A stretch of DNA of 37,105 bases. Source: a virus. Position 1 is the stretch's first letter; the number at the start of each line of letters is the position of its first letter. Below are positions 1 to 37,105 of this stretch, piece after piece. The stretch is taken from IMG/VR virus record IMGVR_UViG_3300032294_000353, positions 1 to 37,105 of that record; one strand, written 5' to 3'. The position numbers and the translations under genes were made by a program. A model generated the notes under the pieces. It saw nothing but the letters and a program-made list of their open reading frames with translations. It was not told the DNA's origin and did no database searches.

Positions 1-123
1 ATAACGGCATCAGCTTGCGCGTTGTTCGTCAGTACGACATCAACAACGACCGTATGCCTTGCCGTATTGACGTTCTGTATGGCTACAGCACGATCCGTCC
101 ACAAATGGCCGTCCGGATGTGGG
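1..123. repeat. Left copy of 123-bp exact terminal redundancy
   Basis: These bases are identical to 36983-37105. The repeat sits in the middle of the coat reading frame, and joining the ends restores that frame. It is therefore most likely the overlap produced by assembling a circular or circularly permuted genome, not a functional terminal repeat. Confidence 0.97.
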
Positions 124-128
124 GTTAA
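1..128 (+). CDS. Major capsid (coat) protein, C-terminal end, continued from 35902-37105
   Basis: This is the last part of the coat gene, cut by the contig junction. The first two bases complete a His codon, the frame then reads codons from position 3, and the stop TAA is at 126-128. The first 123 bases equal the last 123 bases of the window, so joining them gives a 402-residue protein. The visible end includes GYSTIRPQMAVRMWG, typical of the C-terminus of P22 gp5-like coat proteins. A terminator-like hairpin follows at once. See the entry at 35902 for the main part of the gene. Confidence 0.9.
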   Translation, partial: NGISLRVVRQYDINNDRMPCRIDVLYGYSTIRPQMAVRMWG

Positions 129-136
129 TTTAACAC

Positions 137-168
137 TGGCCCTCGGTTCGCCGGGGGCCAACTTTTTT
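137..168 (+). terminator. Terminator-like hairpin with TTCG loop after coat gene
   Basis: A 10-bp stem (TGGCCCTCGG at 137-146 pairing with CCGGGGGCCA at 151-160, one G-U pair) closes a TTCG tetraloop and is followed by six Ts at 163-168. This is the form of a strong intrinsic terminator. It lies 9 bases after the coat stop codon and should lower transcription of everything downstream relative to coat. Confidence 0.85.
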
Positions 169-182
169 AAAGGATTTTTATT

Positions 183-578
183 ATGGCTCTTCCTAATGGT
201 GCTGGCGGTTATCAAGTCGGCGACGGAAATCTTGGCGAAGTTACTCTTGGTACTTCGGCTATCCCTACTGCGTATACCGCAGCAGCTACACTGACCACAG
301 CCGATTTGGCTGGCGGCATTGTTGTGTACACTTCGGCTTCTACAGCCGATCTTACGCTCCCTGCTGTTTCGGTTGTCAACACCGACATCAGCAGCGCAAA
401 GACCAACTCATCGTTTGAGTTTACTTTGGTTGCTACCAGCACCGGCGTTCCTACTATCGTAGTAGGCACTGGCTGGACGTTGGTTGGCGTTGGCACAGGC
501 GTTGCATCGCGCAGCGTACTGTTCCGTGCTGTTAAAACCAGCGCGACAACGTACAACCTGTACCGCATCGCTGGCTAA
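183..578 (+). CDS. Small virion-associated beta protein, possible capsid decoration protein
   Basis: The 131-residue product begins MALPNGAGGYQVGDGNLGEV and is rich in Thr, Ala, Val and Gly, with alternating patterns expected of a beta sandwich. It has no signal peptide, membrane segment or catalytic motif. It is the first gene after the coat gene and is bounded by hairpins on both sides, which suggests an abundant virion protein such as a decoration or head-stabilising protein. That role is inferred from position. Residues about 38-131 (TLTTADLAGGIVVYTS onward) resemble beta modules in the spike-like protein at 4160 and the fibre at 30670. An AAAGGA ribosome site precedes ATG 183. Confidence 0.8.
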   Translation: MALPNGAGGYQVGDGNLGEVTLGTSAIPTAYTAAATLTTADLAGGIVVYTSASTADLTLPAVSVVNTDISSAKTNSSFEFTLVATSTGVPTIVVGTGWTLVGVGTGVASRSVLFRAVKTSATTYNLYRIAG

Positions 579-584
579 TAGGTT

Positions 585-612
585 TGCCCCGGCTTTAAGT
601 CGGGGCATCCTT
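585..612 (+). terminator. Hairpin between two small virion genes, weak terminator
   Basis: TGCCCCGGC (585-593) pairs with GTCGGGGCA (599-607) around a TTTAA loop, followed by TCCTTTTC. The stem is strong but the T tract is interrupted, so it may act as a partial terminator or as an mRNA 3' end stabiliser. Confidence 0.6.
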
Positions 613-627
613 TTCAGGAGAAAATCA

Positions 628-1041
628 ATGGCTAATAACAAACCTATTGGCGTTGCTTACCTCGACCAAGACATTATTGGCGCACAATATCTCTTGAGCG
701 ATGAGCAAATCGGCTATACCGCCGCAGCACAAGGCACAGTCACGCAGGCGACAGATAAGTCTACTGCGGTTACGCTGAACAAGCCCGCTGGCCGCATCAC
801 CATGAACGCCGCGTCGTTGGCTACTGCCACTAACGCTACGTTCACGCTGAACAACAGCTTCATTTCTGCAAATGACACTGTTATTCTGACTATCTCTGGT
901 GGTCAAGCGACCGCCGGATCGTACAACGTGTTCGCAAACAATTTGGGCGCTGGCTCTGTCAGCATCAGCCTACGCAACATTTCTGGCGGTTCGCTGTCAG
1001 AAGCTGTAGTGATTAACTTTGCAATCCTGCACTGCGCGTAA
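628..1041 (+). CDS. Virion-associated beta protein, function unknown
   Basis: The 137-residue product starts MANNKPIGVAYLDQDIIGAQ. ATG 628 is chosen because CAGGAG lies 8 bases upstream. The middle (about residues 28-135) has the pattern of a beta-rich domain with motifs such as TAVTLNKPAGRITMNAASL and SLSEAVVINFAIL, seen in structural proteins of many uncultured marine and freshwater phages. There is no membrane segment or enzyme motif. Hairpins on both sides and its place between coat and the gp4-like protein suggest a head-surface or neck protein. The exact role is unknown. Confidence 0.8.
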   Translation: MANNKPIGVAYLDQDIIGAQYLLSDEQIGYTAAAQGTVTQATDKSTAVTLNKPAGRITMNAASLATATNATFTLNNSFISANDTVILTISGGQATAGSYNVFANNLGAGSVSISLRNISGGSLSEAVVINFAILHCA

Positions 1042-1046
1042 CTAAT

Positions 1047-1073
1047 TTGGACGGCCTTCGGGCCGTCCATTTT
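1047..1073 (+). terminator. Terminator-like hairpin with TTCG loop
   Basis: TGGACGGCC (1048-1056) pairs perfectly with GGCCGTCCA (1061-1069) around a TTCG tetraloop, followed by a short T run (TTTT at 1070-1073). This is the third hairpin in about 1 kb downstream of the coat gene. Confidence 0.7.
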
Positions 1074-1084
1074 ACGGAGTTTCT

Positions 1085-1264
1085 ATGGCTGTTATCTATC
1101 TTGTTCACGACATCCACGGCGCAAAGGTCGCTATATCCGAAGAGGAAGCCCTCGCCGACGAAGACTTTGGGTGGGAAAGATACTATCCTGACGAGCCTGT
1201 AAGTGTTACAGTGAACGAAATGCCGGCGCGCACTAGCCGCCGCCGCACAACGCAGGAAGACTAA
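1085..1264 (+). CDS. Small phage protein of unknown function before gp4-like gene
   Basis: The 59-residue product begins MAVIYLVHDIHGAKVAISEE and ends with a basic stretch (TSRRRTTQED). The start is supported by ACGGAG 5 bases upstream. Similar short proteins with a MAVIYLVH start and an Arg-rich tail occur next to head-completion genes in other uncultured phages (my recollection of the family, not searched). The first half is acidic and the tail basic. There is no membrane segment. It is the first gene after the third hairpin and lies 3 bases before the gp4-like gene, so it is probably co-expressed with the neck proteins. Confidence 0.8.
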   Translation: MAVIYLVHDIHGAKVAISEEEALADEDFGWERYYPDEPVSVTVNEMPARTSRRRTTQED

Positions 1265-1267
1265 ACG

Positions 1268-1978
1268 ATGGAAACGGCTGGGGACATCATTAATGGTTCG
1301 CTTAGGCTTCTAGGCGTTCTGGCAGAAGGCGAAACTCCCTCGGCTGACACGTCGCAGGACGCACTGCGCGCCATGAACCAAATGATTGATAGCTGGAACA
1401 CTGAGCGGCTGTCGGTTTTTTCCACGCAAGACCAAGTATTCACATGGCCTTCGGGCCAACTGTCGCGCACGCTCGGCCCTTCCGGCAACTTCATCGGCAA
1501 CCGCCCTGTGCTGTTGGATGACGCGACATACTTCCGCGACCCCGGCACCGGCGTTAGCTACGGCATCAAATTCATTAACCAGCAGCAGTATGACGGCATC
1601 GCTGTCAAGACTGTAACATCTACGTTCCCGCAAGTCATCTTCGTCAACATGACGTTTCCTGACGTTGAAATGTTCATTTACCCGCGCCCGACGCGCGATC
1701 TGGAATGGCATTTCATTTCGGTTGAAGAACTGACGCAACCCGCAACGCTTGACACAGTCCTGCATTTCCCGCCCGGCTACCTGCGTGCGTTCCGTTATAA
1801 CTTGGCGTGCGAACTGGCGCCTGAGTTCGGCGTCGAACCCGCACCGCAGGTTCAGCGATTGGCTATGGCATCTAAGCGCAACCTGAAGCGCATCAACAAT
1901 CCAGACGACATCATGTCAATGCCGTACAGCCTTGTAGCTACACGCCAGCGGTATAACATCTTCGCAGGAAACTACTAA
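1268..1978 (+). CDS. Head-completion / tail accessory factor, P22 gp4-like
   Basis: The 236-residue product belongs to the P22 gp4-type packaged-DNA stabilisation family. In P22, gp4 (166 residues) binds below the portal after packaging and forms the platform for gp10. Family-type features are the opening helix (ETAGDIINGSLRLLGVLAEG), the MIDSWNTERL segment near residue 39, and a C-terminal helical region with LACELAPEFG. It is longer than P22 gp4. Its stop overlaps the next start (TAATG at 1976-1980), so gp4-like and gp10-like proteins are translationally coupled, as expected for parts used together in the neck. Confidence 0.88.
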   Translation: METAGDIINGSLRLLGVLAEGETPSADTSQDALRAMNQMIDSWNTERLSVFSTQDQVFTWPSGQLSRTLGPSGNFIGNRPVLLDDATYFRDPGTGVSYGIKFINQQQYDGIAVKTVTSTFPQVIFVNMTFPDVEMFIYPRPTRDLEWHFISVEELTQPATLDTVLHFPPGYLRAFRYNLACELAPEFGVEPAPQVQRLAMASKRNLKRINNPDDIMSMPYSLVATRQRYNIFAGNY

Positions 1979-3510
1979 TGAAGACGCCCATACTGGGCAG
2001 CGCGTATGTGGCCCGGTCGGTAAACGCTGCCGACGCACGCATGATAAATATGTTTCCGGAAGTCGTACCGGAAGGCGGCATGGAGCCTGCCTTTCTACAG
2101 CGTTGCCCCGGCCTGCTAAGACAGAAGACCATCGGCACCGGCCCGATCCGCGGTTTGTGGGCGCATCAGACGCGCGGCACTGACTATTACGTCGTGTCAG
2201 GCTTTGAAGTTTACAAAATGACCAGCCTGAACGGCACGCCAGTCAAGCTGGGCGACGTGACCGGCACTGGCCCTGTGTCCATCGCCGACAACGGCACGCA
2301 GATATTCTTCGCCTGCAATCCTGACGCGTACATCTACGACGAGTCCACCGACACGTTTGGGCAGATCACCGACCCTGACTTCCCCGGCGCGGTTACTGTC
2401 GGCTATCTGGACGGCTATTTCGTGTTCAACGAACCAAACAGCCAGAAGATTTGGGTGACGCAGCTTTACGACGGCTTCCAGATTGACCCGCTAGAGTTTT
2501 CCAGCGCCGAAGGCAGCCCTGATGGCGTCGTCGGTCTGTTGGTAGACCACCGCGAATGCTGGGTGTTTGGCACGGACTCTACCGAAGTGTGGTACAACTC
2601 CGGCGGGTTAGACTTTCCGCTGTCGCCGATCCAAGGCGCGTTTAACGAAATCGGTTGCGCCGCGCCGCACTCCATCGCCAAGATGGATAACACTGTGTTC
2701 TGGCTGGGCGCTGACGCCCGCGGCCAAGGTGTTGTCTACAGGGCTGCTGGCTATAACGCCCAGCGCGTGTCCACGCACGCGATTGAATGGCGCATCCAAA
2801 ACTATCTGAATATGAGCGACGCAGTAGGCTACACCTACCAGCAAGACGGCCACGCGTTCTACGTTCTGTCGTTTCCGTCCGCGGATGAGACATGGGTGTT
2901 CGACGCGTCCACCGGCGCATGGCACCAACGGTCCTCCTACAGCGCGATTGCGCCGTCTGTGGGCGCGTTTAACGCTGAAGCGTTCTATTCCGGCGCGTTC
3001 TACACGGTGCTGCCGCTTACCCCGTCTGGTAACAGCGGCGTGTTCTCGCGTCACCGCAGCAACTGCCAGTGCAACTTCCAAGGCAATATCATTGTCGGCG
3101 ACTACGCTAACGGCAACATTTACACGTTTGAGCTAAATGTTTTCGAAGACAACGGGATAGCGCAGCGTTGGCTGCGTTCATGGCGTGCGCTGCCGACAGG
3201 CCAAAACAACCTCAAACGTACAGCAAATCATAGCTTGCAGCTTGAGTGCGAAACGGGCGTCGGCCTGAACACCGGCCAAGGAAGCGATCCGCAAGCCATG
3301 CTTCGCTGGTCTGATGACGGCGGCCATACATGGTCCAACGAACACTGGGCGTCTATGGGCAAGATTGGTGCGACCGGCACTCGCGTCATGTGGCGCCGCC
3401 TTGGCATGACGCTGAAGCTGCGCGACCGCGTGTATGAACTGTCCGGCAGTGATCCTGTCCGCATCTACCTTACCGGCGCTGAACTGCTGTTGAGCGGCAC
3501 GAATGCCTAA
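1978..3510 (+). CDS. Packaged DNA stabilisation protein, P22 gp10-like tail hub
   Basis: The 510-residue protein resembles P22 gp10 (472 residues), which closes the neck below gp4 and carries the tailspikes and needle. The N-terminus (YVARSVNAADARMINMFPE) and the internal beta-rich WD-like segments with Tyr and Trp (for example GYLDGYFVFNEPNSQKIWVT near residue 141 and MWRRLGMTLKLRDRVYELS near 473) fit the family. It starts inside the stop of the gp4-like gene and overlaps the next gene by 8 bases, so the neck genes form one translational unit. Confidence 0.88.
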   Translation: MKTPILGSAYVARSVNAADARMINMFPEVVPEGGMEPAFLQRCPGLLRQKTIGTGPIRGLWAHQTRGTDYYVVSGFEVYKMTSLNGTPVKLGDVTGTGPVSIADNGTQIFFACNPDAYIYDESTDTFGQITDPDFPGAVTVGYLDGYFVFNEPNSQKIWVTQLYDGFQIDPLEFSSAEGSPDGVVGLLVDHRECWVFGTDSTEVWYNSGGLDFPLSPIQGAFNEIGCAAPHSIAKMDNTVFWLGADARGQGVVYRAAGYNAQRVSTHAIEWRIQNYLNMSDAVGYTYQQDGHAFYVLSFPSADETWVFDASTGAWHQRSSYSAIAPSVGAFNAEAFYSGAFYTVLPLTPSGNSGVFSRHRSNCQCNFQGNIIVGDYANGNIYTFELNVFEDNGIAQRWLRSWRALPTGQNNLKRTANHSLQLECETGVGLNTGQGSDPQAMLRWSDDGGHTWSNEHWASMGKIGATGTRVMWRRLGMTLKLRDRVYELSGSDPVRIYLTGAELLLSGTNA

Positions 3511-4150
3511 CGACCAACTCACCCGCATTCCTGCGTCGCGTGTCCCGATTACGGACGTGTCAGACGGCACGGTGACGCGAGAGTGGTACAGGTATTTATT
3601 TAACCTTTTTACGATAACGGGCGGCGGTCAATCTAACTCAGCGGCAAGTTCGTCTTATGGGCAAGACTTGGCGCCGCTGTACACGCCGCAAGTCGATGAC
3701 AAGCGCAACGGCGCGTTTTACGATACGACCACGCAATCCGCCGCAGTCATCAATACGGCGTATCCGGTCACGCTTAATTCGACCACGCTATCTGACGGCG
3801 TCTACATTGGGTCACCTACGTCGCGTGTGTATGTGGACCGGATAGGCACGTACAACTTCCAGTTTTCGGCGCAGCTTAACAAGACAACCGCCGGCGCAAA
3901 AAACGTCTTTATCTGGTACAGGGTAAATGGCGCGGACATAGCAAACTCTGCTACCAGCGTGACGCTGCCCGGCAGCAGTTCAGCAGTTGCCGCCGCATGG
4001 AATTTTGTGGTAGAGTTGAACGCAGGCGATTATTTTGAGTTGGTTTGGTCTACTGATGACACAGGATGCCAAATTCGCGCAGTGGCGGCCAGCGCCCCTG
4101 TACCCGCAATTCCGTCCGTCATCCTGACGGTAACTGATAACATTAATTGA
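3503..4150 (+). CDS. Virion protein in tail-needle position with C1q/TNF-like C-terminal domain
   Basis: The 215-residue product starts MPNDQLTRIPASRVPITD, a conserved opening for phage virion proteins, followed by TREWYRYLFNLF and a Gly/Ser linker. Residues about 70-215 (NGAFYDTTTQSAAVINTAYP onward to PVPAIPSVILTVTDNIN) look like a jelly-roll domain of the C1q/TNF kind. The gene sits where P22 encodes its tail needle gp26, directly after gp10, and some P22-like needles carry a TNF-like knob. Unlike gp26 it has no long coiled coil. A needle or plug role is therefore an inference from synteny and domain type, and a minor fibre protein is the alternative. Confidence 0.75.
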   Translation: MPNDQLTRIPASRVPITDVSDGTVTREWYRYLFNLFTITGGGQSNSAASSSYGQDLAPLYTPQVDDKRNGAFYDTTTQSAAVINTAYPVTLNSTTLSDGVYIGSPTSRVYVDRIGTYNFQFSAQLNKTTAGAKNVFIWYRVNGADIANSATSVTLPGSSSAVAAAWNFVVELNAGDYFELVWSTDDTGCQIRAVAASAPVPAIPSVILTVTDNIN

Positions 4151-4159
4151 GGTCTAGTT

Positions 4160-4948
4160 ATGGCTGTTCTTGCTCCACAACCTAAAGCACAATTCTTCGA
4201 TGCTAACGGTAGCCCGTTGGTCGGCGGCAAGGTCTATACCTACGCAGCCGGTACGACAACGCCGTTGGAAACGTACACCGACGAGTCAGGTGTTACACCT
4301 AACACTAACCCAGTTATTCTGGACTCCCGCGGCGAATGTAATCTGTGGTTCTCCACCGCGTCCAGTTACAAGGTAGTCTTGGAAAGCGCGACTGGCACAT
4401 TGCAGTGGACCGTCGATAACATCTCAACCTACGGTACTCTTGCCAGCCAAAACTCCAACAACGTGGCTATCACCGGCGGCACGATAACTGGTGTAACCCT
4501 TACCGTCAACGTCGTCGGCGATGTGTCCGGCAACGCTGGCACGGTGACGAACGGCGTCTATCTGGACGCAGTGCAGACGGTAACAAACAAGACGCTCACC
4601 GGCATGGCTTCGGCGTCAACGGTCAAGGACTCGCTTGGCACGGATTACACTATCGGTTTTCGCAGCATCCCGCAGAGCCTCAACACAACGGCTGCGGCTT
4701 CCGACATTGGAAAGCATCTGTACGTTTCCGCGACCACCACAGTCCCGTCGGGCGTGTTTGTCGCCGGTAACGAATTTCTCGTTGTCAACAGCAGCGCCAG
4801 CACCGTCACGCTGACGCAGGGCGCCGGCACGACGCTACGGCTTGGCGGCACGGCCACCACAGGCAGCCGCACCATCGCGGCCTACGGTGTAGCTTCGGTG
4901 TTGTGCGTTGGCACGGAAACATTCTATGTCACCGGCAACGTAACCTGA
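4160..4948 (+). CDS. Spike-like protein with P22 tailspike-type head-binding N-terminus
   Basis: The 262-residue product opens with a domain (about residues 1-92) resembling the P22 tailspike head-binding region: AQFFDANGSPLVGGKVYTY, then ETYTDESG and ILDSRGECNLWF. A short fibre-like linker follows (QNSNNVAITGGTITGVTL), and then a beta module (about 170-262). That is far shorter than P22 gp9 (667 residues), and no beta-helix or endorhamnosidase-like region is present. It may be an adaptor on which the larger fibre encoded at 30670 or 33786 is mounted. The start at 4160 has GAGG 8 bases upstream. Confidence 0.8.
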   Translation: MAVLAPQPKAQFFDANGSPLVGGKVYTYAAGTTTPLETYTDESGVTPNTNPVILDSRGECNLWFSTASSYKVVLESATGTLQWTVDNISTYGTLASQNSNNVAITGGTITGVTLTVNVVGDVSGNAGTVTNGVYLDAVQTVTNKTLTGMASASTVKDSLGTDYTIGFRSIPQSLNTTAAASDIGKHLYVSATTTVPSGVFVAGNEFLVVNSSASTVTLTQGAGTTLRLGGTATTGSRTIAAYGVASVLCVGTETFYVTGNVT

Positions 4949-4960
4949 TAGGACCGGCCC

Positions 4961-5299
4961 ATGCCAATTATCACCACAAACATCATCCCCGCTAAGAACA
5001 TAGAAAACGCGCAGACAACGCAGTATGTGGCGCCGGCCAGCACCACGACTATCATTGACAAGTTTACCGCTACCAACTTCAGCAGCGGCATGGTCAACGT
5101 GAGCGTCAACTTAGGCGCTGCGGGAGCGGCAACGGGGAACGACAACCTGATCGTCAAGACGCGGACGTTGCAGCCCGGCGAGACGTACACCTTTCCAGAA
5201 ATCGTAGGCCACACCTTGCCGTCCGGCGGGTATGTCTCGACGCTTGCGTCGGCGGCAGCGGCAGTCAACTTGCGTGCGTCCGGACGTGAGATTAGTTAA
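4961..5299 (+). CDS. Small virion-type protein of unknown function
   Basis: The 112-residue product (MPIITTNIIPAKNIENAQTT...) is beta-rich with patterns such as STTTIIDKFTATNFSSGMV and LQPGETYTFPEIVGHTL, common in short proteins that follow spike genes in uncultured phages. There is no membrane segment and no enzymatic motif. An AGGA site lies 7 bases before ATG 4961. Its stop overlaps the start of the sulfotransferase-like gene (TAATG at 5297-5301), so the two are coupled. The function is unknown; a tail or connector component is likely from context. Confidence 0.78.
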   Translation: MPIITTNIIPAKNIENAQTTQYVAPASTTTIIDKFTATNFSSGMVNVSVNLGAAGAATGNDNLIVKTRTLQPGETYTFPEIVGHTLPSGGYVSTLASAAAAVNLRASGREIS

Positions 5300-6366
5300 T
5301 GCCGCCGTTTGTCGTATTTTCTTTACCTAGGTCGCGGTCAGCTTGGCTGTCGCAGTTTCTGACTTATGGTGAATGGATATGCGGCCACGAAGAAATACGG
5401 CATATGCGTAGTATTGAAGATGTGCAGGCATGGTTTTCGCAACCTAACATTGGCACGGCGGAGACAGCCGGCGCGCCTTGGTGGCGGCTACTAGACAAGT
5501 TTGCGCCCAACGCCCGCGTTCTGGTTGTCCGCCGTCCGCGTGATGAAGTTGCCGAAAGTCTGATGAAGATACCCGGTACGCAATTTGACCGCGCTAAACT
5601 TGACGCGGTGCTGCTGAAACTGGACCGCAGCCTAGACCAGATTGAGGCGCGGATGCCCAACGTCTTGTCAGTGTCGTTTGATAGCCTGAACGAAGAAGAC
5701 ACTTGCGCGGCTGTGTTCGAGCATTGCCTTCAGCAGCCGCATGACCTTGACCATTACGCGCGTCTGGCCCCTGTCAACATTCAGATTAACGTGCCGGCGA
5801 TGATGCGCCACTACGCGGCATACGCACCAGCGATGGAAAAGCTGGCCTCGGTTGCCAAGCACCAGACGATAACGGCGCTGGCGCCAAAAATTAATGAACC
5901 GCCCGAAGGCGTCACCTTTCAGACAGAAGACTTTGATAGTTGGGTGCGCGACGCCAACAGTCTGTTTGACGAACATCTTATTCAGGTAGGCGAAACGCCG
6001 GGCAACTGGCAGAATAAAAACTTGCCGCTTATGCGCGCGCTGGACGGCGTCGGCGCTATGCAGATAATGACCGCACGGTGTAATGGCCGTATGTTTGGCT
6101 ATCTTATGACGCTAATATCGCCGTCGTTGACATCACCCGACATTTTATCCGCAACAAACACTACTTTCTTTGCATCGCCAGAGTTCCCCGGATTAGGGTT
6201 GAAGCTGCAACGCGAAGCAATTAAAGAACTAAAAAATAAAGGTGTTGACGAAGTCTTTTTTGAGGCAGGGAAAAGGGGTTCCGGCCCCCGTATTTCCATG
6301 CTATACAAGCGTCTAGGCGCGCAAGATCACGGTAGTGCATACCGTTTGCAACTGAAGGAAGCGTAA
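5299..6366 (+). CDS. Sulfotransferase-like / GNAT-like acetyltransferase fusion
   Basis: The 355-residue protein has two parts. Residues about 1-200 look like the sulfotransferase P-loop fold: SLPRSRSAWL at 8-17 matches the 5'-phosphosulfate loop region and LVVRRPRDEVAESL at 75-88 matches the 3'-phosphate site. Residues about 215-355 look like a GNAT N-acetyltransferase: NGRMFGYLM, then FPGLGLKLQREAIKELKNKG (motif A-like) and a final MLYKRLGAQDHGSAYRL (motif B-like). The substrate is unknown; sulfation or acylation of a sugar or virion protein is possible. It lies between tail and ejection genes. It has no signal peptide. An ATG overlap couples it to the gene before. Confidence 0.78.
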   Translation: MPPFVVFSLPRSRSAWLSQFLTYGEWICGHEEIRHMRSIEDVQAWFSQPNIGTAETAGAPWWRLLDKFAPNARVLVVRRPRDEVAESLMKIPGTQFDRAKLDAVLLKLDRSLDQIEARMPNVLSVSFDSLNEEDTCAAVFEHCLQQPHDLDHYARLAPVNIQINVPAMMRHYAAYAPAMEKLASVAKHQTITALAPKINEPPEGVTFQTEDFDSWVRDANSLFDEHLIQVGETPGNWQNKNLPLMRALDGVGAMQIMTARCNGRMFGYLMTLISPSLTSPDILSATNTTFFASPEFPGLGLKLQREAIKELKNKGVDEVFFEAGKRGSGPRISMLYKRLGAQDHGSAYRLQLKEA

Positions 6367-6367
6367 A

Positions 6368-8119
6368 ATGGGTTTGGCAGCAGCAGCAGCTATAACAGCA
6401 ACAGCCGCGGTTGGCGGTGCTGTAGTCGCCGGCAAAGCATCTAAAAAAGCGGCGGACACACAAGCAAAAGCTGCTACGGATGCAGCAGCATCGCAAGAGC
6501 GCGCGGCGGCGCTGGCGATAGAGGCCCAAAGGACTGGCACTGCTGAAGCCGTCGCAGCAGCAAAAGAAGCTGCAAAGGTAGCGCAGACCGCGCAGGACGC
6601 GGCTAACAAAGCAGCGCAGGATTTTGCGCGGGCTGAGTATGAAGAAACGCGCGGCGAATTTGATAAAGGTTTTACTGGCGCTGAGAGCGCATACGGTAAA
6701 GCCTTTGGCGGCGCGCAAGACGCATACACTCAGGCGTATGGACAGGCCCAAGGCGCATACGACCGCTCTTACGATGCGTCGCAAGGTGCGTATGATACAG
6801 GGTTCACCGGCGCGCAGACCGCTTACGACACAGGGTTTGGCGGCGCGCAGACCGCTTACGATACGGCGTTCGGCGGCGCTCAAGAGGCGTACAACCGTGC
6901 GGCTGCCGATGCTCAAGCCGCGTATGACAGGTCATTCGGCGGCGCTCAAACTGCATTTGACCAAGCGTACCAGCGGCAAGAAGGCTTTCAACAGCCGTAT
7001 ATCCAAAGCGGCCTAACCGCCCAAGACCAGATTATGCAGCTTATGGGCCTCGGCGGCGACAGGAACGCCGCTGATTTCGGCCAGTACGCTAAGGCTTTTG
7101 GCACAGAACAGTTTGAGCAAGACCCCGGCTATGCTTTCCGTCAAGCGGAAGGCATGAAGGCGCTTGAGCGCAGCGCATCTGCGCGTGGTGGTCTTATGTC
7201 CGGCGGTGCCTTGAAAGGTATCCAGCGTTTCGGCCAAGACTTAGCCAGCCAAGAATTTGGCAACGCATTTAACCGCTATCAGACTGAGCGCGCCGCGCGT
7301 CTTGGTACGCTGGGCAGCTTAACGGGCGCAGGCCAATCGGCGTCAAATAACATGAGCAACTTTGCTGGGCAGTACGGCGCGCAAACCGCCGGAAACACTT
7401 TAGGGCTTGGTCAAGCAACTGCTCAAAATGCGCTGGGGCTAGGGCAGGCGACCGCGCAGAACCGGCTCGGCCTTGGGCAAGCAACTGCACAGAACCGTTT
7501 GGGTCTTGGGCAGGCTACCGCAGGGAACGCCCTTGCGCGCAGCCAGATGACCGCGCAGAACGCACTGAACCGCGGCGAAGCTACCGCTGCAACATCTTTA
7601 GGTCTTGGTCAGGCAACCGCAGGAACTAATTTGGGTCTGGGTCAGGCGATGGCAGGGACTGCGCTCGGACGCGGAAACGCTATGGCCGGCAACGCAGCCA
7701 ACTATTACGGCAATCAAAGCAATCTTGCGCTGGCCCAAGGCCAGAACACTGCACAAAACGCGTACAACGTCGCACAGGCGCAGCAGCAGGGTGCCATGAA
7801 CTTGGCAAATGCTGCTTCGCAAGGCGCGTACAATGTTGGCAACGCGCAAGCCACAGGCGCCATAAACGCAGGACAAGCCCGTGCGTCGGGCTACATCGGT
7901 CAAGCCAACGCCATAACAAACGCTATGGGGCAGATAGGTAACTTTGCAGCGCAAGCACCTATGAACAACGCCATGATGGCCTACTATAGAAATAACATTC
8001 CTCCTGCGCCGGGGGCCGCGCGCACCACTGCGGCGGCACCGTCAATGGTTATGCAGCAGCCTGTTTTCGGGTATGACCCCTACACTGGGCGCAGTGCCAA
8101 CTACCTAACAAACACGTAA
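6368..8119 (+). CDS. Ejection-type virion protein with two 11-residue repeat arrays
   Basis: The 583-residue protein sits where P22 encodes ejection protein gp7. It begins with an Ala-rich, weakly hydrophobic segment and a long Ala/Lys helix. Residues 104-202 hold nine 11-residue repeats of the form GAQTAYDTGFG. A globular region follows (about 205-330), including GYAFRQAEGMKALERSASAR, typical of phage DNA-transfer proteins. Residues 345-443 hold nine further 11-residue repeats (LGLGQATAQNR type), and an Ala/Gln/Asn-rich tail ends the protein. Eleven-residue periodicity fits long helical bundles. The role in passing DNA through the envelope is inferred from synteny and composition. GAAGGAAG precedes the start. 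Confidence 0.82.
   Translation: MGLAAAAAITATAAVGGAVVAGKASKKAADTQAKAATDAAASQERAAALAIEAQRTGTAEAVAAAKEAAKVAQTAQDAANKAAQDFARAEYEETRGEFDKGFTGAESAYGKAFGGAQDAYTQAYGQAQGAYDRSYDASQGAYDTGFTGAQTAYDTGFGGAQTAYDTAFGGAQEAYNRAAADAQAAYDRSFGGAQTAFDQAYQRQEGFQQPYIQSGLTAQDQIMQLMGLGGDRNAADFGQYAKAFGTEQFEQDPGYAFRQAEGMKALERSASARGGLMSGGALKGIQRFGQDLASQEFGNAFNRYQTERAARLGTLGSLTGAGQSASNNMSNFAGQYGAQTAGNTLGLGQATAQNALGLGQATAQNRLGLGQATAQNRLGLGQATAGNALARSQMTAQNALNRGEATAATSLGLGQATAGTNLGLGQAMAGTALGRGNAMAGNAANYYGNQSNLALAQGQNTAQNAYNVAQAQQQGAMNLANAASQGAYNVGNAQATGAINAGQARASGYIGQANAITNAMGQIGNFAAQAPMNNAMMAYYRNNIPPAPGAARTTAAAPSMVMQQPVFGYDPYTGRSANYLTNT
6677..6973 (+). repeat. Nine coding 33-bp repeats, GAQ-AYD type
   Basis: In the ejection-type gene, nine consecutive 11-codon units share G/A-A-x-x-A-Y/F-D/G/T/N-x-x-x-x. 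The centre units (GAQTAYDTGFG, GAQTAYDTAFG) are nearly identical and the flanking ones have diverged, as expected of an old expansion. Confidence 0.85.
7400..7696 (+). repeat. Nine coding 33-bp repeats, LGLGQATAQNR type
   Basis: A second 11-codon array in the same gene with consensus LGLGQATAQNR. Units 1-4, 7 and 8 are close copies; units 5, 6 and 9 are divergent. The period matches the first array although the sequence is unrelated. Confidence 0.85.
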
Positions 8120-8131
8120 AGGTGTAATCGC

Positions 8132-10012
8132 ATGGCAAACCAAATGATAGCCCTTCAATCGCGCGGTCCACAGCTTACCGATCCGTCGAAGCTGACCGCG
8201 CAGTACGCGAACATGATGAACATGGCGTCGCAACAGCGCGCGTCACAGCTTCAGGCTGACCGCACGCGTCAGGAAATGGAATATGCCAAGGCAGCCGAAG
8301 GGCGTGCCGTTGCGGGTGAAGGCCGCGCGGCGGAAAAGTTCAGCTTGGAACAGTCAACAGCGTTAGTGTCGGCGCTAGGTACAGGTTTGGTAGGTATATT
8401 ACGCGACCCCAGCGACGCGACCATAGGTCAAGTAGGCCAAACTTTTGCTAGTGTTGGCATGGACCCTGAAAAATTTGGTCCTCTACTAAAACAGATACAA
8501 GAAATACCCGACGCAAACGACCGTAAACTGTTTGCGCTGCAATTCATTTCGCAGTCGGAAACGGCGCGAGGCGCGCTTAAGTACGTCATGCCTGAAGTGA
8601 AGGAGTCAAAGGTAGGCGACGCTACGGTATTTACAGACCAAAACCCTAACTCAGCTAACTTCGGCCAAGAACTGTTCCGGTTCACTGTAGCGCCAGAACC
8701 AGTTAAACTGAACCAATCGGTTGTTGGTTCGACTGTAATGAACACAAATCCGGTTACAGGTGTATCATCCGAAGCGACTATTGGCGACCCAACTCAAGGT
8801 GCAAACCTTCCCGCGCGCGAGCCTATGTATTCTCGTTCCAACGTTACGTCGCCTTACGCCGTCGGCGGGGGCACAGGTGCAAACATAACTCAGCCGCCTG
8901 TTGCGCCGCCAGCGCAAGCTGTCGGGATACCTGTCGGCGGGTCACGCGGCTCGCCGGGGCGAGGTAACACTGCTGACGTTGTGTATGGGTTCGGCGCATA
9001 TGGTTCGCCAGACAAACCTCTTAGCACAATGCCTATCGGCGAAGTTCAGCGATTTCAGCGTCAACTTATTGATAAAACGCGCGGTAAAGTCGGCGCCGGT
9101 CCTGATAAGGGAACTGGTGCTGTCGGTACGTACCAATTTACCTATGGAACGCTTAAAGATTACGCACCAAAGGTTCTTGGGCCTAACTGGCGTAACACAC
9201 CCTTCACCCCAGACGTTCAAGAGCAGCTTGCAAAGGCGCTGTATGAAGATGTCAGGGGCGGCGATCTTAAAAAGACTTGGGCAGGCCTACCTAGCAACCG
9301 TCCGGGGCAGTACGCAAACGTGCCTTGGGAGCAAGTCCGCGATAAGATTATTCAAGTCGAAAGCGCGGGCGGCGGTAATCGCCGGGCGCCTACAGGTGGC
9401 GCAGGCACAGGCGCGCCAAAAACTGTTTCGCAAGCCATTACCGAAAAAGAGAAGGCGCGTACTTTTAATAAATTTGTTGATGTTACAGGCTTCGACTTTA
9501 AGACAGGTAAGGACCCCGTTGCCGATCTGATTAAACAATCCACCGGCGGCGGCGGCGAAAAACTTGGCGCGGATATAATGGCTTTCATACCTGAAAGCAT
9601 GGGCGGCGGCGGTACGAAGGGTATGGACGCCATCGGCGCGCTTAACGTCATTACCAGTGATTTAACATTGACTCTGGTGCCAGAAGGCAAACTGAGCGCA
9701 GGCACATCCAACGAAGACCGTAAAGTGTACGAGCGGTTGGTGGGCGACATAAACAACCCTGCGCTTCCTCGCAGCACGCGCTTATCTGCATGGAACCAGC
9801 TTAAAGTAAGAATGTCACGCCTTGGCGGCGTAACAATGCCAAAAGCAGCTACGCCCACTGACAACAAACCAAAAGCCACGCCAACTGGCGGGTCGCAAGG
9901 CAAAGGTAAAGCGGATAACATCCCAACTTTAACAGCAGCGCAAGTCCGCGCTAACCCTAACATTAAACGTTGGCGCCGTGCGGACAACGGAGAGATTATG
10001 GTGCGTCGATGA
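8132..10012 (+). CDS. Ejection-type virion protein with lysozyme-like domain
   Basis: The 626-residue protein sits in the P22 gp20 position. Residues 1-270 are helical and polar with low-complexity Pro/Gly/Gln linkers. Residues about 280-412 look like a lysozyme-superfamily peptidoglycan hydrolase of phage virions: YGFGAYGSPDKPLSTMPIGE, then KGTGAVGTYQFTYGTLKDYA, then PWEQVRDKIIQVES. The C-terminal third is Gly/Pro/Lys-rich and ends in basic residues (IKRWRRADNGEIMVRR). The likely role is local cell-wall opening during genome entry, inferred from the domain and its neighbours. The last codons overlap the next gene (ATGA at 10009-10012). Confidence 0.82.
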   Translation: MANQMIALQSRGPQLTDPSKLTAQYANMMNMASQQRASQLQADRTRQEMEYAKAAEGRAVAGEGRAAEKFSLEQSTALVSALGTGLVGILRDPSDATIGQVGQTFASVGMDPEKFGPLLKQIQEIPDANDRKLFALQFISQSETARGALKYVMPEVKESKVGDATVFTDQNPNSANFGQELFRFTVAPEPVKLNQSVVGSTVMNTNPVTGVSSEATIGDPTQGANLPAREPMYSRSNVTSPYAVGGGTGANITQPPVAPPAQAVGIPVGGSRGSPGRGNTADVVYGFGAYGSPDKPLSTMPIGEVQRFQRQLIDKTRGKVGAGPDKGTGAVGTYQFTYGTLKDYAPKVLGPNWRNTPFTPDVQEQLAKALYEDVRGGDLKKTWAGLPSNRPGQYANVPWEQVRDKIIQVESAGGGNRRAPTGGAGTGAPKTVSQAITEKEKARTFNKFVDVTGFDFKTGKDPVADLIKQSTGGGGEKLGADIMAFIPESMGGGGTKGMDAIGALNVITSDLTLTLVPEGKLSAGTSNEDRKVYERLVGDINNPALPRSTRLSAWNQLKVRMSRLGGVTMPKAATPTDNKPKATPTGGSQGKGKADNIPTLTAAQVRANPNIKRWRRADNGEIMVRR

Positions 10013-11748
10013 AACAGAACGACCCTTACGCCGGCTTAGGTACTTACGAACAGATAGACGTAGACCCATACGAAGGTTTGGGTACCGTTGAAATAAGAAC
10101 ACCAGTCAAACCGCCGCGCACGGACGCAGCGAAATACGCTGAAATTACCACGGGCGTACTGGCGCCATATGCAACGGCAGCGTTAGCTGGCGGCGCTGTT
10201 GGCGGTACTGTCGTACCTGCCCTCGGCGCTATCCCCGGCGCGGCAGGCGGCGTATTGTCGCTAGGTGTCGCCGATCTTGGCACAGCATTATACAACTTGG
10301 GTGGATCGCTGTTCGGCGCTGAAAGTGTCAAGCTACCTTCGCAGACTATCCGCGAAGGTTATGAAAGCATCGGCATCGGAAGCCGTCCAGAGACGCCTGG
10401 GCAGCAAGTTTACAACGACGTGTTGGAAGCTGGTACCGGCGCTTTTAGCCAAGGCAAAGCCGCGCAAAACTTGTTTAAAACAGGGTCGCAGCCAGCCCAA
10501 AACTTCATGCGCGAGATGGGCAAAAACATTCGTGGGCAGACAGTCGCAGGCGCAGCCGCAGGCGGCGCACCATCCGTTGCGTCTAACTACCTCGGCGTAG
10601 AAAATCCGTATGCGTTGGCAGGGCTTTCTTTAGCCGCCGGTGCTACTGGTGGTAAAGTTGCGACGCCTAAGACACCAATTATCCCTTCAAGCGTTTTAAA
10701 AAGCGAAGCGGATGATTTCTTCAAGCAAATGCGGGATGAGGGCGTTAATGTTTCACCGCAAGCAATGACTGATTTGGTCCCCCAAGTTCGCACAAAAATA
10801 AAAGATTTGCCATACGACCCTGATAATGACCTTGTAGTCAATCAAGCATTAGAGATGCTTAATGTAAAAGCGGGCAAACCAATATCGTTTGATATGCTGG
10901 ATAAACTTAGGCGGAAAATACGCGACCTTCCATACAGCAAAAGCGGATCAACAAGCGTCGATAGTGAAGAGCGCGCTGTGATTGCGGCGATTGATGACGC
11001 GATAGACGATTACATGGATAATTTAACGCCAGCACAAACAACGTCTGGCGATGCTAACTTTGCAAATGAGCTACTCACAAAAGGGCGGACCGTCCGCGGA
11101 CGCAGCTACCAAACAGACACGCTTGAAACGGCCATCGCAAGAGCGACCGACGCGTCATCGGCGCTGGATGCTACTAAGTCATATCCAAAAGCGTTGCGGG
11201 ATGAGTTCCGTAATATATATAAAAACAAGCGTGTATTGGCAAAGTTTGACAAACAAACACAGGGCCTAATCAAACAGGTTGCCGAAGGAACTGCCACGCA
11301 AAAGGTTTTAATGGGGCTTGGAAAGCTGGCCCCTAGCGCCCGCCAATTGGCATCGCAGTTACCGCAATATGGCCTCGGCTATAGCGGAATGAGTATGTTA
11401 AGCCCTACTATGGCAACTATTGTAGGCGGCGTGCAAGCCACTGGCGCTGCCTCAAGAGGCGTTGCAAACCAGATGACAAAGGGTCAGGTAAACCGCGCGG
11501 TAGCAAACGCAGGGCAGCCCGGTGCTGGCGTAAAGCCGTCTACGCGTAATGCTATGGCGCAAACAGCGCAGCAAACAGTACTGGCGCAAGAAAGGGCTAG
11601 AATAGCAGCGGAATTTGGTTTCCCTGAAATATCGCCTGACTCCGGTGAGCCGCTGGTAGACATTGGTTTTGCAGAAGGACAACCCTACCCAATGTACGGC
11701 ACCGTATCCCGCGGGTTATTTCAAAATGTTAACAGTATGAGACGCTAA
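10009..11748 (+). CDS. Ejection-type virion protein, P22 gp16 position
   Basis: The start is placed at ATG 10009 (MKQNDPYAGLGTYEQIDVDP), which overlaps the previous stop as ATGA, not at an upstream in-frame ATG that would lengthen the overlap. The 579-residue product repeats a short motif at its N-terminus (DPYAGLGTYE, DPYEGLGTVE). A Gly/Ala-rich hydrophobic segment at about 48-90 could insert in membranes. Predominantly helical sequence follows. P22 gp16 (609 residues) occupies the same place and forms membrane pores. Homology is not obvious, so the role rests on synteny, size and the amphipathic composition. Confidence 0.8.
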   Translation: MKQNDPYAGLGTYEQIDVDPYEGLGTVEIRTPVKPPRTDAAKYAEITTGVLAPYATAALAGGAVGGTVVPALGAIPGAAGGVLSLGVADLGTALYNLGGSLFGAESVKLPSQTIREGYESIGIGSRPETPGQQVYNDVLEAGTGAFSQGKAAQNLFKTGSQPAQNFMREMGKNIRGQTVAGAAAGGAPSVASNYLGVENPYALAGLSLAAGATGGKVATPKTPIIPSSVLKSEADDFFKQMRDEGVNVSPQAMTDLVPQVRTKIKDLPYDPDNDLVVNQALEMLNVKAGKPISFDMLDKLRRKIRDLPYSKSGSTSVDSEERAVIAAIDDAIDDYMDNLTPAQTTSGDANFANELLTKGRTVRGRSYQTDTLETAIARATDASSALDATKSYPKALRDEFRNIYKNKRVLAKFDKQTQGLIKQVAEGTATQKVLMGLGKLAPSARQLASQLPQYGLGYSGMSMLSPTMATIVGGVQATGAASRGVANQMTKGQVNRAVANAGQPGAGVKPSTRNAMAQTAQQTVLAQERARIAAEFGFPEISPDSGEPLVDIGFAEGQPYPMYGTVSRGLFQNVNSMRR

Positions 11749-11750
11749 CA

Positions 11751-11930
11751 ATGGCTAGTATCGACGAAACCCAAGCGCAGCTTAACACGCACGAACAAGT
11801 CTGCGCGTTCCGGTACGAAAGTATCTGTGCGCGGATGAAGCGCATTGAAAGCGTTGGCATGACTGCGGCGGGGACGATCATTATGCTGTTGATTGGCATA
11901 TTGTTAAGCGTGCTGCAAAAGGGCGTCTAA
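11751..11930 (+). CDS. Small membrane protein with N-terminal coiled coil, XhlA-like layout
   Basis: The 59-residue product starts MASIDETQAQLNTHEQVCAF. A polar helical first half (to about residue 33) is followed by one membrane helix (TAAGTIIMLLIGILLSVLQ) and a short Lys end. This layout resembles haemolysin XhlA-type lysis accessory proteins, which modify holin action, but the sequence match is not clear. It is the first gene of the presumed lysis cassette and begins 2 bases after the last ejection gene. Confidence 0.8.
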   Translation: MASIDETQAQLNTHEQVCAFRYESICARMKRIESVGMTAAGTIIMLLIGILLSVLQKGV

Positions 11931-11939
11931 GGAAGTCGT

Positions 11940-12131
11940 ATGCGTGTAGTCAGTCTACTACTGGCGATGCTGGTGCTGGCGGGCTGCCAAGACCGCTACC
12001 GCTACGACTGCCAAGACCCCGCGAACTGGCAGGACGAACTCTGCAAGAAGCCGCGCTGCATCGCTATGGGCTACTGCACCGAATGGCTGATAAACACAGG
12101 CGAAGAAGAAGAAGAGCATGAAGCCCACTAG
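11940..12131 (+). CDS. Small cysteine-rich lipoprotein, possible spanin-type lysis factor
   Basis: The 63-residue product has a signal peptide ending in a lipobox (LVLAGC, Cys16). The mature chain carries further cysteines (YDCQDP, ELCKKPRCIAMGYC) and an acidic C-terminus. Gln after the lipidated Cys fits sorting to the outer membrane. Similar short lipoproteins with a C-N-W-C-P-C pattern occur in other uncultured phages. Its place in the lysis cassette makes an Rz1-like or surface-exclusion role possible, but no Rz partner is evident. It overlaps the next gene by 14 bases. Confidence 0.8.
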   Translation: MRVVSLLLAMLVLAGCQDRYRYDCQDPANWQDELCKKPRCIAMGYCTEWLINTGEEEEEHEAH

Positions 12132-12396
12132 CGAATGGTCGCCAGAAGAACTGCTGCGGTTCATCGTCGGTATCGTCCTGTCGCTGACGTTGACGTTCAT
12201 TGTTGCGACCGTGCTATACTCATTGGTGTTTGTGTCGCAGCCGATGGAGGGGCAGTCGCCCAACGACGCTGAGTTTTTCAAGTTGATTAACCCGATAGCG
12301 ACGTTCATTGTCGGCGCGTTGGCCGGCCTCATGGCGGGGCAGGGCAGCGGGGCCATGCAAAAGAAGAAGGATAAAGAAGATGAGCTTCCTGAGTAG
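12118..12396 (+). CDS. Holin-like membrane protein A (two membrane helices)
   Basis: The 92-residue protein has two predicted membrane helices: FIVGIVLSLTLTFIVATVLY (about 16-35) and the region around INPIATFIVGALAGLMAG (about 60-80). It ends in a charged tail (KKKDKEDELPE). Size, topology and position just before the endolysin fit a class II-type holin or antiholin. The second helix closely resembles that of the next gene (NPAFQTIIGAFVGLLGG), so the two appear to be paralogues. The gene starts inside the lipoprotein gene and overlaps the next by 17 bases. Confidence 0.78.
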   Translation: MKPTSEWSPEELLRFIVGIVLSLTLTFIVATVLYSLVFVSQPMEGQSPNDAEFFKLINPIATFIVGALAGLMAGQGSGAMQKKKDKEDELPE

Positions 12397-12847
12397 TTTT
12401 GAAAGCAAGAGCGATGGCGTCAACGACACCGTTGAGTTTGTCGTGCGTGTGGCAATCGTCACGCTGTCGGCAGTTATCCTTGTCGTTGTGCTGGCGCTTG
12501 TCGCCGGTCTGTTCATGCCAAACGATGTCGTGGACAGCGTTGCCATCCTTGAGATGGTCAACCCCGCTTTTCAAACAATCATTGGCGCGTTCGTCGGGTT
12601 GCTGGGCGGCCTGAGCCTTAACGCCAACGCCCGCGACAAAGAACCAGAGCCAGAAGCGCCTGCGCCAGAAGAGCCAAAGGCGTATGATGATCCGCAAGGC
12701 ACTGTCTTTATCGACACGCCCGAAGATGACGATGACGACGACATGGAGCCGTGGGAGAAGTACCGCAACGACCTGCGCTATGACGCCAACGGCGACGGCG
12801 TAGTTGACGCAGATGATTTTCCTGATTGGCGGAGTGCAGGCAAATGA
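12380..12847 (+). CDS. Holin-like membrane protein B with acidic tail and EF-hand-like loop
   Basis: The start is placed at ATG 12380 (MSFLSSFESKSDGVNDTVEF), inside the previous gene and preceded by AAGAAG. The 155-residue protein has two membrane helices (about 20-45 and 60-80) similar to holin-like protein A. Then comes a Pro/Glu-rich linker, an acidic run (EDDDDDDMEPW), and the calcium-loop sequence DANGDGVVDADD near residues 136-147, which matches the canonical 12-residue EF-hand pattern with acidic or amide residues at 1, 3, 5, 9 and 12. Only one loop is present, as in dockerin-like half sites. It may be a calcium-sensitive lysis regulator; this is inference. Confidence 0.78.
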   Translation: MSFLSSFESKSDGVNDTVEFVVRVAIVTLSAVILVVVLALVAGLFMPNDVVDSVAILEMVNPAFQTIIGAFVGLLGGLSLNANARDKEPEPEAPAPEEPKAYDDPQGTVFIDTPEDDDDDDMEPWEKYRNDLRYDANGDGVVDADDFPDWRSAGK

Positions 12848-13458
12848 GCTTAATTAATCTTCAAAGTAAATGTGGGTGTCATGCAGATGGTGCGTTCGGT
12901 CCGGGTACTTGTAAGACGGCTGCGGCTTTTTATAAACTATCACCTAATCGGGCTGCACATTTCTTTGCTCAAACGGCGCATGAAAGCGGCAACTTCAAAG
13001 CGTTCAGCGAGAACCTGAACTATAGCGCGAAAGGTCTGCGCGGCATCTTTGGGAAGTATTTTCCGACCGACGCACTGGCACGCGCTTACGAGCGTAAGCC
13101 TGAGAAGATTGCCAACCGCGTCTACGCCAACCGCATGGGTAATGGCGACGAAGCGTCAGGCGACGGTTGGAAATACCGGGGGCGGGGTCCGCTCCAACTC
13201 ACCGGCAAGAACAACTACCGCGCATTCGGCAAGTACATCGGGCGCGAACAAGAGATTTTGGACAACCCAGACCTTGTCGCTACCGAACTCGGCTTTGAAA
13301 GCGCGCTATGGTTCTTCGACGCGAACAAGCTGTGGTCAATCTGCGACCAAGGCATCAACGACGCCACCATTCTGGCGCTCACTAAGCGGATCAACGGCGG
13401 CACGCATGGCCTCGACGACCGCAAACTGAAAACCAAGAAATATGCTTCTTGGCTGTAA
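12844..13458 (+). CDS. Endolysin, GH19 chitinase-fold muramidase
   Basis: The start ATG 12844 overlaps the previous stop (ATGA). The 204-residue protein begins with a short motif like a peptidoglycan-binding repeat (CGCHADGAFGPGTCK) and then has a glycoside hydrolase family 19 domain. TAHESGNF carries the likely catalytic acid Glu47, SENLNY the likely second acid Glu56, and YRGRGPLQLTGKNNY the characteristic substrate-binding segment. Such enzymes cleave the glycan strands of peptidoglycan in phages of Gram-negative hosts. There is no signal peptide, so release should depend on the holin-like proteins just upstream. Confidence 0.93.
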   Translation: MSLINLQSKCGCHADGAFGPGTCKTAAAFYKLSPNRAAHFFAQTAHESGNFKAFSENLNYSAKGLRGIFGKYFPTDALARAYERKPEKIANRVYANRMGNGDEASGDGWKYRGRGPLQLTGKNNYRAFGKYIGREQEILDNPDLVATELGFESALWFFDANKLWSICDQGINDATILALTKRINGGTHGLDDRKLKTKKYASWL

Positions 13459-13468
13459 GGAGAGTAAC

Positions 13469-13636
13469 ATGAACTTAAAGAACCTTATCACGAAGATTGC
13501 CGTGAAAGAAGTTGCCGGCAAAATCCTGCCGATGACTGACGCACCGAAGCCCGCGCTCGGCTGGAAAGCCAAGCTGGCTGGCGCGCTTGCCATCATCGGC
13601 GCGGCAGCTACGGCACTGTCGCAATATCTCGCTTAG
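13469..13636 (+). CDS. Small membrane protein after endolysin
   Basis: The 55-residue product (MNLKNLITKIAVKEVAGKIL...) starts at ATG 13469 with AGGAGA 7 bases upstream. A basic amphipathic first half is followed by a hydrophobic helix (LAGALAIIGAAATALSQYLA) at the C-terminus. It is the last gene of the rightward late block and its stop codon overlaps the stop of the convergent gene at 13633. A lysis accessory role is likely from position. Confidence 0.75.
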   Translation: MNLKNLITKIAVKEVAGKILPMTDAPKPALGWKAKLAGALAIIGAAATALSQYLA

Positions 13637-13764
13637 GTTCGCCTAGCCATCATACGCCCGATCAGTATAACCATCGGGCCTAAGTCTTCAGGTGATTGCC
13701 CTGCCTTGAGCATGGCAATCACCATTTCTAATGCTTCAGCGGTCGCCGCTGCATGGTCTGTCAT
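13633..13764 (-). CDS. 43-residue protein of unknown function
   Basis: This short frame reads MTDHAAATAEALEMVIAMLK and ends GRMMARRT. Its start overlaps the previous leftward stop as ATGA (13761-13764), the coupling used throughout this genome, which is the main support. The product is mostly helical and has no membrane segment. Two inverted repeats (13656-13679 and 13691-13723) lie inside it. It is the last gene of the leftward helicase block. Confidence 0.65.
   Translation of the reverse strand: MTDHAAATAEALEMVIAMLKAGQSPEDLGPMVILIGRMMARRT
13656..13679. repeat. Inverted repeat at convergent gene ends
   Basis: GCCCGAT (656-662 of this kilobase) pairs with ATCGGGC (673-679) across a 10-base loop. 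It lies 20 bases past the last rightward late gene and could slow or end converging transcripts. No T run follows on either strand. Confidence 0.5.
13691..13723. repeat. Second inverted repeat at convergent gene ends
   Basis: A perfect 10-bp inverted repeat, GGTGATTGCC at 13691-13700 and GGCAATCACC at 13714-13723, with a 13-base loop. Together with the one at 13656 it gives two consecutive hairpins where late rightward and leftward transcripts meet. Confidence 0.55.
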
Positions 13765-13952
13765 TTCTTCAGGCCTTTCAAAAGTTCGCCGCGCTCCCGC
13801 GCCGTCCGCAGCGCAGAGTACCGCTGGTGCAGTCGCCGGGCGAGGGCGGGGCGCTTGTGTGTCTTCAGTTCCGCGTCCAACGCGGCCTTCAGTTCGTCTT
13901 CCGTAAGGTCGGACAGCACGGCAATCATCGACCGCCAGTTTAGTTTACTCAT
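13761..13952 (-). CDS. Small helical phage protein next to SNF2 helicase
   Basis: The 63-residue product starts MSKLNWRSMIAVLSDLTEDE and is predicted to be all helical and basic (HKRPALARRLHQRYSALRTA). Similar short proteins with a LTEDEL...LARRLHQR pattern often accompany phage helicase genes, from memory of such neighbourhoods. It overlaps the helicase stop by 8 bases and is coupled to the 43-residue gene after it. It may bind DNA or the helicase; no function is established. Confidence 0.75.
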   Translation of the reverse strand: MSKLNWRSMIAVLSDLTEDELKAALDAELKTHKRPALARRLHQRYSALRTARERGELLKGLKK

Positions 13953-15258
13953 TTTTTAGTTCCTCTAATGCTATGTCGGACACCGCACGCTTGTCGTGCA
14001 GCGCCGCCCATATGCGTTCGTCAATACTCTTCTCGGTCAGCATCACATAGACCCAGACATCCTTTGTCTGACCACTGCGGTGCAGGCGCCCGACCGTCTG
14101 CTCGTACAACTCCAGCGACCACGGCAGCGACAGGAATACCATGTGGCATCCGCCGTGCTGTAGGTTCAGGCCGTGGCCTGCCGACTTAGGGTGCGCCAAC
14201 AGCAGTTCGACTTCGCCGCGGTTCCAGCGTTCGATGACGTTGTCGTCGTCCATCGTCTGCGCGTGCGGGAAGCGGCGCTTCAACTCAGCCAACTCTTCCT
14301 GATACGTATAGGCGATGATGGTGTTGGCCCGCTGGTTTTCCGCCAGCAGTTCTTCCAGCCGGTCAAACTTGTGGCTGCTGAACCATATGGACGGCGTACC
14401 TGCGTCGCGGTTGTAGACAAAGCCCGACGCCATCTGTTGCAGCTTGGTCGTCACCGACGCTGCGTTCTGCGCTACGATCTGGTCGTCGCCGAAGCGCACA
14501 ACATACTCACGCTTCATCTTGTCGTATGGCTTGCGATCGTCCAGCGCGACGCGCACCTCTGTGACATGGCACGGCGGCAGCTTGTCCTTGTACTCGCCCG
14601 GCTCCAGCACGAACGTCGCAGGGCGGATGCGCTGCATGACTTGCTCCAGCGCACCGGCGGCTGGAACCCACTGGCCGAAGTCGCGGTTGGTGCAGATGAA
14701 ATACTGCTGCATGAACGCACCCTTGGCGCGGCCCAACAACCCTTGGTCAATGATCTTGCACTGGCCGAAGACATCCTCCAGCCCGTTCGATGTGAACGAG
14801 CCGGTCAGACCCCAGCGCACCTTGACGTTAGCCAGCAGCTTTTCCAGCGACTTGAAGCGTTTGCCGCTGGGGTTCTTCAGCCGCGTCAGTTCGTCAAACA
14901 CAATCCCGTCGAAGCTGGATAAATCCTCTAGCTTATCTAAGTTATCATAGTTAATGACGACCACACTGGCGTCGCTCTGCAACGCATCCACCCTTTGCAC
15001 TGGCGTGCCGACAGCCAGAGCAGGGACGACGCCAGACCATTTCGGCGCTTCCACCGGCCACACATCCGTGCAGACACGCTTCGGCGCTACCACCAGCCAG
15101 CGTTTGACGTAGCCGTCGCGCAGCATCTCATCCATCGCCGTCAAGGTAATGGCGGTCTTGCCCGCGCCGACAGGCGCAAGGATCATGGCGCGGTCGCGCT
15201 CATACAGAAACGTCGCGGCTTCCTGCTGATACGGCCTTAGCTGAAGCGTTTGAGCCAT
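13945..15258 (-). CDS. SNF2-family DNA helicase / translocase
   Basis: The start is placed at ATG 15258 (MAQTLQLRPYQQEAATFLYE) because AGAGGA lies about 10 bases upstream; a longer start at 15288 would double the overlap with the nuclease gene. The 437-residue protein has the SF2/SNF2 motifs: RPYQQEA (Q-like), APVGAGKTA (Walker A), FDELTRLKN (motif II, DE), GLTGSF (motif III), and near the C-terminus SAGHGLNLQ and QTVGRLHRSGQ (motifs V and VI). Phage SNF2 proteins of this size commonly sit with VRR-NUC nucleases and probably act in replication fork or recombination intermediates. Confidence 0.92.
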   Translation of the reverse strand: MAQTLQLRPYQQEAATFLYERDRAMILAPVGAGKTAITLTAMDEMLRDGYVKRWLVVAPKRVCTDVWPVEAPKWSGVVPALAVGTPVQRVDALQSDASVVVINYDNLDKLEDLSSFDGIVFDELTRLKNPSGKRFKSLEKLLANVKVRWGLTGSFTSNGLEDVFGQCKIIDQGLLGRAKGAFMQQYFICTNRDFGQWVPAAGALEQVMQRIRPATFVLEPGEYKDKLPPCHVTEVRVALDDRKPYDKMKREYVVRFGDDQIVAQNAASVTTKLQQMASGFVYNRDAGTPSIWFSSHKFDRLEELLAENQRANTIIAYTYQEELAELKRRFPHAQTMDDDNVIERWNRGEVELLLAHPKSAGHGLNLQHGGCHMVFLSLPWSLELYEQTVGRLHRSGQTKDVWVYVMLTEKSIDERIWAALHDKRAVSDIALEELKNE

Positions 15259-15512
15259 GCGTCCACATCCTCTACTGACCACAGGCAAGCGTAATGCTGC
15301 TTGGTGTGCGTCATCTCATCTGCAAAGATACGCTGCAACGCAGACAGACGCCCGCCGGCTTTCTTCAGTTCGATAAACCAAGCCTCACCGTTGGGCATAC
15401 AGGCGATGCGGTCGGCCACACCGATCTGCGTAACGCTGCGGAACTTGTAGGCAAAACCGCCTACCGCACGCACGCGTTTACAGAAATACCGCTCTATCTC
15501 TTTCTCAGTCAT
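15237..15512 (-). CDS. VRR-NUC domain nuclease
   Basis: The 91-residue product is a single VRR-NUC domain (PD-(D/E)XK fold). The active-site elements are visible: E5 in MTEKEIERYF, GVADR (Asp of the catalytic pair), then EAWFIELKKAGGRLSALQ with the ExK and the Gln of the family. Such stand-alone phage enzymes are thought to cut branched or structured DNA during replication and recombination. Its end overlaps the SNF2 start by 22 bases. The upstream neighbour is divergent, and the 96-base gap between them should hold promoters for both directions. Confidence 0.9.
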   Translation of the reverse strand: MTEKEIERYFCKRVRAVGGFAYKFRSVTQIGVADRIACMPNGEAWFIELKKAGGRLSALQRIFADEMTHTKQHYACLWSVEDVDAWLKRFS

Positions 15513-15550
15513 GACGAAGGGCTACTACAAAATTTTTTGCATTTCAAGGC

Positions 15551-15578
15551 TTGCATCAAATTTTGTTGTCTGTATGCT
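15551..15578 (+). promoter_or_regulatory. Candidate sigma70-type promoter of the replication block
   Basis: TTGCAT (15551-15556), 16 bases, then TATGCT (15573-15578), in the 96-base divergent gap. A second TTGCAT lies 14 bases upstream (15537-15542), which could be an alternative -35 or part of an operator. The first rightward gene starts at 15609 with GAGG 8 bases upstream. Confidence 0.55.
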
Positions 15579-15608
15579 GGCCGCTCAAACAATAGAGTGA
15601 GGTAAGAT

Positions 15609-16730
15609 ATGCAGCATAGTAAGATAGTCGGCGGCTCTACCGCCAAGCGCGTCATCGCCTGCCCCGGCAGCGTGGCGCTGGTGGACACCATGCCGCCAAA
15701 GCCCAGCAGCAGCTACGCCGACGAAGGCACGCTCCTACACGACGCCATCGCGTCTATATTAGAGAGCGACCTTGACCCGTACAGCATGGTCGGCACTACC
15801 TATGAGAAGACCGTGCTGACCGAAGCGTTGGTCGATGACAAGCTGATACCGGCGCTGCGTGCGCTGGACGAAATAGACCCCAAGGGGGAGATGGAATATG
15901 CGGTTGAAAGCCGGGTTGGTTTTGGTGATTTTCTGCCTGACGTTTTTGGTTCTACCGATCTTCTTGGTCGCCTTGGTGATCGAGCGATTGTTTTGGATTG
16001 GAAGTTTGGCGATGGTGTGGCTGTCGAAGTCGAGGAAAACAGCCAGCTACTCTTCTACGCTGCGGCGGCTAAACGCACGGCGGAAACATCGTGGGCTTTC
16101 AAAGACGCAAAGGAAGTCGAACTAATCATTGTCCAGCCGCCCTACGTCAAGCGGTGGGTGACGGACCTTGCCCGCGTTGACGCGTTTGAGAAACAACTTG
16201 CCGCTGCCGTCAAGATTGCGAAGCGGCCAGACGCGCCGTTGGCGTCAGGCGACCATTGCAAGTGGTGCGCGGCGAAGCCCGTCTGCCCCATCATGACCGG
16301 CGCTGTTGACCGTGCGCTGAAGGTCAAGCTGGAAGCGTTGCCGGTCGAACAGATTGCACATTATCTGGAACAAGCGCCGCTGATCGAAGGGTTCATCAAG
16401 GACTTGCAGCAGTTGGCGCATGGGCTTCTGGAAGAGGGGCAGAAAGTCCCCGGCTGGAAGCTGGTCAACAAGCGCGCCACAAGACAGTGGACAAATGAAG
16501 ATAAGGCTGTAGCATTCCTGACCGGCGTTGGCGTAGAAGCATGGGGCGACCCCAAGCCGCTGTCACCAGCCCAAGCGGAAAAGGCTTTGAAGAAAGCCAA
16601 AATAGAATTGCCGGCGGATTTAATTGTCGCCGTCTCAACAGGCTCTACCCTTGCGCCGGAAAATGATCCCCGGCCAGCGGTTTTGCAAATCGGACAGACG
16701 CTTACCAAAGCTATGTCTAAAATCCAGTAA
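15609..16730 (+). CDS. DUF2800-type Cas4/RecB-like nuclease
   Basis: The 373-residue protein has the layout of phage DUF2800 proteins: an N-terminal SKIVGGSTAKRVIACPGSV with a conserved Cys, EGTLLHDAIA, then the PD-(D/E)XK nuclease core (DVFGSTDLLG, VLDWKFGDG, ENSQLLFYA) and a Cys cluster (DHCKWCAAKPVCP) expected to bind an iron-sulphur centre with the first Cys. Known relatives are Cas4- and AddB-like 5' exonucleases. It is the first gene of the rightward replication block and probably processes DNA ends in replication or recombination. The C-terminal 100 residues are helical and unassigned. Confidence 0.88.
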   Translation: MQHSKIVGGSTAKRVIACPGSVALVDTMPPKPSSSYADEGTLLHDAIASILESDLDPYSMVGTTYEKTVLTEALVDDKLIPALRALDEIDPKGEMEYAVESRVGFGDFLPDVFGSTDLLGRLGDRAIVLDWKFGDGVAVEVEENSQLLFYAAAAKRTAETSWAFKDAKEVELIIVQPPYVKRWVTDLARVDAFEKQLAAAVKIAKRPDAPLASGDHCKWCAAKPVCPIMTGAVDRALKVKLEALPVEQIAHYLEQAPLIEGFIKDLQQLAHGLLEEGQKVPGWKLVNKRATRQWTNEDKAVAFLTGVGVEAWGDPKPLSPAQAEKALKKAKIELPADLIVAVSTGSTLAPENDPRPAVLQIGQTLTKAMSKIQ

Positions 16731-16748
16731 ACAGAAAGGTACAATACA

Positions 16749-17411
16749 ATGTCGAATATCACTACTTTTGGCGGCGCTAACTTGCCGTCCGTTCAGTCCC
16801 TCTCAGGCGCGCTGCGCTCCATCCAGTCGGAAGTTGCGCCGGGTGGCACAGTCATCCTAAAGATGGACAAGACAGGCCATTGGGTTTTCGGTGCAGACCA
16901 GACCGAAGTTGAGGATGGCAGCCTGTGGGCAGCTAATCCGTTCTCGTTCGTGCATGGCTACATCGCATGGGGCAAAGGCGAAGTGCTGGCTGAAAAGCTG
17001 GTGCCAGTGTCAGAGCCGCTGCCACAGCTTGACCCTGCGCCATCAGGTGCAGAACGCGGCTGGGAAATGCAAGTCGGCATGATGCTGGTTTGCACGAACG
17101 GTGAAGACAAGGATATGCAGGCACGCTTCACGGCTACATCAGTCGGCGGCAAGCGTGCAGTGCAGGCTTTGGCGGTTGCCATCGCCGATCAGGTGGACAA
17201 AGATCAGAATAAACCTGTGCCTTTGCTCTCGCTTTCGTCTGAGCATTACCAGCACAAGACCTATGGGCGCATCTATACGCCTATCTTCGACATCACCGAT
17301 TGGGTGTCAATGGACACCGCTTCGGTTGAAGAAGCAGAGGATGCGGAGTTGGAAGTCGCCGCTGAACCTGAAGCCGCTGATGGTGCGCGTCGTCGTCGTC
17401 GCGTAGTATAA
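16749..17411 (+). CDS. Replication-block protein of unknown function, candidate ssDNA-binding protein
   Basis: The 220-residue product starts MSNITTFGGANLPSVQSLSG. The middle is beta-rich with aromatic residues (MDKTGHWVFGADQTEVEDG, NPFSFVHGYIAWGKGEVL, HKTYGRIYTPIFDITDWV). The end is strongly acidic (VEEAEDAELEVAAEPEAAD) and closes with ARRRRRVV. Proteins of this kind recur between DUF2800 and family A polymerase genes in phages. An acidic tail after a beta-rich domain is the layout of many ssDNA-binding proteins, and no other SSB is visible in the genome. That assignment is inferred, not shown. Confidence 0.8.
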   Translation: MSNITTFGGANLPSVQSLSGALRSIQSEVAPGGTVILKMDKTGHWVFGADQTEVEDGSLWAANPFSFVHGYIAWGKGEVLAEKLVPVSEPLPQLDPAPSGAERGWEMQVGMMLVCTNGEDKDMQARFTATSVGGKRAVQALAVAIADQVDKDQNKPVPLLSLSSEHYQHKTYGRIYTPIFDITDWVSMDTASVEEAEDAELEVAAEPEAADGARRRRRVV

Positions 17412-17423
17412 CAGGGTGCGAAA

Positions 17424-17447
17424 GCCGGGGCGTCTTGGCGTCCCGGC
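17424..17447 (+). other. Intercistronic hairpin before polymerase gene
   Basis: GCCGGGGCG (17424-17432) pairs with CGTCCCGGC (17439-17447) with one G-U pair and a TCTTGG loop. There is no T run, so it is more likely an mRNA stabiliser or processing signal that lowers polymerase relative to the upstream protein. Confidence 0.55.
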
Positions 17448-17471
17448 AAGTAGCGGAAGAGTGAGAACTTC

Positions 17472-19427
17472 ATGTCTAAATTATGGGTTGACTTTGAGAC
17501 GCGCAGCCGTTGCGACCTTCGCAGCCGTGGCGTGTATAACTACGCGCAGGACGCCAGCACCGACGTGCTGTGTATGTCCTACGCATTTGATGACGAAGAC
17601 GTGCGGACGTGGCTCCCCGGTGAGCCTTTCCCGCAAGCCGTCAAAGACCACAAGGGGCTGGTATACGCGCACAACGCAGCGTTCGAGCGCCTGATATTCT
17701 GGTATGTCCTTCAGGTCGATTTCAAGCTGGAGCAGTTCTACTGCACCGCAGCGCAGGCCCGCGCCAACTGCGCGCCGGGTAGCCTTGAAGATGTGGGCCG
17801 CTTCGCTGGCGCTACCATGAAGAAAGACCATCGCGGCGGACAACTGATCCGCGCGCTGTCCATCCCGCAATCAGACGGCACGTTCCGTGAAGACGCCGCG
17901 CTGATGCAGGAGATGGTCGATTATTGCGAACAGGATGTCAGGGCCATGCGCGCTATCGCGCAGGCGCAGCGTCCGCTGTCGGCTGAAGAGTTGGCCGACT
18001 ATCACACCAACGAGCGCATCAACGACCGCGGCGTCCTGCTCGACAGGCCGCTGGCGCAGGCGGCTGTCCGCTACGCTGAAACTGAATTGGCTGAGATACA
18101 GTCCATCGTCGCAGAGGTGACGCACGGCGAGATTAAGTCCGTTCGCAGCCCGAAGATGAAGGATTGGGTGTTAGCTAGGGTAGGGCCACAGGCGCTTGAT
18201 CTGGCGACCGTGATGAAGGACGGCGTCGAGAAGCTGTCCATTGACAAGAACGTGCGCGCCAACTTACTCGTGTTGGCAGAGGAGAACCCAGATGAAGTCC
18301 CGGCGGAAGTTGCAGAAGTCATCCAGTGCGCGGACGATCTGTGGGCATCGTCCGTTGCGAAGTTCCAACGTGCAGCGGCGCTTGCTGATGAGGAAGATTT
18401 TCGCGTTAGAGGAGCGTTCGTATTTGCTGGAGGCAGTGCTACTGGACGCGCTTCATCGTTTGGGCTTCAGGTCCATAACTTCCCAAGAAAGTGCGCCGCC
18501 GACCCTGCATTAGTGCGGCAGGCTATGGTGCGCGGCCACAGCATCGTTCCTGAACATGGTCGCCGTGTGACCGACGTGCTGAAGGGTATGCTACGCCCTG
18601 CGCTAATGGCCGACAAAGGCAAGCGGCTAATCGTCGCTGACTGGGCAGCTATCGAAGCGCGGGTGACGCCGTGGGCGTCCAACAGCACCTTCGGCGCGAA
18701 CAAGCTGGACATCTTTGCCAAGGGTGAGGACGTTTACAAGCACAACGCTATGGCGACCTTCCATGTCGGCTATGACGACGTTGACAAAGACCAGCGCCAG
18801 ATCGGCAAGGTTCAAGAGTTAGCGTGCGGCTTTGCTGGCGGTGTCGGAGCCTTCGCCAGTATGGGCCGCATCTACGGCCTGATGATGTCGGAGAGCGACG
18901 CAAAGCGCATGGTGGACGCATGGCGCAGGGCTAACAAGTGGGCCGTGCCTTACTGGTCTGGCCTTGAAGAAACCTATATGCGCGCCATGCGGAACAAGGG
19001 CCGCGAGTTCACCATTGGCCGCGTCACATATTTATTTGACGGGTTGCATCTTTGGTATGCTCTTCCGTCTGGCCGTGTGCTATGTTATCCTTTCGCCCGC
19101 TTCGATGAGAAAGGCGACCTAACCTATGCCAAGGCTTCATGGAAGCCAGCCGCAGACGCTAAGGAATGGCCAAGGGCGCGGCTGTGGCGCGGTCTGGCGT
19201 GTGAAAACATCACGCAGGCTGTTGCTAACGACTTGCTGCGCCACGCCTTGCGTCAGTTGGACGATGTAGTTTTGCACATCCACGATGAAATCGTCTTGGA
19301 AGTGCCAGAAGATGATGCAGAGGCCGCAGCAGAGCGGCTGGTGCGGATTATGTGTGAGCCGCCACCTTGGGCGTCGGGTTTACCCTTGAACGCAGAAGTG
19401 GCAATTATGGAACGATACGGCAAATAA
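17472..19427 (+). CDS. Family A DNA polymerase with 3'-5' exonuclease domain
   Basis: The 651-residue protein is a compact phage family A polymerase. Exonuclease motif I is DFET at residues 7-10 (MSKLWVDFETR), with LVYAHNAAFERL as motif II and a YCEQDVRAM motif III-like segment. The polymerase part has motif A (VADWAAIEARVTPW, catalytic Asp390), motif B (RQIGKVQELACGFAGG, R442 and K446), and motif C (IHDEIVLEV, H604-D605-E606). No 5' nuclease domain is present. It should replicate the phage genome together with the primase-helicase encoded 11 bases downstream. Confidence 0.95.
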   Translation: MSKLWVDFETRSRCDLRSRGVYNYAQDASTDVLCMSYAFDDEDVRTWLPGEPFPQAVKDHKGLVYAHNAAFERLIFWYVLQVDFKLEQFYCTAAQARANCAPGSLEDVGRFAGATMKKDHRGGQLIRALSIPQSDGTFREDAALMQEMVDYCEQDVRAMRAIAQAQRPLSAEELADYHTNERINDRGVLLDRPLAQAAVRYAETELAEIQSIVAEVTHGEIKSVRSPKMKDWVLARVGPQALDLATVMKDGVEKLSIDKNVRANLLVLAEENPDEVPAEVAEVIQCADDLWASSVAKFQRAAALADEEDFRVRGAFVFAGGSATGRASSFGLQVHNFPRKCAADPALVRQAMVRGHSIVPEHGRRVTDVLKGMLRPALMADKGKRLIVADWAAIEARVTPWASNSTFGANKLDIFAKGEDVYKHNAMATFHVGYDDVDKDQRQIGKVQELACGFAGGVGAFASMGRIYGLMMSESDAKRMVDAWRRANKWAVPYWSGLEETYMRAMRNKGREFTIGRVTYLFDGLHLWYALPSGRVLCYPFARFDEKGDLTYAKASWKPAADAKEWPRARLWRGLACENITQAVANDLLRHALRQLDDVVLHIHDEIVLEVPEDDAEAAAERLVRIMCEPPPWASGLPLNAEVAIMERYGK

Positions 19428-19438
19428 AGGAGCAAGCG

Positions 19439-21784
19439 ATGAGTGAGGATCGCACGAAGTTTATAGAATACATAACTGGCTTGGCGACGGACAACGTCGG
19501 CGAGACAGCTCTTGTTGTGCGGCAGAAGCCGCAGCACGACAGCGACGGCAACCTGATATATCACGCAGACGGCGTGCCGAAGGCGACGTTCCCTGCGTTT
19601 CTGCCAGAAAAGACCCGCATGAAAGAAGGCGAGGCATGGTATGTCAACACAGGCTCGTTCATTGTTGACCGCTTTGTAGACGGCAAGCCAGCCGCCAAAG
19701 CCAGCAACGTCGAGTATGTGCTGTTCATGATGCTGGACGACGTTGGCACGAAGTCAAAAGAGCCGCCGTTGGCGCCGACATGGGTGTTGGAAACCAGCGA
19801 AGGTTCGTTCCAGTGGGGCTACGCGTTCAGCGAACAACCGCGCAAGGGCGATTTCTGCGCTGCCATCAAAGCGATTGCCGATGCGGGCTACACCGATCCC
19901 GGCGCAACTAACGCAGTCCGCAACTGCCGTATCCCCGGCAGCGTCAACCTGAAACGCGGACGCAACAACTTTCCTGCACGGCTGGTCGAGTTCCACCCTG
20001 AGCGTGAGTATACGCTGGGCGAAATCTGCGAGGCGCTGGACGTTACGCCAGAGGAAGGCGACACAGCCGAATATAAAGCCGTGCATCTGCGCGACAGCGG
20101 GATGGATAACGTCCTGACATGGTTAAGCGAAAACAACCTAGTCCTGAGCGCGCCTAACGCCGACGGCTGGTGCGCCATCGTCTGCCCTAACCATGACCAA
20201 CACAGCGACGGCATGATCGAAGCGCGCTACAAGCCGCTGGATCGTTCGTTCTGCTGCTATCATGGGCATTGCCAAGACCTAGACAGCCGCACCTTTCTTG
20301 ATTGGGTAGCCAATGAAGGCGGCCCGAAGGTGACGCCGGGCTTGCGTGACGAACTAATTGCGGAGCGCATGGCGTCGATGATGGACAAGATAGCACCAAC
20401 CGAAGCGTTCCCCGATGAAGCCGCAGCGCGTGTGCGTGAGGTCGAGAAAAAAGAAGCGGGACGGCTGGAACAAAACGAATGGTTTGAGCGTTTCGCTTAT
20501 ATCCAGTCCGATGACTGCTATTTTGACATGGTGACGCGTCAAGAGATAGCCCGCAACGTCTTTAACGCGCTGTTCCGTCACGTTGACTGCCGCTCCATCC
20601 ATAAGAAGACGCAGCGCATACAGTCGTCCATCTATTTTGATGAGCGGCGTCAGGATCGCGGCGCACCTGCGCTGTCGGCGGTAACGTTCGCCGCTGGCGA
20701 TGATGTTCTGGTGACGCGTGACGGGTTGGTTTACGGCAACCGCTGGACGGACTCCCGCCCTGATGTGTCCGGCAGCGATAAGATTGCAGACCATGATGTC
20801 GAGCCTTGGCTTGAGCATTGCCGCAATCTGGTCGCAGATGATGCCGAACTAGACCATATTCTTGACGCTATGGCGTTCAAGATACAGCACCCTAACGTCA
20901 AGATTAACCATGCAATCCTGATTGGCGGCGATGAAGGCGCGGGTAAGGACAGTATGTTCCAGCCGTTCCTGTGGGCGCTTGGCGGTAAGCATTGGCGCAA
21001 CAGGTCAGTCATTGAGGCTGGCGGGTTGGATAGCCAGTGGGGTTATGCGCTTGAGGCTGAAGTTGTCATCCTGAACGAGTTGAAGGAGCCAGAGGCGCGC
21101 GAACGTCGCGCTATGGCTAACAAGCTGAAGCCGCTCATCGCTGCGCCGCCTGAAACGCTATCGGTCAACCGCAAGGGGATGCACCCTTACGAGTTGGTCA
21201 ACCGCCTGATGGTGATTGCATACACCAACGATCCGCTGCCTATCACGCTGCCGACGCAGGACAGGCGTTGGTTCTGCGTGTGGACGCACTCGCCGCGTAT
21301 GTCTGCATCGGCTGCTAAGGCGCTGTGGGGCTGGTATGAGAATGGCGGCTACGAAAAGTGCGCCGCTTGGCTGCACCAGCGCGACGTGTCGGCGTTCAAC
21401 CCTGCCGCTGCGCCGCCAGTGACCGAATGGAAGCTGAACATGGTCGAGCATGGCATGAGCGTCGCGGAAAGCTATCTGGTAGACCTGATGCGGCTTCGGT
21501 CGGGTGTCTTTGCTGATGGTGTCATCGGTGGGCCTTTCCACCGCATCTGTGACGCGTTGGCTGTCAACGTCCCTGCTGGTGTGAAGATACCGCAGGCGGC
21601 GCTGCTTCACGCGTTGAAGGAAGCTGGCTGGGTTGACGTAGGGCGCATTCATTCTGTTGAGTATCCAACGAAAAAGCATATCTTTGTCGCGCCTGAAATC
21701 AGCCAGAGGAACAAATCAGAATTGCGCCGCATGGCAGAGGAATTGCCCAAGTCTGGGTTCATGCCGTCGATAGGCAAGAATTGA
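19439..21784 (+). CDS. Primase-helicase with RepB-type primase and SF3/D5-like helicase (DUF5906-like)
   Basis: The start ATG 19439 has AAGGAG 7 bases upstream. The 781-residue protein has three parts. Residues about 80-190 resemble the RepB/archaeo-eukaryotic primase fold (VLFMMLDDVG; VRNCRIPGSVNLKRG). A zinc-binding segment follows (IVCPNHDQHSDG ... FCCYHGHCQD, about 246-282). The C-terminal ATPase has Walker A GGDEGAGKDS at 496-505, VVILNELKEPEARERR near 542-557 as Walker B region, and a conserved Asn/Arg segment (VNRLMVIAYTNDPLPI, TQDRRWF) as in virulence-associated E and D5-like helicases. It probably primes and unwinds at the phage origin. Confidence 0.9.
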   Translation: MSEDRTKFIEYITGLATDNVGETALVVRQKPQHDSDGNLIYHADGVPKATFPAFLPEKTRMKEGEAWYVNTGSFIVDRFVDGKPAAKASNVEYVLFMMLDDVGTKSKEPPLAPTWVLETSEGSFQWGYAFSEQPRKGDFCAAIKAIADAGYTDPGATNAVRNCRIPGSVNLKRGRNNFPARLVEFHPEREYTLGEICEALDVTPEEGDTAEYKAVHLRDSGMDNVLTWLSENNLVLSAPNADGWCAIVCPNHDQHSDGMIEARYKPLDRSFCCYHGHCQDLDSRTFLDWVANEGGPKVTPGLRDELIAERMASMMDKIAPTEAFPDEAAARVREVEKKEAGRLEQNEWFERFAYIQSDDCYFDMVTRQEIARNVFNALFRHVDCRSIHKKTQRIQSSIYFDERRQDRGAPALSAVTFAAGDDVLVTRDGLVYGNRWTDSRPDVSGSDKIADHDVEPWLEHCRNLVADDAELDHILDAMAFKIQHPNVKINHAILIGGDEGAGKDSMFQPFLWALGGKHWRNRSVIEAGGLDSQWGYALEAEVVILNELKEPEARERRAMANKLKPLIAAPPETLSVNRKGMHPYELVNRLMVIAYTNDPLPITLPTQDRRWFCVWTHSPRMSASAAKALWGWYENGGYEKCAAWLHQRDVSAFNPAAAPPVTEWKLNMVEHGMSVAESYLVDLMRLRSGVFADGVIGGPFHRICDALAVNVPAGVKIPQAALLHALKEAGWVDVGRIHSVEYPTKKHIFVAPEISQRNKSELRRMAEELPKSGFMPSIGKN

Positions 21785-21810
21785 CAACCATTTGGTTGCA
21801 ATGATATAGG
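21781..21810 (+). promoter_or_regulatory. Candidate promoter facing a terminator, possible small RNA start
   Basis: A perfect TTGACA (21781-21786) overlapping the primase-helicase stop is followed after 18 bases by TATAGG (21805-21810). CAACCA and TGGTTG (21785-21790, 21793-21798) form an inverted repeat in the spacer. The only sequence it could transcribe before the terminator at 21843-21878 is about 60 bases. Confidence 0.5.
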
Positions 21811-21816
21811 TCGCGG

Positions 21817-21878
21817 GTCGGTGATGCTCCGCTGGCTTGATTAAACCCCCGGCGTCCTCACTCCGCCGGGGGTTTTTT
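21817..21878 (+). ncRNA. Hypothetical ~60-nt RNA between promoter and terminator
   Basis: If the promoter at 21781 is active, the transcript would run from about 21817 to the T run at 21873-21878. It contains no reading frame of note. It ends in the 12-bp terminator stem. This is inference from the two signals alone; the region may equally be just the 3' end of the replication mRNA. Confidence 0.3.
21843..21878 (+). terminator. Strong intrinsic terminator of the replication block
   Basis: AAACCCCCGGCG (21843-21854) pairs with CGCCGGGGGTTT (21864-21875) around a 9-base loop, running into six Ts (21873-21878). It ends rightward transcription just before the leftward gene cluster. Because As flank the left arm, only modest termination is expected for leftward transcripts. 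Confidence 0.9.
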
Positions 21879-21886
21879 ATTGTCTG

Positions 21887-22102
21887 CTATCGCAGTCGGG
21901 TAACTGTCAGCTTGTCACCATTAGAGCGCGTCATGTAGCGGCGCTCTGTCCGCTCGTTCTGGTTGTGTGCTGCGCGGCGCAGGAGGTCTTTGTCCCGCTC
22001 CGTTGGCGTGTCGAACACGCGAACCTCATCAACAGCCATTGCGTTAATGCCGTGCTTAGATTTGCGTGTGTCAGAACCGAATGTCATCGTCTTTCCAATC
22101 AT
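21887..22102 (-). CDS. Small basic protein, paralogue of 22457-22642
   Basis: The 71-residue frame begins MIGKTMTFGSDTRK; an internal ATG at 22087 (MTFGSD) is an equally plausible start because it shortens the overlap with the tiny upstream frame. The C-terminal half (RRAAHNQNERTERRYMTRSN ending LTVTRLR) matches the pattern of the protein at 22457 (TSRNVSQYGIRNGKAFKCRT ending VTFITRLR). The fold implied is a helix followed by a beta hairpin with many Arg, common in small phage proteins that may bind nucleic acid. It is the last gene of the leftward cluster. Confidence 0.75.
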   Translation of the reverse strand: MIGKTMTFGSDTRKSKHGINAMAVDEVRVFDTPTERDKDLLRRAAHNQNERTERRYMTRSNGDKLTVTRLR

Positions 22103-22148
22103 AAATGTCCCAGCCGAAGTTTTCGAACAGGAATTGGCGTAGGCTCAC
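22071..22148 (-). CDS. 25-residue aromatic/acidic microprotein, GTG start
   Basis: GTG at 22148 overlaps the stop of the upstream gene (GTGA) and opens a 25-codon frame, MSLRQFLFENFGWDIYDWKD then DDIRF. The density of Phe, Trp, Tyr and Asp is unlike random sequence, and the overlap type fits the cluster. It overlaps the next gene by up to 32 bases. It is too short to assign; confidence rests on coupling and composition. Confidence 0.45.
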   Translation of the reverse strand: MSLRQFLFENFGWDIYDWKDDDIRF

Positions 22149-22273
22149 CCCCACCATTCTTCTTCCATTTCTTTGCGTTCTTGCTCTGTTATCTTTGGTG
22201 CGGTCGCAATCAGGTATGCGGTCAGGCCCAGCAGCCCGACGACGATAAAGAATAAAGGTGTGTTGTCTGTCAT
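22145..22273 (-). CDS. 42-residue single-pass membrane protein
   Basis: The product starts MTDNTPLFFIVVGLLGLTAY, giving one membrane helix, followed by an acidic, Trp-ended tail (EQERKEMEEEWWG). The start overlaps the upstream stop as ATGA (22270-22273) and its stop overlaps the next start as GTGA. Composition and topology resemble small phage inner-membrane proteins. The function is unknown. Confidence 0.7.
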   Translation of the reverse strand: MTDNTPLFFIVVGLLGLTAYLIATAPKITEQERKEMEEEWWG

Positions 22274-22452
22274 TGCGGTTTCCAATCGTCAGGATAAGGG
22301 ACTACATTAGCGGTGGTTTTGTAAAGCCGCCCATTTTCGTCGTAGTGTTCCGTCACTGTCGATCCGTCATCGTTCAAGACAACGGCATGGTTAGGGTATA
22401 TTTTCCACGGCTTGCCCGTCTGGGCGTCCATGCGGTAATTTATCTTAGTCAT
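22270..22452 (-). CDS. Small phage protein of unknown function
   Basis: The 60-residue product (MTKINYRMDAQTGKPWKIYP...) is polar with a beta-type pattern (NHAVVLNDDGSTVTEHYDEN, GRLYKTTANVVPYPDDWKPQ). It has no membrane segment or known motif. It is coupled to the downstream membrane protein by an ATGA overlap and lies 4 bases after the upstream gene. Confidence 0.72.
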   Translation of the reverse strand: MTKINYRMDAQTGKPWKIYPNHAVVLNDDGSTVTEHYDENGRLYKTTANVVPYPDDWKPQ

Positions 22453-22456
22453 TGTC

Positions 22457-22642
22457 TTATCTTAACCTCGTTATGAATGTGACGCCCTCAACAGTGCGGC
22501 ACTTGAACGCCTTCCCGTTCCTGATGCCATATTGCGAGACGTTGCGGCTGGTGCGCTTGGCATCACCGCGCTTGTCTGCTGGCATGGTGGCTACTTCACC
22601 AACTTCTAGCGTCCCCATTGGGTAAATCATCGGGCGGCTCAT
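22457..22642 (-). CDS. Small basic phage protein, paralogue of 21887-22102
   Basis: The 61-residue product starts MSRPMIYPMGTLEVGEVATM, continues with a basic helix (DKRGDAKRTSRNVSQYGIRN) and ends GVTFITRLR. The layout (GE-x-V-x-x-P, then a helix with R/K and aromatic residues, then a strand ending in R-L-R) is frequent among small phage proteins; related ones are often read as DNA-binding, but this is not demonstrated. The start overlaps the upstream stop as ATGA (22639-22642). Confidence 0.75.
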   Translation of the reverse strand: MSRPMIYPMGTLEVGEVATMPADKRGDAKRTSRNVSQYGIRNGKAFKCRTVEGVTFITRLR

Positions 22643-22884
22643 TTCAGTAGCCCCCGTGCTACGCAGGCTTGGCGCAGATGCTCCGGCCTAAACCCCCATA
22701 CGCGGTAGTGGCTGCCATAGGTCTGGCAGACACGCGACAAATGCTGCTCGTGCTGCCGCAGTTCAGCCTTTAGGCGCTCGTGCTTTTCAATGGCCCTTGC
22801 AGCCACACGCAACAGGTCAAGTTCGGGGTCAATGTCCTTTTCGTCATCATCAACAGACGGGTCTATAACTTTAATCTCAAACAT
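22639..22884 (-). CDS. Small helical phage protein
   Basis: The 81-residue product starts MFEIKVIDPSVDDDEKDIDP. An acidic N-terminus is followed by a long helix (LLRVAARAIEKHERLKAELR, QHEQHLSRVC) and a segment resembling a small binding domain (YRVWGFRPEHLRQACVARGL). AAGGAA lies about 10 bases before the ATG. No known domain. It is coupled to the gene after it. Confidence 0.72.
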   Translation of the reverse strand: MFEIKVIDPSVDDDEKDIDPELDLLRVAARAIEKHERLKAELRQHEQHLSRVCQTYGSHYRVWGFRPEHLRQACVARGLLK

Positions 22885-22897
22885 CGTTCAGGTTCCT

Positions 22898-23230
22898 TTA
22901 CAGTTCTATTGTTGTGGTAGGCTTGGGGCGTCTGTCGTTTAGCCGTGCCAGCCAATAGGCGCGCTCAGGGCCATCTGCGCGTTCGGCATGGTATCGGAAC
23001 AACGCAAGGGCTAGGTCGTCATATCCCTGCCGCTGATGCGTCGTGATTAGCGGCGATGGTATCATCGGCTTGAGGTTGGGCCGATAGTCCCTGATCCCTT
23101 CGCAAGCGTCCTCTATGTCGCGCAGCGTCAGGTTAAGGTTCCGTTCCCTGTTGATGTATTGAAGCACCGCCGACTTGTCGGTGATATAGCTGGACAGTTG
23201 GCGTATCTTGGCGCGTAGGTTCCTATCCAT
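22898..23230 (-). CDS. Phage protein of unknown function with possible N-terminal HTH-like region
   Basis: The start is placed at ATG 23230 (MDRNLRAKIRQLSSYITDKS), which overlaps the previous stop as TAATG; an upstream ATG would overlap the preceding gene by over 100 bases. The 110-residue product has a helical first half in which TDKSAVLQYINRERNLNLTL then RDIEDACEGIR could form a helix-turn-helix-like unit. A second helical part includes GYDDLALALFRYHAERADG. The role is unknown; a small regulator is possible. Confidence 0.75.
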   Translation of the reverse strand: MDRNLRAKIRQLSSYITDKSAVLQYINRERNLNLTLRDIEDACEGIRDYRPNLKPMIPSPLITTHQRQGYDDLALALFRYHAERADGPERAYWLARLNDRRPKPTTTIEL

Positions 23231-23430
23231 TAGCGTTTGTCCTTTTTGACGTAGCGGCCTGTTTTGGGGTCGCGCTGCACAGCGTTGCGCTTCCATTCCA
23301 GCAATTCGGTAGCGTCGCGCAGCCACATATCGCGCCAGTCGTAACACTCATTTTTTGTGATATATAGCAGGGCAAGCGTAACGGCTTGCGCGATCAACAG
23401 CGCAACAAGTGCTATTTGATATTGTGTCAT
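23230..23430 (-). CDS. Small membrane-anchored basic protein
   Basis: The 66-residue product has one N-terminal membrane helix (YQIALVALLIAQAVTLALLY) and then a cytoplasmic-type basic tail (WRDMWLRDATELLEWKRNAV, GRYVKKDKR). GGAGG lies 8 bases upstream of ATG 23430, inside the tiny frame before it. No known domain. Membrane-bound early proteins of this form are often used by phages to disturb host functions or block superinfection; that is only a possibility here. Confidence 0.75.
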   Translation of the reverse strand: MTQYQIALVALLIAQAVTLALLYITKNECYDWRDMWLRDATELLEWKRNAVQRDPKTGRYVKKDKR

Positions 23431-23433
23431 TGG

Positions 23434-23493
23434 TTAATCCTCCAGTAGTAAAGTTAATAGAAACAGGGCGGCGCCAGCCAGCAGCGCGGTCAT
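23434..23493 (-). CDS. 19-residue hydrophobic microprotein
   Basis: ATG 23493 overlaps the upstream stop as ATGA and opens MTALLAGAALFLLTLLLED, essentially a single membrane helix. Its last codons carry the GGAGG ribosome site of the next gene. Coupling on both sides and the pure membrane composition argue that it is translated, but at 19 residues this is not certain. Its absence would leave a 60-base gap in an otherwise tightly packed cluster. Confidence 0.5.
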   Translation of the reverse strand: MTALLAGAALFLLTLLLED

Positions 23494-23741
23494 TCATCGG
23501 GGCCATAGCCGCGCGTCGCATCTATGTGCGCTTGCAATTCGGCAACGTCGGCTTGCAATTCGGCAATTTCGGTCTGTAATTCCTCAATGGTAGTTTGTGC
23601 GGCCTCTAGTTGCACATCAACGTCCAACAGGTCGCGTAGGCGTTCGCCTAACACTAGGGCTAGGTCATTGTCGCAATAGCGTGCAGCGTCAGCCAATGCG
23701 GTATCGGATAGCATTCTGAAATATGTTCGATCTTGTGTCAT
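23490..23741 (-). CDS. Small coiled-coil protein
   Basis: The start is placed at ATG 23741 (MTQDRTYFRMLSDTALADAA), which overlaps the upstream stop as ATGA. The 83-residue product has a helical N-terminal part and a C-terminal coiled coil with clear heptads (LEAAQTTIEELQTEIAELQ, ADVAELQAHIDATRG). The coiled coil suggests oligomerisation. No known domain. Confidence 0.75.
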   Translation of the reverse strand: MTQDRTYFRMLSDTALADAARYCDNDLALVLGERLRDLLDVDVQLEAAQTTIEELQTEIAELQADVAELQAHIDATRGYGPDE

Positions 23742-24031
23742 GCTGGCTCTCCATCCGCTTTTGTGATTGCACTCCATGCGGCATCTAATGCGGCTTTAAA
23801 ACTGTCGGTTCGATATTCTGCCGGCATATCTTCGTCAGCCTCACAAGCCAGCCATTTTAGCGCGGCCAGCGTCTCGTTGTAGCTGTCCTGCATCGCCAAG
23901 ATTGCGGTAAGGTTCTCCACACTGTCATCATACAGCTTGCCTTCCGTGTTGACGGCGTTGCCCATTAGGACGCAATCGCTGTTAGCCAGTAACTCACGCA
24001 CTGTTCTAAAGGGTGTTAGGTCGTTTCTCAT
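23738..24031 (-). CDS. Phage protein of unknown function
   Basis: The 97-residue product starts MRNDLTPFRTVRELLANSDC. It is acidic and helical, with LTAILAMQDSYNETLAALKW and a final helical stretch (FKAALDAAWSAITKADGEPA). It is coupled by ATGA overlaps to both the gene before and the gene after. There is no membrane segment or catalytic motif that I can name. Confidence 0.75.
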   Translation of the reverse strand: MRNDLTPFRTVRELLANSDCVLMGNAVNTEGKLYDDSVENLTAILAMQDSYNETLAALKWLACEADEDMPAEYRTDSFKAALDAAWSAITKADGEPA

Positions 24032-24198
24032 GCGTCCTCTCCTAAAAGTTCTGCATATTCGGCGGCTATTTGCGCGTCATCATAGTTGGATTGAAAACGT
24101 GCTTCGATTGCGTCTCGCGCAATTTCTTCAAGGTCTTTGACGCTAAGGTCAGTCATCCAGCACTCTACAATTTCGTCGATCATTTCTTGGCGTGTCAT
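24028..24198 (-). CDS. 56-residue acidic helical protein
   Basis: The product starts MTRQEMIDEIVECWMTDLSV and continues with KDLEEIARDAIEARFQS, then YDDAQIAAEYAELLGEDA. It is strongly acidic and helical throughout. AGGAG lies 9 bases before ATG 24198, and its stop overlaps the next start as ATGA (24028-24031). These features support a real gene although it is short. The function is unknown. Confidence 0.72.
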   Translation of the reverse strand: MTRQEMIDEIVECWMTDLSVKDLEEIARDAIEARFQSNYDDAQIAAEYAELLGEDA

Positions 24199-24237
24199 AA
24201 TATTTTGCTCCTGTTGTTGGCACTAGCGCCAGCCTCG

Positions 24238-24255
24238 GCGCGGATTGCTCCGCGC
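24238..24255 (-). other. Hairpin with GCAA loop between leftward genes
   Basis: On the leftward transcript GCGCGGA pairs with TCCGCGC around a GCAA tetraloop, a stable GNRA loop. It occupies the only sizeable gap (67 bases) inside the leftward cluster and has no T run, so it may be an mRNA processing or stability element. Confidence 0.5.
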
Positions 24256-24265
24256 TCCGGTGGTG

Positions 24266-24481
24266 TCAGTATGCGCCGCTAAATCCAGCCATTGCATCTA
24301 AATGGCGGTCATAGATCATTTTGCCCTTTGGCTTGCCGTTGCGGTCAAAAATTTGCCAATATAGAACGCCTAGATCGTTATGATCTATGCACCGGAATTC
24401 GCTGCCAGCGCGATAAACAACCGCGCCTAGCGCCGCCTTTGCGTCTGCCATTGGGCGGCAAGGTTGATTTAGATAAGCCAT
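24266..24481 (-). CDS. Small phage protein of unknown function
   Basis: The 71-residue product starts MAYLNQPCRPMADAKAALGA and contains a beta-type middle (VVYRAGSEFRCIDHNDLGVL, YWQIFDRNGKPKGKMIYDRH). GGAG lies 9 bases before the ATG, inside the tiny upstream frame. There is no membrane segment. The YWQIFDRNGKPKG stretch resembles a short beta-hairpin domain seen in small phage proteins. The role is unknown. Confidence 0.75.
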   Translation of the reverse strand: MAYLNQPCRPMADAKAALGAVVYRAGSEFRCIDHNDLGVLYWQIFDRNGKPKGKMIYDRHLDAMAGFSGAY

Positions 24482-24482
24482 A

Positions 24483-24572
24483 TCAATTTACTCCAAAGAT
24501 TAGGTGGTCAAGGGTTAGCGCCGCGATGATATACACCGCGAACGCTAGGTTATGGATTGCTGCGCGGGTCAT
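24483..24572 (-). CDS. 29-residue membrane microprotein
   Basis: ATG 24572 overlaps the upstream stop as ATGA. The product reads MTRAAIHNLAFAVYIIAALT then LDHLIFGVN, consistent with one membrane helix. Its final codons contain the ribosome site of the next gene, which starts one base after its stop. The coupling on both sides supports translation. Confidence 0.55.
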   Translation of the reverse strand: MTRAAIHNLAFAVYIIAALTLDHLIFGVN

Positions 24573-24733
24573 GCTGCGCTCTTAACTAGCGACACTTTTA
24601 AGCGCACATTGTAAGCGCGATATGGGTGCGCCACACTTGTTTCGAGAAACTGCGCGTAATCTTTTGCACGCTCTAAAGTATCAAAATACGCCTCGGCGTA
24701 ATTGTCGCGGGGATCGATAACTGCGTATAACAT
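24569..24733 (-). CDS. First gene of leftward cluster, small beta-type protein
   Basis: The start is placed at ATG 24733 (MLYAVIDPRDNYAEAYFDTL) because AAGGAG lies 8 bases upstream; the longer frame upstream runs into the control region. The 54-residue product combines a strand (YAVIDPRDN), a helix (LERAKDYAQFLETS) and another strand (YNVRLKVSLV). As promoter-proximal gene of the cluster it should be expressed earliest. The function is unknown. Confidence 0.78.
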   Translation of the reverse strand: MLYAVIDPRDNYAEAYFDTLERAKDYAQFLETSVAHPYRAYNVRLKVSLVKSAA

Positions 24734-24755
24734 TGTGTTGCTCCTTGTTGTCTTG

Positions 24756-24785
24756 ATACCCTCTAATCTCATAGTTTGAGGGTAT
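24756..24785. promoter_or_regulatory. Operator-like inverted repeat upstream of leftward cluster
   Basis: ATACCCTC (24756-24763) and GAGGGTAT (24778-24785) form a perfect 8-bp inverted repeat with 14 bases between, 23 bases upstream of the first leftward gene. It overlaps a weak leftward promoter candidate (TTGCGT at 24797-24792, TATGAG at 24773-24768), so a repressor or activator site is plausible. Confidence 0.5.
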
Positions 24786-24883
24786 GCACAAACGCAATCG
24801 AATGCACTATTATGCACTAAAATGTGTTGCAGATAAAAAAGATTTGTTCCTAATCCGTTCTGTTTACGTTCCAGAATGCCAAA

Positions 24884-25275
24884 TGACCCAGAATGACCCA
24901 GAAATGACCCAGAAATTGCCCAGTTTTTGGATCGTGGATTTATCAGGGAAAATGCGCGGCGGACTGGGTAAGAAACTGGGTAAGAAACTGGGTAGTGATT
25001 TCGCGCTAAATGACCCAGAAATAAATGGCTCGAATGCGCGGGTCTTGGGGGAAACTGGGTAATCTGGGTAGTGGTTTGGTATTTAACAGGGATTTAGTAA
25101 TTTATAACCTATATGGTTAAAGTGTATATATTTCTGGGCGACTGAAAACAGAATGACCATTTTGCCCAGTCCGTGTTGCCCATGTAATACACCTACGCAG
25201 TTTGTTCTCATCAGTTTACGTTAACGTCAACTCAACTCATCGCCGACTTGAATTGTCATGACCCAGATTGCCCAG
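24884..25275. repeat. Array of about 15 TGACCCAG-like boxes in both orientations
   Basis: Forward copies start at 24884, 24894, 24905, 24916, 25011, 25162, 25176, 25259 and 25268 (TGACCCAG or TTGCCCAG; the one at 25176 is degenerate). Reverse copies (CTGGGTAA, CTGGGTAG, CTGGGCGA) start at 24964, 24976, 24988, 25055, 25064 and 25134. Within clusters the spacing is 9-12 bases, near one helical turn. The shared core is CCCAG. This is the layout of replication iterons or of a multi-site protein-binding array. Confidence 0.85.
25079..25134. other. AT-rich stretch inside the box array
   Basis: The segment from GGTATTTAAC to GTATATATTTC is markedly AT-rich compared with its surroundings and lies between the left clusters and the right copies of the CCCAG boxes. 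In iteron-type origins such stretches are where strands open. No gene is present. Confidence 0.5.
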
Positions 25276-25528
25276 TGCAAAATGTTGCAGTGCAGCATAG
25301 CCAAGACGCAATGGGCCAAGCGCACCTAGCCCACGCATTTTACTGACACCAATGTCAGCGCAAAGGGAAAGGCCAATCCCAATCCAGCTAGAACAAAAGC
25401 AGAACGCTATTTGCAACGTAGCTTCGCGCAAGTCAGCGCAACGCAACGCGAGCGTAAAACTAAACGCAAATCGCTTTTGCCGTTGTTTGCAGGGGGGAGG
25501 GGGAGGGCCGACGCGCGGTTGTGTGTCA

Positions 25529-25557
25529 TTGACAGGGTTCGCAAACAATTTTTATTT
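25529..25557 (+). promoter_or_regulatory. Candidate promoter 1 for terminase/late genes
   Basis: Perfect TTGACA (25529-25534), 17 bases, then TTATTT (25552-25557) within a long T-rich stretch. It points to the terminase genes and lies 40 bases upstream of the terminase small subunit start. Confidence 0.55.
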
Positions 25558-25560
25558 TTT

Positions 25561-25589
25561 TTGCAAATCAGAATGCAACACACTATAGT
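25561..25589 (+). promoter_or_regulatory. Candidate promoter 2, would give a leaderless terminase message
   Basis: TTGCAA (25561-25566), 17 bases, then TATAGT (25584-25589). The expected start point, 6-8 bases downstream, coincides with ATG 25597, and no ribosome-binding site precedes that ATG. Confidence 0.6.
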
Positions 25590-25596
25590 ACGCCCA

Positions 25597-26097
25597 ATGA
25601 CTTTCTACTCACTGCCATTCACACCCGAACGCACGCAGGCGACTGAGTCGCGGCTGGAAGCAATCTATGAAGCTGCCCGCTGCGGACTTAAGGGTGACAG
25701 TCTGGCTATGGCGGCTGGATTGACCCCGCGGCAGTTCCGCGTGCTGGCCGATGCTGACCCGCTGGTGGAGATGGCTGAGATCAAAGGTCGCGCTGACGGC
25801 GAGTACACTGCGGCCAAGACGATGTACGAAGCGGCGCGCGATGGAGACAGCAAAGCTGCGCTGGAGATACTCAAGCATCAGCACGGCTGGGTAGCCAAGC
25901 AGCAGATCGACGTAAACATCGACCAACAAATAAGCATTACAGGCGCGCTGGAAAAAGCACAGTCGCGCGTCATCGAAGGGCTGTACACAGAACTGCCCCG
26001 GCTAGAGGATAACACATCAGATGCAAGCACCGATATATTCAGCCCAAGACGAGATGGAGTTGATGGCGCGGTTGTGGTCGCCAAGCCTCAAGGATGA
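25597..26097 (+). CDS. Terminase small subunit
   Basis: The 166-residue product (MTFYSLPFTPERTQATESRL...) has an N-terminal helix-turn-helix of small-terminase type (EAARCGLKGDSLAMAAGLTP, then RQFRVLADADPLVEMAE) followed by helices (AKTMYEAARDGDSKAALEIL) and the common KHQHGWVAKQ segment. It should recognise the packaging site on phage DNA and present it to the large subunit. An alternative start at 25573 also lacks a ribosome site. A promoter-like element ends 7 bases upstream, so translation may be leaderless. It overlaps the large subunit gene by 77 bases. Confidence 0.85.
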   Translation: MTFYSLPFTPERTQATESRLEAIYEAARCGLKGDSLAMAAGLTPRQFRVLADADPLVEMAEIKGRADGEYTAAKTMYEAARDGDSKAALEILKHQHGWVAKQQIDVNIDQQISITGALEKAQSRVIEGLYTELPRLEDNTSDASTDIFSPRRDGVDGAVVVAKPQG

Positions 26098-27556
26098 CCC
26101 ACTAGCGTTCGTATTATATACATTCCCGTGGGGGCAGCAGGGTACGCCGCTGGAACATTTCCCCGGACCGCGTAAATGGCAGCGTCAGATACTTTCCGAC
26201 TTGCGTGACCACATCAAGGCGAACAACGGCAAGGTAGACTTTGACACAGCGCGGCTGGCGATTGCGTCCGGACGCGGTATCGGCAAGTCCGCCTTGGTGT
26301 CATGGCTCACGATATGGATGCTGTCGTCAAGGATCGGCTCGACGACCATCGTGTCGGCCAACTCTGAGGCGCAGTTGCGCTCCGTAACATGGGCAGAAAT
26401 TACCAAATGGCTGGCGATGTCGCTCAACAGTCACTGGTTCGAGATTGCGGCCACCCGCATCATGCCCGCCAAGTGGCTGACAGAACTAGTCGAGCGCGAC
26501 CTTAAGAAAGGCACGCGCTATTGGTCGGTCGAAGGCCGGCTATGGTCCGAAGAAAACCCTGACGCATACGCAGGGGTGCATAACTTCGACGGTGTGATGC
26601 TGATATTTGACGAAGCCAGCGGTATTCCAGACTCGATATGGTCGGTATCGGACGGTTTCTTTACCGAAAATACGCCGCATCGCTTCCATCTGGCCTTTTC
26701 CAACCCGCGTCGTAACACCGGATACTTCTACGAAACGTTTCACAGCAAGCGTGCGTTCTGGACAACACGCGTTATCGACGCACGCGATGTCGAGGGTACA
26801 GACAAAAACCTGTATCAGCGCATTATCGACGAATATGGACCTGACAGCTACCAAGCCAGCGTCGAAGTTTACGGTAATTTCCCGTCAGAAGGCGACGATC
26901 AGTTCATCGGCAGCACTTTAGTGGACGATGCCATGAAACGCACGCCTGCCAGAGATGCCACAGCGCCGATTGTCATCGGCGTAGACCCTGCACGCTTCGG
27001 GGCTGACGCTACCGTCATCGCTGTGCGCCAAGGGCGTGACATTCTGGAACTACGCAGGCACCGCGGCGCGGACACTATGGAAGTGGCCGGCCATGTCATC
27101 GACGCCATAGAAGAGTTTAAGCCTGCGCTGGTCTGCATCGACGAAGGCGGCCTAGGCGCAGGCGTCGTAGACCGGCTAAAAGAGCAGCGGTACAAGATAC
27201 GCGGCGTAAACTTTGGCAATAAAGCCAAAAATCAGACCATGTGGGGCAACAAACGGGCTGAAATGTGGGGTGCCATGCGAGATTGGCTGAAAACGGGCCA
27301 TATACCGACCGATAGGTTCCTGAAAACCGACCTCATAAGCCCGCGCACCAAGCCTGACAGCAAGGGTACGCTGTTCCTTGAGAGCAAGAAGGACATGAAG
27401 GCCCGCGGCCTAGCATCGCCGGATGCTGCGGACGCCATAGCGGTCACGTTCGCCTTTCCTGTGGCAACTACTGATCCGCGTCTAGGACGCGTTGACAAGC
27501 GCCGCGTAAGCGCGTATTCTTCCGCTGGAATATCTACATCGTGGATGGGCAGTTAA
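26021..27556 (+). CDS. terL: Terminase large subunit (packaging ATPase and nuclease)
   Basis: The start ATG 26021 has AGAGGA upstream. The 511-residue protein has the packaging ATPase with Walker A SGRGIGKS (residues 83-90), Walker B VMLIFDEAS (D197-E198), and coupling region FSNPRRNTGYFYETF. The C-terminal RNase H-fold nuclease has GVDPARFGAD (Asp322), LVCIDEGGLGAGVVDRL (second acid) and SPDAADAIAVTF (third acid). It powers DNA translocation into the head through the portal and cuts the concatemer; headful cutting is likely in view of the P22-like head and the circular map. Its stop overlaps the next start (TAATG). Confidence 0.96.
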   Translation: MQAPIYSAQDEMELMARLWSPSLKDDPLAFVLYTFPWGQQGTPLEHFPGPRKWQRQILSDLRDHIKANNGKVDFDTARLAIASGRGIGKSALVSWLTIWMLSSRIGSTTIVSANSEAQLRSVTWAEITKWLAMSLNSHWFEIAATRIMPAKWLTELVERDLKKGTRYWSVEGRLWSEENPDAYAGVHNFDGVMLIFDEASGIPDSIWSVSDGFFTENTPHRFHLAFSNPRRNTGYFYETFHSKRAFWTTRVIDARDVEGTDKNLYQRIIDEYGPDSYQASVEVYGNFPSEGDDQFIGSTLVDDAMKRTPARDATAPIVIGVDPARFGADATVIAVRQGRDILELRRHRGADTMEVAGHVIDAIEEFKPALVCIDEGGLGAGVVDRLKEQRYKIRGVNFGNKAKNQTMWGNKRAEMWGAMRDWLKTGHIPTDRFLKTDLISPRTKPDSKGTLFLESKKDMKARGLASPDAADAIAVTFAFPVATTDPRLGRVDKRRVSAYSSAGISTSWMGS

Positions 27557-27822
27557 TGGCGGACAAGAAAAAATCGGTGTCGCTATCCGTTGGCAGGGGC
27601 GAGAAATTGCCTGTGTCAAAGGGTGCGGGACTGACAGCCGCTGGCAGAGCGAAGTATAATGCTGCGACCGGCAGCAAATTAAAGGCGCCTGCACCCAACC
27701 CGAAGACAAAAGCGGATGCAGGACGCAAAGCATCATTTTGCGCGCGTATGGGTGCAGTAGCTGCTAAGGCTAAAAACGGCGAACGCGCCAAAGCTAGTTT
27801 AAAAAGGTGGAAATGCTCATGA
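27556..27822 (+). CDS. Small basic protein, DUF6321-like
   Basis: The start is ATG 27556, overlapping the terminase stop. The 88-residue product is rich in Lys, Ala and Gly and carries SVGRGEKLPVSKGAGLTAAG, RAKYNAATGSKLKAP, and at the end KASFCARMGAVAAKAKNGER and SLKRWKCS. This layout matches the phage family I know as DUF6321, whose function is not established. Its place between terminase and portal and its strong positive charge would suit a DNA- or procapsid-associated protein. Confidence 0.82.
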   Translation: MADKKKSVSLSVGRGEKLPVSKGAGLTAAGRAKYNAATGSKLKAPAPNPKTKADAGRKASFCARMGAVAAKAKNGERAKASLKRWKCS

Positions 27823-27968
27823 AAAAGGGCCTATATGCCAACATTCACGCCAAGAAAGAGCGGATTGCCGCTGGTTCTGGCGAAAAAATGCGTAAACCGG
27901 GCGCTAAAGGCGCACCAACAGCCAAAGCGTTCAAGCAGAGCGCCAAAACCGCCAAGAAGGGTAAGTAA
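27819..27968 (+). CDS. 49-residue basic protein
   Basis: The start is ATG 27819 (MKKGLYANIHAKKERIAAGS), which overlaps the previous stop as ATGA with AGGTGG 8 bases upstream. An ATG 6 bases earlier is possible. The product is strongly basic (GEKMRKPGAKGAPTAKAFKQ, SAKTAKKGK). Short proteins beginning MKKGLYANIHAKKERI are common near terminase and portal genes in uncultured phages. The function is unknown. Confidence 0.8.
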   Translation: MKKGLYANIHAKKERIAAGSGEKMRKPGAKGAPTAKAFKQSAKTAKKGK

Positions 27969-28286
27969 ATGCCAGCCAAAAAGCCAATGATGCGTGAAGG
28001 TATCTCGACACGTCCGACAGATAAGTACGGTAACCGCGCGACAAACGCCGACCTTGGTATTGGCCCCGGCGTAGACGCTAAACGCAAAGCAGCCGCTGAA
28101 AAGATCATGGCGCGCGAAGGCACAACAAGCAAATCTGGCGGACGCCCAGCGGTTAAAATGCCTGCTAAAGCCGCACCTGCTAAAGCCGCACCTGCTAAAA
28201 TGCCGGCTAAAATGGCAGCACCTAAGCAAGCGGTCATTCGCACAACTACTGCATATAAGCCTACGCCAATGGGCAAAAAGAAATAA
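27969..28286 (+). CDS. Lys/Ala/Pro-rich basic protein
   Basis: The 105-residue product starts MPAKKPMMREGISTRPTDKY and begins directly at the end of the preceding gene. Its second half is low complexity with repeated AKAAPAK units (VKMPAKAAPAKAAPAKMPAK), reminiscent of histone H1-like tails, and ends PMGKKK. It is likely to bind DNA non-specifically or to be an internal head protein. This is inference from charge. Confidence 0.78.
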   Translation: MPAKKPMMREGISTRPTDKYGNRATNADLGIGPGVDAKRKAAAEKIMAREGTTSKSGGRPAVKMPAKAAPAKAAPAKMPAKMAAPKQAVIRTTTAYKPTPMGKKK

Positions 28287-28288
28287 TC

Positions 28289-28429
28289 ATGCCTCTCGTC
28301 AAATCGACAGGCAAAGCCGCGTTTCGCAAGAACATCAAGGCTGAAGTAAACGCTGGCAAGCCTGTCAAACAGGCTGTAGCCATAGCGTACAGCGTCAAGC
28401 GGGAAGCCGCCAAGAAGGGCAAGAAATAG
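28289..28429 (+). CDS. 46-residue basic phage protein
   Basis: The product starts MPLVKSTGKAAFRKNIKAEV and continues NAGKPVKQAVAIAYSVKREA then AKKGKK. This is a well recognised type of short phage protein (K-S-x-G-K-x-A-F-x-K-N ... KQAxAIAYS-K+EA). The function is unknown. It lies 3 bases before the portal gene, at the end of four consecutive basic genes. Confidence 0.82.
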   Translation: MPLVKSTGKAAFRKNIKAEVNAGKPVKQAVAIAYSVKREAAKKGKK

Positions 28430-28432
28430 CAC

Positions 28433-30673
28433 ATGGCCGACCCTACAGGCATCAACACGGCAGGCAAAGTCGCCAACGTCGGCTCTAACCCGCCCAAAAC
28501 GTCAGGTGATGATGGCGACAAGATGGCGACCATGCGGTCGCGCCTGCAAATGGCGCAGGCTGCGTACTCTGACAGCCGTGAAGATGAACTGGACGACCTA
28601 CGGTTTATGGCAGGATCGCCAGACAACCAGTGGCAATGGCCTGCCGACGTGCTGTCAACACGCGGAAGCGTGCAAGGGCAGACAATTAACGCACGTCCCT
28701 GCTTGACAATTAACAAATTGCCGCAACACGTCCGTCAAGTTACGAACGAACAGCGTCAAAACCGGCCTAGCGGTAAGGTAATCCCTGCCGACGACAACGC
28801 TGACGTTGAAGTTGCAGAGATTTTCAACGGCGTCATGCGTCATATTGAGTATATGTCGGACGCCGACGTTGCGTATGACACGGCTTGTGACAACCAAGTT
28901 ACCTACGGCGAAGGCTATATTCGGCTGATAACTGAGTATTGCAACGAAGACAGCTTCGACCAAGACATCCGCATTATGCGCGTCCGTAACTCGTTTAGCG
29001 TCTACATGGACCCTACGATCCAAGACCCATGCGGCGCAGACGCTGAATGGTGCTTTGTTACCGAAGACATCCTGAAATCCGACTATGAGCGTATGTTCCC
29101 AGACGCGGCGCCTATCTCGACACTCATGTCGCAAGGCGTTGGCAACGAGAGCATGGCGCAGTGGTTGGCTGAAGATACCATCCGCATCGCGGAATACTTC
29201 TACAAAGACTACGAAAAAGCTACGCTGCACCTGTATCCAGACAATCAGACCGCTTTCAAAGGCACGCCACAGGACAGCAACTTGCAGGCGATGTTCGGCA
29301 AGCCTATCCGCAAACGCGAAGTAGACCGCCAGAAGGTCATGTGGATGAAAACCAACGGATTTGACATCCTCGACGAGCGGGAATGGTCTGGCAAATGGAT
29401 TCCTGTCGTGCGCGTCGTCGGCAACGAATGGGAAGTTGAAGGTCGTATGTACATCTCTGGCCTTGTGCGTAATGCCAAGGACGCCCAGCGGATGTATAAC
29501 TACTGGACCAGCCAAGAAGCAGAAATGCTGGCGCTGGCGCCTAAAGCGCCGTTTATCGGCTACGGCGGCCAGTTTGAAGGCTACGAACAGCAGTGGAAGA
29601 CAGCCAATACGACCAACTGGCCGTATCTGGAAGTCAACCCTGACGTTACAGACGGCGCTGGAGGCGTTCTACCGCTGCCACAACGCGCACAGCCACCTCT
29701 GCCCCAGACAGGTCTTATACAGGCTAAAATGGGCGCTGGAGAGGATATTAAGGCCACTACAGGCCAGTATGACGCATCGCTGGGCCAACAGGGCAACGAG
29801 CGGTCGGCTAAGGCTATCGTCGCACGCGAAAAGCAGGGCGATGTCGGCACGTATCACTACGTTGATAACCTTGCCCGTGCTATCCGTCACATCACACGCC
29901 AAGTTGTCGATATGATCCCTAAAATCTACGACACACAGCGCATTGCACGCATCATCGGCGTTGATGGCGACGTAAGCATGGTCAAGTTCAACCCAACGCA
30001 GCCAGAGCCTGTCAAGGAAGTCCGCGACATGGAAACTGGCGGTTTGATCGAAAAGATTTACAACCCCGGCGTTGGTACATACGACGTTATGGTCACAACT
30101 GGCCCCGGTTACATGACGAAGCGTCAAGAGGCGCTGGACGCCATGAGTCAGATTTTGCAGTCCAACCCGCAGCTTTGGTCTGTTGCAGGCGATTTGTTCA
30201 TTAAGAATATGGACTGGCCCGGCGCGCAGGAAATGGCGGAACGCTTCAAGAAAATCCTTGATCCGAAGGTATTGTCTGAAGGCGACCAATCACCTGAGAT
30301 GATGGCCGCACAGCAGCAAATGCAGGCGATGACCGAAGAACTGAACCGTATGACCACCATCATCGAAAACGTTCAGGACAGCGTCGCACAGCGCGAAGTA
30401 GACATTAAGGAATATAAAGCGCAAGTAGACGCTTACGATGCTGAGACAAAACGTATTACGGCTGTACAAAATAGCATGACTCCTGAGCAAATTCAGGATA
30501 TTGTCATGGGTACGATTGCAGGCGCACTGGATACAGGCGACTTGATCGGCGGCTCACCAGAGATGCGTGAACAGCCCATGATAAACGAAGAAATGCCTCA
30601 ACAGCAACCAATGCCAGAAATGGGCGGTATGCCACAGCAGCCTCCGATGCCGCCTGAAGGAATGATGGAATGA
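28433..30673 (+). CDS. Portal protein, P22 gp1-like
   Basis: The 746-residue protein resembles the P22 portal (725 residues), a dodecameric ring at one capsid vertex through which DNA is packaged and released. Family-type segments include DELDDLRFMAGSPDNQWQW, LTINKLPQHVRQVTNEQRQN, FSVYMDPTIQDPCGADAEWC, and QGNERSAKAIVAREKQGDVG near residue 460. The C-terminal part is a long helical barrel (QQQMQAMTEELNRMTTIIEN) as in P22-type portals, and the end is Met/Pro/Gln-rich. It overlaps the next gene by ATGA (30670-30673). Confidence 0.93.
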   Translation: MADPTGINTAGKVANVGSNPPKTSGDDGDKMATMRSRLQMAQAAYSDSREDELDDLRFMAGSPDNQWQWPADVLSTRGSVQGQTINARPCLTINKLPQHVRQVTNEQRQNRPSGKVIPADDNADVEVAEIFNGVMRHIEYMSDADVAYDTACDNQVTYGEGYIRLITEYCNEDSFDQDIRIMRVRNSFSVYMDPTIQDPCGADAEWCFVTEDILKSDYERMFPDAAPISTLMSQGVGNESMAQWLAEDTIRIAEYFYKDYEKATLHLYPDNQTAFKGTPQDSNLQAMFGKPIRKREVDRQKVMWMKTNGFDILDEREWSGKWIPVVRVVGNEWEVEGRMYISGLVRNAKDAQRMYNYWTSQEAEMLALAPKAPFIGYGGQFEGYEQQWKTANTTNWPYLEVNPDVTDGAGGVLPLPQRAQPPLPQTGLIQAKMGAGEDIKATTGQYDASLGQQGNERSAKAIVAREKQGDVGTYHYVDNLARAIRHITRQVVDMIPKIYDTQRIARIIGVDGDVSMVKFNPTQPEPVKEVRDMETGGLIEKIYNPGVGTYDVMVTTGPGYMTKRQEALDAMSQILQSNPQLWSVAGDLFIKNMDWPGAQEMAERFKKILDPKVLSEGDQSPEMMAAQQQMQAMTEELNRMTTIIENVQDSVAQREVDIKEYKAQVDAYDAETKRITAVQNSMTPEQIQDIVMGTIAGALDTGDLIGGSPEMREQPMINEEMPQQQPMPEMGGMPQQPPMPPEGMME

Positions 30674-32328
30674 CCGTAAGCCTCAAACATACCTTTCAAT
30701 CCGCTAAAGCTGACAGCAGCGACGTAACGATTGTCCAGCCGTCCAACTGGAACGAAGAGCATGAGTTGACGCTTGCGACCAATAAGGTGCTAGGCCGCGC
30801 TACGGCTGGCACAGGCGCCGCTGAAGAACTTAGCATCGGCACTGCCTTGTCAATATCTGGCGGCACGTTGGCTGTTACTACCGTGCCTGCCGCAAACGGC
30901 GGCACTGGCTTAACGTCGCCCGGCACTTCCGGTAACGTCCTGACCAGCAACGGCACAGGCTGGACATCCAGCGCGCTTCCAGTAAGCGCAGTGGCATACC
31001 CGCAAAATAGCCAATCAACAAACTACACGCTGGTTTTAAGTGATGCTGGCAAGCAAATATTCCACCCTGCGTCTGACGCTAACGTCCGCACCTTTACTAT
31101 ACCCGCAAACTCTAGCGTTGCGTTTCCCATCGGCACAGTGGTGTTGTTCACGGTAGAGAACAGCGGTACTCAAGTTAATGTGGCGATCACTAGCGATACG
31201 CTAGTAAACGGCGATGGCATATTAGGCACTCAAGTTGTTCCCCCAAACAATACTCTTATGTGCATTAAAGTCTCCGCAACAAAATGGATGGCTAATTATC
31301 TTTTTCAGCAAGATATACGAAGCCGTTTTCAGATTGCAATCGGTCACTCAACATCTCCGTGGGTGACCGCGTATGGTTGGACTAACGCCCTTGGCTTCGG
31401 CACTAAGTACGCAAACCCAGCTACGCTACCTACAGGCGTCGGGTACGGCGTAGCGTTTAGCCCAGCGGGCGACACAATAGCTGTAGGGAGTGAAGGCACT
31501 CCGTATATCTTAGCATACCCTTGGAGCGCCAACGGGTTTGGCACTAAATATACTAACCCAGCGACGCTACCGCCTAGTTTCGGCATGAGTGTAGCATTTA
31601 GCCCTGCGGGCGACGCTGTCGCCGTAGCTACTCTAACCACACCTTTTAGTCTAGTGTACCCTTGGACTAACGCCCTTGGCTTCGGCACTAAGTACGCAAA
31701 CCCAGCTACGCTACCAACAAACCAAGGTTATAGTGTAGCTTTTTCTCCCGATGGAACTTCTATTGCAGTAGCGCACTTAGGTTCACCGTTTGTAACGGCA
31801 TACCCTTGGAGTAGTAGCACTGGCTTTGGTACTAAATATACCAACCCAGCTACATTGCCCGCCGGAGACGGCAATGGCGTAGCGTTTTCACCCGCAGGAA
31901 ACGCAATAGCAGTAGCGCACGCCACTTCACCCTTCATTACCACCTACCCTTGGAGTGGCGCGGGCTTCGGCACTAAGTACGCAAACCCAGCTACGCTACC
32001 GGCGGGCACTGGGTACAACGTAGCGTTTAGCCCAGCAAGCGACGCAATAGCAGTGACGTTTAACGCCTCACCTTTCGTAAATGCGTATCCGTGGAGTGGT
32101 TCAGGTTTTGGAGTTAAATATTCCGATCCGGCAACGTTGCCCGCAGGAGCTAGTAGGGGCGTCGCGTTTTCACCTACTGGCGAGGCAATTGCGGTAGCAC
32201 ACGTATCATTTCCGTTTATCACAGCATATAGGTGGGGCGCGGGGGGCTTCGGAGATAAGTATTCGGACCCCAGCACTGGCGCGCCAGCGGGTAACGGCTT
32301 CAGTGTCGCATTTAACGCATCATTTTAA
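30670..32328 (+). CDS. Tail fibre / receptor-binding protein with seven-fold propeller-like repeat
   Basis: The 552-residue product starts with an N-terminal segment typical of phage fibres (SDVTIVQPSNWNEEHELTLA, NKVLGRATAGTGAAEEL), continues with the GGTGLTSPGTSGNVL linker and a beta module (about 113-212), and ends with seven repeats of about 47 residues (220-552). Each repeat has GFGTKYANPATLP followed by a GVAFSPAGDAIAVA segment and a S-P-F-x-x-A-Y-P-W strand. Seven repeats with an internal FSP-G core are the layout of a beta-propeller, which probably binds a host surface glycan or protein. The gene lies between portal and scaffold, an unusual place. Confidence 0.85.
   Translation: MTVSLKHTFQSAKADSSDVTIVQPSNWNEEHELTLATNKVLGRATAGTGAAEELSIGTALSISGGTLAVTTVPAANGGTGLTSPGTSGNVLTSNGTGWTSSALPVSAVAYPQNSQSTNYTLVLSDAGKQIFHPASDANVRTFTIPANSSVAFPIGTVVLFTVENSGTQVNVAITSDTLVNGDGILGTQVVPPNNTLMCIKVSATKWMANYLFQQDIRSRFQIAIGHSTSPWVTAYGWTNALGFGTKYANPATLPTGVGYGVAFSPAGDTIAVGSEGTPYILAYPWSANGFGTKYTNPATLPPSFGMSVAFSPAGDAVAVATLTTPFSLVYPWTNALGFGTKYANPATLPTNQGYSVAFSPDGTSIAVAHLGSPFVTAYPWSSSTGFGTKYTNPATLPAGDGNGVAFSPAGNAIAVAHATSPFITTYPWSGAGFGTKYANPATLPAGTGYNVAFSPASDAIAVTFNASPFVNAYPWSGSGFGVKYSDPATLPAGASRGVAFSPTGEAIAVAHVSFPFITAYRWGAGGFGDKYSDPSTGAPAGNGFSVAFNASF
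31327..32325 (+). repeat. Seven coding repeats (~142 bp), propeller blades
   Basis: Seven units encoding the GFGTKYANPATLP / VAFSPAGDAIAVA pattern. Blade 1 and blade 3 are identical over 54 bases (31377-31430 and 31662-31715), and blade 5 shares 38 of these bases (31963-32000). This identity at DNA level suggests recent copying between blades. Confidence 0.85.
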
Positions 32329-32340
32329 GAAAGATATTAC

Positions 32341-32643
32341 ATGATCTACACACAACTCAGCGACGATTACAAATACGACACGCTTGCCGATGCCATGTAC
32401 GCACGCGAGATTGAGCATTTTCATTACGACTTTGACCGCAAGAACTTTGAGCATCTGTTGGCAAACGCCACAGACAACGAGTTTGCGGCCAACGTAGCAG
32501 AACGTCTCGACGCCACACGCAAGCAGATGGGCAACGTGGAAGCCATCATGGCGGCGCTCAAAGAACAGATCGAAGACCAAGCCGCATACGACGCGGCTGT
32601 TGTACGTGTAACCGCCAAGCGGGAAGCAAAGGAAGCAGAATAA
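32341..32643 (+). CDS. Small helical phage protein in fibre cassette
   Basis: The 100-residue product starts MIYTQLSDDYKYDTLADAMY and is helical and charged throughout (REIEHFHYDFDRKNFEHLL; VAERLDATRKQMGNVEAIMA; RVTAKREAKEAE). No membrane segment. Position right after the fibre and TAATG coupling to the tail assembly chaperone-like gene suggest a fibre-assembly role, inferred only. Confidence 0.75.
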   Translation: MIYTQLSDDYKYDTLADAMYAREIEHFHYDFDRKNFEHLLANATDNEFAANVAERLDATRKQMGNVEAIMAALKEQIEDQAAYDAAVVRVTAKREAKEAE

Positions 32644-33101
32644 TGTGGTATGTCCAAGCCCAAGGCGACACCTTTATACGGCACATCTTTGATGCAGAGC
32701 CGACGCAGTGGGATGAGAACAACTATTGCTACGTTAGCGGGCTGACACCTGAGCAGGCCGCGCATTTCGGCGTACACAAGAAGCAGATCGTGACGCCGCC
32801 TTATTTTGACCCCGCAACGCAAGTCCGCGAGGAAGGCCCAGCAATTCTGATTGATGGCGTTTGGACGCAGAATTACATCGTGTCCGACCTTGACGCAGAC
32901 GCGTCAGCCGCAAAGGTTCACGCCCAGTGGGCTGTCGTTCGCGCTGAACGTAACAAGCTGCTGGCTGCCTGCGATTGGACGCAGTTGCCTGACGCTTCGG
33001 CAGACGCGGCTGCATGGGCTGTATACCGTCAAGCCTTGCGCGACATAACCAGCCAAGCTAATCCATTTAACATCGTATGGCCCGAAGGAATAACGGCATG
33101 A
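32643..33101 (+). CDS. Tail assembly chaperone-like protein (APC type)
   Basis: The 152-residue product begins MWYVQAQGDTFIRHIFDAEP and its C-terminal part has the hallmark of phage tail assembly chaperones of the APC type: VRAERNKLLAACDWTQLPDA, then AAWAVYRQALRDITSQ and PFNIVWPEGI. In other phages such proteins follow fibre genes and help fold or attach the fibres. The start overlaps the previous stop (TAATG) and the stop overlaps the next start (ATGA). Confidence 0.85.
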   Translation: MWYVQAQGDTFIRHIFDAEPTQWDENNYCYVSGLTPEQAAHFGVHKKQIVTPPYFDPATQVREEGPAILIDGVWTQNYIVSDLDADASAAKVHAQWAVVRAERNKLLAACDWTQLPDASADAAAWAVYRQALRDITSQANPFNIVWPEGITA

Positions 33102-33460
33102 GCTGCGCTGACTTTATAGGTACTCTGTTTCTGGCGCGCGATGTGGCCCATTCGACGCACTTGAACACGCGCAGCTTTGCCAAGCACTCCGCCCTGAACA
33201 CTTTCTACGATGAAGTGATCGACTTGGCGGATAAATTTGCAGAAGCCTATCAGGGCAAATACGGCCTTATCGGCCCTATTTCGCTTATGTCGGCTAAGAA
33301 GACAAACAACATTGTCGAGTTTCTTGAAGGTCAAGTAGACGAACTGATGGAAATGCGGTATAAAGTCGTCGATAAGGAGTGTACCCCACTCCAGAACATT
33401 ATCGACGAGATTTTTGGTCTGTATTACAGCACGCTGTATAAACTTAAATTTCTCGCATAA
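33098..33460 (+). CDS. DUF5856-like helical protein
   Basis: The start is ATG 33098 (MSCADFIGTLFLARDVAHST), overlapping the previous stop as ATGA. The 120-residue product shows the pattern of DUF5856 proteins known from tailed phages: HLNTRSFAKHSALNTFYDEV, IDLADKFAEAYQGKYGLIG and CTPLQNIIDEIFGLYYSTLY KL. The fold is a helical bundle resembling ferritin/Dps-type four-helix proteins in outline, which I cannot confirm. The function is unknown. Confidence 0.82.
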   Translation: MSCADFIGTLFLARDVAHSTHLNTRSFAKHSALNTFYDEVIDLADKFAEAYQGKYGLIGPISLMSAKKTNNIVEFLEGQVDELMEMRYKVVDKECTPLQNIIDEIFGLYYSTLYKLKFLA

Positions 33461-33471
33461 GGACGCGACAT

Positions 33472-33789
33472 ATGGAAATTCTACGCCCTCTTAATGACGC
33501 CGGTTTTGCTACACAAAGCGTAGCTTACACTGGCACCGCCGGTTCGGTAACTGGCTGGAATGCTGGCCCGCAAGGCGTGCTGGTGTGGTGTACATCTGAC
33601 GCGTACATTCGCGTAGGCAACAGCGCCACAGCTACAACGGCTGATACGCCGCTGCCAGCTAACACACCTGTACCGATTTACGTACCACAACCCGGCGATG
33701 CTGGCGGCAACGGCGGCACATGGCGCGTCAGTGCTATCCAGATCAGCGCCGGCGGCACGATGTACGCAAAGCCGATTAATATACGATGA
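33472..33789 (+). CDS. Small beta-type virion protein
   Basis: The 105-residue product starts MEILRPLNDAGFATQSVAYT and has short strands with VLVWCTSDAYIRVGNSATAT, PANTPVPIYVPQPGD and WRVSAIQISAGGTMYAKPIN. This is the pattern of small beta-sandwich phage proteins that often accompany fibre or head genes. GGACGCG precedes the ATG. The stop overlaps the next start as ATGA. The function is unknown; an accessory to the glycine-rich protein after it is plausible. Confidence 0.78.
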   Translation: MEILRPLNDAGFATQSVAYTGTAGSVTGWNAGPQGVLVWCTSDAYIRVGNSATATTADTPLPANTPVPIYVPQPGDAGGNGGTWRVSAIQISAGGTMYAKPINIR

Positions 33790-34682
33790 GTTTTGGCGTC
33801 CCCGTCCGTAATGGCATAGGTATAGGTTTAAGAGCCTCTACTGCGCTGTCTACGCGGAGCGGCGCTGCTGCGCCTGTCGGACCTTTTAACATTCAGTATT
33901 TAGTCGTTGCAGGCGGCGCTGGTTCCGGATCAGTGTATACTGGCGGCGGCGGTGCTGGCGGGTACTTAACAGGCACGGAACTGTTTACTGCGCCCGGCAC
34001 GCTTACAATTACTGTTGGCGCCGGCGGCGCAGGAGGCGGCGGCGCTTCTGTTTCTGGGTCTAACTCAACAATTGCCGCTCCGCTTTCAATAACCGCTATA
34101 GGCGGCGGCGCAAGCGCGCACAGTACAAACGTAAGCGCACTTGTCGGCGGTTCTGGTGGCGGCGGATCATACAGCGGTACAGGTTCGGCTGTGCCTGCAA
34201 ACAACGGCGCAGCAGGCACGGCAGGTCAAGGTAATGCGGGCGGTAACGTAAATGCAGGGCCTTCTTCAGGCCAAGCGGCTGGCGGCGGCGGCGCCGGCGC
34301 GGTGGGTAATTCTCCATTCTCGCAAGGCAACGGTAATGGGGGTGCTGGTCTCGCTTCGAGTATTACTGGGACTTCGGTGTTCCGTGGGGGCGGCGGCGCT
34401 GGCGCTAGACCGACAAGCGCAACGCGGTATACTGGCGGCAACGGCGGCGGCGGCGACGGCGGGACCGACAATAACCCCAGCCTGTATTTTGGCTTGCCGG
34501 GGACTGCAAACACTGGCGGCGGCGGCGGCGGCGGGTTTACCGGCGGCGGCTCCGGCGGTTCTGGTGTAGTTATCATACGCACCCCCGTAGCCGCGACTTC
34601 AACCACAGGGTCCCCCACCATAACCACCGTTGGATTAAACACGGTTTATGTGTTTAACTCCTCTGGCACGATTACTTGGTAA
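33786..34682 (+). CDS. Glycine-rich adhesin-like tail tip protein
   Basis: The 298-residue product has an N-terminal segment (GPFNIQYLVVAGGAGSGSVY) leading into many Gly-rich runs (GGGGAGGYLTGTELFTAPGT, LTITVGAGGAGGGG, FTGGGSGGSGVVIIRTP) and a short C-terminal strand (TTVGLNTVYVFNSSGTITW). It matches the layout of Gly-rich phage tail proteins, in which polyglycine-II helices form a receptor-binding platform, as in adhesin gp38 of T4-like phage S16. It is likely a receptor-binding or fibre-tip protein. The Gly codons produce long antisense Pro-rich frames that are not genes. Confidence 0.8.
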   Translation: MSFGVPVRNGIGIGLRASTALSTRSGAAAPVGPFNIQYLVVAGGAGSGSVYTGGGGAGGYLTGTELFTAPGTLTITVGAGGAGGGGASVSGSNSTIAAPLSITAIGGGASAHSTNVSALVGGSGGGGSYSGTGSAVPANNGAAGTAGQGNAGGNVNAGPSSGQAAGGGGAGAVGNSPFSQGNGNGGAGLASSITGTSVFRGGGGAGARPTSATRYTGGNGGGGDGGTDNNPSLYFGLPGTANTGGGGGGGFTGGGSGGSGVVIIRTPVAATSTTGSPTITTVGLNTVYVFNSSGTITW

Positions 34683-34691
34683 GGATTTAGC

Positions 34692-35036
34692 GTGGCACAT
34701 TTTGCAAAAGTCATCGACGGCATTGTCACCGAAGTTCTGGTTATTGAGCAGGATGTCATTGACACAGGCGCATTCGGCGATCCTGCGCTTTGGGTGCAGA
34801 CATCATACAACACATACGGCGGTAAGCATCCAGAAGGACGCCCGCTGCGTATGAATTATGCTGGCGTCGGCTTCACATACGACGCAGCGCGCGATGCTTT
34901 TATAGCGCCGCAGCCGTTCCCTTCATGGTCGCTTGATGAAGCAACCTGCCTATGGGTGGCCCCAGTTGCGATGCCGGACGACGGCAAAGCCTATTACTGG
35001 GACGAAGAAACGCAAGCATATTGTCAAGCTATATAA
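34692..35036 (+). CDS. Phage protein of fibre cassette, GTG start
   Basis: The frame starts at GTG 34692 with AAGGA 6 bases upstream; no ATG is available nearby. The 114-residue product (MAHFAKVIDGIVTEVLVIEQ...) contains LRMNYAGVGFTYDAARDAFI, PPQPFPSW-type spacing (APQPFPSWSLDEATCLWVAP) and DDGKAYYWDEETQAY. Such proteins are widespread in phages of aquatic bacteria close to tail genes. The role is unknown. Confidence 0.82.
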   Translation: MAHFAKVIDGIVTEVLVIEQDVIDTGAFGDPALWVQTSYNTYGGKHPEGRPLRMNYAGVGFTYDAARDAFIAPQPFPSWSLDEATCLWVAPVAMPDDGKAYYWDEETQAYCQAI

Positions 35037-35081
35037 TTTACTGTAGTTTGACCATTAACCGTACTGGTGCGGCACATCAGG

Positions 35082-35096
35082 AACTCCATAGGAGTT
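35082..35096 (+). promoter_or_regulatory. Hairpin covering the ribosome site of the scaffold gene
   Basis: AACTCC (35082-35087) pairs perfectly with GGAGTT (35091-35096) around an ATA loop. The ribosome site AGGAG (35090-35094) of the gene at 35101 lies in the right arm, so the hairpin could limit translation. Confidence 0.5.
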
Positions 35097-35100
35097 AAAC

Positions 35101-35886
35101 ATGGACGAAACAGTCCCCAACGTAGCGGATGCCTCCGCGCCAGAACTCGAAGCCACGGCAGCAATCGAGCCTGTAGAAAACACGACGCCGGAAACGCCTG
35201 TCGAACAGGAAGCAAATAAGTCCTTCACACAAGAAGAACTTGATGCAATTGTTGGCAAGCGCCTCGCAAGAGAACAGCGCAAATGGGAGCGCGAACAGGC
35301 TCAAAAAGCAGAGGAAATGCAGGCCCGCCAACAAGCGGTGCATGACATAACCCCTGAACAATTTGAGACTTATGAGGATTACGCAGAGGTTTTGGCCGAA
35401 CGTAAAGCCGAAGAATTGTTGGCGCGGCGGGAAACCGCACGGCAGCAATCTGAAATGCAGGATGCCTACCATGACCGTGAGGAAGCGGCGCGGGACAAGT
35501 ATGATGACTTTGAACAAGTCGCATACAACCCCAACCTTCCAATTACGGATTTCATGGCGCAAAGCATCCAAGCGTCAGAAGCAGGCCCAGACGTTCTATA
35601 CTACCTCGGCTCAAATCCGAAAGAAGCTGATCGTATCGCCCGCCTAGCGCCAATTTTGCAGGCAAAAGAAATTGGAAAACTTGAGGCTTCATTGGCTTCA
35701 AATCCGCCGGTTAAAAAAACCTCAACCGCCCCGGCACCAATTGCGCCTGTCACTGCTCGTTCTTCTGGGTCAAACCAGTACGACACCACCGACCCTCGCT
35801 CGACTAAGTCGATGAGTACGTCGGAATGGATCGAAGCCGAACGGTTGCGACAGATCAAGAAGTACGAGGCACAACGCAACAGATAA
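35101..35886 (+). CDS. Scaffolding protein
   Basis: The 261-residue product is highly charged, helical and Glu/Gln/Ala-rich (FTQEELDAIVGKRLAREQRK, WEREQAQKAEEMQARQQAVH, YEDYAEVLAERKAEELLARR) with a Pro/Thr linker and a basic end (SEWIEAERLRQIKKYEAQRN). Size, composition and position directly before the coat gene match P22-type scaffolding proteins (gp8, 303 residues), which co-assemble with coat and are released. The basic C-terminus corresponds to the coat-binding helix of P22 gp8. Confidence 0.9.
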   Translation: MDETVPNVADASAPELEATAAIEPVENTTPETPVEQEANKSFTQEELDAIVGKRLAREQRKWEREQAQKAEEMQARQQAVHDITPEQFETYEDYAEVLAERKAEELLARRETARQQSEMQDAYHDREEAARDKYDDFEQVAYNPNLPITDFMAQSIQASEAGPDVLYYLGSNPKEADRIARLAPILQAKEIGKLEASLASNPPVKKTSTAPAPIAPVTARSSGSNQYDTTDPRSTKSMSTSEWIEAERLRQIKKYEAQRNR

Positions 35887-35901
35887 TTTGGGATTATTAC
35901 C

Positions 35902-37105
35902 ATGTCTAACTCGATTTTAACAATTGACATGATTACGCGGAAGGCTCTGGAAATTCTGGAGAACAACCTCGTACTCACACGTAACGTAAACCGCCAGTAC
36001 GACGACAGCTTCGCTGTTGAAGGTGCTAAAATTGGCTCAACTCTGCGTATCCGTCTTCCAGACCGTGCGCTTGTAACTGATGGCGCAGCCCTTCAGGTAC
36101 AGGACGACAACGAACAGTTCACAACGCTGACCGTTGCCAACCAGAAGCACATCGGCGTCAACTTCACATCTGCTGAATTGACCATGCAGCTTGACGATTT
36201 CGCAGAGCGCGTTCTCAAGCCACGTATCTCGCAGCTTGCTTCCAGCATCGACGCTGACGTTGCAAACGCGTATGCGACCATCGGTAACTCGGTCGGCACG
36301 CCCGGCACAACTCCCGGCACTTCGGCAGTTCTTCTTGCTGCACAGCAGAAGCTGAACGAAAACGCTGCGGTGATGTCGCCACGCTACGCCACCGTCAACC
36401 CAGCAGCTAACGCTGGTTTGGTTGAAGGTCTGAAGGGTCTATTCAACCCAACCGACACGATCAGCAAGCAGTTCAAGAACGGCATGATGGGTACAGGCGT
36501 ACTTGGTTTCGACGAAATCAATATGTCGCAGTCCATCAAGCAGTTCACCACTGGTTCGCGTACTGCAACTGGCGGCACGACTTCGGCTGCAATCACCACT
36601 GAAGGTGCAACAACCGTCGCCATCACTGGCGCAGGTAACGCTGCAACTGTCAAGGCTGGTGACGTGTTCACAGTCGCTGACTGCTTCTCAGTCAACCCGC
36701 AGACGCGTGAAAGCACAGGTTCGTTGTTCCAGTTCGTTGCGTTGGCTGATGTCACGCTCAACGCTTCTGGCGCAGGCAACATCACTGTTGCACCGATCTA
36801 CTCGGCTAACCACGCTCTCGCCACCGTCAACACACTGCCTGCCAACAGCAAGGCAATTGTGTTCGTCGGCGCGGCGTCCACACAGTACGCTCAGAACCTT
36901 GTATACCACAAGGACGCTATCACCTTCGCAACCGCCGACCTTCTGCTCCCACAGGGCGTAGATATGGCTTCGCGTCAGGTGCATAACGGCATCAGCTTGC
37001 GCGTTGTTCGTCAGTACGACATCAACAACGACCGTATGCCTTGCCGTATTGACGTTCTGTATGGCTACAGCACGATCCGTCCACAAATGGCCGTCCGGAT
37101 GTGGG
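35902..37105 (+). CDS. Major capsid (coat) protein, P22 gp5-like, N-terminal 401 codons
   Basis: The frame begins at ATG 35902 (MSNSILTIDMITRKALEILE) and runs off the window; it is completed at 1-128, giving 402 residues (P22 gp5 has 430). Family-type segments are NNLVLTRNVNRQYDDSFAVE, GAKIGSTLRIRLPDRAL, KHIGVNFTSAELTMQLDDFA and a middle insertion-type region (VKAGDVFTVADCFSVNPQTR, about residues 240-290) in the place of the P22 I-domain. It forms the icosahedral shell with the scaffold encoded just upstream. High expression is expected, with a strong hairpin directly after its stop. Confidence 0.94.
   Translation, partial: MSNSILTIDMITRKALEILENNLVLTRNVNRQYDDSFAVEGAKIGSTLRIRLPDRALVTDGAALQVQDDNEQFTTLTVANQKHIGVNFTSAELTMQLDDFAERVLKPRISQLASSIDADVANAYATIGNSVGTPGTTPGTSAVLLAAQQKLNENAAVMSPRYATVNPAANAGLVEGLKGLFNPTDTISKQFKNGMMGTGVLGFDEINMSQSIKQFTTGSRTATGGTTSAAITTEGATTVAITGAGNAATVKAGDVFTVADCFSVNPQTRESTGSLFQFVALADVTLNASGAGNITVAPIYSANHALATVNTLPANSKAIVFVGAASTQYAQNLVYHKDAITFATADLLLPQGVDMASRQVHNGISLRVVRQYDINNDRMPCRIDVLYGYSTIRPQMAVRMW
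36983..37105. repeat. Right copy of 123-bp exact terminal redundancy
   Basis: Identical to positions 1-123. See the left copy. Confidence 0.97.

Follow-up and report, generated by a model that had tools for sequence, protein, structure and literature searches.

A putative phage replication origin whose boxes covary with two residues of the phage primase-helicase

An array of short repeated boxes upstream of the small terminase gene terS most likely marks the site at which this phage starts copying its DNA, and comparison with about 140 related phages indicates that the boxes are read by the phage's own primase-helicase, two residues of which change in step with the box sequence. This recognition is inferred from covariation and from the agreement of phages retrieved by box sequence alone. 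The analysis was carried out on a window of 37,105 bp, positions 1 to 37,105 of an IMG/VR virus record (IMGVR_UViG_3300032294_000353), and the features discussed below are collected in Table 1.

The box array lies upstream of terS

The array described in the first-pass annotation is real. Between 24884 and 25275, in about 390 bp with 14 CCCAG cores, we found 8 forward and 5 reverse copies of [TC][GT][AG]CCCAG, along with a sixth reverse CCCAG core and a ninth forward near-copy, so that the nine forward and six reverse copies originally counted are reproduced if one-mismatch copies are included. Of the 14 exact T[GT][AG]CCCAG boxes in the window, 11 lie in the array, whereas shuffled genomes average 4.3 in all and never hold more than 3 in any 400 bp. 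The boxes stand in clusters with a start-to-start spacing of 9-12 bp, point both ways and flank an AT-rich island. The described pitch of one helical turn is approximate, since across 62 relatives the commonest same-direction spacing is 9 bp (72 cases, against 43 cases of 10-12 bp). The array occupies the gap between a leftward gene and terS, which is followed by terL and a P22-type portal. Cumulative GC skew shows no turn at the array, and a DNA search of named phages returned no match.

Table 1. Coordinates of the array, its proposed reader and other features of the window
Position	Strand	Feature	Observations
24884-24923	+	Left cluster, four boxes	24884, 24894 and 24905 (TGACCCAG); 24916 (TTGCCCAG)
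24964-24995	-	Three boxes, 12 bp apart	24964 and 24976 (TTACCCAG); 24988 (CTACCCAG)
25011-25018	+	Box	TGACCCAG
25055-25071	-	Two boxes	25055 (TTACCCAG); 25064 (CTACCCAG)
25091-25130	.	AT-rich island, DUE-like (unwinding role inferred)	GC 17.5% over 40 bp; contains TAACCTATATGG, found at a similar place in 27 of 55 relatives
25134-25141	-	Degenerate box	TCGCCCAG
25162-25183	+	Box and near-box	25162 (TTGCCCAG); 25176 (TTGCCCAT)
25218-25227	.	Palindrome inside the array region	ACGTTAACGT, present in 31 of 55 relatives
25259-25275	+	Right cluster, two boxes	25259 (TGACCCAG); 25268 (TTGCCCAG)
17472-19427		Family-A polymerase gene	
19439-21784	+	Primase-helicase (781 aa), proposed initiator	RepB_primase/AEP-type PrimPol, then SF3 helicase, then C-terminal domain; Pfam RepB_primase, DUF5906 and VapE-like
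21356-21781	+	C-terminal winged-helix-like domain (aa 640-781), proposed iteron reader	AlphaFold elements H61-71, H80-90, E93-98, loop 99-106, E107-111, H120-128; pLDDT about 90 there
21650-21670	+	Predicted wing tip codons, aa 738-744 (H-S-V-E-Y-P-T)	Residues 738, 740 and 744 covary with the box word
24569-24817		Leftward gene bordering the array	
25490-25560		G-rich tract (GGGGGGAGGGGGAGGGCCG) followed by CGCAAACAATTTTTATTTTTTTT, just upstream of terS	Conserved whatever the box type; candidate packaging or regulatory element
25529-25558		Promoter-like match upstream of terS	Does not overlap the boxes
25597-26097	+	Small terminase gene terS (ATG at 25597)	Homologues used to anchor the locus; does not covary with box type
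13945-15288		Leftward SNF2-related/DEAD-type helicase gene	Between the structural and replication modules
31416-32031		Repeated coding motif CGCAAACCCAGCTACGC	Within the gene 30670-32328

Relatives carry different box words at the same locus

A scan with the large terminase gave 80 loci and a scan with the primase another 80 (designated below by L and a number). At the same place upstream of terS most of these relatives carry an array, but often of another word: TGACCCAG, TAGCCTA(A/G), TGACCTAC, TGACGTCC, TGACAACT, TGACCCAA, TGACCCAC, TGACTCAC, TTGTCCACA or TGCCGAA. De novo 7-mer counts beat all 60 shuffles in 74 of 99 regions, the others holding weaker arrays or none that could be called. The word differs even between phages whose primase is over 90% identical (TGACCCAG, TAGCCTA, TGACGTCC, TGACAACT, TGACCCAA, TTGTCCACA, TGCCGAA). 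The absence of the boxes from relatives, which had been named beforehand as a refuting observation, must hence be read with care, since many relatives lack these exact boxes but have an array of a different word at the same place. The grammar is shared, with tandem boxes mostly 9-12 bp apart and both directions present in 57 of 62 phages, and an AT-rich island was found in each of the ten phages examined for it.

An exact DnaA box (TTATCCACA) lies in the array region of 24 of 55 relatives (L009, L012, L035, L057 and others), and in another group the iteron itself (TTGTCCACA) is one base from a DnaA box. None occurs within one mismatch in the window's array, which argues against a DnaA-dependent, oriC-type origin in this phage, and a DnaA-HTH protein is annotated only in the relative MW202483 (L083). 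This small DnaA domain IV-like protein (7083-7379) is encoded among the leftward genes of a phage that has a TGTTTACA array and a primase wing (GMCFAPELSTKRH) unlike the others.

Two residues of the primase-helicase covary with the box word

To identify the protein that reads the boxes, we typed phages by box word from DNA alone and asked how much each column of the shared genes says about the type. In the primase-helicase (numbered from the ATG at 19439 and encoded 3 kb from the array), residue 738 stands out at z 21 and explains 91% of the box-type entropy, followed by residue 740 at z 13-16 and residue 744 at z 10-11, whereas nearly all other positions of the protein are below 7. In the other window genes searched in the same way, including the polymerase, exonuclease, TerS, TerL and the leftward small genes, no column exceeds z 5.6; four leftward genes and the portal were found in too few loci to be included.

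These results bear on two alternative readings proposed in the first-pass annotation. A multi-site operator, at which a phage repressor or activator would control the divergent early and late transcription units, would be consistent with the position of the array between leftward small genes and rightward terS, with asymmetric boxes in both directions and with the promoter-like match upstream of terS. However, none of the testable leftward genes covaries with the box type, most are absent from part of the typed relatives, and the promoter-like matches do not overlap the boxes, making this reading very unlikely. A packaging (pac/cos) site recognized by the small terminase is likewise suggested by the location directly upstream of terS, but TerS is 88% identical on average across phages with different boxes and its best column reaches only z 5.5. 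The conserved G-rich and A/T-rich block next to terS, which does not vary with box type, is a better packaging-site candidate, and we consider a packaging role for the array very improbable.

Across 73 phages, G738 goes with CCTA, A/H738 with CCCA, N738 with CGTC/CAAC and K738 with xxCAC, while K/R740 goes with C at position 8, T/V/I740 mostly with G and S/G740 with A. The (738, 740) pairs in the typed phages are A/H with V or I for CCCAG; A with G for CCCAA; G with T, S or K for CCTAG, CCTAA and CCTAC; N with K for CGTCC or CAACT; and K with R for CCCAC, CTCAC or TCCAC; D with G goes with TGCCGAA. L085 has G738/S740, L101 N738/K740 and L174 A738/G740. We infer from these pairs that residue 740 mainly reads position 8 (K/R with C, that is a G on the other strand) and residue 738 mainly positions 5-7. 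There are exceptions: L112, L120 and L138 have mixed CCCAG/CCTAG arrays with A738, V740 and a C739 in place of the nearly invariant S739, possibly an intermediate in a specificity switch; the base at position 8 is not fixed for V740 (L114 and L120 have A); and the CAACT boxes have T at position 8 with K740.

INDEPENDENCE

On a tree built from the primase without its wing, box class changes 19 times, residue 738 changes 19 times and residue 740 changes 20 times. In phylogenetically independent pairs on supported branches, the traits go the same way in 7-8 cases and the opposite way in none (sign test p about 0.016 for the CCTA/G738, CGTCC-CAACT/N738, CCCA/A-H738 and C8/K-R740 contrasts).

Related phages can share both traits by descent or by transfer of one segment, and the two loci are only about 3 kb apart. 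A comparison of the window (WIN) with L085 indeed looks mosaic: the primase is 86-100% identical per 90 nt up to about aa 720 and then 71-72% over the wing, and the array is unalignable. The intervening DNA (21785-23474), however, remains alignable at about 91% identity while both ends differ, the genes between the two loci show no association with box type, and the same residue-box pairs recur in lineages with primases only 47-60% identical to the window's. We therefore regard mere hitch-hiking without functional coupling as very unlikely.

Nearly all contigs retrieved by box sequence alone carry the expected residues

We next fetched viral contigs by box sequence only and read the wing afterwards. 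For TGACCCAA, 32 of 33 have A/G and one has S/G; for TTGTCCACA, 15 of 15 have K/R; for TGACGTCC, 7 of 7 have N/K; for TGCCGAA, 4 of 5 have D/G; and for TGACCCAG, all 8 distinct contigs have A or H at 738 and V, I or T at 740, four of them with primases only 47-60% identical to the window's. The fifth TGCCGAA contig, L291, has TGACTAT-type repeats as its main array (750-1250) together with G738/F740, a combination not seen elsewhere. In all, 66 of 68 fit; roughly two thirds of these have C-termini that were not in the first set and the rest repeat it. Among contigs from bacterial genome bins, L221 (K/R, GTCCACA) fits, L216 (A/R, weak GCCCACA array) fits weakly, and L215 (A738, R740) has an ACATTGC array that the code does not predict. 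DSL-LC05 (L082, 3598-4119, and L438), a named relative, has TGACCCAC/G boxes (TGACCCAC/TGACCCAG) but a primase C-terminus too divergent to align, and a second kind of reader may be at work there.

The covarying residues map to a predicted wing

AlphaFold, run on alignments that left out one row from an annotated phage record, gives the C-terminal domain the order helix-strand-helix-helix-strand-wing-strand-helix, with pLDDT about 90 around the wing, and places residues 738-744 (domain residues 99-105) at the wing tip, between strands E93-98 and E107-111. The winged-helix assignment is a prediction, as a Foldseek search of the isolated domain found no significant PDB match (best E 0.09), and Pfam and PDB-sequence searches of the domain also gave nothing significant, with no match to the P4 alpha domain or any other plausible PDB chain. 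The full-length model has low overall confidence (pTM 0.37) but matches the C-terminal region of the NrS-1 polymerase (6k9c/6lrb, E 8e-11), PriRep1 with dsDNA, the poxvirus D5/E5 helicases and the AEP domain of S-2L PrimPol.

A model for origin recognition

We interpret the array, with high confidence, as an iteron replication origin recognized by the phage's own self-loading primase-helicase, as in P4 alpha or SaPI Rep. In this model, the predicted wing would bind boxes in both orientations on the two sides of the AT-rich island and assemble helicase hexamers, the island would open, and the same protein would then unwind the DNA and prime synthesis for the family-A polymerase. Our analysis establishes the array, its positional conservation, the near one-to-one covariation of the box word with two residues of the predicted wing and with nothing else tested, the agreement of the independently fetched contigs and the domain architecture of the protein, whereas physical binding, helicase loading, opening of the island and origin activity are inferred, the last three from P4 alpha, SaPI Rep and Cch2 (PMC4234260, PMC7581432). 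The interpretation given in the first-pass annotation is thus partly supported: an origin bound by an initiator is strongly favoured, but its claim that there is no obvious initiator, so that the binder would be new, does not hold, because the covariation points to the primase-helicase itself.

Since covariation speaks to recognition and not to origin function, and the array is 3 kb from the primase gene, the primase-helicase could instead bind the array as a copy-control, fork-pausing or secondary site comparable to P4 crr, P4 having two iteron regions. We consider this unlikely, as there is no second clustered array in the window, where the 3 other exact boxes are about the chance number, and as the AT-rich island and the DnaA box of many relatives fit an origin.

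Comparison with known systems

In satellite phage P4, the alpha protein also combines primase and helicase and carries a winged-helix domain that binds short repeats at the origin (PMC4234260, citing Ziegelin & Lanka 1995 and Yeo et al. 2002). P4 alpha has a TOPRIM-type primase (PMC4234260), whereas the protein described here is an AEP/RepB-like PrimPol whose C-terminal domain has no sequence match to the P4 structure, and here the box word diversifies between near-identical phages. SaPI Rep and SCCmec Cch2 are self-loading initiator helicases (PMC7581432), with which the SF3-type fold match, including PriRep1 with dsDNA, is consistent; SaPI origins lie directly downstream of the helicase gene, whereas the putative origin described here lies 3 kb downstream, beyond leftward genes, in a phage with its own P22-type portal and terminase. 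In geminiviruses, the iterons of closely related viruses differ and the iteron-interacting parts of Rep evolve with them (PMC12548392, citing Arguello-Astorga & Ruiz-Medrano 2001), but that protein is an unrelated rolling-circle Rep with a different replication mode, while here a predicted winged-helix wing would be the reader in a dsDNA phage. The NrS-1 phage polymerase, a PrimPol-helicase, is the closest fold match of the full-length model, and no paper title or abstract that we found mentions an iteron array in it.

Iteron origins and self-loading helicases are known. What appears new is a two-residue wing code that switches repeatedly between near-identical phages in a widespread freshwater phage group; our literature searches found no report of such a code in phages, although this is weak evidence of absence given that they reached few subscription papers. 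These findings name the likely origin and its reader in a large, mostly uncultivated group (relatives of DSL-LC05, for which PMC10611076 proposes a new family), and provide a natural recognition code, with dozens of natural variants, for how a predicted winged-helix wing may read DNA. They make the choice of origin by a self-loading phage helicase directly testable with natural domain and box pairs, and the code lets origin types be read from metagenomes. The repeated co-switching raises the question, posed likewise by geminiviruses (PMC12548392), of what selects for new origin specificities: escape from origin-copying parasites, avoidance of cross-replication or simple drift of a matched pair could each account for it. 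A tentative possibility, which we regard as less likely than not, is that these phages have replication-compatibility types, in which wing code and matching iterons switch together again and again under diversifying selection, so that each phage copies only its own kind and escapes origin-copying parasites or competition from co-infecting relatives.

Further occurrences of the boxes

About ten contigs carry tandem TGACCCAG but none of the phage's proteins (for example L185, L189 and L198). A scan of bacterial genomes gave only ten contigs, mostly from metagenome bins, which do not identify a host.
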